DNA of 64,000 nucleotides from Flavobacterium psychrophilum DSM 3660 = ATCC 49418 (GTDB taxonomy: Bacteria; Bacteroidota; Bacteroidia; Flavobacteriales; Flavobacteriaceae), in contig NZ_MUHE01000015.1 in NCBI RefSeq assembly GCF_002217405.1, forward strand, positions 1 to 64,000, read 5' to 3'. A program made the translations under genes and the position numbers. Positions within the stretch are counted from its first letter, which is position 1. Each line of letters starts with the position of its first letter. This document shows positions 1 to 64,000 of this stretch, piece after piece. The notes below the pieces were generated by a model. The model did no database searches, was not told the origin of the DNA, and saw nothing but the letters and a program-made list of their open reading frames with translations.

Positions 1-236
1 ACTTTAAATGGTATAATTCATCCAAATAATACTAAGGGTTTAAAACACAAAAAAAGCTTACCCCAAATTACATGAATTAATAAAAAATCATATTGCGGAT
101 CTTATAAAATTTGTGCTACTAATGTAATTTGTACATAAAAGAATAACCTGACACAAGTTATAGAGAGTCATATAAAATAATATCTATTTGACTTTATATA
201 TTTAAAAATGTATTTTTTTTAAAAAAGTATTTATCC

Positions 237-244
237 TATATTTG
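237..244 (+). promoter_or_regulatory. Putative -7 promoter element of fabG
   Basis: The octamer TATATTTG matches the Bacteroidota housekeeping -7 consensus TAnnTTTG and lies 28 bases before the fabG start codon. No clear TTG -33 element stands at the usual distance. The rest of bases 1-236 is A/T-rich with no gene that I can support. Confidence 0.4.
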
Positions 245-272
245 ACAATTAAAGAATAAAACCAATAATAAA

Positions 273-1019
273 ATGAAATTACTAGAAGGAAAAGTAGCCA
301 TCATTACAGGTGCAAGCCGTGGAATAGGAAGTGGAATTGCTAAAGTATTTGCACAACACGGAGCAAATGTAGCTTTTACATACAGTTCATCTGTAGAATC
401 TGCAATGGCTTTAGAAACAGAATTAAACACTTTAGGAATTAAAGCAAAAGGATACCAGTCTAACGCTGCCGATTTTAATGAAGCACAAACCTTTGTAGAT
501 GCAGTAATTGCAGAATTTGGTACAATAGATATTTTAATAAACAACGCAGGAATTACTAAAGATAATTTACTAATGCGAATGTCTGAAGAAGATTTTGATA
601 AAGTTATCAATGTCAATTTAAAATCAGTTTTTAATATGACTAAAGCTATTCAAAAAACATTCTTAAAACAACGTTCAGGCTCAATTATAAATATGAGTAG
701 TGTCGTAGGAATAAAAGGTAATCCTGGTCAGACTAATTATGCAGCATCTAAAGCAGGTGTTATTGGTTTTACAAAATCAGTAGCTCTAGAGTTAGGTTCT
801 CGTAACATTCGTTGCAACGCTATTGCGCCAGGATTTATAGAAACCGAAATGACTGCAAAACTAAACGAAGAGGTAGTACAAACTTGGAGAGAAACCATTC
901 CGTTGCGTCGTGGCGGAACACCCGAAGATGTTGCAAATGCTTGTCTTTTCTTAGCTTCCGACTTGAGTGCTTATGTTACAGGACAGGTTCTTAATGTAGA
1001 TGGAGGAATGCTTACCTAA
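273..1019 (+). CDS. fabG: 3-oxoacyl-ACP reductase FabG
   Basis: This 248-residue short-chain dehydrogenase should catalyse NADPH-dependent reduction of 3-oxoacyl-ACP in the cytosolic fatty-acid elongation cycle. Visible motifs are the glycine-rich cofactor loop TGASRGIG near residues 12-19, the NNAG motif near residue 90, and the catalytic Ser143, Tyr156 and Lys160 (YxxxK). The C-terminal GQVLNVDGGM segment is typical of FabG. Length is normal for the family. The start at ATG 273 places the Rossmann strand a few residues in, as expected. It is followed by a 281-base gap with a degenerate repeat, so it is probably transcribed alone. SDR enzymes are hard to separate by substrate, but the full-length similarity to FabG makes this the best call. 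Confidence 0.93.
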   Translation: MKLLEGKVAIITGASRGIGSGIAKVFAQHGANVAFTYSSSVESAMALETELNTLGIKAKGYQSNAADFNEAQTFVDAVIAEFGTIDILINNAGITKDNLLMRMSEEDFDKVINVNLKSVFNMTKAIQKTFLKQRSGSIINMSSVVGIKGNPGQTNYAASKAGVIGFTKSVALELGSRNIRCNAIAPGFIETEMTAKLNEEVVQTWRETIPLRRGGTPEDVANACLFLASDLSAYVTGQVLNVDGGMLT

Positions 1020-1124
1020 TAAATTAAAATATTGAAAAATTAAGGTTTTCAGCTTCATGCAATAATAAACAGCATTTTTTTAAATATCATGATTAGGACC
1101 TTATCATAAGTGTAGTCTTCATGT

Positions 1125-1232
1125 TACAAACGAAGTTCACTAAGCTCCGATAAAAACAAAAGTATATGAATAATTTTTTTGAGGCAAAAAAATCTCAAAA
1201 AAGGGTTTTCACTTCAATTGCTAACGAAAAAT
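1125..1232. repeat. Degenerate copy of a dispersed intergenic repeat
   Basis: The 3' half carries a stem-loop flanked by A- and T-runs and then a tail resembling TTTTCACT-CAAT--CTAACG. The same tail ends the copies at 11326-11408 and 48056-48157. The 5' part (ACAAACGAAGTTCACT) resembles the partial copy near 60630 (ACAAACTAAGTACACT). It fills most of the fabG to VWA-protein gap. Confidence 0.5.
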
Positions 1233-1300
1233 GCACTAATTAATAAAATTAAGCTCTGTTTTGCCAATGTTTCAATTTTTTAATCTTCAATTAAAAATAA

Positions 1301-3328
1301 ATGAATACCAACACGATTCTACTCATAATACTTTCTTTAGTAACTGCTGGAGGATTGTCGTTTTACCAATATTTTTATAAAAATAAAAACTACAACAAGG
1401 TCAATTTTTTATTGGCTTTGTTGCGTTTTATTTCTATTTTTTCTATCATTTTATTGCTAATTAATCCAGTTATATCAAGAAAAACCTACGAAACAAGTAA
1501 AACACCATTACCAATAATTGTAGATAATTCTCAATCTATATCAGAATTAAAACAAGAAAAAATATCGAAAGAATTATCTCAAAAATTATTAGAAAACACT
1601 CAGTTGAATGACAAATATGATGTTCAATTGTTTAGTTTTGATAATGATTTTTACACTAACAAACCAATAGATTATAAAGGAAAACAAACCAATATTCATA
1701 AAGTTGCTCAAAACATGAAGCAATTATATCGAAATCAAAATTTTCCAATTGTATTGCTGTCAGACGGAAACCAAACCATTGGAAACGATTATGTATATTC
1801 ATTTCCTCAAAACAATCAACTCTATCCATTAGTATTAGGTGATACAACGAGCTTTTTAGATATAAAAATTAATCAATTGAATGTAAATAAATACGCATTC
1901 TTAAAAAATAAATTTCCAGTCGAAGTTTTCTTACAATACAACGGCGACAAAAGCATCAATACCACATTTAGTATTCAAGAAGGAAATCATACAATTCACA
2001 AACAAATCATTTCTTTTTCTGCCAACAAGAAATCGCAAGAAATATCTGTTTTGCTAAACGCTAATAAAGTAGGAGTTCATTCTTATAAAGCAAGTATTAC
2101 AACTTCAGAAATAGAGAAAAATAAATATAATAACACTAAAAATTTTGCGGTCGAAATTATAGACCAGCGATCAGAAATTGCATTAATATCAGCAATAAAT
2201 CATCCAGATTTAGGGGCTTTGAAACGAGCTATAGAAACTAATGTACAACACAAAGTAACGCTTGTTAAACCACAGCAAATTAAATCATTAAATAGTTATA
2301 ATGTTTTAATATTATACCAGCCCAATATCCAATTTAAACCTATTTTAGAGCAAAATAAAAACCTACAATTAAACACTTTTGTAATTACAGGATTAAGTAC
2401 AGATTATAACATTCTGAATGAATACCAAGACCAATTGAAATTTAGAATGTCTAATCAGAATGAAAATTTTACAGCTCAATTTAATCCTGAATTTAATTTA
2501 TTTGCTTTAGATAATATTGGTTTCGAACAGTTTCCTCCTTTAGAAAATTCGTTTGGTAATATAAATATTACAGGGAATGTAAATACTTTATTGCAATCTC
2601 AAATTAGGAATATTAATACTAAAAACCCATTATTGGCTTTTGCAGAAATCGGAATAAAACGAAATGCCTATCTTTTTGGAGAGAATATCTGGAAATGGCG
2701 TCTAGAAAGTCATGTAAAAACTAAATCATTCGAACAATTTGATATTTTTATAGATAAAATTATTCAGTTTTTAGCCTCTAATGTTTCAAAAAAATCGCTA
2801 ATTGTTACGCACGAAAGCTTTTATAATTCTGGTGAAAATATCGAAGTTTCAGCTCAATTTTTTAATAAAAATTATGAATTTGAAGAAAATGCAAAATTAA
2901 CCATTCAGTTAAAAAACAATAAAACAAAAACCACAAAAGTATATGATTTTTTAAAAGGAAATGGCGAATATAAAGTAAATCTAGACGGTTTAGAAGCTGG
3001 AAATTATAGCTTCACTGTCAAAGAAAATAATTCGAAAGCTTCCTATTCAAATAAATTTGAAGTTTTATATTTTGAAATTGAAAAGCAATTTGTAAATCCT
3101 GATATTTCTCGTTTAACTCAGTTAGCAAGAAACACGAACTCGAAAATATTTTATCCAAATCAAGTAGATAAATTAATTACCGAATTACTTAAAAAGGAAA
3201 GTTTTCCAGCCATTCAGAAAGAAATAGTTAAAAAATCTGCTCTAATAGAGTCAATTTGGTTATTAATTCTTTTAGCAATTACTTTAGCCACAGAATGGTT
3301 TATTAGAAAATACAACGGAATGCTATAA
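1301..3328 (+). CDS. VWA-like membrane protein, function unknown
   Basis: A 675-residue inner-membrane protein. Two transmembrane helices lie near residues 5-25 and 36-57 and a third near 650-670, with a large soluble region between them. A VWA-like metal-binding signature DNSQS (Asp75-x-Ser77-x-Ser79) starts this region, and PIVLLSDGNQ further on resembles the second VWA strand. The rest looks like beta-rich Ig-type domains. The arrangement resembles BatA/BatB-like flavobacterial proteins of unknown role. It stands alone between fabG and a convergent sulfatase gene. The substrate or partner cannot be read from sequence. Confidence 0.75.
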   Translation: MNTNTILLIILSLVTAGGLSFYQYFYKNKNYNKVNFLLALLRFISIFSIILLLINPVISRKTYETSKTPLPIIVDNSQSISELKQEKISKELSQKLLENTQLNDKYDVQLFSFDNDFYTNKPIDYKGKQTNIHKVAQNMKQLYRNQNFPIVLLSDGNQTIGNDYVYSFPQNNQLYPLVLGDTTSFLDIKINQLNVNKYAFLKNKFPVEVFLQYNGDKSINTTFSIQEGNHTIHKQIISFSANKKSQEISVLLNANKVGVHSYKASITTSEIEKNKYNNTKNFAVEIIDQRSEIALISAINHPDLGALKRAIETNVQHKVTLVKPQQIKSLNSYNVLILYQPNIQFKPILEQNKNLQLNTFVITGLSTDYNILNEYQDQLKFRMSNQNENFTAQFNPEFNLFALDNIGFEQFPPLENSFGNINITGNVNTLLQSQIRNINTKNPLLAFAEIGIKRNAYLFGENIWKWRLESHVKTKSFEQFDIFIDKIIQFLASNVSKKSLIVTHESFYNSGENIEVSAQFFNKNYEFEENAKLTIQLKNNKTKTTKVYDFLKGNGEYKVNLDGLEAGNYSFTVKENNSKASYSNKFEVLYFEIEKQFVNPDISRLTQLARNTNSKIFYPNQVDKLITELLKKESFPAIQKEIVKKSALIESIWLLILLAITLATEWFIRKYNGML

Positions 3329-3334
3329 AATGTT

Positions 3335-3388
3335 AAAATTTAATAGTAATAATCAATTAAAAAATAATTAACATTACTATTAAATTTT
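3335..3388. terminator. Bidirectional terminator-like inverted repeat
   Basis: The arms AAAATTTAATAGTAAT (3335-3350) and ATTACTATTAAATTTT (3373-3388) are perfect reverse complements of 16 bases, separated by 22 bases. The element sits between two convergent genes. The stem is A/T-rich, so termination strength is uncertain. Confidence 0.6.
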
Positions 3389-3410
3389 GTTATGGTATTA
3401 AAACTAAAAC

Positions 3411-5504
3411 CTATTTCTGATATTTTTTCTTTTTTAGCATATCTGAAGCGGTTTGATAATACGAAATGGTTTCATTTATTAAATCTGTTCTTTCTTTATT
3501 TAGCAATTTTTCATCATACATAATTTGAAAATCAGCACCTAATTTTGAATTTTCAATTACGGTTAAACCAAATTGTTTTACTCCTTGTTTTGGTGAAATT
3601 ATAGTTAGAATATTATCTTTTATTAGTCCTAAATTCTGGTAAGTAGCGATTAAGGCTCTTGGCTTATAATCTGTATTTAAAACATCTTGACCAAAGAATT
3701 TACTTTGGTAATTAAAATTTAATAAACCCAAAACAGTTGGCATTACGTCTATTTGTGACATCATATTATTGTAATGAGTTGGTTGCACGAATTCTGGTGC
3801 ATAAATCATGGCTGGAATGCGGTATTTATCTAAAGGAAGTTCTGTTTTTCCTGAGCTAGAAGCACAATGATCAGCAAGGATTACAAAAACAGTATTTTTA
3901 AACCATGGTTGTTTTTTTGCCATTATAAAAAATTGTTTCATCGCATAATCTGTATATTTTACGCCACCTTCACGAGATTTTGCATCTCCAGAAATATCAA
4001 TTTTTCCATTAGGATAGGTAAAAGGCCTATGGTTGCTTACGGTCATGATATGATTAAAAAAAGGTTTATTTTCTTTTGCTTCTTCATTCATGGTTTTAAT
4101 TGCTTTTTTGTATAAATCTTCGTCACAAACGCCCCAAACATTCGAAAAAGTAATTTCTTCGGGTTTAAAAGTTTTTTTATCTACAATTCCGTAACCATTT
4201 CCTGCAAAAAAATCTTCCATATTATCAAAATAGGCATCTCCACCATAAATATATTTTACATTATATCCTTTTTTTGCAAAAATACTTCCTGTCGAGAATT
4301 TATTTTTATTGTCTTTTCGCTTTACCACACTTTCGCCAGCAGTAGGAGGAACGCACAATGTAACAGATTCTAAGCCTCGCACTGTTCTGTTTCCAACTGC
4401 ATACAAATTAGTAAATAATAAACTTTTTGTGGCTAAACTATCTAAAAAAGGTGTAATATTTTGCTCATTTCCATAAGTTTTTAGGAAATCTGCACTGTAA
4501 CTTTCAATGGTAATTAAAACTACATTTTTATGATTCTCGGCTGCTTTGGCTTTAATATTTCTTAATGTTGATTCATTCGAAATTGTAGGAATTTGATTTT
4601 TTAAAACTGCAAATGCTTTATTATTAGGAAGTGTTTTATAAAACTTAAAATAATCTAATTCACTATTTGTAAAAGCCAAATAAAATTTATGTAATCCGTT
4701 GGCTTGCATCTCATTAACAAATATATTTTGAGAGTTTTCTTTATCGGATATAATAGGAATTGTTACTAAAGAAAGGGCAAATAGTGAGAAATATATTGCT
4801 GAAATTTTTATTTTATCAACAAAATTTGGAATTTCATCTAAGTAATTTTTAGACTTTTTTACAATTACATAAGTAATAAGCCCAGCAATTAAGAATAGTG
4901 CTGAGAATATAGGAATTACAGGATAAGATTGCATGATATTTCCTATAACTTCATTAGTGTAAACTAAATAATCGACCGCAATAAAATTATATCTTACGCC
5001 AAATTCGTTCCAAAATAAGTACTCACTTATGGCATTTTGCAAGATACAAACTACAAAAATAAATAGCACGAAAGAGAACATCCAAAATCTAAATATGCTT
5101 CTGTATTTTGGTAAAAACAAGAATAATCCAAATAATATGGTTTTGATCGAAATAAAAGTAATTCCTATTTCAGGCAAAGAACCACCATATTCGTTTAGGA
5201 TTGTATTAAAAAAGGAAACATAAATGAGTAATAAAACTAACAATGCAAAAATTATATAACCATATGGTTTTAAGTATTTTGAATTAGATAAAAATATTAA
5301 ATATAACCACAAAAAAAAGCTTGCTATTACGAAAACAAAAAAATCAGATAGCAAACCAAAACAAAAAATTTTGATGGTTTCTAAAAATCCAAATGAAGAC
5401 TGAGTTATTGGGTGTGCTAGCAAAACGATCCTAGAAATGACACTTACTAATATATAAAGTAGCGCTAGATTGTAAAAAGGAGAAAAAATTTTGAAGAACT
5501 TCAT
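3411..5504 (-). CDS. LtaS-like membrane sulfatase/phosphoglycerol transferase family protein
   Basis: This 697-residue protein has about five N-terminal transmembrane helices (residues ~10-215) followed by an alkaline-phosphatase-superfamily (sulfatase fold) domain from about residue 325. Visible sites are NVVLITIESYSADFL with the first metal ligand, the probable catalytic threonine in VGNRTVRGLES, and the metal-binding ADH in VFVILADHCASS. The architecture matches LtaS/OpgB-type enzymes that transfer phosphoglycerol or phosphoethanolamine groups outside the inner membrane. Bacteroidota make no classical lipoteichoic acid, so the acceptor is probably another envelope lipid or glycan. It is monocistronic and convergent with the upstream gene. 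Confidence 0.85.
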   Translation of the reverse strand: MKFFKIFSPFYNLALLYILVSVISRIVLLAHPITQSSFGFLETIKIFCFGLLSDFFVFVIASFFLWLYLIFLSNSKYLKPYGYIIFALLVLLLIYVSFFNTILNEYGGSLPEIGITFISIKTILFGLFLFLPKYRSIFRFWMFSFVLFIFVVCILQNAISEYLFWNEFGVRYNFIAVDYLVYTNEVIGNIMQSYPVIPIFSALFLIAGLITYVIVKKSKNYLDEIPNFVDKIKISAIYFSLFALSLVTIPIISDKENSQNIFVNEMQANGLHKFYLAFTNSELDYFKFYKTLPNNKAFAVLKNQIPTISNESTLRNIKAKAAENHKNVVLITIESYSADFLKTYGNEQNITPFLDSLATKSLLFTNLYAVGNRTVRGLESVTLCVPPTAGESVVKRKDNKNKFSTGSIFAKKGYNVKYIYGGDAYFDNMEDFFAGNGYGIVDKKTFKPEEITFSNVWGVCDEDLYKKAIKTMNEEAKENKPFFNHIMTVSNHRPFTYPNGKIDISGDAKSREGGVKYTDYAMKQFFIMAKKQPWFKNTVFVILADHCASSSGKTELPLDKYRIPAMIYAPEFVQPTHYNNMMSQIDVMPTVLGLLNFNYQSKFFGQDVLNTDYKPRALIATYQNLGLIKDNILTIISPKQGVKQFGLTVIENSKLGADFQIMYDEKLLNKERTDLINETISYYQTASDMLKKKKYQK

Positions 5505-5568
5505 AAAAATATTTTTTTTTGTAAAAGTAATAAAAGCTTTTTTATAATAATTAAAATAAATTAATGAA

Positions 5569-5576
5569 TATATTTG
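5569..5576 (+). promoter_or_regulatory. Putative -7 promoter element
   Basis: TATATTTG matches the Bacteroidota -7 consensus TAnnTTTG and lies 21 bases before the start codon of the small membrane protein at 5598. Confidence 0.5.
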
Positions 5577-5597
5577 GAATAACTAAAATAGAAAAAC

Positions 5598-6041
5598 ATG
5601 AACAACGCACATTTGCATATGGTAGTAAACCATTTTCCAATTATTGGGATAATTTTTGGATTCGGAATTTTAATTTCAGGCATATTTATTAAAAATAATA
5701 CTGTAAAAAACACGGCATATTTTGTATTTATTGTGTCGGCAATTTTTGCTTTTACAAGTATGTACACAGGCGATGGTGCCGAAGAAATGGTAGAAGATAT
5801 GCCTAATATTGGCAAAAAAATAATTCACATACATGAAGAATGGGCAGAAAAATTAGCCATTGTTTTATACATATTAGGGGCAATATCTATAGGAGGATTA
5901 TATCTTAATCTAAAAAAACAGGCTAAAGCTAATTTTATTTCATTTTTAGTTCTTATCATTGCCATAGCAGGTGTTATTTTAGCCAAATTTACCGGAACTT
6001 CTGGAGGAGAAATTCGCCATACTGAAATTAGAACAAATTAG
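5598..6041 (+). CDS. Small four-helix membrane protein, DUF2231-like
   Basis: 147 residues with four predicted transmembrane helices. Conserved-looking polar residues sit at helix ends: HLHMVVNHFPI at the N-terminus, GDGAEE after helix 2, HIHEEWAE before helix 3, and GGEIRHTEI at the C-terminus. This pattern of paired histidines resembles the DUF2231/cytochrome-b-like small membrane proteins, so haem or metal binding is possible but not shown. It has its own promoter and ends about 125 bases before the his leader. Confidence 0.65.
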   Translation: MNNAHLHMVVNHFPIIGIIFGFGILISGIFIKNNTVKNTAYFVFIVSAIFAFTSMYTGDGAEEMVEDMPNIGKKIIHIHEEWAEKLAIVLYILGAISIGGLYLNLKKQAKANFISFLVLIIAIAGVILAKFTGTSGGEIRHTEIRTN

Positions 6042-6112
6042 AATAAAAACACCAACCAATACTAAGATTAAGATTAAACAAATCATAAATTAGTAAGATT
6101 TATAAAAAATAA

Positions 6113-6145
6113 TTTGGTTTCTATTTTTATTTGAACATATATTTG
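6113..6145 (+). promoter_or_regulatory. Promoter of the histidine operon
   Basis: A TTTG -33 element (6113-6116) and a TATATTTG -7 element (6138-6145) are separated by 21 bases, within the range for the Bacteroidota housekeeping sigma factor. The his leader start codon follows 21 bases downstream. Confidence 0.7.
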
Positions 6146-6165
6146 CAAGGTATAAAAAAACAAAA

Positions 6166-6225
6166 ATGTCTCTAAATCAATTACATCATCATCATTTTCA
6201 TATTTGCTCTCAGGCGAAGTGTTAA
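6166..6225 (+). CDS. Histidine operon leader peptide
   Basis: A 19-codon open frame starting at ATG 6166 contains four consecutive His codons (6184-6195), a Phe codon and a fifth His codon, then stops at TAA 6223. It lies directly between the his promoter and a strong intrinsic terminator, upstream of hisG. This is the classic layout of a transcription attenuator: when charged tRNA-His is scarce, a ribosome stalled on the His run should prevent terminator formation. The peptide is not expected to have another function. Confidence 0.9.
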   Translation: MSLNQLHHHHFHICSQAKC

Positions 6226-6252
6226 TGGTATGCGTGTAAATCACAATATTCT

Positions 6253-6290
6253 AAAACCCGTTTGAGTACATCAAACGGGTTTTTTATTTT
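6253..6290 (+). terminator. his attenuator terminator
   Basis: Arms AAACCCGTTTGA (6254-6265) and TCAAACGGGTTT (6271-6282) form a 12-bp stem with a 5-base loop, followed by a T-rich tract. It starts 28 bases after the leader stop and ends 43 bases before hisG, so it should terminate the transcript when histidine is plentiful. Confidence 0.9.
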
Positions 6291-6332
6291 CTCCAAGTTG
6301 TACTCATTCCTAATATTTAATTTAAAAAAAAA

Positions 6333-7190
6333 ATGAGTACTCTAAAAATTGCAATTCAAAAATCAGGTCGCCTTAACGAGGATAGCTTAAAAATTTTAAA
6401 AGATTGTGGCATTTCAATCGACAATGGAAACGACCAACTTAAAGCATCTGCTTCAAATTTTCCTTTAGAAGTATTATTTCTTCGAAACTCAGATATTCCT
6501 CAATATTTAATAGATGGTGTTGTAGATATTGCTATTGTTGGGGATAATATTTTAGTCGAAAAAGGAGGAAATATTAAAATTGCCGAAAAATTGGGATTTT
6601 CTAAATGCCGAGTTTCTGTAGCAGTTCCTAAATCTTTTAATTTTAAGTCTTTAGATGATTTAAAAAATAAGAGAATAGCAACTTCTTATCCCAATACAAC
6701 TTTAAATTATTTTAAAAACAACGATATAAAAGTCGAATTACACGAAATATCTGGGTCGGTAGAAATTGCGCCAAATATTGGTCTGGCCGATGCTATTGTT
6801 GATATTGTTTCTAGCGGAAATACTCTTTTTAAAAACAATTTGAAAGAAGTTGCTGTCATCATGAAAAGTGAAGCTGTTCTGGCTGTTTCACCTCTAATTA
6901 CTCTTAAAAAACAAGAAATTTTAGATAAGTTAAGATTCAGAATTCAATCGGTACTTAGGGCTAGAAAAGCAAAATATATTTTGATGAATGTGCCAAACGA
7001 CAAAATACAGGCCATAACCGAAATTTTACCCGTATTAAAAAGTCCAACAGTGGTGCCTTTAAGTGAAGTAGGTTGGTGTAGTGTACAATCAGTTATAGAC
7101 GAAGATCAATTTTGGGAAGTAATCGATAAATTGAAAGCGGCTGGCGCCGAAGGTATTCTTGTTTGTCCAATTGAAAAAATGGTTATTTAA
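6333..7190 (+). CDS. hisG: ATP phosphoribosyltransferase HisG (long form)
   Basis: HisG condenses ATP with PRPP, the first and committed step of histidine synthesis. At 285 residues it is the long form. The N-terminal catalytic domains start with LKIAIQKSGRLNEDSLKIL, and the regulatory ACT-like C-terminal domain (from about residue 215) ends with GILVCPIEKMVI. The long form is feedback-inhibited by histidine and needs no HisZ; no hisZ is present here. It is the first gene after the leader/attenuator and is followed 11 bases later by hisD. Confidence 0.97.
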   Translation: MSTLKIAIQKSGRLNEDSLKILKDCGISIDNGNDQLKASASNFPLEVLFLRNSDIPQYLIDGVVDIAIVGDNILVEKGGNIKIAEKLGFSKCRVSVAVPKSFNFKSLDDLKNKRIATSYPNTTLNYFKNNDIKVELHEISGSVEIAPNIGLADAIVDIVSSGNTLFKNNLKEVAVIMKSEAVLAVSPLITLKKQEILDKLRFRIQSVLRARKAKYILMNVPNDKIQAITEILPVLKSPTVVPLSEVGWCSVQSVIDEDQFWEVIDKLKAAGAEGILVCPIEKMVI

Positions 7191-7201
7191 ATCGCAATAA
7201 A

Positions 7202-8491
7202 ATGAATAAAATATACAATCCAAAACCAGAAACATGGTCAGAAATTCTAAAAAGACCAACACAATCTTTTAATGATATCGAAGAAACTGTAAAAGGAATT
7301 TTCAAAGAAGTACAACAAAAAGGAGATGTTGCGGTAAGAAAATATACTTCTTTATTTGATGGAATTGTTTTAGATAATATAGAAGTTTCTAATAATGAAA
7401 TTAATGAAGCAATTAATCTAGTTTCAACAGAATTGAAGCAAGCTATTGCTTTAGCAAAATCGAATATCGAAAAATTTCACACGGCTCAAAAAACTTCAAA
7501 AATAGAAGTCGAAACAACCGAAGGTGTAAATTGTTGGCAAGAAAAGCGTCCCATTCAAAAAGTTGGTTTGTATATTCCTGGCGGAACCGCACCTTTGTTT
7601 TCAACCGTTTTAATGTTAGCCATTCCTGCTCAAATTGCGGGTTGCAATGACATTATTTTGTGTTCTCCTCCTGATAAATCTGGTAAAATAAATCCCGAAA
7701 TTTTATACGCTGCTAATTTATGCGGTGTAACCAAAATTCTAAAAGTAGGAGGGATTCAAGCCATAGCAGGAATGACTTTTGGTACACAAACTATTCCAAA
7801 AGTCTATAAAATTTTTGGACCTGGAAACCAGTTTGTAACCCTTGCAAAACAATTTGCTACACGATTTGGAGTCGCTATAGATATGCCTGCGGGTCCAAGC
7901 GAATTACTTATTGTTGCTGATGATACTGCGATTCCGAGTTTTGTGGCTTCCGATTTATTAAGCCAAGCGGAACACGGAACCGATAGCCAAGTGATTCTAG
8001 TTTCAACTTCAAAAAAACTAATTGATGCTGTAGAAATCGAAATCAACAAGCAGATCGAAGTTTTACCAAGAAAAAATATCGCACAAAAAGCAATCGAAAA
8101 TTCTAAACTAATTTATGTTGAAAATGATGAAATTGCTTTAAATTTAATTAACGATTATGCACCAGAACACTTCATCATTTGTACTAAGAATGAAGATTTT
8201 TACATCAATAATATTCAAGATGCAGGTTCTGTTTTTATAGGAAATTATACGCCCGAAAGTGCAGGCGATTATGCTTCGGGAACCAATCATACTTTGCCAA
8301 CAAACGGATATGCAAAAAATTATTCAGGGGTAAACTTAGATAGTTTTTTAAAATCGATGACTTTTCAAAAAATAACTAAAAAAGGCATTCAAAACATTGG
8401 CTCTGCCATAGAAATAATGGCAGAAGCCGAAGGTTTACAAGCACACAAAAATGCCGTTTCATTACGACTAAAAGCGATAGAAAATGAATAA
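7202..8491 (+). CDS. hisD: Histidinol dehydrogenase HisD
   Basis: HisD carries out the last two oxidations, L-histidinol to L-histidine, with NAD and a zinc ion. The 429-residue length is normal. Recognisable segments are VGLYIPGGTAPLFSTVLML, the nucleotide-binding GPGNQFVTLAKQ, DMPAGPSELL, SQAEHGTDSQ with the Glu-His catalytic/zinc region, and APEHF followed by ASGTNHTLPT near the C-terminus. Its end overlaps the hisC start by 8 bases, which suggests translational coupling. Confidence 0.97.
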   Translation: MNKIYNPKPETWSEILKRPTQSFNDIEETVKGIFKEVQQKGDVAVRKYTSLFDGIVLDNIEVSNNEINEAINLVSTELKQAIALAKSNIEKFHTAQKTSKIEVETTEGVNCWQEKRPIQKVGLYIPGGTAPLFSTVLMLAIPAQIAGCNDIILCSPPDKSGKINPEILYAANLCGVTKILKVGGIQAIAGMTFGTQTIPKVYKIFGPGNQFVTLAKQFATRFGVAIDMPAGPSELLIVADDTAIPSFVASDLLSQAEHGTDSQVILVSTSKKLIDAVEIEINKQIEVLPRKNIAQKAIENSKLIYVENDEIALNLINDYAPEHFIICTKNEDFYINNIQDAGSVFIGNYTPESAGDYASGTNHTLPTNGYAKNYSGVNLDSFLKSMTFQKITKKGIQNIGSAIEIMAEAEGLQAHKNAVSLRLKAIENE

Positions 8492-9524
8492 TTTCAATAT
8501 CAATAATCTCGTTAGAGAAAATATAAAAAATATGCAAGCGTATGCTTCTGCACGAGATGAATTTAAAGATTTTACTCATAATATGGTTTATCTTGATGCC
8601 AATGAAAATCCGTTTTCTAATGGAATTAATCGATATCCAGATCCGCAACAAAAGAAATTGAAAGGTTTTTTAGCACAGCAAAATAAGATCAATGAAAATC
8701 AAATGCTATTAGGAAATGGAAGCGACGAAGTACTAGATTTAGTATTCAGAGCCTTTTGTGAACCCAATGTAGACAATGTAATTACGCTTCCGCCAACGTA
8801 CGGAATGTATGGCGTTTTGGCCAATATTAATGCTATCGAAAACAAAGAAGTTTTATTATCTGCTAATTTTCAACCTAATATTAATGAAATATTAAAGAAT
8901 GTAAATAGCCATACAAAAATTATTTTCCTTTGTTCGCCCAATAATCCAACAGGGAATTCTTTTGATGATCAAGCTGTTTTAACCTTGCTAAAAAACTTTA
9001 ACGGATTGGTCGTTATTGATGAAGCCTATATCGATTTTTCTAAAAATGGCAGTTGGTTGCACGTAATAAGCGATTATCCAAATCTTCTTATTACACAAAC
9101 ACTTTCTAAAGCGTATGCCATGGCAGGTTTAAGAATAGGAATTTTATATGCTTCTGCAGCTATAATTTCGATATTAAATAAGATAAAACCACCGTATAAC
9201 ATCAATAATTTATCACAAGAATCGGCTTTAAAAAAACTAGAACAAAGTACCTTACATTTCCATGTCAAAAAAATTATAAATGAGCGAAAAAAAATGGTTC
9301 AATCTTTAATTTCTATACCATTTATAGAAAAAATATACCCTTCGGATGCTAATTTTATTCTGATAAAAGTAGAGGATGCCAACAAAAGATACAACCAGCT
9401 AATCGAAAAAGGAATCGTCATTAGAAACAGAACCAATCAGCCTTTGTGCGAAAATTGTTTGAGAATTACGATTGGAACCAAAGAAGAAAACGAAAAATTA
9501 ATAACAGTTTTAAAAGCATTATAA
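8484..9524 (+). CDS. hisC: Histidinol-phosphate aminotransferase HisC
   Basis: A PLP-dependent class I/II aminotransferase of 346 residues that converts imidazole-acetol phosphate to histidinol phosphate. Visible sites include [23 protein letters not shown], the CSPNNPTGN motif, VIDEAYIDF, and the PLP Lys209 in [14 protein letters not shown]. It overlaps hisD by 8 bases, and its TAA stop shares one base with the hisB ATG (TAATG). Both overlaps favour coupled translation in the operon. Confidence 0.96.
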
Positions 9525-10660
9525 TGACGAAGAAAGTATTATTTATAGATCGTGATGGCACGATGATAAAAGAAACAATCGATGAACAAATTGATGGTTT
9601 CGATAAAATGATTTTTTATCCAAAATGTATTCCTTTTTTGAGCAAAATTGCACAAGAATTAAATTACGAATTGGTGATGATTACCAATCAAGACGGCTTG
9701 GGAACGGCTAGTTTTCCTGAAGAAACTTTTTGGCCGGTACACAATTTTATTATGAAAACCTTCGAAAATGAAGGTGTAATTTTCAATAAAGTGTGCATTG
9801 ACAGAACATTTCCTTCAGAGAATGCCAATACTAGAAAACCAAAAACTGGCTTGCTAACTAACTATTTTTCTGATGATTATGATTTACAAAATTCATTTGT
9901 AATTGGAGACCGATTAACGGATGTCGAATTAGGGAAAAACCTTGGTTCGAAAGCAATTTTTATCAATGATAATACTAATTTAGGAACAGCAGAAATATCG
10001 GTAAAAAAAGAAGAGTTAAACCCATATATTGCTTTAGAAACCAACGATTGGCAAAAAATTTATGAGTTTTTGAAACTCGAAAATCGCAGGGCTTCTATCG
10101 TTAGAAAAACCAACGAAACCGATATTTCTATTCTACTTAATCTTGACGGAACCGGAAAAAGTAATATTAATACCGGCATCGCATTTTTCGACCACATGCT
10201 AGATCAAATTGCACGCCACGGACAAATGGATTTGGAAATTCTTGTAAAAGGTGATTTGCAAGTTGACGAACACCACACCATTGAAGACACAGCCATTGCT
10301 TTAGGAGAAGTTTTTGCACAAGCCCTAGGAAACAAATTAGGAATAGAACGCTACGGATTTTGTTTGCCAATGGATGATTGTTTGGCACAAGTAGCCATCG
10401 ATTTTGGCGGACGAAATTGGTTGGTTTGGGAAGCCAATTTTAAACGGGAAATGATTGGACAAATGCCAACCGAAATGTTTTTTCATTTCTTTAAATCTTT
10501 CTCTGACGGCGCAAAAGCCAATCTAAATATTAAGGCCGAAGGTACCAATGAGCACCACAAAATTGAAGCTATTTTTAAAGCTTTTGCAAAAGCTATAAAA
10601 GCAGCTGTAAAACGAGATTCAGAAAAAATGATTTTACCAAGCACAAAAGGAATGCTTTAA
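9524..10660 (+). CDS. hisB: Bifunctional histidinol-phosphatase/imidazoleglycerol-phosphate dehydratase HisB
   Basis: A 378-residue fusion enzyme. The N-terminal HAD phosphatase (residues ~1-165) has DRDGT near residue 10 and later KPKTGLL and [10 protein letters not shown]. The C-terminal dehydratase (from ~190) has [28 protein letters not shown] and a matching second [11 protein letters not shown] motif that binds the two Mn ions. It performs the dehydratase step and the phosphatase step either side of HisC. I chose ATG 9524, which overlaps the hisC stop, because it places the HAD motif at the N-terminus. An in-frame ATG at 9446 would add 26 residues that only read hisC sequence in another frame. 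Confidence 0.95.
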
Positions 10661-10671
10661 ATAGTCATAAT

Positions 10672-10737
10672 ATATAAAGTCTTAAAGTCTAATGCGTTTA
10701 GAATTGACTTTATGACTTTACAACTTTAAGACATAAA
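10672..10737. repeat. GACTTTA-type short repeat in the hisB-hisH gap
   Basis: The gap contains several copies of a heptamer-like unit around GACTTTA/TAAAGTC on both strands, ending with a block GACTTTATGACTTT...ACTTTAAGAC just before the hisH ATG. Nearly the same block precedes hisA. The inverted copies could form an A/T-rich stem. Confidence 0.55.
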
Positions 10738-10740
10738 TAA

Positions 10741-11322
10741 ATGAAAATAGTCATTATAAATTACGGAGCAGGAAACATACAAAGTATCCAATTTTCCCTT
10801 CAAAGATTGGGTTATGAAGGTATTTTATCAAAAAATATTGCCGAAATTCAAGGAGCCGATAAAGTTATTTTTCCTGGCGTTGGCCAAGCAAGTTCTGCCA
10901 TGCAAAAACTCCGAGAAAGCGGATTAGACAAAATAATTCCAAATCTCAAACAACCCGTTTTAGGAATTTGCCTCGGTATGCAACTCATGTGTAATTCGTC
11001 TGAAGAAGGAAATACAAAAGGTTTAGGAATTTTCGATATCGATATTATTAAATTTTCCAACAAGGTAAAAGTGCCACAAATGGGTTGGAATAACATTTAT
11101 AATTTGAAATCTAGTTTGTTTGAAGGAATTTCTGAAAACGAATACCTGTATTTAGTGCATAGTTTTTACGCTCCAAAATGTGCCGAAGCCATTGCTTTTA
11201 CAAACTATGAAACGGAATATTCATCAGCATTACAAAAAAACAATTTCTACGGCGTACAATTTCACCCAGAAAAAAGCGGGAAAATAGGAGAACAAATTTT
11301 GTCTAATTTCTTACAATTATAA
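10741..11322 (+). CDS. hisH: Imidazole glycerol phosphate synthase glutaminase subunit HisH
   Basis: A class I glutamine amidotransferase of 193 residues that makes ammonia for HisF. Visible motifs are YGAGNIQSI at the N-terminus, the oxyanion segment PGVGQA, the nucleophile Cys77 in GICLGMQLM, and the catalytic His/Glu in VQFHPEKSG near the C-terminus. It is separated from hisB and hisA by repeat-filled gaps (80 and 168 bases) although the operon order is otherwise tight. HisH and HisF form the heterodimer that makes IGP and AICAR. Confidence 0.96.
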   Translation: MKIVIINYGAGNIQSIQFSLQRLGYEGILSKNIAEIQGADKVIFPGVGQASSAMQKLRESGLDKIIPNLKQPVLGICLGMQLMCNSSEEGNTKGLGIFDIDIIKFSNKVKVPQMGWNNIYNLKSSLFEGISENEYLYLVHSFYAPKCAEAIAFTNYETEYSSALQKNNFYGVQFHPEKSGKIGEQILSNFLQL

Positions 11323-11325
11323 TTT

Positions 11326-11408
11326 GGGCGTTCGAGCGGGCTTTCCGTTGCAATCTTTTGTTTTTTAAAGGAAAAAACAAAAGGATTTCCACTACAATCC
11401 CTAACGCA
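11326..11408. repeat. Dispersed intergenic repeat between hisH and hisA
   Basis: This copy runs from GGGCGTT through CGGGCTTTCCGTTGCAATC, a stem-loop with arms CTTTTGTTTTTT and AAAAAACAAAAG, to GGATTTCCACTACAATCCCTAACGCA. The copy at 48056-48157 has the same start, middle and end with a different stem sequence. It starts 3 bases after the hisH stop, inside an operon, so it must be tolerated by transcription or act on it. Confidence 0.75.
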
Positions 11409-11445
11409 AAACAGCATACCAATTAAAAAACTTTTTAGAAATCTA

Positions 11446-11488
11446 AATGACTTTATGACATTTGACTTTTAAACTTTAAGACTTAAAT
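11446..11488. repeat. GACTTTA-type short repeat upstream of hisA
   Basis: A block containing GACTTTATGAC, then GACTTTTAAACTTTAAGAC, then TAAATAAATG resembles the block just before hisH (10707-10743). The two blocks end at matching distances from their start codons. Confidence 0.5.
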
Positions 11489-11490
11489 AA

Positions 11491-12216
11491 ATGAGAATAA
11501 TTCCAGCCATAGACATCATCGACGGAAAATGTGTCCGACTTTCCAAAGGCGATTACAATACGAAGATAATCTATAACGAAAATCCATTAGAAGTCGCCAA
11601 AAAATTTGAAGCCCACGGTGTGCAATATTTGCATTTGGTCGATTTAGATGGTGCGAAGTCTAGCCAAATTATAAATTATAAAATTTTAGAAAAAATTGCT
11701 TCTCAAACGGCTCTGAAAATCGATTTTGGTGGCGGCTTAAAATCCGATAACGATTTGCGAATTGCTTTCGAATCTGGTGCTAATCAAATAACAGGCGGCA
11801 GTATTGCTGTCAAAAATCCAGAGGTATTTAACGAATGGATTATTAAATATGGAGCTGATAAAATCATTTTAGGAGCTGATGCTAATAACGAAAAAGTAGC
11901 TATTTCAGGTTGGTTAGAAGAAAGTAAGGAAGAATTAATTCCTTTTATTCAAAACTATCAAAATCAAGGAATTGAGTATGTTATTTGTACAGATATTGCT
12001 AAAGATGGCATGTTAGCAGGACCAAGTTTCAATTTGTATGCAAAAATCTTATCAGAAACAAAAGGCATAAAACTCATCGCTTCTGGAGGAATTTCCACTT
12101 TTGATGAATTACCAAAATTAGCTCAATTAGGCTGCGAAGGAACCATTATTGGAAAAGCCATTTACGAAAACCGAATTACATTAAAACAATTGGAAAATTT
12201 CATACTAAACAAATAA
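11491..12216 (+). CDS. hisA: Phosphoribosylformimino-5-aminoimidazole carboxamide ribotide isomerase HisA
   Basis: A 241-residue TIM-barrel isomerase acting on ProFAR. The first strand reads [20 protein letters not shown] with the catalytic Asp in [24 protein letters not shown] and CTDIAKDGM (second catalytic Asp) follow. IASGGIS forms the C-terminal phosphate-binding loop. It is followed after 3 bases by the related barrel hisF. Normal length and no missing residues. Confidence 0.96.
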
Positions 12217-12219
12217 CGA

Positions 12220-12975
12220 ATGCTAACAAAAAGAATAATTCCTTGCCTAGACATTAAAAATGGAAGAACCGTAAAAGGGGTTAATTTTCTAGATTTAAAA
12301 GATGCTGGAGATCCAGTAGCATTAGCCCAAAAATACGCTGAAGAAGGAGCCGACGAATTGGTTTTCCTTGACATTTCTGCCACTGAAGAAGATAGAAAAA
12401 CAGTAATCGATTTGGTTCGAAAAGTAAGCGAAACCATCAATATTCCGTTTACTGTTGGGGGTGGAATCTCGTCTGTAAAAGATGTCGAAACATTGCTTAA
12501 AAATGGAGCCGATAAAGTTTCTATTAATTCATCGGCGGTTAAAAATCCACAATTAATCAATGATTTGGCTTCAGCTTTTGGAAGCCAATGTATTGTGGTG
12601 GCTATCGATGCCAAGCAAATTAACGGAAATTGGAAAGTACATCTGGTAGGCGGTAAAGTAGCCACCGAAATCGATTTGTTCGATTGGGCAAAAGAAGTAG
12701 AAAATCGTGGTGCTGGAGAAATTCTGTTTACCTCGATGGATCATGACGGAACTAAAAACGGTTTTGCAAATGAAGCTTTAGCCAAATTATCACAAACTGT
12801 AAATATTCCTATAATTGCTTCGGGTGGCGCAGGAACAATGCAACATTTTGCCGATGCTTTTCTTGTAGGAAATGCCGATGCTGCTTTGGCTGCCAGTGTT
12901 TTTCACTTTCAAGAAATTAGAATTCAAGACTTAAAAATAGCACTTAAAAACAATACTATTCAAATACGATTATAG
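12220..12975 (+). CDS. hisF: Imidazole glycerol phosphate synthase cyclase subunit HisF
   Basis: A 251-residue TIM barrel that uses HisH-derived ammonia to form IGP and AICAR. Visible features are [20 protein letters not shown] with catalytic Asp11, [28 protein letters not shown], and [14 protein letters not shown] with the second catalytic Asp. PIIASGGAG closes the phosphate site. It lies 3 bases after hisA and 2 bases before hisIE, so all three are surely cotranscribed. Confidence 0.97.
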
Positions 12976-12977
12976 AG

Positions 12978-13577
12978 ATGAAACCAAACTTTCAAAAAAA
13001 CGCAGACGGATTAATTCCGGCCATTATTCAAGACGATAATTCTAAAACAGTTTTGATGCTGGGTTACATGAATGAAGAAGCCTATACTAAAACAGTAGAG
13101 ACCAAAAAAGTTACTTTTTTTAGCCGTTCAAAAAGCAGATTATGGACAAAAGGCGAGGAGAGTGGTCATTTTTTGAATCTGGTAACTATCAAACTAGATT
13201 GCGATAATGATACTTTTTTAGTGCAAGTAAATCCAGAAGGAAATACCTGTCATACGGGTTCATATAATTGCTGGCAAGAATCTAAAAATCAGAATTTTAA
13301 TTTTTTATCAAAACTAGAAAATACAATTTCAGAAAGAAAAAAAAATGCCAATGCTACTACAAGTTATGTAGCCAGTTTGTTTGAGAAAGGCATTAATAAA
13401 ATTGCGCAAAAAGTAGGCGAGGAGGCCATAGAAGTTGTTATTGAAGCCAAAGACAATAACGATGATTTGTTTGTAAGCGAAAGTGCCGATTTACTTTTTC
13501 ATTATCTTATTTTATTACAAGCCAAAGGATTTAAATTGCAAGATGTGGTGCATCTTTTAGAGTTGAGAGAGAAATAA
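12978..13577 (+). CDS. hisI: Bifunctional phosphoribosyl-AMP cyclohydrolase/phosphoribosyl-ATP pyrophosphatase HisIE
   Basis: A 199-residue fusion. The N-terminal cyclohydrolase has MLGYMNEEAYTKT, FFSRSKSRLWTKGEESGH, DCDNDTFLVQV and the zinc-binding GNTCHTGSYNCW. The C-terminal MazG-like pyrophosphohydrolase has YVASLFEKGINKIAQKVGEE and VIEAK, then ESADLLFHYLILL. It performs steps two and three of the pathway and is the last gene of the operon. The next gene is convergent and only 11 bases away. Confidence 0.96.
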   Translation: MKPNFQKNADGLIPAIIQDDNSKTVLMLGYMNEEAYTKTVETKKVTFFSRSKSRLWTKGEESGHFLNLVTIKLDCDNDTFLVQVNPEGNTCHTGSYNCWQESKNQNFNFLSKLENTISERKKNANATTSYVASLFEKGINKIAQKVGEEAIEVVIEAKDNNDDLFVSESADLLFHYLILLQAKGFKLQDVVHLLELREK

Positions 13578-13588
13578 TGACAACGACA

Positions 13589-13981
13589 CTATGCTACTAA
13601 TAATTGCAATTGGCTTTTAAACCTTTCGATTAATAATTGCATCATTCTTTTGTTTAGATTCGAGGAATTTTTTATATAATCTTGGTATTCATGAACGGTA
13701 AAAAATCCGATAATAATTCCTTTTAGCAAGTTTCTAAATTTTATATCTTTTTGAATCACATTTTCGATATAGCTTTGCTTTTTTTCGGGCGATAAGGCAA
13801 AGAAAATACTCTTTTGCTTCTGTGCATAGTTAACAAAAACTCGAATTAGTAAATCGTTTTGCAATTTTAAAATAGGTCGCAAAGTAATGTTCTGAAAAGC
13901 TTCTTCTTCCGATGATTGTGGCGTTACAATTCCTAAAGCGCCACCTCTTAAATTAAAAATTATTGTATCACGATTTTCCAT
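13589..13981 (-). CDS. Conserved small protein of unknown function
   Basis: A 130-residue soluble protein that I cannot assign. It begins with a short beta-like segment (TIIFNLRGGALGIVTP) and continues as mostly helical, charged sequence with an FFALSPEKKQSYIENVI stretch and a hydrophobic helix near LKGIIIGFFTVHEY. There is no signal peptide or catalytic motif. Codon use is like its neighbours. It is convergent with hisIE and divergent from the Nudix gene. The coding call rests on length, composition and clean flanks. Confidence 0.7.
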   Translation of the reverse strand: MENRDTIIFNLRGGALGIVTPQSSEEEAFQNITLRPILKLQNDLLIRVFVNYAQKQKSIFFALSPEKKQSYIENVIQKDIKFRNLLKGIIIGFFTVHEYQDYIKNSSNLNKRMMQLLIERFKSQLQLLVA

Positions 13982-14069
13982 TTTTTTTCTTTTAAAATTA
14001 ATGAATATTACAGTAATATTAAGGTTGAAATATAAAAGTTATTAGTAATTTAGTGTTGAAAAGATAATT

Positions 14070-14486
14070 ATGAGAATTTCAAAAATATTTGTCACAGTAG
14101 ATGCAGTTATTATTAGAAAATCGACTGATAATCAGTTGCTTTTAATAAAAAGAAAAAACAAACCTTTTGAAAATTGTTGGGCTTTGCCTGGTGGTTTTGT
14201 AGATGAAAATGAAGATTTAGAAGTCGCAGCAAAACGAGAATTAGAGGAAGAAACGCAAATAAAAATAGATTCGTTGCAACAATTTGGCACTTTTGGCAAA
14301 CCATTTCGTGATCCTAGAGGGCACATGATTTCGGTGGCTTATTTCGGAGAAGTTCCAGAAAATACCATTGCCATTGCTTCCGATGATGCTAAAGAAGTGG
14401 CTTGGTTTGCTGTAAATGAATTGCCTAATTTAGCGTTTGATCATCAAGAAATTATAGAAAAAGCTTTAAAAACATTTAAAATATGA
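14070..14486 (+). CDS. Nudix hydrolase
   Basis: A 138-residue Nudix protein. The Nudix box runs from GGFVDENEDLEVAAKRELEEE (about residues 47-67), with the three metal-binding glutamates of REL-EE present. Flanking sequence (FVTVDAVIIRK, LLIKRKNKPFENCWALPGG) resembles the ADP-ribose/NADQ pyrophosphatase branch common in Bacteroidota, but the substrate cannot be fixed. Its last four bases overlap the thioesterase start (ATGA), so the two are likely cotranscribed. Confidence 0.9.
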   Translation: MRISKIFVTVDAVIIRKSTDNQLLLIKRKNKPFENCWALPGGFVDENEDLEVAAKRELEEETQIKIDSLQQFGTFGKPFRDPRGHMISVAYFGEVPENTIAIASDDAKEVAWFAVNELPNLAFDHQEIIEKALKTFKI

Positions 14487-14869
14487 GATTTCACACACGA
14501 AAATGGGTAAAACCAGAGGATTTAAACCCTAATCATTCTCTTTTTGGAGGAAAACTATTGGCTTGGATAGATGAAGAAGCGGCTTTATATTCGATAGTTC
14601 AATTAGAAAATCCGAGAGTAGTTACTAAACACATGTCGGAAATTAACTTTGTAAGTTCGGCAAAACAAGGAGATATTATCGAAATTGGACTTGATGTAGT
14701 AAAGTTTGGCAACTCATCATTAATCCTAAAATGTGAAGTAAGAAACATCATGACAAGAGAAACTATTATTACAATAGATTCTATTACAATGGTAAGTTTA
14801 GGTGAAGAAGGAAAACCAAAAGCACACGGAAAGACTGAAATTGAATTTGTGAGAAATAGGATAAAGTAG
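14483..14869 (+). CDS. Acyl-CoA thioesterase, hotdog fold (YciA-like)
   Basis: A 128-residue single hotdog domain. The motif NPNHSLFGGKLLAWIDEEAALYS near residues 14-35 carries the Asn/His, Gly-Gly and acidic residue typical of the YciA/BACH group that hydrolyses acyl-CoA. VTKHMSEINFVSSAKQGDIIEI and the following beta strands complete the fold. It overlaps the Nudix gene by four bases. Substrate chain length is unknown. Confidence 0.88.
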   Translation: MRFHTRKWVKPEDLNPNHSLFGGKLLAWIDEEAALYSIVQLENPRVVTKHMSEINFVSSAKQGDIIEIGLDVVKFGNSSLILKCEVRNIMTRETIITIDSITMVSLGEEGKPKAHGKTEIEFVRNRIK

Positions 14870-15013
14870 TTTTAATTTGACTGTTCGTAACTTGTACCTT
14901 TATTTTTTTAGAAACTTGGTATTAGTTACGACCAGTTAAATATTATACTGTTTTTTTTTTAGAAATTACAAAGGAAATTTTTTTGTGGCTTTTTTTATTT
15001 GTAAATGAAATAC

Positions 15014-16276
15014 TTAAGCTTCTGTAAACCCATTTTTATGAGATGGCATTTCGAATATTTCTAAATCAAAATATACTACTGATGCTAATATGTGATCGAA
15101 AATATCGCTCATAATGTATTCGTAATTTTCGAAGCGTTTGTCACTAGTAAAAGCATAAATTTCTAAAGGGACTCCTTGCGCAGTTGGCTGTAAGTGCCTG
15201 CAAAGCAATATCATATCTTTATTTAGGCTTGGGTAATTTTCTAGATAATTAGTTAGGTATTTTCTAAAAAGTCCGAAGTTGGTTAAATTTCTACCGTTTA
15301 CAGATAACGATTTGTCGACATTATATTGTAAATTGTATTTGTTTATATCTGCTTGTTTTTTTTCGATATAGGTTTTTATTAATTGTATTTGCTTAAAATC
15401 TTCTAATTCTTCTTCTTTTACAAAACGAATACTGCTGGATTTTATTAGAATATGTCGTTTGATACGTCTTCCGTCTGCATTTAGCATACCTCGCCAGTTT
15501 CTGAAACTATCAGAAATTAAGCTATAAGTAGGAATTGTAGTGGTTGTATTATCAAAATTTCGAACTTTTACAGTGGCTAAATTTATTTCGATAACATCTC
15601 CATCGGCACCAAATTTATCCATGGTAATCCAATCTCCAATACGAACCATATCGTTTACTGATACCTGAATACTGGCTACAAAGCCCAGAATAGTATCTCT
15701 AAATATTAATAATATAATGGCCGAAATAGCTCCAAAAGTGGTTAGAAGATCTCTAATTTCTATTTCAAATAATTTAGACAAAATAGCCGTAAAACCTATC
15801 ATCCAGAGGATAATCATAATAACCTGAATGTAGCTATCTATTGGTTTGTCGCTATAAGACGGAATTGTTTTTAGATGGTCTCGAAGTACGTTAAAGACTG
15901 TTCTAATGATCCATAAAACCAATAAAATGATATAAATTCCGACTAATTTTCCGAAAATAGATTCCCAAGAGTTAAAATTTTCAAGAATTACGGGTACTGA
16001 TTTGTAAACATAAATTAACGGTATTAAGTGCGATATGTATTTTGCGGTTTGGTTAGAAACCAATAAATCATCAAATTTAGTTTTAGTTTTTCTAGCTACA
16101 ATTGCCATGATAGTTACTAGAATAAATCTAAAAACGATATATAAGAAGTACGAAATGGCAAAAAGGATAACTAAATTAACTAGCAATCCTAAGTAGGAGG
16201 CTATAATTTCGTTAAATCCAAATTTCATTAAAAGTTTGTCACACCAACCAAACAATTTTTCTGTAAATTTAAGCAT
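15014..16276 (-). CDS. Mechanosensitive ion channel family protein (MscS-like)
   Basis: A 420-residue membrane protein with about five hydrophobic segments in the first ~200 residues. The MscS core follows: the pore-helix region AISAIILLIFRDTILGFVASIQVSVNDMVRIGDWI, then the beta domain with VKVRNFDNTTTTIPTYSLISDSFRNW, and an alpha/beta C-terminal part. It should open as a pressure-release valve in the inner membrane. It overlaps by 8 bases the start-proximal gene encoding the DUF3817 protein, so both are one transcript. Confidence 0.9.
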   Translation of the reverse strand: MLKFTEKLFGWCDKLLMKFGFNEIIASYLGLLVNLVILFAISYFLYIVFRFILVTIMAIVARKTKTKFDDLLVSNQTAKYISHLIPLIYVYKSVPVILENFNSWESIFGKLVGIYIILLVLWIIRTVFNVLRDHLKTIPSYSDKPIDSYIQVIMIILWMIGFTAILSKLFEIEIRDLLTTFGAISAIILLIFRDTILGFVASIQVSVNDMVRIGDWITMDKFGADGDVIEINLATVKVRNFDNTTTTIPTYSLISDSFRNWRGMLNADGRRIKRHILIKSSSIRFVKEEELEDFKQIQLIKTYIEKKQADINKYNLQYNVDKSLSVNGRNLTNFGLFRKYLTNYLENYPSLNKDMILLCRHLQPTAQGVPLEIYAFTSDKRFENYEYIMSDIFDHILASVVYFDLEIFEMPSHKNGFTEA

Positions 16277-16547
16277 CTTTTAAGTATTTTTTTTCGATGT
16301 AAAATGTACCAAAAGGAGGGATAGAAGCTAGGCAAATTTCGGCATATTTTTTTACAGTCCAATTTTCTTTAAATTTTAATATCGTGGCGAGAATGATGTA
16401 AGTAGTAAATAGTATTCCATGTGCCATTCCTAAATGTTTTACATATATAGGATTATGAAAAACATATTTCATAGGCATCGCAAAGAATAATAATAATAGG
16501 GCAGAAATTCCTTCTGTAATTGCAAGATATTTGAAAAATTTTAGCAT
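16269..16547 (-). CDS. DUF3817 small membrane protein
   Basis: 92 residues with about three transmembrane helices. Features of the DUF3817 family include the N-terminal FKYLAITEGISALLLLFFAMPMKY, the HLGMAHGILF motif in the second helix, and SIPPFGTFYIEKKYLK at the C-terminus. No function is established for the family. Translation is probably coupled to the downstream MscS gene by the 8-base overlap. Confidence 0.85.
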   Translation of the reverse strand: MLKFFKYLAITEGISALLLLFFAMPMKYVFHNPIYVKHLGMAHGILFTTYIILATILKFKENWTVKKYAEICLASIPPFGTFYIEKKYLKDA

Positions 16548-16625
16548 TTTTATTTTTATAAATTAATTTGTGTGCAAAATTAAGAATTATCATCGATAAT
16601 ATATCTATCAAAACCCAAAGTAATT

Positions 16626-16633
16626 TATATTTG
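16626..16633 (+). promoter_or_regulatory. Putative -7 promoter element
   Basis: TATATTTG, followed by a C as is common in this phylum, lies 18 bases before the start of the DUF6155-like gene. Confidence 0.55.
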
Positions 16634-16651
16634 CATTTATAAATTATTTAA

Positions 16652-17167
16652 ATGAGCAAACGAGATTTAAAAAAATATCTTTCAGAACTAAATAATACGC
16701 AACTTCAAGAGCAACTAATCGAGTTATACGATAAATTTATTTCTGTAAAAACCTATTATGATTTTGTATTTAATCCTAATGAAAATGGTTTAGTAAAAGA
16801 AGCAAAACTTAAAATTTCGAGCGAATATTTTCCAATTCGGGGCAAAAAAGCCAAAATGAGACGTTCTGTAGCACAAAAATTTATCAAACATTTCATCACT
16901 CTCGGTGTAGATCCTTTTCTCATTGCTGATGTCATGCTGTATAACATCGAAATAGCCCAAACACTATCGTCAGAAAGAGAAATAAAAACAGAATTGTTTT
17001 ATAAAAGTATGTTAACCTCTTTTAATCAAGTTATTAAATTTTTAATAGAAAAAGGAATCCTAAATGATTTTAAAAATAGGATAGTCGCAATAAAAGACCA
17101 AACACTAGCTCAAAATTGGGCTAATCACTCTGATTTTAATGCTATTATAGAAAGGTTTGAATATTAA
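16652..17167 (+). CDS. DUF6155-like protein, function unknown
   Basis: A 171-residue soluble protein. It opens with MSKRDLKKYLSELNNTQLQEQLIELYDKF and contains VYDFVFNP-like and LKISSEYFP segments, typical of a small flavobacterial family labelled DUF6155. It is predicted all-alpha and has no catalytic motif or signal peptide. It has its own promoter and lies 73 bases upstream of a helicase gene. Family identity is moderate and function unknown. Confidence 0.7.
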   Translation: MSKRDLKKYLSELNNTQLQEQLIELYDKFISVKTYYDFVFNPNENGLVKEAKLKISSEYFPIRGKKAKMRRSVAQKFIKHFITLGVDPFLIADVMLYNIEIAQTLSSEREIKTELFYKSMLTSFNQVIKFLIEKGILNDFKNRIVAIKDQTLAQNWANHSDFNAIIERFEY

Positions 17168-17213
17168 TTTTTCATTTTTTTCTTAAAATGACCAAATTAC
17201 CCTTTTTATGCCG

Positions 17214-17221
17214 TACTTTTG
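17214..17221 (+). promoter_or_regulatory. -7 promoter element of the SF2 helicase gene
   Basis: TACTTTTG matches TAnnTTTG. It lies 3' of an alternative in-frame ATG (17208) and 19 bases 5' of ATG 17241, so it supports the downstream start codon. Confidence 0.55.
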
Positions 17222-17240
17222 CCAAAATTACAAAAAAAGT

Positions 17241-18785
17241 ATGTTAGACAACGAACTCGAACTTGAAGTAGAAGTAGAAGCAAAAAAAATATTATACGAT
17301 TACCAATCACGTGACATTGATGCTATTTTTAACAAAATGAACAATGTTGGTAACAGTTATCATTTATTATATCAACTGCCAACAGGAGGGGGGAAAACTG
17401 TTATTTTCTCTGAAATAGTTCGTCGTTATTTAGAACTTTATGACAAGAAAGTAGTGGTTCTTACCCACAGAATAGAACTTTGCAAGCAAACATCAAAAAT
17501 GCTTAAAGGTTTTGGTGTAAAAAATAAAATCATAAACTCTAAAATTAAAGATTTACCAGACCAAGACGAATATTCTTGCTTTGTGGCCATGGTTGAAACT
17601 TTAAAAAACAGACTAAATGATGAAAAACTAATTATAGACAATATTGGTCTTGTAATTATAGATGAAGCCCATTATAATTCATTCAGAAAACTACTAGGGT
17701 CGTTTAACAACGCCTTTATTTTAGGTGTTACAGCAACCCCTTTAAGCTCAAATGTTAAGTTACCAATGTATGAAAGTTACAAGGAACTTATTGTAGGAGA
17801 TCCTATAAATAAATTAATCCAAAACGGATTTCTAGCAAAAGCGAACACTTATAGCTATGACGTAGGATTATCTAGTTTAAAAGTAGGAATAAATGGCGAT
17901 TATACAATAAAATCTTCAGACGAATTGTACTCGCAACTCGATATGCAAAATAAATTATTGCATTCGTACGAAGAAAAATCTAAAGGAAAGAAAACCCTAA
18001 TTTTTAATAACGGAATAAACACATCTTTATACGTTTACGAAACATTTAAAGAAGCTGGTTACCCTATAAGACACCTAGATAATACGACCACTGCCGAAGA
18101 CAGAAAGGATATCTTAATCTGGTTTAAACAAACACCCGATGCCATTTTAACCTCTGTAGGAATTCTTACAACAGGTTTCGATGAGCCAACAGTAGAAACG
18201 ATAATTATAAATCGTGCCACAAAATCACTCACATTATATTACCAAATGATTGGTCGTGGTTCCAGAAAATTACCCAATAAAGATGAGTTTACAATTATCG
18301 ATTTAGGTAATAATGCCGCACGTTTCGGACTATGGAGCGAACCAGTAGATTGGCAACATATTTTCAAATCTCCCGAATATTATCTAGACAATTTACGAGA
18401 AGATGCAGAAATCGAATTGTACTTCAAATACCAAATGCCACCAGAATTACGAGAAAAATTTAGTAAAACTGAAATCGTAACTTTCGATGTAGATGCCGAA
18501 CATAAACTAGCTATTTCCTTAAATTTGCGCTCGAAAGTAGTACTAGAAAAATCACTAGATCAGCACGCAGAAATGTGTGTTTATAACACCGAAGAATTAA
18601 TAGAGGCAAAAAATTTGTCGAAAGAATTACACGATGATATCGAATGTCGTATGAAACGCTATACAAAATGCCTTAGCCAATGTAGCAAAAACTACCGAGA
18701 ATGGCTAGTAGATGATTATAAAGTAAAATTATTACTTCTAATAGGAAAAAAATACAGAGAAAAATTATTTGCAGAAGAAGATTAA
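17241..18785 (+). CDS. DEAD/DEAH-box (SF2) DNA/RNA helicase
   Basis: A 514-residue helicase of the type III restriction/UvrB-like SF2 class. In order: YDYQSRDIDAIF (Q-like motif), Walker A LPTGGGKT, DEAH box in VIIDEAHYN, motif III GVTATPL, motif IV-like KTLIFNNG, and motif VI QMIGRGSRK. After the helicase core there is a ~130-residue C-terminal region without a recognised domain. It may remodel or unwind nucleic acid during repair. I chose ATG 17241 over ATG 17208 because the promoter element lies between them. Confidence 0.88.
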   Translation: MLDNELELEVEVEAKKILYDYQSRDIDAIFNKMNNVGNSYHLLYQLPTGGGKTVIFSEIVRRYLELYDKKVVVLTHRIELCKQTSKMLKGFGVKNKIINSKIKDLPDQDEYSCFVAMVETLKNRLNDEKLIIDNIGLVIIDEAHYNSFRKLLGSFNNAFILGVTATPLSSNVKLPMYESYKELIVGDPINKLIQNGFLAKANTYSYDVGLSSLKVGINGDYTIKSSDELYSQLDMQNKLLHSYEEKSKGKKTLIFNNGINTSLYVYETFKEAGYPIRHLDNTTTAEDRKDILIWFKQTPDAILTSVGILTTGFDEPTVETIIINRATKSLTLYYQMIGRGSRKLPNKDEFTIIDLGNNAARFGLWSEPVDWQHIFKSPEYYLDNLREDAEIELYFKYQMPPELREKFSKTEIVTFDVDAEHKLAISLNLRSKVVLEKSLDQHAEMCVYNTEELIEAKNLSKELHDDIECRMKRYTKCLSQCSKNYREWLVDDYKVKLLLLIGKKYREKLFAEED

Positions 18786-18789
18786 ATCG

Positions 18790-18870
18790 TAGTAAGCTTT
18801 AAGCAATAATGCTTTAGCAAAAAAATAATTCAATATACTTAAAGCGTATTGCTTTGAGCTTAAAGCATAA
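18790..18870. repeat. GCTTTAAGC-type inverted repeat between two helicase genes
   Basis: The gap holds copies of a unit around GCTTTAAGC/GCTTAAAGC. The left half (TAAGCTTTAAGCAATAATGCTTTA) is an imperfect reverse complement of the right half (TAAAGCGTATTGCTTTGAGC plus CTTAAAGC). It could fold into a hairpin just before the DEAD-box gene. Confidence 0.55.
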
Positions 18871-18874
18871 AAAT

Positions 18875-20209
18875 ATGTCAAAACAATTCGCAAATTTAGG
18901 AATAGCAGAACCCATTTTAAAAGCATTACTAGATCTTAAAATTACTGTTCCCACAGAAATTCAACAAAAATCAGTGCCAGTATTGCTTTCCAGCCAAGAC
19001 GATTTTATTGGATTAGCAAAAACAGGAACAGGAAAAACAGCAGCTTTCGGATTGCCTTTATTGCAATTAATTAACGTAAATAATGCTAAAATACAAGCCG
19101 TAATATTAGTACCAACCAGAGAATTAGGTAACCAAATATTTACAAATTTAGAAAGCTTTGCTAAATATTTACCAGAAGTTTCTATAGCTTCTGTTTGTGG
19201 CGGAATACCTATAAAACCTCAAATAGAACGTTTGCAACAAACCACTCATATAGTCGTTGCAACACCAGGAAGGTTGATCGATTTGATAAAAAGAGGCGCA
19301 ATAAACATTAAAGAAATTAACTATTTAATTCTTGATGAAGCAGATGAAATGGCAACAGCCCTAAAAGAAGGATTAGACCAAATTGCTATCGATTTACCTA
19401 AAAACAGAAAAACTTGGTTATTTTCTGCAACAATGCCAGGAACAGTAAAACAATTAGTACAAAACTATATGTCAAAAAAAGTGACACAAGTAAGTGCTAG
19501 TATGGAAATTGTGGGTAATTCGAGCATTAATCACGAATATATTGTTGTAGATCCAATAGAAAAATTAGAAGTTCTCATGCATTTTTTAACTTCAAAAGAA
19601 GGACAAAGAGGTATTATTTTTTGCAAAACCAAAGCCGCAGTTAATAAATTAGCTAAAAATTTAGCCATTAATCGCTTTTCATCTGGAGCAATACACGGAA
19701 GCTTAACGCAACCAATCCGTGATAGAATCATGGATCAGTTTCGTGCAGGACACATTAATATATTAGTAGCCACAGATTTAGCCGCTCGTGGAATCGATGT
19801 AAAAGAAATTTCCTATGTAGTAAATTATCATTTACCAGATGTACATGAAACTTATGTACACCGTAGCGGACGTACAGCAAGAGCTGGTGCTAATGGCTTT
19901 TCGCTAACGATTTTGCAACAAGAAGAAATTGCTGAAATTTCCGATTTTGAAAAAGCTTTAGGAATTAAATTTGAAAAATTTGAAAAACCCAATCCAGAAA
20001 GCATCGAAGAAAATAATGCTTATTTGTGGGCAAAACAAATCTTCAAAACCAAGCCAAATCATGAATTATCAATTGATATTAAAGAAAAAATAAAAACAGT
20101 TTTTCATCATCTTACCAAAGATGAACTAATTGAAAAATTAATGGCTAATTATTTTTTGCAAAACAAACCTGATACCACACCAGTTGTAAAAAGGCAAAAA
20201 ATGAAATAA
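18875..20209 (+). CDS. DEAD-box ATP-dependent RNA helicase
   Basis: A 444-residue DEAD-box protein that should unwind structured RNA, for example in ribosome assembly or mRNA turnover. Motifs: Q motif PTEIQQKSVP, Walker A AKTGTGKTAAF, PTRELGNQI, TPGRLID, DEAD in LDEADEM, SATMPG, and the C-terminal ARGIDVKEISYVVNYHLP and HRSGRTARAG. A short C-terminal tail after residue ~385 contains IKEKIKTVFHHLTKDELIEK, resembling the RNA-binding tails of this group. ATG 18875 was chosen because the in-frame ATG at 18854 lies within the repeat. Confidence 0.95.
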   Translation: MSKQFANLGIAEPILKALLDLKITVPTEIQQKSVPVLLSSQDDFIGLAKTGTGKTAAFGLPLLQLINVNNAKIQAVILVPTRELGNQIFTNLESFAKYLPEVSIASVCGGIPIKPQIERLQQTTHIVVATPGRLIDLIKRGAINIKEINYLILDEADEMATALKEGLDQIAIDLPKNRKTWLFSATMPGTVKQLVQNYMSKKVTQVSASMEIVGNSSINHEYIVVDPIEKLEVLMHFLTSKEGQRGIIFCKTKAAVNKLAKNLAINRFSSGAIHGSLTQPIRDRIMDQFRAGHINILVATDLAARGIDVKEISYVVNYHLPDVHETYVHRSGRTARAGANGFSLTILQQEEIAEISDFEKALGIKFEKFEKPNPESIEENNAYLWAKQIFKTKPNHELSIDIKEKIKTVFHHLTKDELIEKLMANYFLQNKPDTTPVVKRQKMK

Positions 20210-20345
20210 AGGCAAAAAAATGATAATATTAAATACGTAACAAAAACGAACTATAATTTATATTATGTAAAATAGAATGTTTCAAATTATCTTTCTATCT
20301 TCTAAAAAATATTATAAATTTACAACATAGTAATCTTATCCTATC

Positions 20346-22256
20346 ATGAAGAATTCAATTGCAGAAAGTATTGCCAATTTTCTAAAAGATTTTAAACCTT
20401 TTAGTTTTTTAAGTTTCGATGATTTAAAAAGTATTTCTAAAACGATTCGTGTAATTCATCTAGAAAAGAATCAAACATTATTTCAAATTAATGATACCTT
20501 ACATGATGTATTTTATGTCATGAATTCTGGTGTTATACATTTGTCTGTTATTTCTGACGCCGAAGAAACTTTACTCAACAAATGCTATTCTGGCGATGTT
20601 TTTGGATTGCGTCCGTTTTTTGCCAAAAACAATTACCAAATGACTGCAAAAACTAACGAAGAAGCCATTTTATATGCAATTCCTATCGAAAGTTTTAAAC
20701 CATTTGTACTTAAAAACACTGAAGTTTTGCATTTTTTATTAGAAAGTTTTGCCCAAAATTCTAACAATTTAGCAGATAAAAATAGTGATAAATTAATTTC
20801 AGATTCTGTACAATTATCTGAATTTCAGAATGATTTTTCTTATTTTCAAACGCTAAATTACAATAAAAATCCATTAATTGTAACATACGATCAGACCATT
20901 CGTGAAGTGGCTATAATAATGGCAGACAACCTATTAGATGCGGCATTTATAAATAATAATACTAAATTAGTTGGTATTGTTACCGATGCTGATTTTAGAG
21001 AAAAAGTAGCCACAGGAAAGCATGCCATTCAGTCACATATCGATAAGATAATGACCCATGCAGTAATTACTGTTCCAGAAAATATTTCATTAGCAGAAGC
21101 CCAATTGGTCATGCTTTCCCATAAAGTACATCACTTATGTGTAACGATAGATGGTACGATTTATACCCAAATAAGAGGTATTATCACCCAAAATGATTTG
21201 GTTCAGGCACAAGCAAATTCTCCAGGAGTATTAGTCAAAGAAATAAAACGTGCTATAAATGCTGCCCAATTAAAATCTGTAAGAAATTCTCTTTCAAATA
21301 TTATACAGCAAGCGGTGACAAAAAATATTCCTTTGCAGCATATTTTTAATATTTCTGGCGAAATTACATTAGCAATTATTAGAAGAGCAATAGAAATAGG
21401 TATTTTAGAACTGGGCTCACCCCCTGCTCCTTTCGTGTTTTTAAGCATAGGAAGTCAAGGGAGAAAGGAACAATTATTATTAACGGATCATGACAGTTTA
21501 TTAATATTTAATGATGTAGATATTCAACAAGTTCGTAGTGTAAAAGATTATTTTAATCAATTGACAAAAAAAGTAAATGAAACTTTAGAAAAAATAGGAT
21601 ACAAACACTGTAATTTCGGACATAATTCTAACAATCAAAATTACTCTAAGTCATTAACTGAATGGATAAAACAATACGAAAGCTGGATAAACACTCCGGG
21701 GGAATTTACAAATGAGCATTGTGCGATATTTTTTGATTACGAATTTGTTTTTGGAGATTCAAATCTAGAAAATAGCATCACCGAAACCATATATAAAATT
21801 AAAAATAAAGCCTTATTTTTTGATTATTTAGGCAATGACGCCTTAAAAAAACCAGCACCGCTTAATTTCTTTAAAAAATTTAATGAAGAAGAAGAGGGAT
21901 TATATAAATATAAATTTAACATCAAAGAAAAAGGAATAAATCAATTGGTAGATATTGCTCGTTTGCTGTCTATTCATCACGGTTTGAAAGGAATTAAGAA
22001 TACCTTTTCTAGGTATAAAGAATTGGCAATAAAGGACACTCAAAATGCAGAGATTTTCTTGAAGGCTGCCGATACTTTCTTACTTTTGTCACGATATAGA
22101 ACTCTTGAAGGAATTAAAAATGATAATGCAGGAGAATATATCGATTTAGAAAAAATATCGAAATCAGATAAAGAAAAACTAAAAGAATCTTTACATGTTT
22201 TAAAAGATTTAGAAGAGATTTTAAAAGACACTTTTCAACTAACACAATTTTCATAA
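20346..22256 (+). CDS. cNMP-binding/CBS/DUF294 nucleotidyltransferase-like protein
   Basis: A 636-residue soluble signalling-type protein. Domains in order: a cyclic-nucleotide-binding domain (about residues 15-135), a CBS pair (about 180-300, with GIVTDADFREKVATGK and GIITQNDLVQA), the DUF294 nucleotidyltransferase-like domain (about 310-470, with FLSIGSQGRKEQLLLTDHDSLLIF), and a DUF294 C-terminal domain. The GSxGRxE and DxD-like residues of the nucleotidyltransferase fold are present. Related proteins usually sit beside a 3'-5' exonuclease gene or acetate/actP genes, and here both an exonuclease-like gene (next, 1 base away) and acs follow. The regulated activity is unknown. Confidence 0.88.
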   Translation: MKNSIAESIANFLKDFKPFSFLSFDDLKSISKTIRVIHLEKNQTLFQINDTLHDVFYVMNSGVIHLSVISDAEETLLNKCYSGDVFGLRPFFAKNNYQMTAKTNEEAILYAIPIESFKPFVLKNTEVLHFLLESFAQNSNNLADKNSDKLISDSVQLSEFQNDFSYFQTLNYNKNPLIVTYDQTIREVAIIMADNLLDAAFINNNTKLVGIVTDADFREKVATGKHAIQSHIDKIMTHAVITVPENISLAEAQLVMLSHKVHHLCVTIDGTIYTQIRGIITQNDLVQAQANSPGVLVKEIKRAINAAQLKSVRNSLSNIIQQAVTKNIPLQHIFNISGEITLAIIRRAIEIGILELGSPPAPFVFLSIGSQGRKEQLLLTDHDSLLIFNDVDIQQVRSVKDYFNQLTKKVNETLEKIGYKHCNFGHNSNNQNYSKSLTEWIKQYESWINTPGEFTNEHCAIFFDYEFVFGDSNLENSITETIYKIKNKALFFDYLGNDALKKPAPLNFFKKFNEEEEGLYKYKFNIKEKGINQLVDIARLLSIHHGLKGIKNTFSRYKELAIKDTQNAEIFLKAADTFLLLSRYRTLEGIKNDNAGEYIDLEKISKSDKEKLKESLHVLKDLEEILKDTFQLTQFS

Positions 22257-22257
22257 C

Positions 22258-22824
22258 ATGCTCGATTGGTTAAAAAAAATAGGCAAAGATTACCCAGAAT
22301 TTTGGAAAAATTACCTTGTTCAGTTTGAAATGCAAACCGAAAGAAAAGTTGCATTATATATAGAAACAACGGGAATAAATCCAGCTAAAGATAAAATTAT
22401 ATCTATTGGTGCCATTGCCATCGAAAAAAATCAGATTCGTATAGACAATTGTTTAGAAATAGAACTAAATAAAGCCGAGATATTAGAAGGTAAAGACTTT
22501 AGTTACCAAGAGATTCAGGCTATAGAATCCTTAATAAATTTTATAGGAAATGCAACTCTGGTAGGGCATCGCATTCATTATGACATTCAAATTATTAATG
22601 AGTATTTGCATAAATTGCAGAGTGGTCGCATTAAAAATAACTTGCTAGATGTTGAAGTGATGCATGGCAGGATTATTGACCAAAATGCTAAACAATTTTC
22701 ATTAACCGAATTGTTATCAATTTATAAAATTGATTCTCCACATATTCCTACATCGGCAAACATGGCATTTTCAATAGCTTTGCTGTTTTTGAAATTAAAA
22801 AGCAGATTAAAAATGACTAATTAA
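22258..22824 (+). CDS. DnaQ-like exonuclease-fold protein, probably inactive
   Basis: A 188-residue member of the DnaQ/PolC epsilon exonuclease family, 1 base after the DUF294 gene. The family signature is only partly kept. Exo I, normally D-x-E-T-T-G, reads Y34-I-E36-T-T-G, so the first catalytic Asp is Tyr. Exo II is recognisable (LVGHRIHYDIQI with Asp). Exo III, normally H-x-A-x-x-D-A before the last helix, reads PTSANMAFSIALLFLKL, with neither the His nor the Asp in register. It therefore looks like a pseudoenzyme that may serve as a partner or regulator of the DUF294 protein. Length is close to that of active homologues. Confidence 0.8.
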   Translation: MLDWLKKIGKDYPEFWKNYLVQFEMQTERKVALYIETTGINPAKDKIISIGAIAIEKNQIRIDNCLEIELNKAEILEGKDFSYQEIQAIESLINFIGNATLVGHRIHYDIQIINEYLHKLQSGRIKNNLLDVEVMHGRIIDQNAKQFSLTELLSIYKIDSPHIPTSANMAFSIALLFLKLKSRLKMTN

Positions 22825-22889
22825 TCATTTTGCATATTAAAAAACAGATAACCAAACTGAATTTTTTATTTAAGCTTAATAGTAAAAAA

Positions 22890-22931
22890 TAGCCAAAGGT
22901 AATGCTATCTTTACTACATTACCTTTGGCTA
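22890..22931. terminator. Terminator between convergent exonuclease-like gene and acs
   Basis: Arms TAGCCAAAGGTAATG (22890-22904) and CATTACCTTTGGCTA (22917-22931) are perfectly complementary over 15 bp with a 12-base loop. On the minus strand the stem is followed by a run of T, so it should terminate acs transcription. Confidence 0.85.
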
Positions 22932-22961
22932 CTAAGCTTGTAAAATTTTTATAATAATAAT

Positions 22962-24869
22962 TTACAATTTCCCTTCTTTAATTTCCTCTACAATTTCGGG
23001 GTTTAATAAAGTAGTGATATCACCAAAATTAGCAAAATCTCCTTCTGCAATTTTGCGTAAAATACGTCTCATAATTTTTCCTGAACGAGTTTTTGGCAAA
23101 CCAGATACAAACTGAATTTTATCTAATTTAGCGATTGGTCCAATATGGTCAGAAACATTTTGGTTTATTTCTTTGGCAAGGTTTGTTTTGTCTCTCGTTT
23201 CTCCGCTTTCTTTTAGCATTACAAATCCGTACAATGCATTTCCTTTTAGATCATGAGGAAAGCCAACAATAGCACTTTCGGCAACTGCTGGATGTTCATT
23301 TATTGCGTCTTCTATTGGTGCTGTTCCTAAATTATGTCCAGAAACAATGACTACATCATCTACCCGACCTGTAATTCGATAATAACCTACTTCGTCACGC
23401 AAAGCACCATCTCCAGTAAAATATTTTCCAGGAAATGCAGAAAAATAAGTTTCCTTATATCGCTGATGGTTGCCCCAAATGGTTCTTGCTATTCCTGGCC
23501 AAGGAAATTTAATGCACAAGCTACCTGAGACTTGATTTTCTTCTATTTCGTTGCGTTTTTCGTTCATAAGAATTGGCTGAATTCCTGGTAAAGGTAACGA
23601 TGCGTAGGTTGGTTTTGTTGGGGTTACAAAGGCAATTGGCGAAATCATAATTCCACCAGTTTCGGTTTGCCACCAAGTATCTACCATAGGACAACGCTTC
23701 CCTCCCACGTGGTCGTTGTACCAATACCAAGCTTCTTCATTAATAGGCTCTCCAACAGAACCAATGACTTTTAGCGATTTTAATGGGTATTTTTGTACAT
23801 AAGATAAATTTTCTTTTGCCAAAGCACGAATAGCTGTTGGGGCTGTATAAAATTGGGTAACTTTATGTTTTTCTATTACTTCCCAAAAACGAGAAAAATC
23901 TGGATATGACGGAACACCTTCAAAAATTACTGTTGTAGCTCCGTTTAGAAGAGGGCCATAAAGTATGTATGAATGTCCTGTTATCCAACCAATATCGGCG
24001 GTACACCAAAAAATATCATCGTCTTCATAATTAAAAACATTTTTGAAGGTATAGGCAGAGTAAACCATATAACCAGCCGTTGTATGCACCATTCCTTTAG
24101 GTTTACCTGTAGATCCTGAGGTATAAAGAATAAATAATGGATCTTCGGCATCCATAATTTCAGGCATATTATTGTCTAGTGCTTCATCTAAAAGTGGTTG
24201 CAACCAAATATCACGACCTTCTTTCATTTTTACAGAAGTGTTGGTTCTTTTTACGACTAAGACTTTTGTTACGCATGGACATTTTTCTAAAGCTTCATCG
24301 ATAATTGCTTTTAAATCGATGGTTTTTTCTCCACGAAAACCACCATCGGAAGTAATAACCATTTTGCATTCAGAATCATTTATTCTTGAGGCTACTGCCG
24401 ATTCCGAAAATCCCGCAAATACAACCGAGTGTATAGCTCCAATTCTGGCGCAAGCCAAAGTTGCAATGGCTAATTCTGGAATCATAGGTAAATAAATACA
24501 AACTCTGTCTCCTTTTTCTATACCTTGTTCTCTCAATACATTTGCCATTTTAGAAACTCGTACATACAATTCGTTATACGAAATATGCAAGGCTTCTTCA
24601 TTTGGATTGTTTGGTTCGAAAATAATTGCTGTTTTTTCGCCCCGACGAGCCAAATGCCTATCGATACAGTTTTTTACAATGTTTACTTTTGCGCCTTTAA
24701 ACCATTCTATTTTGGCTTCAACCATGTCAAATTCTACTACTTTTTCGCATTCTTGGTACCAAGTAAAATTTTCTGAAGCAATTTTCCCCCAAAATTTCCT
24801 TGGTTCTCGAATCGATTTGTTGTAATGCTTAAAGTATTGTTCTAGATTGTCAATTTTGTAATAACTCAT
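22962..24869 (-). CDS. acs: Acetyl-CoA synthetase
   Basis: A 635-residue AMP-forming acetate-CoA ligase that activates acetate for central metabolism. Visible motifs are the AMP-binding P-loop LYTSGSTGKPKGM, WWQTETGG, the YFTGDGALRDEVGYYRITGRVDDVV hinge, and PKTRSGKIMRRILRK with the conserved lysine that is acetylated in many Acs enzymes. Length is typical. It is monocistronic, ends at a strong terminator and is convergent with the exonuclease-like gene. Confidence 0.96.
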   Translation of the reverse strand: MSYYKIDNLEQYFKHYNKSIREPRKFWGKIASENFTWYQECEKVVEFDMVEAKIEWFKGAKVNIVKNCIDRHLARRGEKTAIIFEPNNPNEEALHISYNELYVRVSKMANVLREQGIEKGDRVCIYLPMIPELAIATLACARIGAIHSVVFAGFSESAVASRINDSECKMVITSDGGFRGEKTIDLKAIIDEALEKCPCVTKVLVVKRTNTSVKMKEGRDIWLQPLLDEALDNNMPEIMDAEDPLFILYTSGSTGKPKGMVHTTAGYMVYSAYTFKNVFNYEDDDIFWCTADIGWITGHSYILYGPLLNGATTVIFEGVPSYPDFSRFWEVIEKHKVTQFYTAPTAIRALAKENLSYVQKYPLKSLKVIGSVGEPINEEAWYWYNDHVGGKRCPMVDTWWQTETGGIMISPIAFVTPTKPTYASLPLPGIQPILMNEKRNEIEENQVSGSLCIKFPWPGIARTIWGNHQRYKETYFSAFPGKYFTGDGALRDEVGYYRITGRVDDVVIVSGHNLGTAPIEDAINEHPAVAESAIVGFPHDLKGNALYGFVMLKESGETRDKTNLAKEINQNVSDHIGPIAKLDKIQFVSGLPKTRSGKIMRRILRKIAEGDFANFGDITTLLNPEIVEEIKEGKL

Positions 24870-24959
24870 AAATATTCTTAAATTTTATTAATTCTTATTT
24901 TATTATAAATGCCTGTTTTTTTTTTAATACTTGTAATCTCATCAATAATATTTTAATTA

Positions 24960-25215
24960 TCAATGTTTTACTATATATTTAGGATTTCCAGTTGCGCCTA
25001 ACTGTTTTAGGTACTGTACTAAAAGCATTTTCTTATTATTTGTGTAACAACACGAATCGTAAATTATGGCAATTGTATCTCCATAACCTTCATAAATATG
25101 TTTGGCTAGAGTAGCCTATACTATCGTTAGTTAATAAGTACATTTCAAAAATAGTAAAACCTGCAATAATTAATGGTATTAAAATGAAAAAAAATATTCT
25201 AAAAACAAAATATTC
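24960..25215 (-). pseudogene. Remnant of a small membrane-protein gene (frameshifted)
   Basis: Read on the minus strand, one frame (25215 to a stop at 25090) encodes a hydrophobic helix (about 18 residues with FFFILIPLIIAGFTIFEM) followed by YLLTNDSIGYSS. A second frame (25115 to a TGA at 24960) continues with KHIYEGYGDTIAIIYDSC, then KKMLLVQYLKQLGATG and NPKYIVKH. The two stretches look like one protein broken by an indel at about 25090-25115. No start codon was found upstream. I do not recognise the family. Confidence 0.5.
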
Positions 25216-25479
25216 CTATTTTCCTGAGGTTAAATTTCTGATATATAACATCACTGCTTTGATTAATTTTGATACAGAATTAATTGTTACAAAATTAAAC
25301 ATTTATTAATCAGTAATTTAACACAAATAATGGTGAGATATGAGAATATTATAGGTCAAAAAAAAAAAAAACGGGTTATACCATTTAGATTTATAAAATA
25401 GGCTAAAATTTTTTGGTCTATTTTTTTATGTATTTTAGACAATTTTATAATTCTAATTATGTGTATTTGGCAAATTCAA
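25216..25479. other. Gene-free A/T-rich stretch beside the IS remnant
   Basis: No coding frame was found. It contains a 14-base A run near 25360-25373 followed by ACGGGTTATACC. This could be an eroded end of the insertion element, but no matching partner end was seen. The stretch 26131-26340, downstream of the transposase remnant, likewise shows nothing but A/T-rich sequence. Confidence 0.4.
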
Positions 25480-26130
25480 AAAACATATTAGTAAAAGAAA
25501 GTGAGTTGGAACTTAAGAAGATAATGAGGCAACAACCTATTCATAAAAAAAATCTTATTCACATGCTGTTAATTCTATAGAACTGGCTAGTATCCTAAAA
25601 GTAAACCACAATACAGCTCAGAAATGGAGAAAGACTTATTCAGAGAAAGGTATAGATGGGCTACTTTTTGATGGAAGAGTTGGTTTTAAACCATCAAAAA
25701 TCAATAGTGAAATACATTTAGCTATTGAAAAAAGATTAACTTCTCCAAAAGATGCTTTTACATCTTATGTGGATTTAATTAATTGGATTGTAGAGAATAA
25801 CATTCCTGAGGGTAGAAACTATCACACTGTAAACAAGTATGTGAAAAGGCATTTTGGTGCCAAGCTAAAAGTATCTCGAAAAAGCCACATAAAAAAGACC
25901 CAAATTCAGTAGAGTCTTTTAAAAAAACTTCCAAATAATTCTTGAAAATACATTAAAAAATGCTCCAGAAACATTTACTTCTTTCAATCTTTATGTGCAA
26001 GATGAAAGTAGATTTAGATTATTTACAAGAATGGAGACAGTTTAGTAATGGAACTACCGCACATGGGGTAAAATTAAGTACTACTATTAAAAATATCTTT
26101 AGGACGATTATAAATTTATGCTAAATATTA
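25480..26130 (+). pseudogene. Degenerate IS630-family transposase
   Basis: Several reading frames together give an IS630-type transposase. 25556-25910 encodes a helix-turn-helix part with SIELASILKVNHNTAQKWR and EKGIDGLLFDGR. The frame then shifts near 25900 to DPNSVESFKK. About 25990 onward encodes LYVQDESRFRLFTR, the first Asp-Glu region of the DDE domain, followed by TTAHGVK in a third frame. Stops and shifts at about 25544, 25900 and 26040 break it, and the C-terminal catalytic half is missing. No terminal inverted repeats could be defined. The element is a decayed fragment. Confidence 0.75.
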
Positions 26131-26340
26131 CATACAAAGATTTTTTTTTGTATTATTGAATAAGATAACAAGAAAGTAATCAATATTATAGTTAATTTTT
26201 TTAAATTATACCACAAATTAAGTTAACACTACGATCTAAAAGTAAGAATCCAGAAAAAAATAAAAAAACACTTAAAACCAATTAATCATATCATTTTGCA
26301 TAACAGCTAATAATTCGTTTATATACCAGAAATAATTGAA

Positions 26341-27600
26341 ATGAAAACAACAAATTATAACTTTCCGTTTATTAAGAAACAATTTACAGCCGAGCAATTT
26401 TTTATGTTTTCGATGGTATTTGTAAATGCAGGAAATTATTTGTATAACTTATTGTTAGGGAGAATTTTAGGACCACAAAAATTTGCTGATGCAGCAATTT
26501 TAATCACTTTTTTGTTAATATTATCTTTTGTAGGTATGGCTTTTCAGATTGTTACCACAAAATATATTGTTATTTATGACCAAAATAAAACCTCTTTTTT
26601 CACGAAACTAATGTATAAAGCAGCCTTGTTTTTAGGCTTTTTTATTGGATTTTTAATAATTTTTTGTAGTAAATATTTACAAAGTATTTTTAAAACCGAT
26701 ACTTTTTTAATGTTTGTAATTTTTGGATTTTCTGTTCCGTTATATTTTTTAATGAGTGTAAAACGAGGTATTTGCCAAGGCAAAAATAAATTAATCGACT
26801 TGTCTAAAACCTATATTTTTGAAATGCTAAGCAGATTGTTACTTACTTTTATACTTATATTTTTATTTTACAAGTTTACCGCATCGATACTTGTTGCTAT
26901 TGGTATTGCAGTGTCGTTTATATTTGGATTAATTCCTGTCAAGATTAGCAATTCGAGTAATTTAATCTCTAATCTGGACAATCAAGTTAAAATTAAGGAA
27001 ATCGCCTCTTTTTTTGCCTTAACAGCTTTTTATGAATTTACACAAATTATTATTAACAACAGCGATGTTATTATGGTCAAATATTTTTTTGATAATACCA
27101 ACTCTGGTCTTTATGCATCGCTAGCCCTCATTGGTCGAGTAGTATATTTTGTGGCCTGGATGTTTGTAATGCTTTTATTACCAAAGGTTTTACAATTAAA
27201 AAAAGAAAATAAAAACACAAAACCAATTTTATTAAAATATGTTTTGTATATATTTTGCTTGTCGGCATCAATTGTAATTGTAACTTGGTTGTTTCCAGAA
27301 ACAGCAATTTTGCTACTATTTGGTAACAAATATCTTGCAATATCTTTTTTATTATGGAAATATGCTGTTGCAACCTCTATATTTGCAATAGCCAATATTT
27401 TTGCGTATTATTTTTTATCGATAAATAAATATGTGCCAGTTGTTATTACTGGTATTTTAGGATTGTTACAAATTGTACTTATTTGCTTATTTCATTCGTC
27501 ATTAGAACAAGTTGTAAATATGCAAATTCTGGCAATGTCAATCTTATTATTCTTTCAATTATTCTTTTACTTTTATCAAAATAAAACAGCACAATTTTAG
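26341..27600 (+). CDS. Polysaccharide flippase (MOP/Wzx-like)
   Basis: A 419-residue polytopic membrane protein with about 12 hydrophobic segments and few charged residues. The N-terminal FVNAGNYLYNLLLGRILGPQKFADAAILI matches the start of the oligosaccharide flippase/MATE-like fold used by Wzx proteins. It should move lipid-linked sugar repeat units across the inner membrane. It is 24 bases upstream of a GT4 glycosyltransferase, and both belong to the polysaccharide locus. The exact cargo cannot be predicted. Confidence 0.85.
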   Translation: MKTTNYNFPFIKKQFTAEQFFMFSMVFVNAGNYLYNLLLGRILGPQKFADAAILITFLLILSFVGMAFQIVTTKYIVIYDQNKTSFFTKLMYKAALFLGFFIGFLIIFCSKYLQSIFKTDTFLMFVIFGFSVPLYFLMSVKRGICQGKNKLIDLSKTYIFEMLSRLLLTFILIFLFYKFTASILVAIGIAVSFIFGLIPVKISNSSNLISNLDNQVKIKEIASFFALTAFYEFTQIIINNSDVIMVKYFFDNTNSGLYASLALIGRVVYFVAWMFVMLLLPKVLQLKKENKNTKPILLKYVLYIFCLSASIVIVTWLFPETAILLLFGNKYLAISFLLWKYAVATSIFAIANIFAYYFLSINKYVPVVITGILGLLQIVLICLFHSSLEQVVNMQILAMSILLFFQLFFYFYQNKTAQF

Positions 27601-27624
27601 TTAAAAAAAAAAATCTTATAGCTT

Positions 27625-28791
27625 ATGAAAATAGCAATAGTAACTGCGTTTCCGCCAAGTAAAGTGACCTTAAATGAATATGGGTATCATTTAGTAAAAA
27701 ACTTTGTAAAAAAAGAAGCTGTTTCAAGTTTAGTCATAATTTCAGATAAAACTATCCAGACCAAACAACTAGATTTTGATAATTCAGAAAAAGTTATTGT
27801 AAATGAATGTTGGGAATTTAATAGTTATTGGAATTTTTTTACAATTATAAAAGCTGTTTATAAAGAAAAACCAGATGCCGTTTTATTCAATTTACAATTT
27901 GTAAAATTTGGCGATAAAAAAATACCAGCAGCCTTGGGATTAATAACTCCTATGTTTCTTCGCTTTTTTGGTTTCAAAACCATAGTATTATTGCACAATA
28001 TTTTGGAGCAGGTAGATTTAGAAAATGCTGGATTTACAAGTAATAAATTGGCTCAAAAAATATATACTTTTATTGGTACAACACTAACTAGATGTATGCT
28101 AAAAGCTAATTTTTTAGCAGTAACCATCAATAAATATGTAGCAGTATTAAACAAAAAATACAAAACGAATAATATTATTTTAATACCACACGGCTCTTTT
28201 GAAACACCACAAAATCCAAATTTTGATTTGCCTGATGGGCCAAAAAAAATAATGGCTTTTGGTAAATTTGGAACGTATAAAAAGGTAGAAATTTTAATAG
28301 AAGCACTTCAAATAATTAGAAAAACTAATACACAACCAATTCAGGTAGTTATTGCAGGAACAGATAGTCCCAATACACCTGGATATTTGAAATCTGTACA
28401 AGAAAAGTATGCTGCAGTAGAAGGAATTATATTTACTGGATATGTAGAAGAAAATGATGTAGAGCGTATTTTTACAGAAAGTACGATTGTAGCCTTTCCA
28501 TATACCTCTACCACAGGGAGTTCTGGAGTTTTGCATCAAGCAGGAAGTTATGGCAAAGCAGTTGTAATGCCAGATTTGGGAGATCTGGCTTTGCTAGTGG
28601 AAGATGAGGGGTATAAAGGTGAATTTTTTAGTCCAGAAAGTGCAAGTTCATTAGCAATTGCAATAAATAAAATACTGGAAAATGATTCTTACAGAAAAGA
28701 AATTGCCCAAGCCAATTATAAAGCGGCCTGCACCTTGTCTATGGATAAAATTACAGATATGTATCTCGAAAAATTTAATCAAATTGCTTAA
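27625..28791 (+). CDS. GT4-family glycosyltransferase
   Basis: A 388-residue GT-B fold enzyme. The N-terminal Rossmann domain begins MKIAIVTAFPPSKVTLNEYGYHLV, typical of acceptor-binding halves. The C-terminal donor-binding half begins near residue 205 (KKIMAFGKFGTYKKVEILIEAL), includes VVIAGTDSPNTPGYL and ends in PYTSTTGSSGVLHQAGSYGKAVV, where the donor-contact E-x7-E region is reduced. No membrane segment. It follows the flippase by 24 bases and ends with a 4-base convergent overlap with the glycosidase gene. The sugar is unknown. Confidence 0.88.
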   Translation: MKIAIVTAFPPSKVTLNEYGYHLVKNFVKKEAVSSLVIISDKTIQTKQLDFDNSEKVIVNECWEFNSYWNFFTIIKAVYKEKPDAVLFNLQFVKFGDKKIPAALGLITPMFLRFFGFKTIVLLHNILEQVDLENAGFTSNKLAQKIYTFIGTTLTRCMLKANFLAVTINKYVAVLNKKYKTNNIILIPHGSFETPQNPNFDLPDGPKKIMAFGKFGTYKKVEILIEALQIIRKTNTQPIQVVIAGTDSPNTPGYLKSVQEKYAAVEGIIFTGYVEENDVERIFTESTIVAFPYTSTTGSSGVLHQAGSYGKAVVMPDLGDLALLVEDEGYKGEFFSPESASSLAIAINKILENDSYRKEIAQANYKAACTLSMDKITDMYLEKFNQIA

Positions 28792-30344
28792 TCATAAGTT
28801 ATAAACTCGAATGATGGTTTAATTTTTCCTTTTGAATTAATAAATCCAAAGTTTTTTTGCTTGTTTTTTTGCCAAGGCCATTTTCCTGCCACTTGGTCAG
28901 GAACATTAGGAAAATCGTATAGTGTCCAGGACATAAAGGAAACTTTATTCTTTTTAAATTTTGCTTGTATTTTCTTGTAATATTCTGCTTGATCCTCTTC
29001 ATTATTTCCTGTCCAGTTCCAGAAACCATGGTAAGAAGGAACACCAAATTCCTGAATGACAACAGGTTTTTTTGTAAATTTTTCTAATGTTGCATTTTCG
29101 GTTTCGAAATCAGCTATCGAATTGTAAAAATGATACGAAACAAAATCTACTTTGTCTTCTAAATTTGTGGCTTCGTAAGAGTTAGACCAACCAATAGTTA
29201 CTAAATGATTTGGGTCGTTTTCTTTAACAATAGTAATCATTTGTTGTAACCAACTTAATACATTTTTTTTATTGCGATTTTCAAAATCTAAATTGGGCTC
29301 ATTTTTAATATCCCAAGCCAAAACGGCTTTGTGTTTTTTAAATTCTGAAACTATTTTTTCTGCATGGCGACTGGTTAATGTCCAACTTTCTAGCGTATAA
29401 TCGCTGTAAAAATCAAACAAAGTTACAATTACTTTTAAGTTTTTTTCTTCTGCTAAATCTAATAAAATTTTTAGTTTTTTCAGTTTCTCAGGATTAACAT
29501 TGGCTTTGCCAAAATCGTCATATTGAACAAAAATTCGGATCGAATTTAATTTTGCTTTTTTAATAATATCAAAATCTTTAGCAATTGTATCTTTATTAAA
29601 TAAAACGCCAAAAGTATCCCAAGCGGATTTTTTTGGATAATAATTAATCCCTTTAATTATAAAATCAGCATTCTTATATTTTATTTTTTTTGCGTCTATT
29701 TTAAATTCTGGATTTGATTTTAAGGTGTCTTTTGCAAATGGTTCTGGCTTCATTTTCTGAAAGTGCCGTACACGCCAAAAACCGTCTTCGAGCAACATCA
29801 AAACTTTATATGTGGCTGTATCTTGAACTTCGGTTATTAGTTTTTCGTCTTTAAAAACCTTTTGGTATTCAATTACATTTTTGTCTGTAAAAACAACTTG
29901 TTGACCATCTTCGCTATAAAATTCTAATTTTGGATTGTGTTTGATAGTCGTGCTTTCTATAGCTATTTTATTTTTTAAATTGTATGCAATAGATTGGTAT
30001 AAATTTATTCTTGCGCTTTTAGAATAAAAATCTTCTATGCCTTGTTTTTTGTTCTTTTCTAACGATTTGTTTCTTACATACCAAGAAAAAAGATAGTCTT
30101 TTTCTATCATTTTTAGTGTGTTGGGTTCCATTTCTCGGCCTACATTTATATTGTTTTGCCAAGTTACTTTTGGCAAATAAGTATTTATAGTTTCTTTTTC
30201 TAAATGCAACATAGAACTTCTGCTGGCACCAGAATTTAAATATTGCAAAATACTACTTAACCCAAAAAGCAGACATGCATTTAAGATTATAAATGAAGAT
30301 ATTAAAACAATTCGAATCGTATTTTTATTATTTATGAAGCTCAT
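28788..30344 (-). CDS. Membrane-anchored glycoside hydrolase (TIM barrel, GH5/GH2-like)
   Basis: A 518-residue protein with one N-terminal membrane anchor (residues ~10-32) and an extracytoplasmic body. Residues ~100-205 form a poorly assigned beta-rich region with VRHFQKMKPEPF. A clan-A glycosidase barrel follows from about 215, starting GINYYPKKSAWDTFG and containing NSIRIFVQY. The acid/base Glu349 sits in WDIKNEPN and the nucleophile Glu432 in VVIQEFGVPS. The spacing fits GH5 or GH2-type retaining beta-glycosidases. It overlaps the next gene upstream by 17 bases and is probably the last gene of a three-gene minus-strand operon. It may trim or edit the polysaccharide made by this locus. Confidence 0.82.
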   Translation of the reverse strand: MSFINNKNTIRIVLISSFIILNACLLFGLSSILQYLNSGASRSSMLHLEKETINTYLPKVTWQNNINVGREMEPNTLKMIEKDYLFSWYVRNKSLEKNKKQGIEDFYSKSARINLYQSIAYNLKNKIAIESTTIKHNPKLEFYSEDGQQVVFTDKNVIEYQKVFKDEKLITEVQDTATYKVLMLLEDGFWRVRHFQKMKPEPFAKDTLKSNPEFKIDAKKIKYKNADFIIKGINYYPKKSAWDTFGVLFNKDTIAKDFDIIKKAKLNSIRIFVQYDDFGKANVNPEKLKKLKILLDLAEEKNLKVIVTLFDFYSDYTLESWTLTSRHAEKIVSEFKKHKAVLAWDIKNEPNLDFENRNKKNVLSWLQQMITIVKENDPNHLVTIGWSNSYEATNLEDKVDFVSYHFYNSIADFETENATLEKFTKKPVVIQEFGVPSYHGFWNWTGNNEEDQAEYYKKIQAKFKKNKVSFMSWTLYDFPNVPDQVAGKWPWQKNKQKNFGFINSKGKIKPSFEFITYD

Positions 30345-31566
30345 AGTTAATAGTTTCTGTTTTTTTGATAATCCCTAATGCAATAATTTCGAATCGATAA
30401 CTTTTAGCTGTAAAAAAATCTTGCGAAAGTTGAAATGTAGCCATTCCTTTTGAAGTGTCTTCTTGCAAAGTTGCTACTAAAATATTTTGATTAAAAATTT
30501 TAAGTATAACTTTAATTCCGTTTGGAGCTATTTGATTCATAAAACTTTTAATGGGTCCAATTTTTATCGTTCTATTTTTATTTGTAAATAAATAATTAAA
30601 TGACGACAAAATAGGTTTGTAACTAATAAACAGTAAGTTACTTTCTGCTATTCCCATTATAAAGGCTTTTACTGAATAGATTTCTTGATGATCTGGATGC
30701 AATATTTGTGCTATTGCAATTCCGTTTATAGTGGTTCCAAATGTTTTTAAAATTATATTTTTTTTTGTTTTAATAATAAATGTAATCATTGTACCATTGC
30801 TAGCAATATTACCATATTTGTCTTTTATGACAGATGTTGTAAAGTGTGTTATCTGGTTTCCATCGGCAAAATCATGATTTCTAGTATAATTGATGGTAAA
30901 ATTTGTAGGTAGGTTTGGATAAACTTCGGTTTCAATTTCTTTGGTTTCGATAGCATTACACTCTGATGACACTAACATTTTTCCAGATTTTGTAGGCGAA
31001 AAAATGTCATACCAAGCAATAAAGTTTTTGGTTTTTAATTTCAAATTTGTAATGTTTTGCAAAAATTGATGTTTTAGGATAATTTCAGTATCTTCTTCCT
31101 TAGGATTATCAAAACTATCTGTTGGTACAGTAACCATCATAGTAAATTCTTTTGCGCCAGCTAAAATAGTTCGTGGACCAAGATAATTCTCGATAACGGT
31201 TTTTGTTTTGTCGTTTGGCAAAATTTCAAATATTCCAGAATTTATTGTTTCATTTTGGTTAATTAGGAACCAGGAAACATTACCTGTTTTTTGGCAATAA
31301 TTAAGGGGCAATTTAAAAACGTAATTTCCTTTTTTTAGAGTTGCATCAAGAATTGTTTTGCCATACGAATGCACAATAAAAAGTTGCGGTTTTTCATTTT
31401 CAGATTTAGAATAAAACTCTAATTTGATACTATGTCCTGCAATATTTTTTTTGTTTTTAGAAACCAACTCAAACACTACTTTATTATCTGAGGAGACCCA
31501 AGTAGTTCCGAATGCTAAAAGAAGCAAAGTACCTAATAAAAATACTGTGTAAATTACTTTTTTCAT
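30328..31566 (-). CDS. Secreted/anchored Ig-like protein of unknown function
   Basis: A 412-residue protein with an N-terminal signal or anchor (residues 1-22) and an all-beta body. A segment DKYGNIASNGTMITFII near residue 250 matches the hallmark of bacterial Ig-like (invasin/Big) domains. The final third also looks like a beta sandwich. No catalytic motif. It overlaps the glycosidase start by 17 bases and the large membrane protein end by one base, so the three are cotranscribed and probably act together outside the inner membrane. Confidence 0.75.
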   Translation of the reverse strand: MKKVIYTVFLLGTLLLLAFGTTWVSSDNKVVFELVSKNKKNIAGHSIKLEFYSKSENEKPQLFIVHSYGKTILDATLKKGNYVFKLPLNYCQKTGNVSWFLINQNETINSGIFEILPNDKTKTVIENYLGPRTILAGAKEFTMMVTVPTDSFDNPKEEDTEIILKHQFLQNITNLKLKTKNFIAWYDIFSPTKSGKMLVSSECNAIETKEIETEVYPNLPTNFTINYTRNHDFADGNQITHFTTSVIKDKYGNIASNGTMITFIIKTKKNIILKTFGTTINGIAIAQILHPDHQEIYSVKAFIMGIAESNLLFISYKPILSSFNYLFTNKNRTIKIGPIKSFMNQIAPNGIKVILKIFNQNILVATLQEDTSKGMATFQLSQDFFTAKSYRFEIIALGIIKKTETINYELHK

Positions 31567-34500
31567 TATCTTGGATTTCCTATATAATTGTTAATTTCGA
31601 TTTTAATAAAATTAAACCCTTTACCTTTTATCATTTGCAATTGTTCGTCGTTTTGAGCAAATTTTCTATTCGGAACTACCGCTTTAGATATTGATGCGTT
31701 GGCCAAACCATTTACAAAACAATTTTCTAATGATGATTTTAGTATTTTGCAATTCATTAAATTTAATAATTTATAATCAAAATAATTTTTGCGTTGCACT
31801 CGTACTCCTGCATTCATAAAGAGATGATCTACATAAATTAGTTCTTTTTTTTCGTTGTAATACGAAACTAAAATTTCTGGAATGGTACTTTCTTGAATCC
31901 CAAAATTAAACAAGGTTCCTTTGATGTGGTTGCTTTCTATTGCAAAATCAGAAAGAGCAACTTGAGTATATAAATCGGTAATGGCTACATTTCCTGCACA
32001 TTGAATATCGAATGTAACTGGATTTTCCTGAATTTCTAAAGGTGTAAACTCGTTAGGATTGAAAGTTTTGGGTTTTATATCGGTATTTTTTAGCCAAGCA
32101 ATATCTTCAAAATTTACTTTAAAACTTGTAATTTCTTTTGGCATCAGCTTGTGCTTAATTTCGTATTTCGAATTAAAAGAGGCAAGTTTTTTGTCGTTAT
32201 AACCGTACAAAGAAGCTTTTAAAACTACATCGGCAGGTACATTATCTACATTTTGAACTTCACCAATTATTATATATTGTTTATTGTATTGGATTAGTTT
32301 TGCTGATAAAATTTCTAATACAGGTTGTTTTAAAACATCGTCGTGATAGGTTTGTTGTGTAGAAACGGCACGTCTTCCGTGTTTGAAATATTGGGTGTTA
32401 TTGTTGGCAATAAATTGATCTGGAGGAATATCTAAATCGATTTTATTTGGCACAATAAACCATTTTCCATTTTCTTTAATAACCTCATGTATATAATCTT
32501 TTTTAATAATTTCTAATGGTGTAATCCATTTGGTTTTTGCAATAATTTTTGCTGCTTTTTTTGTTTGGCTAAGCACTTGAATATCTATTGCATCCATTTT
32601 TGCATACGAATTTAAAATCCCGTCTTGAACGGCGGTTTCTAGCATAAATTGTGATAACGATTTGTCGCTTTTTGGGTCTAAAAACGAATGTGCTTTTTCA
32701 AATTCTTTAAAATCAATGGCATCATAATAGGCTTTTATGACATTTATGGGGCTTAATTGTGAAGAATTATTAAGATAAAATTGGTATGTAAAATAAAAAA
32801 TAATTACTACTAAAAATCCTGTCCAAAGATGCAAAAGTGTAACCAATTTTTGTGGAAATTTATTGTATTCTAGCGCAAATTTAAAAAAATCAGGTTTTCT
32901 AATTGTTTTTAGCTTTAAGGCTTGGTACAGTATCATCTGAATATTTAAAACAAAGGCAATAATTACCGTTAGCAATGGGATGATTCCCCACATTAATTTT
33001 TGATATAGCGGAACATCTTCAAATGGACGGATTTTAGATAATGGCGGAACATTGAGTTTTTCCCAAACCATAATACCGTTTTCTAATTGTGTTAAGCGAT
33101 GCCAACCACAGAAATATAAAATTGGATCATAAAATTTATCATTAGAAAAAACATATTTTAAATTATATTTTTCGGGAACTGTCAAAAATTGTTGCAATGA
33201 ACCAATGCCTTCTAAACCTCTAAATTTCGAATTTTCTAAGCGTTCAACAGCACGGGAAGTGAGTTCTGGCAATCTTCGGGCTGAATGATAATTACCATCA
33301 ACAGTCAAAGCATTAGTTTGATAGGATAACGTTGCCATTTGATCGCCAAAACCCAAAGGTAAATAACGCCATTGGTCATGTTGATCTTGGTTTAGGAAGT
33401 TTATTATGGGTAATGTATTTATTTTTTGAGGTTGAAAAGGTCGAAAATACCCCAAAGTAATTGTTACAATTGCCACAAATAAGAAAGAACCAGCTAATAA
33501 TCCGGAGATGATTTTGTAATATACTGACCCAAATCGCTCTTGAAAATTAATTCGTAAATCGCCTTCAAGCAATCTGTACACAAATTCTCCAAACATGGGT
33601 AAACTCATTATGGCTGCCCAAAGTGTGAAACGATCTAGTGTTAAAATATTAAACGCATTAGCACCTAAAATCTTTAGAGGAATTGGAGTTGTTCCTCCTG
33701 TTCCTAAAACAAATAATAAGGAAATTGACAATCCAAAAAAGAGATAACGTTTGCTATAATATCTGTAAAATATATATGGCAAAAGGAACAGTAAAATTCC
33801 CCAAGGAATTAAAAAAAACATCAAACCTGAAGAAGTAACTTGGATAAAATTATCCCGACTTCCGTGGGGAATTGGCACTTGTGTTATGGGATTGTTCTTA
33901 GAATTAATCCAATACGGGAGAATACAAAAAACAATTAAGAAAACTGACGTTGCACCAAAAATAATTATCCTTTTTAATAGCGGGAATAAGGTTTGTATAA
34001 ATAATTTTAATGTAACTTCTTTATACGAATTAACCTTTTCTCGAGCAGCATCTATTACGGTCATTCCTATTAATGGAAATATAAAAAAAATCATTCCAAA
34101 CAATGGAGTCACGTGATGCGAACAAACGGTAACCGCAATTAATGAAACGGAAGTAAAATAGTATTTTTTTATGCCTGTTTTTATCCAAAGATAAATTTCG
34201 GGTAAAGCATGCATCAAAATAGAAATTCCTATAATACTTGGCAATTGACCAAAAATATGAAGGGTTTCTATAAATGAGGAGGAGAAAACAGATAATAATG
34301 CGGCATATCCCGCAACATTTCGATTGCCCGTAATGAGGAGTGAAAACCTAAAAACACCTGTAATAAATAAAATAATACCAATAATAGCAACTGTAAACAA
34401 ACCAAATTTTAATCCGCCAACGAAGGATAACAATCCAATACATTGATGCACTAATGGAGGATATCCCATAACCGTAAACCCAGTGTACCAACTGTAATTC

Positions 34501-34655
34501 CAGGGTTCAAACCAACTTTGTGCATAATGATTTCCAAAGAATAAATGAATAAGTGCGTCATAAGTATTTTCTAAAGTAAAAAAAATAGCACTTGCGTGGA
34601 AAACAATTCCAACAAGCAATGCCGTCAATAAATATTTATTCGATTTTTCTTTCAC
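31566..34655 (-). CDS. Large GT-C/PTPS-related membrane protein
   Basis: A 1029-residue inner-membrane protein. The first ~600 residues carry about 12 transmembrane helices with extracytoplasmic loops, including NHYAQSWFEPWNYSWYTG and YPPLVHQCIGLLSF early on; this resembles the PTPS-related/GT-C type membrane glycosyltransferase group. Residues ~620-760 contain an NTF2-like segment (VIKAYYDAIDFKEFEKAHSF), and the rest is a beta-rich soluble region with FxLYD-like folds. It is the first gene of the minus-strand operon and is divergent from the REC-GT2 gene with a 107-base shared gap. A role in transferring a sugar to a lipid-linked glycan is an inference. Confidence 0.78.
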   Translation of the reverse strand: MKEKSNKYLLTALLVGIVFHASAIFFTLENTYDALIHLFFGNHYAQSWFEPWNYSWYTGFTVMGYPPLVHQCIGLLSFVGGLKFGLFTVAIIGIILFITGVFRFSLLITGNRNVAGYAALLSVFSSSFIETLHIFGQLPSIIGISILMHALPEIYLWIKTGIKKYYFTSVSLIAVTVCSHHVTPLFGMIFFIFPLIGMTVIDAAREKVNSYKEVTLKLFIQTLFPLLKRIIIFGATSVFLIVFCILPYWINSKNNPITQVPIPHGSRDNFIQVTSSGLMFFLIPWGILLFLLPYIFYRYYSKRYLFFGLSISLLFVLGTGGTTPIPLKILGANAFNILTLDRFTLWAAIMSLPMFGEFVYRLLEGDLRINFQERFGSVYYKIISGLLAGSFLFVAIVTITLGYFRPFQPQKINTLPIINFLNQDQHDQWRYLPLGFGDQMATLSYQTNALTVDGNYHSARRLPELTSRAVERLENSKFRGLEGIGSLQQFLTVPEKYNLKYVFSNDKFYDPILYFCGWHRLTQLENGIMVWEKLNVPPLSKIRPFEDVPLYQKLMWGIIPLLTVIIAFVLNIQMILYQALKLKTIRKPDFFKFALEYNKFPQKLVTLLHLWTGFLVVIIFYFTYQFYLNNSSQLSPINVIKAYYDAIDFKEFEKAHSFLDPKSDKSLSQFMLETAVQDGILNSYAKMDAIDIQVLSQTKKAAKIIAKTKWITPLEIIKKDYIHEVIKENGKWFIVPNKIDLDIPPDQFIANNNTQYFKHGRRAVSTQQTYHDDVLKQPVLEILSAKLIQYNKQYIIIGEVQNVDNVPADVVLKASLYGYNDKKLASFNSKYEIKHKLMPKEITSFKVNFEDIAWLKNTDIKPKTFNPNEFTPLEIQENPVTFDIQCAGNVAITDLYTQVALSDFAIESNHIKGTLFNFGIQESTIPEILVSYYNEKKELIYVDHLFMNAGVRVQRKNYFDYKLLNLMNCKILKSSLENCFVNGLANASISKAVVPNRKFAQNDEQLQMIKGKGFNFIKIEINNYIGNPR

Positions 34656-34732
34656 TTATCATTAGTACTATTGAAGTTGTAAAAGTAAATAATAATAAAC
34701 TTAAAAAAATAAAACTGCTACGCATTTTTTTT

Positions 34733-34740
34733 TATATTTG
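34733..34740 (+). promoter_or_regulatory. Putative -7 promoter element of the REC-GT2 gene
   Basis: TATATTTG lies 22 bases before the REC-GT2 start codon. The divergent operon starts at 34655, so its own promoter must also lie in the 107-base gap. Confidence 0.5.
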
Positions 34741-34762
34741 TTAAAATCAAAACAAATTCACA

Positions 34763-35926
34763 ATGAAAATCTTAATTATAGACGATCAAGAATTAGTACT
34801 ACTTTCTTTAGAAAAATGCTTAATAGATTTAGGCTACCAAGTGTACACTTCAAAAACAGTAGCGCATGCTATTTCGATTTATGATAAAGAAATTCCAGAT
34901 TTAGTGATAACAGACATTAATTTATCTACCACTGATCAAAATATTGAAACCAGCACTACTTATGCCGGATTAGATATTGTAAAATACATAAAAATAACAA
35001 AAAATCATAAAACCCCAGTGATGATTTTAACAGGAAGTACAGATGAAAATGTACTTTCAAAAGGTTTTGAATTAGGCATAGACGACTATATGAAAAAACC
35101 TTTAAGTTTTACAGAAATTGCGCTGAGAGTAAAAAAACTTATAGGTAGTAGTAATCTAGAAAACACAAAAACAGAAAAAAACAGGTACATACAAAGCAAT
35201 ATTATTGGAGTTGTAATACCTTGTTACAATGAAGAAAGCAGATTGTTAGGTGAAGATTTTAAAATATTTATACACAAAAACTTAGGGTATCATTTGTGTT
35301 TTGTAAATGATGGTAGCAAAGACAAGACTTTACAAGTATTACAAGAACTAGCTTTAGGAAACGAAGACAGAATAAGTGTTTACGATTGTACGAAAAATGG
35401 TGGCAAAGCAGAAGCAGTTCGCCTAGGAATGCTACATTTAGCAAAACAATCCCAATTTAATTATATAGGATTTTTAGATGCTGATTTATCTACTAATTTT
35501 GAAGATTTTAATGATCTAGCAACAACTATTTCGAATTCGAATTTTAAAATTGTAAGTGGCTCAAGAATTAATCGAATGGGGGCAGATATAACAAAGCAAT
35601 CGGCAAGAGCTATAATTAGCAAAACGATAAATTTCTTTATCCGTAAAACACTAGATATGGATTTTAAAGACACACAATGTGGTGCTAAAATTATGACCAA
35701 AGAAATTGTAGAAAAAACCTTTCAGAAAAAATTCTTGACCAAGTGGCTTTTTGATGTAGAAATTTTTATGAGAATGAAAAAAATATATGGTCATAAGGAA
35801 GCGCAAAATTTAATATGCGAACAACCACTAAAAAAGTGGATTCATGCAGATGGCTCAAAATTATCTATGAAAGATTCTGTAAAAATTGTTTTTCAAATTT
35901 TTCAAATTGCCTTTCATTACCGATAA
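34763..35926 (+). CDS. Response regulator receiver-GT2 glycosyltransferase fusion
   Basis: A 387-residue two-domain cytosolic protein. Residues 1-~125 form a CheY-like receiver domain with Asp7-Asp8, phosphoacceptor Asp51 in VITDINL, Thr90 in ILTGST and the conserved Lys112-Pro. The loop after Asp51 has an insert of about ten residues. Residues ~147-387 form a GT2 domain of the dolichyl-phosphate-glucose synthase type: VVIPCYNEESRL, CFVNDGSKDKT, KNGGKAEAVRLGM, DXD-like IGFLDADLST and DTQCGAKIM. All key residues of both domains are present. Phosphorylation could switch GT activity on or off. No histidine kinase gene is nearby. This fusion is unusual because most receivers are fused to DNA-binding or cyclase domains. 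Confidence 0.88.
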   Translation: MKILIIDDQELVLLSLEKCLIDLGYQVYTSKTVAHAISIYDKEIPDLVITDINLSTTDQNIETSTTYAGLDIVKYIKITKNHKTPVMILTGSTDENVLSKGFELGIDDYMKKPLSFTEIALRVKKLIGSSNLENTKTEKNRYIQSNIIGVVIPCYNEESRLLGEDFKIFIHKNLGYHLCFVNDGSKDKTLQVLQELALGNEDRISVYDCTKNGGKAEAVRLGMLHLAKQSQFNYIGFLDADLSTNFEDFNDLATTISNSNFKIVSGSRINRMGADITKQSARAIISKTINFFIRKTLDMDFKDTQCGAKIMTKEIVEKTFQKKFLTKWLFDVEIFMRMKKIYGHKEAQNLICEQPLKKWIHADGSKLSMKDSVKIVFQIFQIAFHYR

Positions 35927-36143
35927 AAAATTATACAGTTTTTTTTTAACCCGCTAGCTGTAATTGAATTTATTTTTAAAAAAAAGGGCTATTATTTTAT
36001 TTTTTTTGTGCTAACGTAACTAATAAAAAAATACTATAAAAACTCCTAATTTTCTAATCATAAAATAGATATGTATTATTTTGAATAGTTATTTTATTTT
36101 TATTTTAATCTATTGAAAATTAACAAACAAACGATACATTTTG

Positions 36144-36151
36144 TAAATTTG
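36144..36151 (+). promoter_or_regulatory. Putative -7 promoter element of the usp gene
   Basis: TAAATTTG matches TAnnTTTG and lies 25 bases before the start of the universal stress protein gene. Confidence 0.5.
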
Positions 36152-36176
36152 TGTAACACATTAATATACTTGTAAA

Positions 36177-36656
36177 ATGAAAGATATCAAAATGAACAAA
36201 GTTTTAATAGCTTTAGATTATAATCCTACGGCACAAAAAATTGCCGAAGTTGGCTTTTCATTAGCAAAGTCGATGAATGCAGAAATTATCTTGCTACATG
36301 TTTTATCTGCACCTGTTAATTATACTACTGTTTATAATCCTATCATGGGTTTTGATGGTTTTGTAAACTTAGATATCGTCGAAATAGACAACGAGTTCTT
36401 AAAAAAAATGGCTCTTGAATTTTTAGAAAACGTAAAAAAACATTTAGAGGACACAACCATTAGTACCATTGTAAAAGAAGGAGATTATTCTGAAGCAATT
36501 CTTGAAACCGCAAATATGCAACGAGCAGATATTATAATTGTAGGAAATCATAATAAAAAATGGTTAGAAAAAGTACTTTTGGGTAGCACCACCCAAAAAA
36601 TATTACATGACACTAATATTCCTGTTCTGATAGTGCCTACAAATAAAGATTTATAA
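36177..36656 (+). CDS. Universal stress protein (UspA family)
   Basis: A 159-residue single-domain Usp. The N-terminal strand KVLIALDYNPTAQKIAEVGF and the C-terminal ATP-binding signature GNHNKKWLEKVLLGSTTQKILHD (G-2x-G-9x-G-S/T pattern) are both clear. ATP-binding Usp proteins act in stress survival. A start at the internal Met6 (ATG 36192) is also possible. It ends at a bidirectional terminator shared with the RND operon. Confidence 0.92.
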   Translation: MKDIKMNKVLIALDYNPTAQKIAEVGFSLAKSMNAEIILLHVLSAPVNYTTVYNPIMGFDGFVNLDIVEIDNEFLKKMALEFLENVKKHLEDTTISTIVKEGDYSEAILETANMQRADIIIVGNHNKKWLEKVLLGSTTQKILHDTNIPVLIVPTNKDL

Positions 36657-36784
36657 GAAGCATTAAGACAACGTAAGTACAAAATTTAGTATAAAAAACA
36701 ATACTAATAGTGTGCTGTTTGCTAAATATTGTTAAAACTAAAATAATTTTTTTATTGATTATCTGCCATAACGCTAAACGAAAC

Positions 36785-36823
36785 AAAAAACAGTTGCAAG
36801 AAAATTCTTACAACTGTTTTTTT
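36785..36823. terminator. Bidirectional terminator between usp and the RND operon
   Basis: Arms AAAAAACAGTTG (36785-36796) and CAACTGTTTTTT (36811-36822) are complementary, with an inner AAGAA/TTCTT extension. A and T tracts on the two sides allow termination in either direction. Confidence 0.85.
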
Positions 36824-36847
36824 AGTTATTAAATGTACCAAACAATT

Positions 36848-38293
36848 TTATTTCCAACCGCCTCCTAGCTCTTTATAAACATGAACTACAGAGTTTAGTT
36901 GTTCTTTTTTTGTTTCAATTAATTCCAGTTTTGTTTCAAGAGCATCGCGCTGTGTCATCAATACCTCAAAATAATCTACTCGAGCTGACTTAAATAAATC
37001 ATTAGAAACCTCAATAGATTTGTTAAGAGCCTCTACTTGTTGTGATTTCAAATCATACCTTTTTTGCAAATTATCAATTTTAGAAAGTTGGTTCGAAATT
37101 TCTAAATAAGCATTTAAAATAGTACGCTCATAATTATACATTGCTTGAAGTTGGCGAGCATTTGCATTTTTAAATTCGGCTTTAATTGCATTTCTATTAA
37201 TTAGTGGCCCTGCAATATCGCCAGCTAAAGAGTAAAGCAATGATTCTGGCAATTGAAACAAGTAAGAGGGATTAAATGCTTGCAATCCTATTGCTCCAGA
37301 TATATCTAATGAAGGATAAAATTCTGCTCTTGCTACTTTTACATCTAATTTTGCTGCGACTAATTGTAACTCAGCTTGCTTAATATCAGGACGATTTGCT
37401 AATAATTGCGAAGGAATTCCTGATCGAATAATAGATGGTAACAACTTTAGAAAGTTACTATTATCTCTTTTTATTTCCTGCGGATAGCGAGCTAACAAAA
37501 AGTTAATTCTATTTTCTGTTTGTTTTATATCCTGAAGAATATCAAACTCTTTACTTTTAGATGATAATACTTCTGCTTCAAATTTTTGAACTGCCAATTC
37601 AGTAGCCCTAGCTGCTTGTTTCTGGATTTTTATAATTTCTAATGCGTTCGATTGTAATATTATATTTTGTTTTACAATGTCTAATTGGTTATCGAGTGCT
37701 TGCAATTCATAATACGAATCGGCTACTTCTGCAATAAGATTTGTAATTACAAAATTTTTACCTTCAATAGTAGATAAATACCTACTAACTGCTGCTTTTT
37801 TTGAATTGCGTAGCTTTTTCCAAATATCAATTTCCCAATGTGCAACAGCAGCAAGAGTATAATTTTGCAGGTTTTCAGGTACTTTATTGCCTGGTGTTAT
37901 TTCTGCAGATGCATCTCCTGCTCCTTGGCTAGTATATGTCCCAACTTTTTCAATTCCGGCACCTGCACGAAGACCAAAAGAAGGCAATAATGCTCCCTTT
38001 CGCATTCGAATATCATTCTTTGCTATTTCAATTTCCTGCAAAGTAATCATAAGTTCCTGATTATTTTTTAGCGCAACATCGATTATATCTACTAAATTTT
38101 GATCTTTAAAAAATGTTTTCCAAGGAATATTAGCTGTATTTATAGTATCTTTATTTGCAGTAATATATGATTCTGGGATTGTTTTAGTGCTTGATGATAC
38201 AACTTCAGGAGTCTTACAACTTACCACCGCTAAGCAAATGCCTAGCGGGATAAGGAATTGATATGTTTTTATTTTCTTATACATTTTGATCAA
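36848..38293 (-). CDS. Outer-membrane efflux lipoprotein (TolC/NodT family)
   Basis: A 481-residue outer-membrane channel component. The N-terminus is a lipoprotein signal with the lipobox LAVVSC at about residues 21-26. Two repeated outer-membrane-efflux domains follow, with long alpha-helical segments and the telling QAELQLVAAKLDVKVARAEFYPSLDISGAIG motif near residue 315. It forms the exit duct for the RND pump encoded next to it, and its start overlaps the pump gene end by 17 bases. The start could also be the Met4 codon. Confidence 0.93.
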   Translation of the reverse strand: MIKMYKKIKTYQFLIPLGICLAVVSCKTPEVVSSSTKTIPESYITANKDTINTANIPWKTFFKDQNLVDIIDVALKNNQELMITLQEIEIAKNDIRMRKGALLPSFGLRAGAGIEKVGTYTSQGAGDASAEITPGNKVPENLQNYTLAAVAHWEIDIWKKLRNSKKAAVSRYLSTIEGKNFVITNLIAEVADSYYELQALDNQLDIVKQNIILQSNALEIIKIQKQAARATELAVQKFEAEVLSSKSKEFDILQDIKQTENRINFLLARYPQEIKRDNSNFLKLLPSIIRSGIPSQLLANRPDIKQAELQLVAAKLDVKVARAEFYPSLDISGAIGLQAFNPSYLFQLPESLLYSLAGDIAGPLINRNAIKAEFKNANARQLQAMYNYERTILNAYLEISNQLSKIDNLQKRYDLKSQQVEALNKSIEVSNDLFKSARVDYFEVLMTQRDALETKLELIETKKEQLNSVVHVYKELGGGWK

Positions 38294-41200
38294 TTTCTTC
38301 GGTTAATGGATTGTTATTTTGTTTTTTGACCATCTTAATTTTTGCAGCAATACTACCAAATATATAATACAATCCAGGTATTAGTAATACTCCTATGACT
38401 GTTCCTAGAAGCATTCCGCCAAGTGCGGCAGTTCCTATGGTTCTGTTACCAATTTTACCCGGTCCGGAAGCAAGTGCTAATGGAACCAATCCTGCAATAA
38501 AGGCAAATGAAGTCATTAAAATAGGTCTGAATCGTACTTTTGCACCTTCCATAGCTGCTTCTAAAATAGTGGCTCCTGCTTCGTGCTTTTGAACGGCAAA
38601 TTCAACAATCAGAACCGCATTTTTACCTAATAATCCTATAAGCATTACAAAGGCTACTTGTGCATAAATGTTATTTTCTAATCCGCACATGGAAAGCAAT
38701 AAAAATGATCCAAAAATACCCGCAGGAAGTGATAGAATTACAGCAAATGGTAATACAAAACTTTCGTATTGTGCTGCTAAAACTAAATAAACAAACAGCA
38801 AACAGATTAAGAAAATATAAATAGCTTCGTTACCTCTACCTACTTCATCTTTAGAAATTCCTGCCCAATCTATACCGTATCCTCTTGGTAATTTTTTCTG
38901 GGCAACATCTTGTATTGCTTTAATGGCTTGACCACTACTGTATCCTGGTGCAGATTGTCCGCTTATTTCAGAAGCATTGTACATATTGTGCCTTGTAATT
39001 TCAGACAAACCATATACTTTTTCCATTTTCATAAATGCAGAAAACGGGACCATTTCGTCACGGCTATTTTTTACATATAACTTCATAATATCCTCTGGCA
39101 AGGCTCTGTATTCTGGCGATGTTTGTACAATTACTTTATATTGTCTATCGTATTTAATAAAACTAATTTCGTAATTACTACCTACCAAAGTAGAAAGTGT
39201 ATTCATCGCATTGTCAATCGTAATGCCTTTTTGTTGGGCAATATCGTTGTCTATTTTCATCATATACTGCGGAAAACTAGCACTATAAAAGCTAAAAACA
39301 GAGGATAGTTCGGGACGTTTGTTAAGTTCTTTTACGAAATCATTATTTACCGTTTCCATTTTTTTAAAATTGCCTGACCCAGCTTTGTCTAACAAACGCA
39401 ACTCGAATCCTCCTGCAGCTCCATAACCTGGTACAGCTGGCGGTTGAAAAAATTCGAGTGTTGCTCCAGTAATATCTTTCGATTTTTCTTCGAGCTCTTT
39501 CATAATCTCATTTGCGGAATGCTTGCGGTCTTCCCAATTTTTTAAGTTAACCAAACAAGTTCCAGAATTGGCGCCTGTTCCTTCGGTTAATATTTCAAAA
39601 CCTGCCAATGCTGATACAGATTTAACACCTTCAATTTTTTCTGAAATTTTTTGCAATTTTAAAGCCACATCATTGGTTCTTTCAAGAGATGATCCTGGAG
39701 GTGTTTGTATAATAGCATAAAACATTCCTTGGTCTTCATTTGGAATAAAACCTGTTGGCAAACTATTGTTTAAGAAAAATATTCCTGTACAGAAACCTAT
39801 AAAAGCTATAAAAGTAATCGATCTTTTGTTAACAATTTTTCCGAGTACTCCTTGGTATTTTCCTGTAAGTTGCTCGAATTTATGATTAAAACCATCTAAA
39901 AAATTATTTAAAGGGGTTTTCTTTCTAGCTACACCGTGCGTTTTTTTGAGCATCATTGCACAAAGTGCAGGGGTAAGTGTTAGTGCTACAATACCTGACA
40001 AAATGATACCAGTTGCCATTGTGATAGAAAACTGACGGTAAAATATACCTACTGGTCCTGACATAAAAGCCACAGGAATAAACACAGCAGCCATTAAAAA
40101 AGTAATAGCAATAATAGCACCGCTAATTTCGTGCATGGCTTTTTTAGTAGCCTTGAGTGGTCCTAAGTGCTCTTCTTCCATCTTGGCGTGTACGGCTTCT
40201 ATGACCACAATGGCATCATCTACAACCACACCAATAGCTAATACAAGGGCAAATAGTGTTACTAAATTTATATTTATCCCAAAAAAGTTCATAAAAGCAA
40301 ATGTTCCTACAAGCGATACCGGTACTGCAATTGCTGGGATTATTGTAGAACGCCAATCTCCTAAAAATAAGAAAACAACTAATCCTACAAGAATAAATGC
40401 TTCTATTAAAGTGTGCAGTACTTTTTCTATAGAGGCATCTAAAAATTTAGAGGCATCATAACTAATTTCATAATCAATTCCTTTTGGAAAAGATTCTTTT
40501 TTTATTTCTTCTAATCTTGCTTTTACATCTTTAATAACCTGACTGGCATTGCTTCCGTAAGATTGTTTGATAGTAATTGCTGCCGATGGATTTCCGTTTA
40601 GGTTAGAATAAATATCATACATCGAACTTCCAAATTCGATATTGGCCACATCTTTAAGTCGAAGTATTTCTCCGTTTGGACTAGATTTTATAATTATATT
40701 CCCGTATTGTTCTTGAGTGGTAAAACGACCCGAATATTTTAAAACATATTCAAAGGCTTGCGATCGTTTGCCGGAACTTTCGCCTGTTTTTCCTGGTGCA
40801 GCTTCTAAACTTTGTTGGCTTAATGCTTCCATGACTTCCGCTGCAGAAATTTTATACGCTAACATTCGGTCAGGCTTCAACCAAACACGCATCGCATATT
40901 CTCTGTTCCCAACAATATCTGCAACCCCTACTCCATTAACTCTTTTTAGTTCTGAAATTAGGTTAATATCTGCAAAGTTAAATAAGAACTTTTGGTCCAT
41001 CGTTGGATCCTTACTATACAAGTTTATGTACATTAAATTATTAGATTCTTCTCTAGTAATTTTTACGCCTTCACGAACAACAAGTGGTGGTAATTTATTT
41101 ACTACCGATGCTACTCTGTTTTGAATGTTAATAGAAGCCTGATTGGGATCTGTTCCTAAATTAAAAATAACTTGTATTGAAGCTTCTCCGTCATTTCCTG

Positions 41201-41444
41201 CATCAGAAGCAATATATTTCATTCCAGGAACTCCATTTATAGCTCTTTCTAAAGGGATTACAACTGCTTTAATTAATAATTCATTATTAGCTCCAGGATA
41301 TGAGGCTGCAACATTCACTTTTGGAGGCGAAATGGAAGGTAGTTGAGTAACAGGTAAACTGGTCATTGCCAACACCCCAAGCAAGACAATCATTAGCGAT
41401 ATTACTATCGATAGTACTGGTCTTTCTATAAATTTATTAAACAT
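38277..41444 (-). CDS. RND multidrug efflux transporter (HAE1/AcrB family)
   Basis: A 1055-residue inner-membrane proton/drug antiporter with 12 transmembrane helices and two large periplasmic loops. The N-terminus MFNKFIERPVLSIVISLMI and the TM4 motif GVVVDDAIVVIEAV with the proton-relay Asp-Asp pair are diagnostic. Further conserved stretches are IQTPPGSSLERT and GLLGKNAVLIVEFA. It is the middle gene of the order adaptor-pump-channel. The substrate range cannot be predicted. Confidence 0.96.
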   Translation of the reverse strand: MFNKFIERPVLSIVISLMIVLLGVLAMTSLPVTQLPSISPPKVNVAASYPGANNELLIKAVVIPLERAINGVPGMKYIASDAGNDGEASIQVIFNLGTDPNQASINIQNRVASVVNKLPPLVVREGVKITREESNNLMYINLYSKDPTMDQKFLFNFADINLISELKRVNGVGVADIVGNREYAMRVWLKPDRMLAYKISAAEVMEALSQQSLEAAPGKTGESSGKRSQAFEYVLKYSGRFTTQEQYGNIIIKSSPNGEILRLKDVANIEFGSSMYDIYSNLNGNPSAAITIKQSYGSNASQVIKDVKARLEEIKKESFPKGIDYEISYDASKFLDASIEKVLHTLIEAFILVGLVVFLFLGDWRSTIIPAIAVPVSLVGTFAFMNFFGININLVTLFALVLAIGVVVDDAIVVIEAVHAKMEEEHLGPLKATKKAMHEISGAIIAITFLMAAVFIPVAFMSGPVGIFYRQFSITMATGIILSGIVALTLTPALCAMMLKKTHGVARKKTPLNNFLDGFNHKFEQLTGKYQGVLGKIVNKRSITFIAFIGFCTGIFFLNNSLPTGFIPNEDQGMFYAIIQTPPGSSLERTNDVALKLQKISEKIEGVKSVSALAGFEILTEGTGANSGTCLVNLKNWEDRKHSANEIMKELEEKSKDITGATLEFFQPPAVPGYGAAGGFELRLLDKAGSGNFKKMETVNNDFVKELNKRPELSSVFSFYSASFPQYMMKIDNDIAQQKGITIDNAMNTLSTLVGSNYEISFIKYDRQYKVIVQTSPEYRALPEDIMKLYVKNSRDEMVPFSAFMKMEKVYGLSEITRHNMYNASEISGQSAPGYSSGQAIKAIQDVAQKKLPRGYGIDWAGISKDEVGRGNEAIYIFLICLLFVYLVLAAQYESFVLPFAVILSLPAGIFGSFLLLSMCGLENNIYAQVAFVMLIGLLGKNAVLIVEFAVQKHEAGATILEAAMEGAKVRFRPILMTSFAFIAGLVPLALASGPGKIGNRTIGTAALGGMLLGTVIGVLLIPGLYYIFGSIAAKIKMVKKQNNNPLTEEIDQNV

Positions 41445-41468
41445 TTTTTATGATTTAAGGTGTTATGG

Positions 41469-42551
41469 CTATTCTGCGTGTAATTTCAAATGTGAGAGTA
41501 CTGTTTCTGGTTTTTCAAAATCATATACAATTTTATCATCATCTTTCACTTTCTGAACGCCTTCAAGCAAAATTTTATCGGTTGCCGAAATTCCACTTTT
41601 TACTACATATAAATCTGTCATTTCGCCAGTTATTGTAATCTCTCTCGATTTTACAATATTATTTTTGTCTATCACAAAAACATATTTTTTGTCTTGAATT
41701 TCGTAAGTTGTTTTTTGAGGAATGACTAATGCATTTATAACAGGTATGGTCATCAAAACTTTTCCAGTTTCACCATTTTTTAATAATTTATCTGGATTTG
41801 GAAAACTAGATCTAAAGGCAACATTACCCGTTTCGCTATCAAATTCACTTTCTATAAGCTCTACTCTTCCTTTGTATTTTAAAGGTTTTCCATTTGCTAA
41901 AAGCAGGCCTACAGTATTACTACCTCGACCTTTTACATTGGCTTGATATTCTAAATATTCTGGTTCAGATACATTAAAATAAGCAAACATCTTGCTGTTG
42001 TCAGAAAGACTAGTTAGCAATTCTCCTTCATCTATGAGGCTTCCTAATTTTTTTGGAAGCCTATCTATAGTTCCTGCAAATGGTGCTCTAATTTCTGTAA
42101 ATGACAAATGAAGTTTTGCCATAGCAACTTCGGCTCGTGCTTGTTCTAGTTTGGCTTGTGCCAAAGCTTGTTCGCTTTTAGATACAATATTTTTATCGGC
42201 AAGACTCTTAGCGTTAAGCAATTCGATTTCGGCACCTTTGGCTTCTGCTTGTGCTTTTAGCAGTTCTGCTTCATACAATTTAGGCATAATTCGAAATAAT
42301 AATTGACCCGCCGCAACATATTGACCTTCATCTACATAAATATTTTGCAAAAAGCCTTTTTCTTGTGCTCTAATTTCGATATTTCTAACAGATTTTATCT
42401 GAGAAACATATTCTTTGGTAAAAGAGGTATCTATAACCATTGCATTGGTAACGGTAAATTTAATTGCTTCTTCTTTTTCTTGTTTTTTAGTTGTACAACT
42501 TGTAAGACACAACAAGGCCATTACGCCTATAAATAAAACATTTTTTTTCAT
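41469..42551 (-). CDS. RND efflux periplasmic adaptor (MFP)
   Basis: A 360-residue periplasmic adaptor lipoprotein (lipobox LTSC at residues 16-19) that links pump and channel. In order: a lipoyl-like half motif (IEIRAQEKGFLQNIYVDEGQYV), a helical hairpin (about residues 95-150) with ALAQAKLEQARAEVAMA, the second lipoyl half (IRAPFAGTIDRLPKKLGSLI), and a beta-barrel region. It is the first gene of the operon, 24 bases upstream of the pump. No regulator is adjacent. Confidence 0.95.
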   Translation of the reverse strand: MKKNVLFIGVMALLCLTSCTTKKQEKEEAIKFTVTNAMVIDTSFTKEYVSQIKSVRNIEIRAQEKGFLQNIYVDEGQYVAAGQLLFRIMPKLYEAELLKAQAEAKGAEIELLNAKSLADKNIVSKSEQALAQAKLEQARAEVAMAKLHLSFTEIRAPFAGTIDRLPKKLGSLIDEGELLTSLSDNSKMFAYFNVSEPEYLEYQANVKGRGSNTVGLLLANGKPLKYKGRVELIESEFDSETGNVAFRSSFPNPDKLLKNGETGKVLMTIPVINALVIPQKTTYEIQDKKYVFVIDKNNIVKSREITITGEMTDLYVVKSGISATDKILLEGVQKVKDDDKIVYDFEKPETVLSHLKLHAE

Positions 42552-42579
42552 TTGTTTAAATAAAAAGTGGGGCGATAAA

Positions 42580-42753
42580 ACGCTTAAATTTGGAAAAATC
42601 TGGTATTTAAAATATAGATTATTTACTAAACATGAAATAAAATCATATAAAGCAAAAGTAACTGCTATAAACTCCTTAAAGATAGGAGATTACAATTTTG
42701 GTTATCCTGAAGAATTAAAGGATCAAATTCTTAATACCCTTTGTGAAATGTAA
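42580..42753 (+). pseudogene. Possible C-terminal gene fragment
   Basis: The plus-strand frame here reads as natural protein: KFGKIWYLKYRLFTKHEIK, then SYKAKVTAINSLKIGDYNFG, then YPEELKDQILNTLCEM before TAA. The preceding part of that open frame lies antisense to the adaptor gene and is not protein-like, and no start codon is available. It looks like the tail of an eroded gene. Family unknown. Its last 31 bases overlap the end of the convergent small gene. Confidence 0.35.
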
Positions 42754-43103
42754 ATAGGATATGAATAACCGCAAAAATTAGAAAATATTTTAAAACGATT
42801 GTTGCAGGATTTTATCGTGCTTGAACAAAATTTTGGTAAAAACCAAATATTTTGAATATTGTATTTTTTTAAAAACAGTTTGTTTTCAGTAACATCATGA
42901 GATGTTAAATAATCTTCATCTAAATCTGTATCATCAATCATGGTAAGATCAAAATCTTCATTCATAAAACCTGCATTGAGCTTACTAACAAATGTTTTGG
43001 CTGAAGAATAAAGGACATGACTATGACAATTAGCTGCAAAAGAGGAATCTTTAGCGCCAACTAAGAGGAAAAAAAGTGATACAAAAAAAACTACTATTCT
43101 CAT
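42723..43103 (-). CDS. Small secreted hypothetical protein next to the RND operon
   Basis: A 126-residue protein with an N-terminal signal peptide (MRIVVFFVSLFFLLVGAKDSSFA). The mature part has an acidic region (NEDFDLTMIDDTDLDEDYLTS) and ends with a conserved-looking SYPIYISQRVLRI tail. Similar small proteins are found beside efflux genes in flavobacteria, but the role is unknown. I chose ATG 43103 because an upstream in-frame ATG (43163) would add a hydrophobic Lys/Phe-rich extension before the signal peptide. Confidence 0.6.
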   Translation of the reverse strand: MRIVVFFVSLFFLLVGAKDSSFAANCHSHVLYSSAKTFVSKLNAGFMNEDFDLTMIDDTDLDEDYLTSHDVTENKLFLKKYNIQNIWFLPKFCSSTIKSCNNRFKIFSNFCGYSYPIYISQRVLRI

Positions 43104-43212
43104 TTGGAAACAAAAGTAATGAATTTTAAAAAAGAAAAAAATAATCTTAGTTAAGAAAAACATAAAGTACCGAAAATCATTTTTATAGAGTCGTATGTAT
43201 AGTGCCTAATTT

Positions 43213-43587
43213 TCAATCCCATTCCCCATCTACATAAAACCATGTATCTCCTTCTTTTTTAAAAGTCGATTTTTCGCAATGCATCGCATATTTTTGCTTA
43301 CTATCTAAATAAAAAGCATTGAAGGTTACAATTGTTTCAGTAACATTTACAATTTCGAGTTTTACCCACTCATTTTGTGAGGCAAAAGCAAGTATTTCTT
43401 TCTTTTTATGAAATTTTCTAGTCGAAATATGTGTTGTTTCCAGAATATAACTTACATCACTAATGCAGTAAGCAGCATATCTAGAACGCATTAAAGCTTC
43501 GGCCGTAGGTGCTTTTTTTGCACCTAAGATATATGGTTCACAGCATTCTGAAAATAATTTGTTTTTATTACAATAACAATTTTTCAT
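43213..43587 (-). CDS. YchJ/UPF0225 family protein
   Basis: A 124-residue YchJ-family protein. The N-terminal zinc-binding SEC-C-like motif (CYCNKNKLFSECCEPYI) and the following AEALMRSRYAAYC are diagnostic. The C-terminal half forms an NTF2-like domain ending DTWFYVDGEWD. The precise function is unknown; SEC-C motifs bind zinc and often contact proteins or ribosomes. It stands alone. Confidence 0.88.
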   Translation of the reverse strand: MKNCYCNKNKLFSECCEPYILGAKKAPTAEALMRSRYAAYCISDVSYILETTHISTRKFHKKKEILAFASQNEWVKLEIVNVTETIVTFNAFYLDSKQKYAMHCEKSTFKKEGDTWFYVDGEWD

Positions 43588-43644
43588 AAATATTTAAAAA
43601 TAATAATTTAACAACAATATAACTAAAAATCTGTATTTATAAAG

Positions 43645-43674
43645 TTTGTAGAACAAATAAAAAATCTATTTTTG
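43645..43674 (+). promoter_or_regulatory. Promoter of the DUF4369-thioredoxin gene
   Basis: TTTG (43645-43648) and TATTTTTG (43667-43674) are spaced by 18 bases, matching the Bacteroidota promoter. The start codon is 23 bases downstream. Confidence 0.65.
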
Positions 43675-43697
43675 CATTCAAAAATAATTTAAAAAAA

Positions 43698-44845
43698 ATG
43701 AAAAAAATAATTTTAATTGCTCTTTCTGCCTTTGTAATGTCATGTACAGGAATTATTGGAAATGGGTTTAAAATTTCGGGAGAAATTAAAGGATTAGCAG
43801 ATGGTACAAATGTTTTCTTAGAAAAACAAAATAGTTCTGCCGCAGCAGGTGGCCCAATAACCATAGATACTGTACAAGTGAAGAATGGTAAATTTACTTT
43901 TGAAGGTAAAGCTGAAGAACCAGAAATACACAGCATACGTTTCGACAAAACCCAAGGTGGATTTATAGTTGTGGTTGAAAAAGGAAATATTAATGTTATA
44001 ATAAACAAAGATAGCATACAAAATGCAAAAGTTTCTGGAACATTTAATAACGACGAATTAGTGAAATATAACGCTGAAATGATGAAAATTCAGAAAAGAA
44101 TGATGGCATTTCAAAACACAAACATGTCAGTTATGCAGACTGCATCAGAAAAAAAGGATACAGTTGTAATAAACAAACTTAGAAAAGAATATACTGCATT
44201 TCAGGAAGAATTTACAACAACAAATTACAAATATATCGAAAACAATCCTAAATCATTTCTTTCCGTTTTACTTGTTGAAGGTATGTTTAATGATCCACAA
44301 GCTAATTTTGAAAAAATAAAAAAATATTACAGTGCTTTAGATGCTGATGTAAAAGCTACAAAACCTGGAAAAAACATTGAAACAAAACTTGACGCAGAAA
44401 AAAAAAATCTAAAAAAATAGATTTATCCATAGGAAAAAGCGCCCCAAATTTTACAGCAAAAAATGCTGATGGAAAATTAGTTTCGCTTAAAGAATCTCTT
44501 GGTAAAGTAACAGTTATAGATTTTTGGGCTTCTTGGTGCGCACCTTGCCGAAAAGAAAATCCAAATATGGTAAGCTTATATAAAGAGTTTCATAGCAAGG
44601 GTTTAAATATTATTGGTGTTTCTTTAGATAAAGAGGCAACCCACTGGAAAGAAGCTATCGCAAAAGATAAACTAACCTGGATAGAAGTTTCTAATTTAAA
44701 AGAATGGAATGATCCTATTGCCCTAATATATAATATAGAAAGCATTCCTACAACTTATATATTAGATGCAAGTGGGAATATTGTTGCAAAAAATCTTATT
44801 GGCAACGAACTAAAAGCTAAAATTACTGAATTATTAGCTAAATAA
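43698..44845 (+). CDS. DUF4369-TlpA-like thiol-disulfide lipoprotein, split by a -1 frameshift
   Basis: Frame 0 (43698-44420) encodes 240 residues: a lipoprotein signal (lipobox FVMSC), a DUF4369 domain (FKISGEIKGLADGTNVFLEK) and a helical linker. It stops at TAG 44418. The -1 frame then gives, without a gap, IDLSIGKSAPNFTAKNADG and a TlpA-type thioredoxin domain with WASWCAPCRKE, up to TAA at 44845. Joined, the product is about 382 residues, the usual length of flavobacterial DUF4369-TlpA proteins. A run of seven A (44411-44417) in phase A-AAA-AAA directly precedes the TAG, and a run of ten A lies at 44398-44407. It may be true recoding, phase variation, a pseudogene or a sequencing error. 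Confidence 0.8.
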
Positions 44846-44871
44846 ATTAGAAAATAAGGCAATACTAAAAG

Positions 44872-44899
44872 TCTCCTAGCAATAGGAGATTTTTATTTT
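44872..44899 (+). terminator. Intrinsic terminator after the thioredoxin-like gene
   Basis: TCTCCTA (44872-44878) pairs with TAGGAGA (44883-44889) around a 4-base loop, followed by a T-rich tract. Confidence 0.75.
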
Positions 44900-44950
44900 A
44901 CTTACATTCAAATAGTTATAAAAAATTATAAGTTTTATTTGTTTTTTTGC

Positions 44951-44980
44951 TTGCAAAACAAAAAAAATGTATTATATTTG
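44951..44980 (+). promoter_or_regulatory. Promoter of the tRNA-Tyr gene
   Basis: TTG (44951-44953) and TATATTTG (44973-44980) are spaced by 19 bases. The tRNA 5' end is 14 bases after the -7 element. Confidence 0.7.
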
Positions 44981-44993
44981 CACTGGCTATTAA

Positions 44994-45075
<82 letters not shown>

Positions 45076-45082
45076 CAAAATT

Positions 45083-45130
45083 AAACACATTTTTAAGAAG
45101 CTTGCTTCATTAAAAATGTGTTTTTTATTT
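45083..45130 (+). terminator. Terminator of tRNA-Tyr
   Basis: ACACATTTTTAA (45085-45096) pairs with TTAAAAATGTGT (45110-45121), extended inside by GAAG/CTTC, then six T. It directly follows the tRNA. Confidence 0.85.
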
Positions 45131-45149
45131 ATATATTGCACCCTAAAAA

Positions 45150-45332
45150 TTATCCAGAACTAGGATCAATCGGATCAACACTTAAATATTCAATACACTT
45201 TGCCCTATTTGGAAAAAGCTTTGGCAATAAGCTTAAGAACTTCATTGTGGTTTCTATCGACAAATTTTGAGAAACGCTTTTAGCAATAAATAGATCAAGT
45301 CGAAAACCTGTAGATTGACAAAAATTAGGCAT
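45150..45332 (-). CDS. Possible small protein or gene remnant
   Basis: A 60-codon frame (ATG 45332 to TAA 45150) reads as fairly natural protein, with FRLDLFIAKSVSQNLSIETT and FLSLLPKLFPNRAKCIEYL. There is no promoter or recognised family. It could be a small gene, a C-terminal fragment of an eroded gene or chance. Bases 45333-45445 show nothing else. Confidence 0.3.
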   Translation of the reverse strand: MPNFCQSTGFRLDLFIAKSVSQNLSIETTMKFLSLLPKLFPNRAKCIEYLSVDPIDPSSG

Positions 45333-45445
45333 AAATATTAGTTAGTCTAAAAATAAAAATACCTTTTAATGTTGTAGAAAAATGGTAATCAATTAAAACC
45401 TTAAAATGTTAATAAAAACACCCAATAAATTTAAAAAGAATACCC

Positions 45446-45453
45446 TAAATTTG
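45446..45453 (+). promoter_or_regulatory. Putative -7 element upstream of the Crp/Fnr gene
   Basis: TAAATTTG matches TAnnTTTG but lies 98 bases before the start codon, so the 5' leader would be long. No other candidate is better. Confidence 0.35.
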
Positions 45454-45551
45454 AATCAAAATTAAATCAACTCACATCATAACGTTTTGAAAATCTACAA
45501 TTAAGCACTAAATAATAACATCTAACAGATTTTTTTATAAACTGTACAAAT

Positions 45552-46178
45552 ATGAACAAGAATCTTAAAAAACTATTTCCATCGTTTTCAAATACACTAA
45601 TAGAAGATATAAATGCTAATGCAATCGATCAATCTTTTGTAGTAGGAGATGTTGTAATGAGAACAGGTCAGTACATCAAAAATACGATATTGGTTTTAAG
45701 CGGGAGCATAAAAATTTATCGTGAAGACGCTGATGGTGGTGAGTTTTTCATGTATTATTTGCAGCCAGGGCAAGCTTGTGCAATTTCTATGATTTGTGCT
45801 ACAAAAAATGAACAAAGCCAGATAATGGCAAAAGTTGTTGAAGACACAGAATTAGTTATGGTACCCTTAACCCTTATGAACAAGTGGATGATGGAACACC
45901 GCAGTTGGTACGAATTTGTTATTGATACATACAGAAGTCGTTTTGAAGAAGTTTTAGAAGTAGTAAACAGTATTGCCTTTAAAGCAATGGATGAACGTTT
46001 GGAGTTTTATTTAAAACGCCATAAAGATACTTGCGGTTGCCTAAATTTAAAATTATCGCATCAGGAAATTGCTACCGATTTAAATACCTCACGAGAAGTT
46101 ATTTCTCGATTATTAAAAAAATTAGAACAACGTGGAGTATTAAAATTACAACGAAATCATATCGAATTTTTAAAATAA
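45552..46178 (+). CDS. Crp/Fnr-family transcriptional regulator
   Basis: A 208-residue regulator with an N-terminal cyclic-nucleotide-type beta-roll (about residues 25-120) and a C-terminal winged helix. The recognition helix reads TSREVISRLLKKLEQRG, placing Arg181-Glu182 and Ser185-Arg186; E-x-x-S-R is the Fnr signature and the R-E start is Crp-like. It lacks the N-terminal four-Cys cluster of Fnr, so it probably does not bind a 4Fe-4S cluster there; DNR/NnrR-like haem sensing or other input is possible. Palindromes fitting this family lie upstream of nearby operons. It is monocistronic. Confidence 0.9.
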   Translation: MNKNLKKLFPSFSNTLIEDINANAIDQSFVVGDVVMRTGQYIKNTILVLSGSIKIYREDADGGEFFMYYLQPGQACAISMICATKNEQSQIMAKVVEDTELVMVPLTLMNKWMMEHRSWYEFVIDTYRSRFEEVLEVVNSIAFKAMDERLEFYLKRHKDTCGCLNLKLSHQEIATDLNTSREVISRLLKKLEQRGVLKLQRNHIEFLK

Positions 46179-46266
46179 AACAGGCACTAGTAATTGTATT
46201 TTCTTCAATATTTTCTTTCCTAATTTATCAGTAAAATTATTATTTTTTAAATTTTATTTCAACTAT

Positions 46267-46280
46267 GTGATAATTATCAC
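46267..46280. promoter_or_regulatory. Crp/Fnr-type palindrome upstream of tetR
   Basis: GTGATAATTATCAC is a perfect 14-base palindrome, 61 bases before the tetR start codon. With its flanks it reads TGTGA-N6-TCACT. A closely similar site precedes ccoN and the peroxiredoxin gene. Confidence 0.65.
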
Positions 46281-46313
46281 TTTACAAAAAAATATAATAT
46301 TGCAAATTTGCAG

Positions 46314-46327
46314 AGTGAGTATTCACT
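46314..46327. promoter_or_regulatory. Putative TetR operator
   Basis: AGTGAGTATTCACT has inverted AGTGA/TCACT arms and lies 14 bases before the tetR start codon, the usual place and style for autoregulatory TetR operators. Confidence 0.55.
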
Positions 46328-46341
46328 AACAAGTATATAAA

Positions 46342-46920
46342 ATGCAAATTTCAGAGAAACAACAAGCCATCATTGAAGCCTCAGGAAAAATTTTAACTTC
46401 CTTTGGCACAAGCGGATTTACAATAAAAAAATTGGCATCTGCAATGCAATTTTCAGAAAGTGCCATTTACAGACATTTCAAAAGCAAAGAAGAAATAATA
46501 ATCACAATGCTTACTTTTCTGGCAGAAAATATCGATCAGCGATTATCACAAAACTACATTTCAAATCAAAATAGCCAAACAAAATTTGTGCAATTATTTC
46601 AGAACCAATTTATCTTTTTCAAAGCAAATCCGCACTTTTTAGTAGCCTTACTTTCTGATGGTTTATGGGAAGAAAGCACAAAAATTAATGAAGCCATATT
46701 AAATTTGATGCGCATCAAAATAAAACATTTAAAACCAATTATTATTGAAGGCCAAAACAAAGGCCTATTTAAAAACACAATTTCAGCAGATGACATAACA
46801 CACATTGCCATGGGAACTTTTAGATTACAAATGTACAAATGGCGCATTGCAAATTTTAAATTTGATATAGAAACCCAAGGAAATAAAACAATCCAATCAT
46901 TACTAACAATTATAAAATGA
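46342..46920 (+). CDS. TetR/AcrR-family transcriptional regulator
   Basis: A 192-residue TetR protein. The N-terminal helix-turn-helix region reads FTIKKLASAMQFSESAIYRHFKSKEEI, typical of the family; the C-terminal ligand-binding part is mostly helical. Its stop overlaps the next start (ATGA, 4 bases), so it is cotranscribed with the efflux adaptor and likely represses the whole operon until a drug or metabolite binds. An operator-like repeat lies just upstream. Confidence 0.93.
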   Translation: MQISEKQQAIIEASGKILTSFGTSGFTIKKLASAMQFSESAIYRHFKSKEEIIITMLTFLAENIDQRLSQNYISNQNSQTKFVQLFQNQFIFFKANPHFLVALLSDGLWEESTKINEAILNLMRIKIKHLKPIIIEGQNKGLFKNTISADDITHIAMGTFRLQMYKWRIANFKFDIETQGNKTIQSLLTIIK

Positions 46921-48047
46921 AAGAAAAAAAATATTTCCGAAACAAAAATAGCACAAAAATATTAAACAAAATAAGCCCTGTAATCGCACTTCTATCCCTA
47001 TTTGCATGTGGCAAAAAAACAGAACAAACAAAAGTAGAACGCAAGAACATTACCGAAATGATTTTTGCCTCAGGAACACTAAAAGCAGACAAGGAATACA
47101 ACCTGATGTCACAAACCGAAGGTTACATTACCAAAATTAATTTTAATGAAGGCGACGAAGTACAAACAGGAACAATACTAGCTATAATAAACAATCCTCA
47201 AAGTGCAACAAACACAAATAGCAGCTCAAAATTATTAAAAATCGCAAAAAACAATAGCACTTACAAAGCACCACTATTACTACAAACCAAAGCAAATCTT
47301 GAAGTAGCCAAGGCAAAATTACAACAAGACGAACTACAAGAAGCACGCTACAAAAGACTCATAGAGGCCAACGCCACGTCAAAACTAGAATACGAGAATA
47401 AAATTATTGCTACAAAAACATCAAAAGCAACACTTTTATCATTAGCCCAACAATATCAAAACCTCCTAATTCAAGCCAATGAGCAAGTAATCATCCTAAA
47501 CCAACAACTCGAAAACAGCCAAACAATTCAGGATTTTAACCAAGTAAAAGCATTAGCAAACGGCAAAATTTACAAACAAAAAAAGCAAGTTGGCGATTAT
47601 GTACGCAAAGGCGATATTATTGCAATACTAGCCAATAACAAAAAAATTTATGCCAACCTGAACATAGACGAAACCAACATAGCAAAAATAAAACTTAACC
47701 AAGAAATCATTATCAAACTAAATGTAAATGCCCTTAAAAGATACAAAGCCAAAGTTTCAGAAATCCTACCCACCTTCGATGAGCAATCGCAATCCTTCAT
47801 AGTCAAAGCCATTTTTACCAAACCAATAGATTTTGCCATATCAGGAACACAACTAGAAGCCAATATTCTAGTGAGCCAATGCAAAAACACATTAGTAATT
47901 CCAAGAAGCTATCTAGGCTATGGAAATAAAGTTTTAAACACCAATAAAAAACAAATAAATGTACAAACAGGCATTATCTCCTCAAATTACGTACAAATTT
48001 TACAAGGTCTAAAAGAAAACCAAACCATTCTAAAAGAATTAGATTAG
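46917..48047 (+). CDS. Efflux periplasmic adaptor (MacA/HlyD-like lipoprotein)
   Basis: A 376-residue periplasmic adaptor. The N-terminus has a basic segment, a hydrophobic helix and a lipobox LFAC near residue 35. A lipoyl-like half motif (GYITKINFNEGDEVQTGTIL), a long coiled-coil hairpin (residues ~100-195) with EARYKRLIEANATSKLEYE, and beta domains follow. It partners with the ABC permease and ATPase encoded downstream. It overlaps tetR by 4 bases. Confidence 0.92.
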   Translation: MKEKKYFRNKNSTKILNKISPVIALLSLFACGKKTEQTKVERKNITEMIFASGTLKADKEYNLMSQTEGYITKINFNEGDEVQTGTILAIINNPQSATNTNSSSKLLKIAKNNSTYKAPLLLQTKANLEVAKAKLQQDELQEARYKRLIEANATSKLEYENKIIATKTSKATLLSLAQQYQNLLIQANEQVIILNQQLENSQTIQDFNQVKALANGKIYKQKKQVGDYVRKGDIIAILANNKKIYANLNIDETNIAKIKLNQEIIIKLNVNALKRYKAKVSEILPTFDEQSQSFIVKAIFTKPIDFAISGTQLEANILVSQCKNTLVIPRSYLGYGNKVLNTNKKQINVQTGIISSNYVQILQGLKENQTILKELD

Positions 48048-48055
48048 AAAAACTA

Positions 48056-48157
48056 GGGCGTTACCCCGAAGAAAAATCGGGGTCAGGCTTTCCGTTACAA
48101 TCTTTTTGGCGAAGAAAAATCGCCAAAAAGGATTTTCACTACAATCCTTAACGCAAA
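48056..48157. repeat. Dispersed intergenic repeat upstream of the ABC permease
   Basis: The element matches the copy at 11326-11408 in its start (GGGCGTT), middle (AGGCTTTCCGTTACAATC) and end (GGATTTTCACTACAATCCTTAACGCA). It contains two stem-loops: ACCCCGA/TCGGGGT (48063-48083) and CTTTTTGGCGA/TCGCCAAAAAG (48102-48130). Both have the same 7-base loop AGAAAAA. It starts 9 bases after the adaptor stop and ends about 8 bases before the permease start. Confidence 0.8.
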
Positions 48158-48165
48158 AAAACCAG

Positions 48166-49410
48166 ATGGCTAAAAACTACAACCACAACATTAATGCTCA
48201 AATAGCCTACACCCATTTATTTTCAAAAAAAAAACAAACCTTAGTAGCCGCATTTGGTGTAACAATAGGAATTGCCATTTTCATATTTATGAATTCGCTA
48301 ATGCATGGCTTTGAAGTGTATTCGATCGAAAGTTTATTCAAATCAACACCACATTTACGCATTTACAAAGAAGAAAAAATTAGTCAACCCCTAGTAGCAG
48401 ATTCAGCAAACAATCTAGCAATACTCGCCAACCCAAAAATCACAAAGGAAAACAAGAGACTAATCAATCCCAATTTAATCATCGAAACACTAAAAAAACA
48501 ACCTGGAGTAATTGGCGTAACACCAAATGTTTCGGCAAATGTTTTTTATAACAATGGCGAAGCACAAGTAATAGGCAGAACATCTGGTGTAAATATCGAA
48601 GAGCAAAACACAATGTTTCATCTCGAAAATTATATTGTAGAAGGCAAATACTCCGACTTAAAATCAAACCAAAACGGAATCATCATTGGCGTTAGCATAG
48701 CCCAAAAACTCAACGTACGATTAAACGATAATATTTCGGTAGCCACAGCCTATGGCGTTTCAAAAGTAATGAAAGTCGTCGCATTATTAAGAACAGGCGT
48801 TTCCAATACAGACAAAACCCTATCCTATACAAACATTTCGGCAGCACAACAACTAAACAAGCAAGGCGCAAACTATATTACAGATATATTTGTAAACATT
48901 AAAGATTTCGAAACCGCTAAAAAAGTTTTACCCGAATTCAAACAATTAAGTGGTTACGAGGTCGAAGATTGGGAAACCGCAAACGCATCAGCATCAGCAT
49001 CCAACAAAATTAGAAAAATGATGGCAATGGCAATTTCATTATCAATAATGCTAGTGGCAGGATTTGGTATTTATAATATTCTAAATATGACTATTATCGA
49101 AAAATTAAATGACATTGCAATCCTAAAAGCCATTGGTTTTTCTGGTAAAGATGTGATTAAGATTTTTGTAAAAGAAGCCATGATTATCGGAATAATAGGA
49201 ATTGCATTTGGATTAATTTTAGCCTTAATTTTAGTCAAATTAATGGGTAATATGTGGGTTGGTGGCGATATTGGCTTTTTTCCAATTCGGTTTTTCCCAA
49301 CATTTTTCGCATCAGGAATTGGTCTAGGATTACTAATAACAACCTTATCGGGCTATATTCCTGCAAGAAAAGCAGCAAAATTAGATCCAATAACAATTTT
49401 TAGAAAATGA
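48166..49410 (+). CDS. ABC transporter permease (MacB/FtsX-like)
   Basis: A 414-residue permease. A first transmembrane helix (TLVAAFGVTIGIAIFIFMNSL) is followed by a large periplasmic MacB-PCD domain (to about residue 275) and three C-terminal helices with KAIGFSGKDVIKIF and SGYIPARKAAKLDPI, the FtsX hallmark. ATG 48166 was chosen over an in-frame ATG at 48106 because the extra 20 residues would be encoded by the intergenic repeat. It overlaps the ATPase gene by 4 bases. Confidence 0.92.
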   Translation: MAKNYNHNINAQIAYTHLFSKKKQTLVAAFGVTIGIAIFIFMNSLMHGFEVYSIESLFKSTPHLRIYKEEKISQPLVADSANNLAILANPKITKENKRLINPNLIIETLKKQPGVIGVTPNVSANVFYNNGEAQVIGRTSGVNIEEQNTMFHLENYIVEGKYSDLKSNQNGIIIGVSIAQKLNVRLNDNISVATAYGVSKVMKVVALLRTGVSNTDKTLSYTNISAAQQLNKQGANYITDIFVNIKDFETAKKVLPEFKQLSGYEVEDWETANASASASNKIRKMMAMAISLSIMLVAGFGIYNILNMTIIEKLNDIAILKAIGFSGKDVIKIFVKEAMIIGIIGIAFGLILALILVKLMGNMWVGGDIGFFPIRFFPTFFASGIGLGLLITTLSGYIPARKAAKLDPITIFRK

Positions 49411-50087
49411 TACAAAAAGAACTTTTATTACAAGCAAAAAATGTAAGTAAATATTTTTATGAACCTGAAAAATTTAAGGTTCTAAATAATATTTCATTCG
49501 ATATACATAAGGGCGAATTTGTAACTATGGTAGGAAAATCGGGTTCAGGAAAATCAACTTTACTATACCTTCTTTCTACAATGGACACAGATTATGAAGG
49601 AAATATTTTTTTTGATAGCGAAAATTTAACCCACAAAACAAAAGAAGAATTAGCCGCAATACGCAACGAGAAAATAGGTTTTGTTTTTCAGTTTCATTAT
49701 TTATTACCTGAATTCTCGAGTTTAAAAAATGTCATGATACCAGCATTAAAACTAGGCAAATATTCTAAACCAGAAATTGAAGAAAGAGCCTATTCGATTC
49801 TAACAAAATTAGATTTAAAAGACCAAGCACTTAAACCTGCTAACAAACTCTCAGGAGGACAACAACAACGTGTAGCCATTGCAAGAGCTTTAATAAATGA
49901 TCCCAAAATTATTATGGGAGATGAGCCAACAGGCAATTTAGATAGTAAAAATGCAGCTATTGTTTTCGATTTATTTAAGCAACTTACAACCCAATTCGAC
50001 CAAACTGTTCTTGCCGTAACCCACGATAATGATTTTGCCAAAGCTAGTGATCGCATTATTGAAATGGCTGATGGGATAATTTTATAA
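49407..50087 (+). CDS. ABC transporter ATPase (MacB/LolD type)
   Basis: A 226-residue nucleotide-binding subunit. Walker A VGKSGSGKSTLLY, Q-loop FVFQFHYLLPEFSS, signature LSGGQQQRVAIARAL, Walker B IIMGDEPTGNLDS and the H-loop VTHDNDFA are all present. It energises the neighbouring permease for macrolide- or lipoprotein-type export. Last gene of the tetR operon. Confidence 0.95.
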   Translation: MIQKELLLQAKNVSKYFYEPEKFKVLNNISFDIHKGEFVTMVGKSGSGKSTLLYLLSTMDTDYEGNIFFDSENLTHKTKEELAAIRNEKIGFVFQFHYLLPEFSSLKNVMIPALKLGKYSKPEIEERAYSILTKLDLKDQALKPANKLSGGQQQRVAIARALINDPKIIMGDEPTGNLDSKNAAIVFDLFKQLTTQFDQTVLAVTHDNDFAKASDRIIEMADGIIL

Positions 50088-50091
50088 ACAA

Positions 50092-50103
50092 TGATATTTA
50101 TCA
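50092..50103. promoter_or_regulatory. Crp/Fnr-type palindrome upstream of ccoN
   Basis: TGATATTTATCA has perfect TGATA/TATCA arms around a TT centre. It lies 107 bases before the oxidase start codon and matches the sites at 46267 and 56266. Confidence 0.6.
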
Positions 50104-50209
50104 GTGTTTTTTATTTAAAGTAAAAAGTACCATCAATAACCCTTTTATTGCCATTGGTAATGTGTCTTTTTGTTTCAATTTTGCCTAATCATTTAAAAAC
50201 AGGTCAATT

Positions 50210-52378
50210 ATGAAACTCAAAAACAAAAATCTCATTTCTAAACCTCAAAAAAAGTTTACATTACTGGGACTAATGGCATTTTTTTATCCGTTAATTGCAT
50301 CTGCACAAACAGATAATGGAGTTAGCTTTTTTCCTAATAAATCGATAGGTTTTATAGAAATTTTAACAATATTTGTAATGATTATTGTGGGCTTTGTACT
50401 TTTTTTAGTCTTAAAAATAATTACAAAAGCAAATGATAATCTAGAAGATACAAATTTAGGCAATGATAAAAAATTTAAAAAATATTTAGTAAATCTAAAT
50501 TCTTGGCAAATTGAAGTATTAAAAAAGAAGCGAAATCAAATAAATAAAATTATTTCTATCCTTATTTTAGGTTTCATTTCATTAGCACCACAATTTACAT
50601 TTGCGCAAACAGCTCCAGCAAAAAGAGAGGGTATTTTTTCGCAACCAGGTGTACTAATTACGTTAGTTCTAATATTTATACCTTTATTTCTTGCTTTACT
50701 TTATTTGGCTACAAAAGTGTATAAGGGTTTTAATGATTATTTTTATTTTCAAAAAACAAAAGAAGCAGAAGATTTTGCTGCTTATATTTCGTTAGCAGAC
50801 AACATTCCAACCAATGCAAAGCTAGAGAGAATTAGAAAAAAATTGAATTATAGTATAACTTCAAATGAATTATCTGGTAATAAAAAAGCTAATGATGCAA
50901 AGGGATTATTAAAAAACATAAGTTCAGAAACTAATTATCGCTTTTTTGCTTCTAAAAGACCAGCTATAAAACGTCCTAAAATAGATCCTGAATTAACAAA
51001 ATTAGTATTATGGTTTTTAGGAACCGCAGTTTTTTGGCTCCTAATAGGAAGTAGTATTGGAGAATATGTTGGCATCAAATTTATTGCCCCTGATGCCGAT
51101 ACTTATAGTTGGCTAAGCATAGGAAGACTACGTGCGGTACATACCAACTTAGTATTTTGGGCATGGTCTACTATTGGAATTATGGGTTTGGGATATTATA
51201 TTGTTCCTATGGTAAGTAATACCCCTTTAAACAATATAAAAAATGGCTGGAAGGCTCTAATTGCGGTAAATTTGGCAATGTTCGTTGGTGCAATTACACT
51301 TATGGCAGGAATAAATAATGCTGGTGGCGAATACCGAGAAATTATTTGGCCCATAATGGCTGTTTGGGCTTATGGCTTGCTACTAACTGTTACTAATTTT
51401 ATAAAAACTATTGCAAAAAGAACAACTCACGAAATTTATATTTCTAATTGGTTTATAGTTGCTTCTTATATATTTATACTTATAGTTGCATTTCTTTCCT
51501 ACATTCCGATGGGACAAGATGGCATTGGAGAAACTATTGTGCAAGGATATTATATGCATCAAGCAGTTGGAATGTGGTTTATGTTTTCTATGCTAGGTAT
51601 TTTATATTATATACTACCCCAACAAGTAAACAAACCTATTTATTCCTATAGTTTAGGCGTTTTAGCTTTTTGGTCACAAATTCTTTTTTATACCACCATA
51701 GGCACGCATCATTTTGTTTTTAGTTCTTTGCCGTGGTGGTTACAAACTGTTGCTATTATTGGAAGTGTTGGCATGTTAATTCCAGTAACATCTGGAACTA
51801 TAAATTATTTAATGACATTTAAAGGTTCTTGGAGTAAAGTTAGCAATAGTTATTCGTTGCCTTTCCTTTTAGTAGGTGTTGTTTACTATTTTACAGGTTC
51901 ATTTCAAGGAACTGCTGAAGCATTTAGATCTACTAATTTAATTTGGCATTTTACAGATTTTACCATTGCCCATTCGCATATAACAATGTATGGCATTATA
52001 ACTTTTCTATTATTTGGAAGTATCTATGCTATCGTACCAAGACTTACAGGACAAGAACCACCACAACTAGGGGTTGGAGCACATTTCTGGTTGGCATTAA
52101 TCGGATTACAATTTTACACCATACCACTAATGATTGGTGGCACACTAAAAGGATTAATGTGGGCAGAAGGAAAACCATTTATAGACAGTGTAGTTATGAT
52201 GGGACCTTATTGGCTTTGGAGAGCAATTGGCGGTTCATTAATGTGGCTTTCTCATATTGTATTAGTGTATAACATGTATAAAATGATAAAACCAAATAAT
52301 GAAATTGATGTTAAAGAAAAAGCCTTTGAAATAATAAATCAAAATCTGGAACTCAATTCTGTTGAATCTAAACAATAA
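50210..52378 (+). CDS. ccoN: Variant cbb3-type cytochrome oxidase subunit I with N-terminal extension
   Basis: A 722-residue haem-copper oxidase core subunit. Residues ~1-265 are an extension with two similar hydrophobic units, each preceded by an F/SAQT-type cleavage-like site. The C-type oxidase core follows. Haem and copper ligands are visible: His311 (AVHTNLVF), His450 (YMHQAVGM), His500-His501, and His588/His590 (TIAHSHIT). Tyr494, six residues before His500 as in cbb3 oxidases, supports oxygen reduction rather than NO reduction. The Glu of the usual FEGP motif is Gln566. It should pump or consume protons in the inner membrane under low oxygen. Confidence 0.88.
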   Translation: MKLKNKNLISKPQKKFTLLGLMAFFYPLIASAQTDNGVSFFPNKSIGFIEILTIFVMIIVGFVLFLVLKIITKANDNLEDTNLGNDKKFKKYLVNLNSWQIEVLKKKRNQINKIISILILGFISLAPQFTFAQTAPAKREGIFSQPGVLITLVLIFIPLFLALLYLATKVYKGFNDYFYFQKTKEAEDFAAYISLADNIPTNAKLERIRKKLNYSITSNELSGNKKANDAKGLLKNISSETNYRFFASKRPAIKRPKIDPELTKLVLWFLGTAVFWLLIGSSIGEYVGIKFIAPDADTYSWLSIGRLRAVHTNLVFWAWSTIGIMGLGYYIVPMVSNTPLNNIKNGWKALIAVNLAMFVGAITLMAGINNAGGEYREIIWPIMAVWAYGLLLTVTNFIKTIAKRTTHEIYISNWFIVASYIFILIVAFLSYIPMGQDGIGETIVQGYYMHQAVGMWFMFSMLGILYYILPQQVNKPIYSYSLGVLAFWSQILFYTTIGTHHFVFSSLPWWLQTVAIIGSVGMLIPVTSGTINYLMTFKGSWSKVSNSYSLPFLLVGVVYYFTGSFQGTAEAFRSTNLIWHFTDFTIAHSHITMYGIITFLLFGSIYAIVPRLTGQEPPQLGVGAHFWLALIGLQFYTIPLMIGGTLKGLMWAEGKPFIDSVVMMGPYWLWRAIGGSLMWLSHIVLVYNMYKMIKPNNEIDVKEKAFEIINQNLELNSVESKQ

Positions 52379-52384
52379 ATACCA

Positions 52385-53398
52385 ATGAATATATTTAACG
52401 ACCACAAAAAATTATACCTAATAGCAACCCTTTTCTTTGGTACATTAACACTTTTTGTAGCAGTATTCCCATCAGTACATAATGAAATGATAAGCCAACC
52501 ATTATACGGAAGTATTCCCCTTACAGCAGAGCAAGAAGCAGGAAGACAAATATATATTAGCAACGGCTGTGTGAGTTGCCATACTCAACAAGTTAGAGAT
52601 GTTGACATGGACAAGATCTGGGGCGATAGACCTAATGTTGCTTCAGATTACGCATTAAGCACACGAAAAAGTATTTGGCAAAGCGCAGGAACACTAATGG
52701 GAACAGAAAGAACAGGGCCAGATTTATCTAACATTGGAGTAAGACAACCCAGCCAAGACTGGCACTTGGTACACTTATACAATCCAAGAATTGTAATGCC
52801 ACAATCAATCATGGCGCCATTCCCATGGTTGTTTGAAATTAAGGATAAAGCAACAAAAGACGACATCAAAGTAAATGTACCTGAAGAATTTATGCATGGC
52901 CAAAAAGGCATTGTTGTAGCAACAAAAGACGCATTAAACTTAGTGGCTTATTTACAATCCTTAAAACAAGTAAAACTTCCAGACGGTATGCCTAGTCCTG
53001 AATTTCTTTACAAAAAAGCAAAAACACAAGCCAATACTGCCCCTAGCGACACAAAAACTGAATTAAATGGTAGCGATTTATATGCTGCAAATTGCATGGC
53101 CTGTCACCAGCAAAATGGAGAAGGACTAAATGGCGCTTTTCCAGCCCTTAAAGCAAGCAAAATTGTATTAGATGATAATCCCGAAATTATGGTAGGAATC
53201 ATTATGAATGGTTATAACCCAAGAGAAGAATACGGGGTAATGCCTCCTGTGGGCATAAATGCAAATTTATCTGCCCAAGAAATAGCCGCAATCATGAACC
53301 ACGAAAAATCAAGTTGGGGAAATAATGCTAAAAAAGTAAGCCCAGAGCAAGTTCAAAAACTAATGGATCTAGCCAAATTAAGCGCTCCTAAACAATAA
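52385..53398 (+). CDS. ccoO: CcoO-like cytochrome c fused to a CcoP-like cytochrome c domain
   Basis: A 337-residue membrane-anchored cytochrome. An N-terminal helix (residues ~10-30) is followed by a CcoO-type haem c domain with GCVSCHTQQVRD near residue 60, LMGTERTGPDLSNIG and an axial Met region (PRIVMPQSIM). A second haem c domain begins near residue 228 with ANCMACHQQNGEGLNGAFPAL and has its Met in GVMPPVG. This second domain may replace CcoP, which is missing. It starts 6 bases after ccoN. Confidence 0.9.
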   Translation: MNIFNDHKKLYLIATLFFGTLTLFVAVFPSVHNEMISQPLYGSIPLTAEQEAGRQIYISNGCVSCHTQQVRDVDMDKIWGDRPNVASDYALSTRKSIWQSAGTLMGTERTGPDLSNIGVRQPSQDWHLVHLYNPRIVMPQSIMAPFPWLFEIKDKATKDDIKVNVPEEFMHGQKGIVVATKDALNLVAYLQSLKQVKLPDGMPSPEFLYKKAKTQANTAPSDTKTELNGSDLYAANCMACHQQNGEGLNGAFPALKASKIVLDDNPEIMVGIIMNGYNPREEYGVMPPVGINANLSAQEIAAIMNHEKSSWGNNAKKVSPEQVQKLMDLAKLSAPKQ

Positions 53399-53403
53399 GC
53401 AAA

Positions 53404-53664
53404 ATGGAAAAAAAATTATACGCAATACTTCTTGCAACAATATCTATAACAACTTATGCCTGCCCAATGTGCGAAAAACAACAACCAAAAGTTTTACGGG
53501 GCATTACTCACGGTGCAGGTCCAGAAAGTAATTTAGATTATGTTATCGTTTGGACAATGGTAATAACCGTTTTAATAACCTTATTTTTTGCATTAAAATA
53601 CCTAATAAAACCAAAAGAAAACCAAACTAATCACATAAAAAGAACCATTATAAATTTTGAATAA
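53404..53664 (+). CDS. Small membrane protein with a CPMC motif in the oxidase operon
   Basis: An 86-residue protein. It has a signal-like N-terminus ending in TYACPMCEKQQPK, so the CxxC pair lies just outside the membrane, and one transmembrane helix near residues 45-67 (WTMVITVLITLFFALKYL). CxxC at this place could bind copper or haem. It lies 5 bases after the cytochrome gene. It is not a standard CcoQ. Function unknown. Confidence 0.7.
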   Translation: MEKKLYAILLATISITTYACPMCEKQQPKVLRGITHGAGPESNLDYVIVWTMVITVLITLFFALKYLIKPKENQTNHIKRTIINFE

Positions 53665-53666
53665 TT

Positions 53667-54065
53667 ATGGATAGTAAAAGCAAAGTGATTATATTTGTTG
53701 ATAATGAAATTCAACCAATAGGCAAATTTGAAGCGCCAGTAAATTTTGAATTAGATACTCATAAACTTCCCGATGGATTGCACCAACTAAAAATAGTAAG
53801 TAAAGACCCAACAGGAAAAGAAGGCATAAAAATTATCCCTTTTATAGTTAGAAACGGACCAGCAATTACCATAGAAGGGCTAAATGATAATGACGTAGTT
53901 GATGGAGTTTTACCACTAATGATTAACGCTTATGGCAAAGGAAATCAAAAACAATTTTTAATAAATGGAAGCGAAACACCCAAAAGCGTACCTTCTTGGT
54001 TATTTGCAGCAATAATTGCATTTGTTGCATGGGCAATTTATTTTACTATAACCTCTTTAGGATAA
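53667..54065 (+). CDS. Anchored Ig-like protein in the oxidase operon
   Basis: A 132-residue protein with an Ig-like beta domain (residues ~5-85; FELDTHKLPDGLHQLKIVS and IIPFIVRNGPAI) and a C-terminal membrane helix (PSWLFAAIIAFVAWAIYF). No signal peptide is seen, so the topology is unclear. It resembles FixH/CcoH-like accessory proteins only loosely. It starts 2 bases after the CPMC gene. Confidence 0.7.
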   Translation: MDSKSKVIIFVDNEIQPIGKFEAPVNFELDTHKLPDGLHQLKIVSKDPTGKEGIKIIPFIVRNGPAITIEGLNDNDVVDGVLPLMINAYGKGNQKQFLINGSETPKSVPSWLFAAIIAFVAWAIYFTITSLG

Positions 54066-54071
54066 CTAATT

Positions 54072-54956
54072 ATGTGCGACATTAAAAACATAAAATGTAG
54101 CGAAGTAACACAAAACGAATTAAAGTTTGCCGTGTACCACACATCAGATTTTTTGCCTTTTATGCAAAAATTAAACATTCCGCACAGGCACAATTATTTT
54201 ATGATTTTGCTTAACGAAAATAATTTTGGCTCTCAATTAATCGATTTTAAAGAATTTGACATAGAACCATTATCTGTAACCTGTTTGCATTATGGTCAAA
54301 TACACCAATGGCTAAATTTCGATAAAATAGAAGGTTACATATTGGTCTTTGAAAGCGATTTTTTTGCGCTTCGGTATCAAAATTATCAATTAAGTGAGTT
54401 TTCATTTCTAACCTGCAGGCACAAACAACCTTACGTAAAAGTTTCAGAAGAAAAATTTCAACATCTCAAATCAATCGTACTTTGGATGTTAAAAGAATGG
54501 AATGATAACCAAACTGATTTTGAAAAAAGTCTGCGTTCATTACTCAATTTAATGCTTTTAGACCTCAATAGACTATTTGAACCTATGCCTAAAAACAAAG
54601 AATTTAGTCAGTCTTTACAACTCATTTGCCATTTTGAGGAATTGATAGACAAACACTACAAACAAAAACATTTTGTAAAAGATTATGCTTCTGTAATGTA
54701 TGTTCGTCCTAATTATCTAAATGCAGTTTGCAATGAGATTACAAATATTTCTGCTGGAGAGTTAATACGAAATAGGATTCTTCTTGAAGCAAAAAGATTG
54801 CTTATACATGAGCAAAAAACAGTTTCTGAAATTGCCTACGAACTAGGTTTTGAAGACAACTCCTATTTTGGTCGTTTCTTCAAAAAATATGAAAATATAA
54901 CCCCCGATGGTTTTAAACGTAAATTTATTAATACTAGTAAATTTTTCCAAATTTAA
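54072..54956 (+). CDS. AraC-family transcriptional regulator
   Basis: A 294-residue regulator. An N-terminal cupin-like sensing half (LNIPHRHNYFMILL) precedes the two helix-turn-helix motifs of an AraC DNA-binding domain (residues ~190-290) with YASVMYVRPNYLNAVC and VSEIAYELGFEDNSYFGRFF. It lies 6 bases after the Ig-like gene and is probably part of the oxidase operon or its own regulator. The ligand is unknown. Confidence 0.9.
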   Translation: MCDIKNIKCSEVTQNELKFAVYHTSDFLPFMQKLNIPHRHNYFMILLNENNFGSQLIDFKEFDIEPLSVTCLHYGQIHQWLNFDKIEGYILVFESDFFALRYQNYQLSEFSFLTCRHKQPYVKVSEEKFQHLKSIVLWMLKEWNDNQTDFEKSLRSLLNLMLLDLNRLFEPMPKNKEFSQSLQLICHFEELIDKHYKQKHFVKDYASVMYVRPNYLNAVCNEITNISAGELIRNRILLEAKRLLIHEQKTVSEIAYELGFEDNSYFGRFFKKYENITPDGFKRKFINTSKFFQI

Positions 54957-55033
54957 TAAAGTAACGAGTGTTACATTACTTACATCAAAAATCTAATTTT
55001 ACAATTAATCTTAATTTGTTCAAAATAAAAAAA

Positions 55034-55435
55034 ATGCTATTATTCCTTAAAAACTTACTGTCTTTTAAATGCCCAAGATGCCATAAAGGCGAACTATTTG
55101 TAAACAAATGGTACAATTTTTCAAAAAGCAATAAAATGGTCGAACGATGTGCTGTATGTAGCCAAAGAACCGAACTAGAACCTGGGTTTTACCAAGGTAC
55201 TGGTTATGTAAGTTACGCTTTAACTGTTGGTTTTTCTATTGTTACTTTTATTATTTGGATACTAATTACTGGATATACTTTCAAAAATAAAGAATTGTTT
55301 TGGTGGTTACCCATTAATATTACAGCTTTATTATTTATGCAACCTTGGTTAATGCGTTTGTCAAGAGTAATTTGGCTAACCGCATTTTATGGTGGTGATG
55401 ATCAATATCATAAAAATAATACTAAAATAAAATAA
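55034..55435 (+). CDS. DUF983 membrane protein
   Basis: A 133-residue protein. The N-terminal zinc-ribbon-like part has CPRCHKGELF and later CAVCSQRTELEPGFYQGTGYVSYA, the hallmark of DUF983. Two transmembrane helices follow. DUF983 genes are often found beside cytochrome oxidase genes, and here the oxidase operon is 1 kb upstream. I chose ATG 55034 because the upstream ATG (54968) adds a low-complexity extension. Confidence 0.88.
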   Translation: MLLFLKNLLSFKCPRCHKGELFVNKWYNFSKSNKMVERCAVCSQRTELEPGFYQGTGYVSYALTVGFSIVTFIIWILITGYTFKNKELFWWLPINITALLFMQPWLMRLSRVIWLTAFYGGDDQYHKNNTKIK

Positions 55436-55509
55436 TCATGCACATTTATTGCCGCTGAGTATTAGTATTTGTTTGCAAATGGTTATTTTTGAAAGTTAAA
55501 CCCTTCTAT

Positions 55510-55546
55510 AAAAAAAGATTGCTCTTTTGAAGCAATCTTTTTTTTT
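55510..55546. terminator. Bidirectional terminator between DUF983 and peroxiredoxin
   Basis: AAAAAAGATTGCT pairs with AGCAATCTTTTTT around a 7-base loop. A and T tracts on the two sides fit termination of both convergent genes. Confidence 0.85.
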
Positions 55547-55556
55547 GTACAATTTA

Positions 55557-56201
55557 TTAAATAGATTTTTTAGCTAAATACCAATCTACCATTTCTAAGT
55601 CGCTACTTTTTCTTTCGGCCAGAGCTTCTATCGTTTTTGGGGCCGGAACAATTACTTTATCACCAGGTTGCCAGTCTAAGGGCATTGCAACTTTGTACTC
55701 ATCAGAAGTTTGAAGTGCTAACAATGCTCTTTTTATTTCTGCCATATTTCTACCTATATTAAGTGGATAATACATCATTAGCCTAACTTTACCTTCTGGA
55801 TCTATAATAAAAACAGCTCTAACTGCTGCTGTTTGGCTTTCGCCAGGTTGTAGCATTCCGTATAATTTAGAGACTTCCATAGAAATATCTGCCACTATTG
55901 GAAAATCAAATAAAATGCCTGTTTTTTCGTTAACTGCATTTACCCAAGCAATGTGAGCATGAATACTATCTATGCTCAAACCCATTAATTTTGTGTTGTT
56001 TTTTGTAAAGAACTCTTTTTCCTTAGCAAAACCACTCATTTCTGTTGTGCATACTGGAGTAAAATCGGCAGGATGCGAAAAAAACACGACCCAACTTCCT
56101 TTATTGTACTCTGAAAATTTTAACATTCCTGTTGTGGTTAGTGCGTCAAAATCTGGAGCCATATCTCCAATTCTAGGCATTAAAAATACTTTATCTTCCA
56201 T
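55557..56201 (-). CDS. Peroxiredoxin (Prx6/1-Cys type)
   Basis: A 214-residue peroxiredoxin that reduces peroxides in the cytosol. The peroxidatic site reads HPADFTPVCTTEM (Cys near residue 45). The long C-terminal part (RNMAEIKRALLALQTSDEYK, PLDWQPGDKVIVP) matches the Prx6 group. The start ATG 56201 was chosen because an upstream ATG at 56279 lies in the palindrome region and adds a hydrophobic tail. A Crp/Fnr-type palindrome lies upstream. Confidence 0.92.
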   Translation of the reverse strand: MEDKVFLMPRIGDMAPDFDALTTTGMLKFSEYNKGSWVVFFSHPADFTPVCTTEMSGFAKEKEFFTKNNTKLMGLSIDSIHAHIAWVNAVNEKTGILFDFPIVADISMEVSKLYGMLQPGESQTAAVRAVFIIDPEGKVRLMMYYPLNIGRNMAEIKRALLALQTSDEYKVAMPLDWQPGDKVIVPAPKTIEALAERKSSDLEMVDWYLAKKSI

Positions 56202-56265
56202 TTTTTTTGGTTTTAAATTTATTGTTTTAATGAAGTAAATGTAGGTTATATAAAAGTATGATTTT

Positions 56266-56279
56266 GTGATATTTATCAC
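56266..56279. promoter_or_regulatory. Crp/Fnr-type palindrome upstream of the peroxiredoxin gene
   Basis: GTGATATTTATCAC has perfect GTGATA/TATCAC arms around a TT centre. It lies 64 bases before the peroxiredoxin start codon. It matches the sites at 46267 and 50092. Confidence 0.65.
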
Positions 56280-56495
56280 GTTTAATAGTTTTTTAAAATC
56301 TATTTATTTAAAATCAAATAAGAGTATCAAAAAAGAAATGAAATTATAGAATAATTAGAAATTTTACTTCTAAAAACTGTACAAAAAAATATTAGATTAC
56401 TTTAAAATTGTTATTGATGCTTGCCTGAAAATTGGCAAAATATCTTGAAGGCCTTTAAAACTATTCCTATTTTGCAGTTTGAATAGTTACAAAAT

Positions 56496-56531
56496 ATTAA
56501 TATTATTAATTTTTATATTAATAATATTAAT
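56496..56531. repeat. Perfect 15-bp inverted repeat before the DUF2089 operon
   Basis: ATTAATATTATTAAT (56496-56510) and ATTAATAATATTAAT (56517-56531) are perfect reverse complements with a 6-base gap. It lies just upstream of a TAACTTTG -7 element (56549-56556) and could be an operator. Confidence 0.6.
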
Positions 56532-56576
56532 TTAAAACTAATTTTATTTAACTTTGTGTAATATATAATAAACATT

Positions 56577-56855
56577 ATGCAACCTAAACTTCCCATACAA
56601 TGTCCTAGTTGCGAAAGTTCGCTTTTGGTAACACAGCTATCTTGTAGTAATTGTACTACATTGGTTTCTGGTCATTACCCATTACCCATTTTACTTCAAA
56701 TATCTGAAGAGGAACAAAACTTTATACTACAATTTTTCCTAACCAGCGGAAGCCTGAAAGAAATGGCCTCGCAAATGGGCAATAGTTACCCAACTGTGAG
56801 AAACAAATTAGATGATATTATTCAGAAAATAAATAATTTAAAAACTAAATCTTAA
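56577..56855 (+). CDS. DUF2089-family zinc-ribbon/HTH regulator
   Basis: A 92-residue DUF2089 protein. The N-terminal zinc ribbon has CPSCESSLLVTQLSCSNC (four Cys), and the C-terminal helix-turn-helix part has SGSLKEMASQMGNSYPTVRNKLDDI. The family is expected to bind DNA. It heads a tight run of three genes and a strong inverted repeat lies upstream, which could be its operator. Confidence 0.85.
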   Translation: MQPKLPIQCPSCESSLLVTQLSCSNCTTLVSGHYPLPILLQISEEEQNFILQFFLTSGSLKEMASQMGNSYPTVRNKLDDIIQKINNLKTKS

Positions 56856-56858
56856 TTT

Positions 56859-57440
56859 ATGAAAATCCTTTTTTTGAATCCTTTTAAGAAATATTCTGAT
56901 ACTATTTTATTACTTTTCGGAATTACTTTTACGGTATTTGGTTCTCTCCTAGCCTATAATTTTAATGCCAAATTTGATGGTGTGATCGATTTACATTTTG
57001 ACAGTCAAGTTAATTTTTTTGAATCTGCGACTTACCAATTTTTAGCCATTTTAATATTAACTGCTTCACTATATTGGGTTGGAAAATACATTAATAAAAA
57101 AACAAGATTAGTCGATGTTCTCATTACGGTATTAATTTCGAGAATCCCATTATATTTTTGTACATTATTTAACATCAATAATAAATCATATAGTATTGGT
57201 AATAAAATATTAGAATTAGCCGTTTCTAAAAAAATAAACACATTAAATACCAATGATATTGGGTTTATCCTATTTCAATCTATAATATTAATTATTGCTT
57301 TAATCTGGTTTATCTCGCTTCTTTATAACGGATTTAAAATTGCAACAAACTCGAAAGAAACAAAACATACTTTATTGTTTATTCTAGCTATTATAATTGC
57401 CGAAATAACATCTAAAATAATCATTTACAAACTTTTATAA
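56859..57440 (+). CDS. Membrane protein of unknown function, DUF2089 operon
   Basis: A 193-residue polytopic membrane protein with about five hydrophobic segments, an N-terminal LLLFGITFTVFGSLLAYNF and a conserved-looking FDGVIDLHFDSQVNFFE loop. It may be YIP1-like but the match is weak. It starts 3 bases after the DUF2089 gene and 7 bases before the next one. It may be the target or sensor that works with that regulator. Confidence 0.7.
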   Translation: MKILFLNPFKKYSDTILLLFGITFTVFGSLLAYNFNAKFDGVIDLHFDSQVNFFESATYQFLAILILTASLYWVGKYINKKTRLVDVLITVLISRIPLYFCTLFNINNKSYSIGNKILELAVSKKINTLNTNDIGFILFQSIILIIALIWFISLLYNGFKIATNSKETKHTLLFILAIIIAEITSKIIIYKLL

Positions 57441-57447
57441 TAAAATT

Positions 57448-57792
57448 ATGGTAAAAATAATAACAACCGAAAACGAATTTATTTTTGAAGTAAAAGGATT
57501 ACATAAAATTTGGTCTTTAAAAAGTAATATAAAAATAGCCAAAAAAAACATAGTTAAAGTATATCAAAATAAAGAGGAATTAAAAGGTTTTAAAGGCATT
57601 AAATTTGGCACTTTTATACCTTTTTTAATCACTGCTGGTACATATTATTATAAAGGTAAACGCAACTTTTGGGATGTTTGCAACAAGCAGAATGCCATTA
57701 TTGTCGAACTCAAGGATTCCAGTTATAACAAACTGATTATAGAAGTAAAAAATACAATCGAAACAATCAACCTATTAAATAATACTATTTAA
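57448..57792 (+). CDS. Small PH-like protein, DUF2089 operon
   Basis: A 114-residue protein that may adopt a bacterial PH-like fold: WSLKSNIKIAKKNIVKV, GIKFGTFIPFLITAGTYYYKG and FWDVCNKQNAIIVELKD have the expected beta pattern with one hydrophobic segment. There is no signal peptide. It is last in the three-gene run. Function unknown. Confidence 0.65.
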   Translation: MVKIITTENEFIFEVKGLHKIWSLKSNIKIAKKNIVKVYQNKEELKGFKGIKFGTFIPFLITAGTYYYKGKRNFWDVCNKQNAIIVELKDSSYNKLIIEVKNTIETINLLNNTI

Positions 57793-57848
57793 ACCGTAAC
57801 TTTTATTTACTTTTATACACTTATAGCAAACTTTCAAATCATAAGTTA

Positions 57849-59708
57849 ATGAAAAAAATAATTTACACACTAGCATTTGCCAGTGTATTACTAAGTTGCA
57901 AAACAGGACAAACAAGTGCAACAACTATAAGTCCTGAGGTCAATGTTTCTATCGATTTAAACACGATTCAAGATGACAAAGTAATGGTAACACTATTGCC
58001 AACGCCAACTAATCTAGATATAGTAACTTTTAGCATTCCTAAAACAGTTCCCGGAACCTATTCGACTGATAATTACGGAAAATATATCGAAAATGTAAAA
58101 GCTTTCGATGCCAAAGGAAATGAATTAGCAATTGCAAAAATTGATGAAAACTCTTGGAAAATTACCAATGCAAAAAAACTACAAAAAGTAACCTATTGGG
58201 TAAACGATACTTTTGATACAGAAACTGGTAAAGGCGATTTTGGTGGCGGAGATATATTTTCTCCAGCAGGAACAAACATTTCTCCGGAAAATTTTATGCT
58301 AAATACCCACGGATTTATAGGCTATTTTTCAGACAAACTCGAAGTACCATATACCACAACTATTTCGCACTCGGCAAACTTATTTGGAGCAACATCTATG
58401 ACAGATACTGATCTTAGCGCAACACAAGACGTTTTTAAATCTTTCCGTTATGCCGATCTAGTAGAACACCCAATTATGTATGCAAAACCAGATTATACAA
58501 CATTTAAAGTTGATGATATGGAAATACTAATCAGTGTATATTCGCCAAACGGAACCTATAAAGTAGCAGATATTGCTCCAGCCATGGAAACCATGATGCG
58601 TGCACAAAAGAAATTTTTAGGCGCTATAAATAGCACTAAAAAATATGCGGTTTTATTGTATTTGTCAGACATGAAAAAACCAGATGCAAAAGGTTTTGGT
58701 GCCCTAGAACACCCAACATCGACCACCGTTGTCATGCCAGAAATGATACCAAAAAAAGAAATGGCAGAACAACTTAAAGACGTCGTTTCACACGAATTTT
58801 TTCATATCGTAACACCACTTGGTGTTCACTCTAAAGAGATTCAGTATTTCGATTTTAATGCCCCTAAAATGTCTAAACATTTATGGATGTATGAAGGCAT
58901 AACAGAATATTTTGCTAATTTATTTCAAGTAAATCAGGGTTTAATATCAGAAGATGAATTTTACAATCGTATGTCAGACAAGATTAGACAAGCAGCAAAA
59001 ATGAACGACACCATGCCATTTACAACCATGAGTGCTAATGTATTAAACAAACCTTATAAAGACCAGTACCTTAACGTATATCAAAAAGGAGCATTAATTG
59101 GTATGTGTTTAGATATTATTATTAGAGAAAATAGTCATGGAGAAAGAGGAATTCTAGACTTGATGCAAAAACTAACTAATGAATATGGAGCTACAAAACC
59201 TTTTAATGATAATGAATTGTTTGATAAAATAGTTTCATTAACCTACCCAGAAGTAAAAAACTTTTTAGAAACCTATGTAAGCGGCCCTACTCCTATTCCT
59301 TACGATAAATATTTTGCAAAAGTAGGTGTAACACAGTCTAAACGTAAAATTCCAGGAAACGTATTTCTAAAAGACCAAAAACCATATATTACTATAAATC
59401 CGAATACAAAAGAAATCATGGTTTTGCCAACCATTGAATTACCTTCCTTTTATGCTAATCTCGGGATAAAAAATGGCGATATCATCAAAACTGTAAATGG
59501 CACAAATTATAATTTAGATAATATTTATGACTTAATCACAGAAAGTCAAAAATGGGAAGAAAACACTCCAATTACAATTAAAATAAAACGTGACACTAAA
59601 GAAACCGAACTAAAAGGTATCGTAAAATTACCTTATGATGAAGCAGAAGGATTACAAGCAACAGATGCAAGTAAAAAAACCATTAAAAACGCTTGGTTAA
59701 AAGGTTAA
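57849..59708 (+). CDS. M61-family metallopeptidase with PDZ domain
   Basis: A 619-residue lipoprotein-type protease (signal ending LLSC near residue 17). The M61 catalytic site HEFFH starts at residue 315, with the further zinc ligand Glu in MYEGITEYFANLF about 25 residues on. A C-terminal PDZ domain (about residues 515-605) has SFYANLGIKNGDIIKTVNG. It should trim peptides in the periplasm or outer membrane. It stands alone. Confidence 0.92.
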   Translation: MKKIIYTLAFASVLLSCKTGQTSATTISPEVNVSIDLNTIQDDKVMVTLLPTPTNLDIVTFSIPKTVPGTYSTDNYGKYIENVKAFDAKGNELAIAKIDENSWKITNAKKLQKVTYWVNDTFDTETGKGDFGGGDIFSPAGTNISPENFMLNTHGFIGYFSDKLEVPYTTTISHSANLFGATSMTDTDLSATQDVFKSFRYADLVEHPIMYAKPDYTTFKVDDMEILISVYSPNGTYKVADIAPAMETMMRAQKKFLGAINSTKKYAVLLYLSDMKKPDAKGFGALEHPTSTTVVMPEMIPKKEMAEQLKDVVSHEFFHIVTPLGVHSKEIQYFDFNAPKMSKHLWMYEGITEYFANLFQVNQGLISEDEFYNRMSDKIRQAAKMNDTMPFTTMSANVLNKPYKDQYLNVYQKGALIGMCLDIIIRENSHGERGILDLMQKLTNEYGATKPFNDNELFDKIVSLTYPEVKNFLETYVSGPTPIPYDKYFAKVGVTQSKRKIPGNVFLKDQKPYITINPNTKEIMVLPTIELPSFYANLGIKNGDIIKTVNGTNYNLDNIYDLITESQKWEENTPITIKIKRDTKETELKGIVKLPYDEAEGLQATDASKKTIKNAWLKG

Positions 59709-59730
59709 TAAATAAAATTATAATTAATAT

Positions 59731-59767
59731 AAATCCTCATTTTGTACTACAATTTGAGGATTTTTTT
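59731..59767 (+). terminator. Terminator after the M61 protease
   Basis: AAATCCTCA (59731-59739) pairs with TGAGGATTT (59755-59763), followed by a T tract. It lies 23 bases after the stop codon. Confidence 0.8.
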
Positions 59768-59790
59768 ATTATTTTGCAATAAATTAAAAA

Positions 59791-60504
59791 ATGATGAACA
59801 AAATAATTATTGCACTATTATCTATCACAATGCTAACCTCATGTGGTGACGAAAAAAAATCTGAAAACACCTTAGAAATTACCGGAAATATAAAAGGTCT
59901 TAAAAAAGGAAAATTATATATCCAGAGAGTTCAAGACTCAACATTAGTAGTTCTTGACAGTATTATTATAAACGGTAAATCATCTTTCGCAAGTACTATA
60001 AAACTCGATTCCCCAGAAATGCTATATTTATATCTAGACCGTGGCGTTTCAAACTCAATAGATAACAATTTACTTTTCTTTGCAGAACCTGGAAAAATGA
60101 ATATTGATACCGATTTAGAATTTTTCTTAGCCAAAGCTAAAATTACAGGATCAAAAAACCAAGAACTTTATGAGCAATACAAAGACATTGTATCTAAATT
60201 TAATGACCAACAGTTAGGTTACATAAAGGACGAATTACTAGCACTAAAAGCAAAAAAAGACATCTCAAAAGAAAATACTAAAAAACAAGAAATACTTTTA
60301 AAACGCAGGTATTTATACGCTGGCAACTTTGCACTAACAAATGCAAATCACGAAGTAGCACCATATATTGCGCTAACAGATATTTACGACATTAACATTA
60401 AATATCTAGACACAATAGCAAAATCAATGTCACCAAAAGTAGCAAAATCTAAATACGGAAAGAAATTAAATGAATATTTAGCACAAAGAAAAAAACAAGA
60501 GTAA
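59791..60504 (+). CDS. DUF4369 lipoprotein without thioredoxin domain
   Basis: A 237-residue lipoprotein (lipobox LTSC near residues 15-18) with a DUF4369 domain (LEITGNIKGLKKGKLYIQRV) and a helical linker ending KLNEYLAQRKKQE. The TlpA-like thioredoxin domain that usually follows is absent and no C-terminal remnant is seen downstream. Start may be either of two adjacent ATG codons. Confidence 0.85.
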   Translation: MMNKIIIALLSITMLTSCGDEKKSENTLEITGNIKGLKKGKLYIQRVQDSTLVVLDSIIINGKSSFASTIKLDSPEMLYLYLDRGVSNSIDNNLLFFAEPGKMNIDTDLEFFLAKAKITGSKNQELYEQYKDIVSKFNDQQLGYIKDELLALKAKKDISKENTKKQEILLKRRYLYAGNFALTNANHEVAPYIALTDIYDINIKYLDTIAKSMSPKVAKSKYGKKLNEYLAQRKKQE

Positions 60505-60823
60505 CTTTTATAAAAAAAGATAAGCAAACAATCCTAATTTAATTACAAAAATAAAGCCCACAAAGATTAATGAACAGCTTTTTTAAATCTCAGTATTTGA
60601 GCGTTACCAAAAGGATTAGGCTTTACGCTACAAACTAAGTACACTGAATTTCTATAAAAATAAGCCGAAAGTATTTAACCCAAAATAACAAAATATTTAA
60701 CAATAATCTATAAGTTTATCTTTATTATTTGAATCAAAAACAGAAAAACAGAAATAAAAATTTAACTTGCTCAAAATACATTCAAATAAAAAACAAAATC
60801 AGTTAGAATATTAGTTCTAATTT
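60505..60823. other. Gene-free stretch upstream of sucC
   Basis: No gene is supported here. Around 60600-60660 there is a partial copy of the dispersed repeat (GAGCGTTACC, then AGGCTTTACGCTACAAACTAAGTACACT). The remainder is A/T-rich. Confidence 0.5.
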
Positions 60824-60831
60824 ATTATTTT
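60824..60831 (+). promoter_or_regulatory. Putative -7 promoter element of sucC
   Basis: TATTTTTG lies 43 bases before the sucC start. A small CCCGA/TCGGG hairpin (60838-60851) follows in the 5' leader and could be a fragment of the dispersed repeat. Confidence 0.5.
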
Positions 60832-60874
60832 TGTGCTCCCGAAGGGTCGGGATAAAAAAGTCAAAAACTTCATT

Positions 60875-62071
60875 ATGAATATACACGAATATCAAGGAAA
60901 AGAAATTTTAGCAAGTTACGGTGTACGCATACAACGTGGTATTGTTGCAAACAATCCTGTAGAAGCAGTTGCGGCTGCAAAACAATTAACTACCGAAACA
61001 GGTACAAGCTGGTATGTAGTTAAAGCCCAAGTTCACGCAGGTGGACGCGGAAAAGGTGGTGGAGTAAAACTAGCCAAAAACTTGCAACAAGTAGAAGAAA
61101 TTTCTGAACAAATTATTGGAATGCAACTCATTACACCTCAAACTTCTGCCGAAGGTAAAAAAGTGCATAAAGTTTTAATTGCAGAAGATGTGTATTATCC
61201 TGGAGAAAGCGAAACTTCAGAGTTCTATATATCTGTTTTATTAAACAGATCTACTGGTCGCAATATGATTGTTTATTCTACAGAAGGAGGAATGGATATC
61301 GAAGAAGTTGCTGCACACACACCACATTTAATACACAATGAAGAAATAGATCCATCAGTTGGTTTACAAGCTTTTCAAGCAAGAAGAATTGCATTCAATC
61401 TTGGTCTTTCTGGAAACGCATTTAAAGAAATGGTAAAATTTATCGATTCTTTATACAATGCATACATCGGATCTGATGCTTCAATGTTCGAAATTAATCC
61501 AGTTTTAAAAACATCGGACGACAAAATAATGGCAGTTGATGCCAAAGTAAATATAGACGATAACGCACTATACCGTCAGCCAAAATATGCTGATATGCGT
61601 GATATTCGCGAAGAAAACCCTATTGAAGTAGAAGCTAAAGAAGTAGGCTTAAACTATGTAGATCTAGACGGAACCGTAGGTTGTATGGTAAACGGAGCAG
61701 GTCTTGCAATGGCAACCATGGATTTAATTAAATATGCAGGTTTCGAGCCAGCAAATTTCCTAGATGTTGGAGGAACTGCAGACGCTAAACGTGTAGAAAC
61801 AGCTTTCCGTATTATCTTGAAAGATGAAAATGTAAAAGCAATATTAATTAACATTTTTGGAGGAATTGTTCGTTGTGACCGTGTTGCACAAGGAGTCGTA
61901 GATGCCTACAAAAATATGGGAGACGCTATAAAAGTACCAATTATCGTTCGTTTACAAGGAACTAATGCTGAAATTGCTAAAGAATTAATAGACAATTCTG
62001 GAATGCCAATTTTATCGGCAGTACAGTTTCAAGAAGCAGCAGATCAGGTAAAAGCAGCTTTAAGCAAATAA
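60875..62071 (+). CDS. sucC: Succinyl-CoA synthetase beta subunit
   Basis: A 398-residue ADP-forming succinate-CoA ligase beta subunit of the TCA cycle. The N-terminus MNIHEYQGKEILASYGV, ATP-grasp segment VKAQVHAGGRGKGGGVKL, SMFEINPVLKT and the CoA-proximal LNYVDLDGTVGCMVNGAGLAMATMD, DVGGTADA and IFGGIVRCD are all as expected. I chose ATG 60875; an in-frame ATG at 60833 would add a leader-derived extension. sucD is not adjacent. Confidence 0.97.
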   Translation: MNIHEYQGKEILASYGVRIQRGIVANNPVEAVAAAKQLTTETGTSWYVVKAQVHAGGRGKGGGVKLAKNLQQVEEISEQIIGMQLITPQTSAEGKKVHKVLIAEDVYYPGESETSEFYISVLLNRSTGRNMIVYSTEGGMDIEEVAAHTPHLIHNEEIDPSVGLQAFQARRIAFNLGLSGNAFKEMVKFIDSLYNAYIGSDASMFEINPVLKTSDDKIMAVDAKVNIDDNALYRQPKYADMRDIREENPIEVEAKEVGLNYVDLDGTVGCMVNGAGLAMATMDLIKYAGFEPANFLDVGGTADAKRVETAFRIILKDENVKAILINIFGGIVRCDRVAQGVVDAYKNMGDAIKVPIIVRLQGTNAEIAKELIDNSGMPILSAVQFQEAADQVKAALSK

Positions 62072-62097
62072 AAACATATTTTTTATCCTATTATATT

Positions 62098-62128
62098 AAA
62101 ACCTCAGAAATTCTGAGGTTTTTTTTAT
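62098..62128 (+). terminator. sucC terminator
   Basis: CCTCAGA (62102-62108) pairs with TCTGAGG (62112-62118), extended by flanking A/T pairs and followed by T-tract. Confidence 0.85.
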
Positions 62129-62392
62129 TACTACAATGTAAATTTTTAAGCTTTTATTAATACATTTTAACGAAATGTATCTAAAAAGTAAAATTTATCA
62201 TTTAAGAAAAAACACACAAATATTGTTGATTTACAACTATTTACCATTAGACTTTACCATTAACAAAACTTCTCTTAACAAATAAAAAATACAAATTTCT
62301 CCCTATTTTAAATATAAGTTAAGCAATTAACAAACACTATTTTAGCAGAATTTCTTTCTTAATTTTGACCTGTAATCTTAAAAGAAAAAATC
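62129..62392. other. A/T-rich intergenic region with no recognised element
   Basis: No ORF, RNA fold or repeat was recognised between the sucC terminator and the next gene. It presumably holds the promoter of the small secreted protein. Confidence 0.4.
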
Positions 62393-62731
62393 ATGAAAAA
62401 GTTAATCTTGTTATTTGTTGTTGTAATTATGAATGTAACTTTTGTTGCGGCAAAAGAGGTAAATCCAGTCGATGATTATCCAAAAGCATTAAAAGAAATT
62501 ACTAAATTATTAGGCCCATTGAATATTGAAGGTGAATTCGAAAAAACTGTAAGAATCAAATTTACCGCAATGGTCAATTCAGATAATGAATTGATAGTAT
62601 TACAAGTAGGAACAGAGAATATTATTTTCAAAAAACATATTGTAGAACAATTAAACTACAAAAAAATTGCAAGAGAAATTATGACTCCTGGCAAAGAATA
62701 TACATTTATAGTAAAGTTCAGACCCGAATAA
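62393..62731 (+). CDS. Small secreted TonB-C-like protein
   Basis: A 112-residue protein with a signal peptide (MKKLILLFVVVIMNVTFVAA) and a compact alpha/beta domain (VRIKFTAMVNSDNELIVLQVG, then KEYTFIVKFRP) that resembles the TonB C-terminal/secretin-like fold seen in many small flavobacterial secreted proteins. Function unknown. Confidence 0.7.
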   Translation: MKKLILLFVVVIMNVTFVAAKEVNPVDDYPKALKEITKLLGPLNIEGEFEKTVRIKFTAMVNSDNELIVLQVGTENIIFKKHIVEQLNYKKIAREIMTPGKEYTFIVKFRPE

Positions 62732-62744
62732 TTAATTTCCAAGC

Positions 62745-62783
62745 AAAATCCCGTATTGTTACTAAACGATACGGGATTTTTGT
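62745..62783. terminator. Terminator after the small secreted protein
   Basis: AAAATCCCGTAT (62745-62756) pairs with ATACGGGATTTT (62769-62780); an inner TGTT/AACG extension uses one G-T pair. A T-rich tract follows. Confidence 0.85.
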
Positions 62784-62824
62784 TTCCTTATACGAACTTA
62801 TAAAGCTAAAAATACAATTAGAAA

Positions 62825-63238
62825 TTATTTTTTTGCTTTACCATTATTAAACCTTACTTTTTCTACCACCTGAACTTTTGGTTCTACTTTTTTATTATTA
62901 GAAGCAGGTTTTTTCTTAAAATCGGTTTTAGTCTTAAACTCTGTTTTAGGCTTATCAGAAGTTTTCTTAGGAATTTCAGATCTGTGCTTGGCCAAAACAT
63001 CGTTAGGATTTTTAGGGTTTTCTTTAGTTCCACGCAAGTGTATAACCAAACCGTTCAGAAAATTTCGCAAAATTTGATCACCACATTCTACATAATTTTC
63101 GTGTTTCTCGTCACGAAAAAAAGCACCAATTTCTGATTTCGTGATTCTAAAATCTACTAATTCTAAAATTTCTACTATTTGATCATCACGCAACATTAGT
63201 GCAACACGCAATTTTTTAAAAATATCGTTATTTGTCAT
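62825..63238 (-). CDS. DUF1456-family (YehS-like) protein
   Basis: A 137-residue protein. The two DUF1456 helical repeats are visible: MTNNDIFKKLRVALMLRDDQIVEILEL and GDQILRNFLNGLVIHLRG. After residue ~85 the sequence becomes a low-complexity Lys-rich tail (KPKTEFKTKTDFKKKPAS), probably disordered and perhaps nucleic-acid binding. The family is of unknown function. Confidence 0.85.
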   Translation of the reverse strand: MTNNDIFKKLRVALMLRDDQIVEILELVDFRITKSEIGAFFRDEKHENYVECGDQILRNFLNGLVIHLRGTKENPKNPNDVLAKHRSEIPKKTSDKPKTEFKTKTDFKKKPASNNKKVEPKVQVVEKVRFNNGKAKK

Positions 63239-63368
63239 GTTCTATATATTTATTTTTCAAAGATAATTATTAAATTGGACTAAATTCAAATGTAAAGAGA
63301 AGAAAAGGATTTTTTGAATTTGTTTATATTTATATTACTTTTATAAAAAAAATAAAATAACACCTAAA

Positions 63369-64000
63369 ATGACAAGAATAGAAGTTTTAAATACTATAAT
63401 TAACAAAAAAAATGTTAAAAATTATCTAGAAATAGGTGTAAATAGAGGCAAATGTCTATTTAATATTGTAGGACCTGAAAATAAGTTTGCCGTAGATCCT
63501 TTTTTTAATTTTAATTTATGGAAAAAAATAAAAGCTGGAATTAAAAATTCGGGAAACTTTAAAAATAAATATTTTGAAGTTACCAGCGATGATTTTTTTG
63601 CTAACAATGAAACACTTTTATCTAAAAACAAACTCGATTTAGCCTTTATAGATGGTCTTCATACCTACAAACAATCCTTGCAAGACACTTTAAACACTGT
63701 AAAATATCTTGATGAAAAAGGAATTATCGTGTTACATGATTGCAATCCACTTGATCACTTAGCGGCATACCCTGCACATTCTATAGACGAGGCTCGCAAA
63801 GATTTGCAAAACCATAAAGATTGGAAAAATATTTGGAATGGCGATGTCTGGAAAACAATAGTTTTTATTAAAAAAAATCATCCTGAATTATCTACTTTTG
63901 TTTTAAATACAGACCACGGATTAGGTTTTGTGTATAAAAAACAACAAGAGAAATTACCCGAAATTTTTAATGCGATTACTTCGATCGATGATTTAGATTA
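63369..64000 (+). CDS. SAM-dependent methyltransferase (Methyltransf_24-like), truncated by window end
   Basis: The frame opens at ATG 63369 and runs off the window after 210 codons. SAM-binding motif I NYLEIGVNRGKC and the acidic LDLAFIDGLHTYKQSLQDTL and IIVLHDCNPLDHLAAYP segments match Methyltransf_24-type enzymes, often linked to surface glycan modification. A minus-strand reading frame at 63422-63631 is its antisense shadow. The C-terminus is unseen. Confidence 0.85.
   Translation, partial: MTRIEVLNTIINKKNVKNYLEIGVNRGKCLFNIVGPENKFAVDPFFNFNLWKKIKAGIKNSGNFKNKYFEVTSDDFFANNETLLSKNKLDLAFIDGLHTYKQSLQDTLNTVKYLDEKGIIVLHDCNPLDHLAAYPAHSIDEARKDLQNHKDWKNIWNGDVWKTIVFIKKNHPELSTFVLNTDHGLGFVYKKQQEKLPEIFNAITSIDDLD

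Follow-up and report, generated by a model that had tools for sequence, protein, structure and literature searches.

In Escherichia coli, CRP and FNR bind palindromes of the TGTGA and TTGAT types, respectively, and act at class II promoters from sites centred at -41.5. NtcA of cyanobacteria, which recognizes half-sites of the GTA type, serves nitrogen control through 2-oxoglutarate. HcpR of Porphyromonas, also a Crp/Fnr protein from the Bacteroidota, is linked to hcp and NO. Sulfur-responsive control through cysteines is described in parts of PMC9774590 for SqrR/BigR, CstR and FisR, where SqrR, BigR and CstR are called repressors and FisR an activator. Among the literature matches listed (titles and abstract starts), there was no description of how sulfide and persulfide defence is controlled in Bacteroidota, or of the regulator family considered here, and this control appears to be undescribed. 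A Flavobacteriales Crp/Fnr protein placed in a MalR-like group in part of PMC8510549 may or may not belong to that family.

The window analyzed here, the first 64,000 nucleotides of contig NZ_MUHE01000015.1 of Flavobacterium psychrophilum DSM 3660, encodes a predicted activator of the Crp/Fnr family (45552..46178, + strand). Its Pfam domains, cNMP_binding (37.1 bits) and HTH_Crp_2 (44.2 bits), both score above cut-off, and its fold agrees with membership of the Crp/Fnr superfamily. It resembles E. coli CRP and FNR in its two-domain fold, a TGTGA/TTGAT-type palindrome and a -41.5 centre, but it scores 41.1 bits with the CRP model PRK11753 (equivalog cut-off, 266) and lacks the N-terminal [4Fe-4S] cysteine cluster of FNR proper; its first cysteine is residue 76, in agreement with an initial annotation of the locus that had found the usual Fnr cysteines missing. 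A thiol signal is predicted in place of cAMP or Fe-S. NtcA carries Val at a recognition-helix position (STRVTVTR) where Val-type relatives of the window protein do likewise, whereas the window protein itself has Glu (Glu182); nitrogen control through 2-oxoglutarate is a further difference (a 2-oxoglutarate complex is among the fold matches). HcpR structure 9day is another fold match; it is missing from the 14 hits by sequence (E<=0.001), which come from a library that may lack it. The closest solved relative by sequence is 3dv8, a putative Crp/Fnr regulator of Eubacterium rectale with 25% identity in the fold comparison, which keeps a C-x5-C cysteine pair and R-E-V-I-T-R. Control through cysteines is proposed for the window protein as for SqrR/BigR, CstR and FisR; these are of the ArsR, CsoR and Fis types, whereas the window protein is Crp/Fnr by domains and fold, and in contrast to the repressors among them its sites have the geometry of an activator's.

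We consider it likely, from operators, positions, gene linkage, the match of helix and operator and invariant cysteines read in the sequence, that the 45552 protein is a class II Crp/Fnr activator of a reactive-sulfur defence regulon, and that a variant oxidase operon nearby falls under an FNR-like paralog instead; that the regulators bind and activate, that the signal is sulfur and which of them reads the oxidase site are predictions from these data.

Results

The initial annotation had assigned three palindromes with a TGATA-N2-TATCA core, GTGATAATTATCAC (46267-46280), TGATATTTATCA (50092-50103) and GTGATATTTATCAC (56266-56279), to one regulon spanning three operons. Both the positions and the bases given for them are correct, but the annotation had overlooked a fourth site, GTAACGAGTGTTAC (54961). 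The core TGATANNTATCA occurs three times in the 64-kb window against 0.21 expected, a count reached in 1 of 100 shuffles, and the palindromes are thus real and above chance locally. The genome scan that the annotation had proposed gave a more modest excess, with 14 copies of TGATANNTATCA against 4 of the reversed pattern. Since 8 of the 14 lie between genes (gaps make up ~12% of the window) and 6 inside genes, the bare core exceeds chance by no more than a modest margin genome-wide, and the relaxed pattern TGATN4ATCA occurs at control frequency (71 vs 67). The information is carried by the bases flanking the core: none of the six coding copies reaches 6 bits under either of the operator matrices described below, as against 19.6 for the tetR site and 16.0 for the peroxiredoxin site with the class A matrix. 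Exact TGATANNTATCA mostly failed as a conservation probe, as 9 of the 80 named loci had a single copy and the G127 stretch had none, a failure resolved by the degenerate pattern GTRAY-N4-RTYAC, which came from palindrome enumeration. A Fur-type site was rejected on account of the even centre of the palindrome.

Two similar operators had in fact been merged, and "one regulon" is only half right. Class A, GTRAY-N4-RTYAC, is paired with the window regulator; class B, ATGAYANNTRTCAT, is paired with an FNR-like paralog on contig C16 whose recognition helix reads TATESCIR. Counted, like class B and the half-site bases below, in upstreams of at least 45 bases from related, and hence not independent, species, class A precedes the target genes (TauE, beta-lactamase-fold, peroxiredoxin, YeeE) in 72 of 97 promoters of Flavobacterium (shuffles, 0.30), 22 of 28 of other Flavobacteriaceae (0.06) and 52 of 71 of Sphingobacteriales and others (0.12), while the reversed pattern scores 0 in all three groups. 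Other promoters of the same loci hold class A in 5/336 (Flavobacterium) and 6/296 cases, and the regulator's own promoter lacks it in 48 of 48 Flavobacterium loci. Proteins of genome G127 were used as markers, for which reason its locus L106 was excluded from the Flavobacterium tallies; inspected by eye, the TauE and beta-lactamase-fold sites of this locus agree with class A. Genomes G265 and G255 each have one intragenic class A match. Exact class B stands before fnr/ccoI in 26 of 28 promoters, our own genome included (36 paralog matches, 30 with loci; L263 and L265 were omitted because the gene is not called there), and in this genome it precedes ccoI, ccoS-ccoNO, hemN and a cytochrome c.

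Neither exact pattern is clearly commoner in the genome than its reversed control (class A, 4 vs 5; class B, 6 vs 4), so the argument is one of position and conservation. These near-control counts are what short A+T-rich palindromes devoid of function would give, an explanation that we find scarcely credible as a whole in view of the conserved position, a fixed 22-nt spacing and clade-specific operators. Chance is very unlikely for the sites at 46267 and 56266, and possible for that at 50091. The spacing concerns the sigma-A -7 box, which lies exactly +22 nt from the class A site in 70 of 72 Flavobacterium promoters, 19 of 22 of other Flavobacteriaceae and 50 of 52 of Sphingobacteriales and others, against a background of 1.6% per position. 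All four genome copies of GTRAYANNTRTYAC are in promoter positions and have a -7 box at +22 with at most one mismatch, and five of the six exact class B sites have one at +22 on one strand; among the 12 strands of the coding copies, a single one (L009) carries a -7-like box free of mismatches, at +23. Because the published position of the -7 box is -12 to -5 (PMC9723704, in part), the class A centre would fall at -41.5. Judged from this spacing, class A sites are placed for class II activation.

The recognition helix contains R-E-x-x-S-R, as annotated, in the form R-E-V-I-S-R within T-S-R-E-V-I-S-R. Across the family, Glu or Val in this helix pairs with GTGAC or GTAAC operators, respectively. 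Val helices go with 42 A and 2 G at base 3 of the half-site, and Glu helices of Sphingobacteriales and others with 13 A and 91 G; Flavobacterium operators of the Glu type are mixed (76 G, 62 A), and Val and Glu helices part only once, along a long branch with changes at other residues too. Three HTH_Crp_2 proteins in the genome exceed the cut-off, and further cNMP-domain frames of 181 and 640 aa lie on contigs C1 and C7, so that class A might be read by a paralog on contig C26 or C16 or by the short C1 protein. We regard this as very improbable, because the operator shifts together with the helix of the window regulator, the C16 protein has class B sites of its own, and 70 of the 80 named loci have class A target genes close to the regulator gene.

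In those 70 loci, a TauE or beta-lactamase-fold/rhodanese gene is found within 8 kb of the regulator. Counted singly over the 80, the neighbours are beta-lactamase-fold (65), TauE (64), rhodanese (33) and YeeE (24) genes, and more rarely CydA (9), SQR-like (7), DUF983-type (5) and peroxiredoxin (3) genes. Neither a TauE nor a beta-lactamase-fold gene was near the regulator in the other 10 loci, which include one with no called regulator gene and some short contigs. A supercluster in G265 has class A before TauE, SQR-like, TetR, DUF983-cydAB, peroxiredoxin and beta-lactamase-fold genes; in G255, where the stretch starts at TetR, it precedes the DUF983-cydAB, peroxiredoxin and beta-lactamase-fold genes. 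The genes most often linked to the regulator look like sulfide and persulfide genes, the sulfur chemistry being presumed for the SQR-like and beta-lactamase-fold proteins because they score below cut-off with the NCBIfam models of SQR and sulfur dioxygenase.

In the window, class A operator GTGATAATTATCAC (46267..46280, +; A 19.6, B 11.3 bits) is followed after 22 nt by a probable sigma-A -7 box, CAAATTTG (46303..46310, +), with one mismatch to TANNTTTG. The operon behind it (+ strand) encodes a TetR-family regulator (46342..46920; Pfam TetR_N), a membrane fusion protein (46917..48047; Pfam HlyD_D23), an FtsX-type ABC permease (48106..49410; LolC/E- and MacB-like, all below cut-off) and an ABC ATPase (49407..50087; an open reading frame named from its translation). 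The peroxiredoxin (55557..56198, -; Pfam AhpC-TSA and 1-cysPrx_C) most likely starts at ATG 56198, as its orthologs share this N-terminus, so that operator GTGATAAATATCAC (56266..56279, -; A 16.0, B 6.0 bits) lies upstream of the gene and not inside it. A probable -7 box, TACATTTA (56236..56243, -; one mismatch), is again at +22. Peroxiredoxin relatives in loci L160, L198, L276 and L277 are preceded by GTRAY-N4-RTYAC-type sites, and that in L282 by a site with one mismatch; in L224 no such site stands directly before the gene, which is there downstream of a beta-lactamase-fold gene. The window regulator very probably reads the tetR-efflux and peroxiredoxin sites. The overlooked operator, GTAACGAGTGTTAC (54961..54974, +; A 10.0, B -10.8 bits), precedes a gene (55034..55435, +) whose product we take to be of the DUF983 type. 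It falls below the 5th percentile of class A training (15.1 bits) and, in the window, lacks a -7 box at +22; a class A site also precedes the DUF983-type gene in G378, G265, G255 and G447.

The variant oxidase operon has a class-B-like palindrome, ATGATATTTATCAG (50091..50104, +; B 13.9, A 4.5 bits), which does not reach the 5th percentile of the class B training sites (18.8) and has flanks of the A type rather than the G type. The palindrome is present in six of the eight closest genomes and was not seen in the other two; alignment of the six reveals a second conserved element beside it, AAGTAAAAAGTACCAT (50118..50133, +), and in none of the six is there a -7 box at +22. The operon encodes a variant CcoN (50210..52378, +), with an N-terminal extension of ~260 residues, COX1 from residue 264 and 245 bits with TIGR00780 (cut-off, 583), and a FixO/CcoO fused with a cytochrome c domain (52385..53398, +; profile match). 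That one regulator serves all three operons, the oxidase site being a weaker copy and the signal low oxygen or NO, we consider improbable. The common core within 10 kb would fit such a regulator, related Crp/Fnr proteins can share sites, and the superclusters of G265 and G255 include the variant oxidase as well as the sulfur genes; against this, flanks and matrix scores set the sites apart, the oxidase site lacks the +22 box that the other two have, and the paralog owns the ATGAYANNTRTCAT promoters. More likely, this operon is controlled by the FNR-like paralog, which would read this second, similar kind of site.

Twenty other Flavobacterium genomes have the variant oxidase, and regions were taken from 18 of them (G306 and G323 were left out). 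Elsewhere its homologues mostly occur together with an Rrf2 regulator, a globin or a ScdA/RIC-type protein. Because of this company an NO reductase was considered, and was not adopted since the oxidase-type Tyr and His are kept: His450, Tyr494, His500/501 and His588/590 align as identical with the organism's own CcoNO, and presumably have the catalytic roles known for these residues in such oxidases.

The sensor-domain residues Cys76 and Cys82 are conserved without exception, in 109 of 109 regulators (110 loci, with L221 dropped). Judged by placement from CRP, we take this C-x5-C pair to sit where Crp proteins bind cyclic nucleotide, and its invariance suggests thiol or persulfide sensing. The regulator and its class A regulon could be as described and yet respond to NO, peroxide or some other ligand, the sulfur genes being one output among several; a peroxiredoxin and two efflux systems among the targets, joined by cytochrome bd in relatives, speak for this, as do the genes beside the variant oxidase homologues. 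We hold it to be unlikely, though less so than a single regulator for the three operons, as the genes linked most often are the beta-lactamase-fold/rhodanese, TauE, rhodanese and YeeE/YedE genes. These genes, from which the sulfur signal is predicted, also speak against reading the regulator as an O2/NO switch.

Discussion

We propose that a dimer of the window regulator would bind GTRAY-N4-RTYAC centred at -41.5 and aid RNA polymerase at the adjoining -7 box, the likely signal being persulfide or other sulfane sulfur on Cys76 and Cys82. Its predicted targets in the window are the tetR-ABC efflux operon (46267), the peroxiredoxin gene (56266) and, with less certainty, the DUF983 gene (54961); elsewhere in this genome, contig C67 has two more, a beta-lactamase-fold/rhodanese operon and a TolC-MFP-RND efflux operon. 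Such a regulon would handle sulfide, persulfide and thiosulfate, and appears to occur in many Bacteroidota. The FNR-like paralog would serve ccoI, ccoS-ccoNO, hemN, a cytochrome c and the variant oxidase operon. For the family at large we offer a reading whose chances we put at slightly below even, namely that one Glu/Val exchange switched the operator between GTGAC and GTAAC, that C-x5-C senses persulfide, and that sulfide oxidation, persulfide removal, peroxiredoxin and drug-type efflux are jointly activated across Bacteroidota.

In F. psychrophilum, the cbb3 oxidase and heme synthesis rise at low oxygen according to parts of PMC9723704, a paper with no occurrence of "Crp" or "Fnr" in its main text, and the class B operator would fit this rise. 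If the sulfur signal is true, Crp/Fnr activators would join the protein classes known to sense persulfide, and sulfur stress would be tied to efflux, and the paired operators would represent a directly testable recognition code.

Results

A wider operator underlies the core palindrome

Three palindromes had led the initial annotation to propose a single Crp/Fnr regulon spanning the tetR-efflux, variant oxidase and peroxiredoxin (Prx) operons, and all three were confirmed with the letters as given. Their core, TGATANNTATCA, occurs three times in the window (0.21 expected). Genome-wide, there are 14 copies versus 4 of the reversed control; 8 of the 14 are intergenic and 6 lie inside genes. Palindrome enumeration in promoters of regulator-linked genes showed TGATANNTATCA to be merely the most symmetrical version of a wider site, GTRAY-N4-RTYAC (class A). 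Class A precedes TauE, beta-lactamase-fold, Prx or YeeE genes in 72 of 97 promoters from Flavobacterium, 22 of 28 from other Flavobacteriaceae and 52 of 71 from Sphingobacteriales and others, versus 0 in each group for the reversed pattern and 0.30, 0.06 and 0.12 for shuffles. It was found in 5/336 and 6/296 of the remaining promoters of the same loci, and seldom upstream of the regulator gene itself (0/48, 5/26 and 1/29 in the three groups). A stricter form, GTRAYANNTRTYAC, has four copies in the F. psychrophilum genome (reversed control, 5), located upstream of tetR (46267), Prx (56266), a beta-lactamase-fold/rhodanese operon and a TolC-MFP-RND operon.

Three Crp/Fnr proteins of this genome exceed the HTH_Crp_2 cut-off: the window regulator (45552..46178, + strand; 208 aa; helix TSREVISR), a paralog on contig C16 (locus L119, 3111-3791; 226 aa; helix TATESCIR; N-terminal C-x2-C) and a 225-aa protein on contig C26. 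A scan of named genomes with the window regulator gave 138 loci, the best 80 of which were taken: 48 grouping with Flavobacterium (including MAGs under other titles) and 32 from Sphingobacteriales and others. Among these best 80 of 138, the nearest relative is that of F. swingsii (88%), and at 70 loci (44/48 and 26/32, respectively) the regulator has TauE or a beta-lactamase-fold/rhodanese gene no more than 8 kb away. Individual neighbours within 8 kb were TauE (64), beta-lactamase-fold (65), rhodanese (33) and YeeE (24); CydA (9), SQR-like (7), RND (7), DUF983 (5) and Prx (3) were also counted at these loci. A frequent gene order is regulator, TauE, beta-lactamase-fold, rhodanese, YeeE/YedE. 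Pfam names for the linked genes include TauE, Lactamase_B with two rhodanese domains, Pyr_redox_2 and carbonic anhydrase; type III SQR is the top NCBIfam model for the SQR-like flavoprotein, at a sub-threshold score, and bifunctional sulfur transferase/dioxygenase is one of several sub-threshold NCBIfam models for the beta-lactamase-fold protein. Relatives of the window Prx at loci L160, L224 and L198 are 91%, 79% and 51% identical to it.

A second operator, probably also at the oxidase promoter

The promoter shared by the C16 paralog and a divergent P-type ATPase gene, which from its position and sequence we take to be ccoI, contains the palindrome ATGAYANNTRTCAT (class B), exact in 26 of 28 genomes (shuffles, 0.02) and with at most one mismatch in all 28, F. 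psychrophilum among them. The latter genome has six copies of the class B pattern (reversed control, 4): in the paralog/ccoI gap and upstream of ccoS-ccoNO, hemN, a cytochrome c gene, a PAS protein gene and a 48-codon ORF on contig C12. This ORF (locus L124, 5436-5582) lies immediately 3' of its site, which has a -7 box at +22, and looks like a small membrane protein. Cysteines 4, 7, 53, 106, 132 and 193 of the FNR-like C16 paralog are conserved in 28/28 orthologs; it may be an oxygen sensor of an unusual kind, based on Fe-S or thiols.

Matrices for both operators were trained on relatives only (training 5th percentiles, 15.1 for A and 18.8 for B). The A/B scores were 19.6/11.3 for the tetR site, 16.0/6.0 for the Prx site, 10.0/-10.8 for the DUF983 site (54961) and 4.5/13.9 for the variant oxidase site (50091), and the six coding copies of the core score below 6 with either matrix. 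In the 1,500 bases 5' of the variant oxidase gene, 6 of the 8 closest genomes have a class B site (at most one mismatch), the exceptions being G611 and G447; among 11 more distant genomes, 2 have one. In genomes G265 and G255 the site lies 5' of an SQR-like gene that precedes the oxidase gene. Beside the class-B-like palindrome of the oxidase promoter, a further element, AAGTAAAAAGTACCAT (50118-50133), is conserved in 6/6 aligned genomes and may be the site of another regulator.

Promoter geometry

The sigma-A -7 box of F. psychrophilum is TAnnTTTG, at -12 to -5 (PMC9723704, excerpt). With at most one mismatch, it begins exactly 22 nt past class A in 70/72, 19/22 and 50/52 promoters (Flavobacterium, other Flavobacteriaceae, Sphingobacteriales and others) and past class B on the ccoI side in 25/26, against a background of 1.6% per position; on the paralog side of the same promoters, no peak was seen at 22 nt. 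This spacing and the published position of the box place the class A palindrome at -48 to -35, centred at -41.5. Class II activators of the Crp/Fnr family bind at -41.5. In F. psychrophilum, the box lies at +22 on one strand of 4/4 class A and 5/6 class B sites. At +22 it is absent from the DUF983 and PAS sites, from the oxidase site (0/6 genomes) and from either strand of the six coding copies, one of which has a perfect box at +23.

Recognition helix and operator

The helix reads REV[IV]SR in 48/48 Flavobacterium regulators and in 31/31 called regulators of the Sphingobacteriales set, and RVV[IV]SR in the relatives from the 28 best loci of other Flavobacteriaceae (28/28). At base 3 of the half-sites of exact operators, the Val type has A 42 versus G 2, Sphingobacteriales and others G 91 versus A 13, and Flavobacterium G 76 versus A 62; 62 of 69 Flavobacterium operators (L155-L202; TauE, beta-lactamase-fold and Prx promoters) are mixed, with one GTGAY and one GTAAY half. 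NtcA likewise has Val at the corresponding helix position, and its half-site is GTA. Judged from sequences, helix residue and operator base would amount to a recognition code. The Val-type regulators form a single group with full support on a long branch, so the change in helix and operator was one evolutionary event.

Genomic company

In G265, class A sites precede TauE, an SQR-like gene and TetR, which are followed by further genes, MFP, permease and ABC; then come an SQR-like gene with a B-like site, variant CcoN, CcoO/P, AraC, DUF983 with a class A site, CydA and CydB. Farther along, Prx and a beta-lactamase-fold gene each have a class A site. G255 shows the same arrangement from TetR onward, and in both genomes one class A match is intragenic. 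The grouping made in the initial annotation is therefore right as regards neighbourhood, but these operons seem to answer to two regulators.

Variant CcoN (50210-52378) has an N-terminal extension of 260 residues. Within the genus, 21 of 398 genomes encode it, this one included, as do 11 of 249 family genomes outside the genus. It keeps two quite different genomic companies, sulfide-type or NO-type genes. Outside the group with the arrangement above, its neighbours are mostly different: Rrf2, globin, hemerythrin or ScdA/RIC-type genes accompany it at 7 of the 11 Flavobacterium loci that are more distant, and at 10 of 12 loci from 11 other genera there is an Rrf2-type gene (identified by eye; one confirmed by Pfam). 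Elsewhere in the window, two ORFs at 43698-44845 look like opposite ends of a single thioredoxin-type lipoprotein, whose gene may be frameshifted.

Discussion

No description of this regulator family or of either operator was found in the titles and abstract starts of the papers listed, mostly open-access, which lends weak support to novelty. The known persulfide sensors in one review are ArsR-, CsoR- and Fis-type proteins (PMC9774590, excerpt), and persulfidation of an Acinetobacter Crp protein was detected, with unknown effect (PMC7315123, excerpt). In the family of the window regulator, Cys76 and Cys82 are invariant (109/109), and both are retained in its closest solved relative, 3dv8. The predicted structure (mean pLDDT 85, pTM 0.64) places Cys76 just N-terminal of a short helix, 78-84, that bears Cys82, in the least certain region of the model. 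The invariance of these cysteines, together with the target genes, suggests that Cys76/Cys82 form a thiol switch for persulfide.
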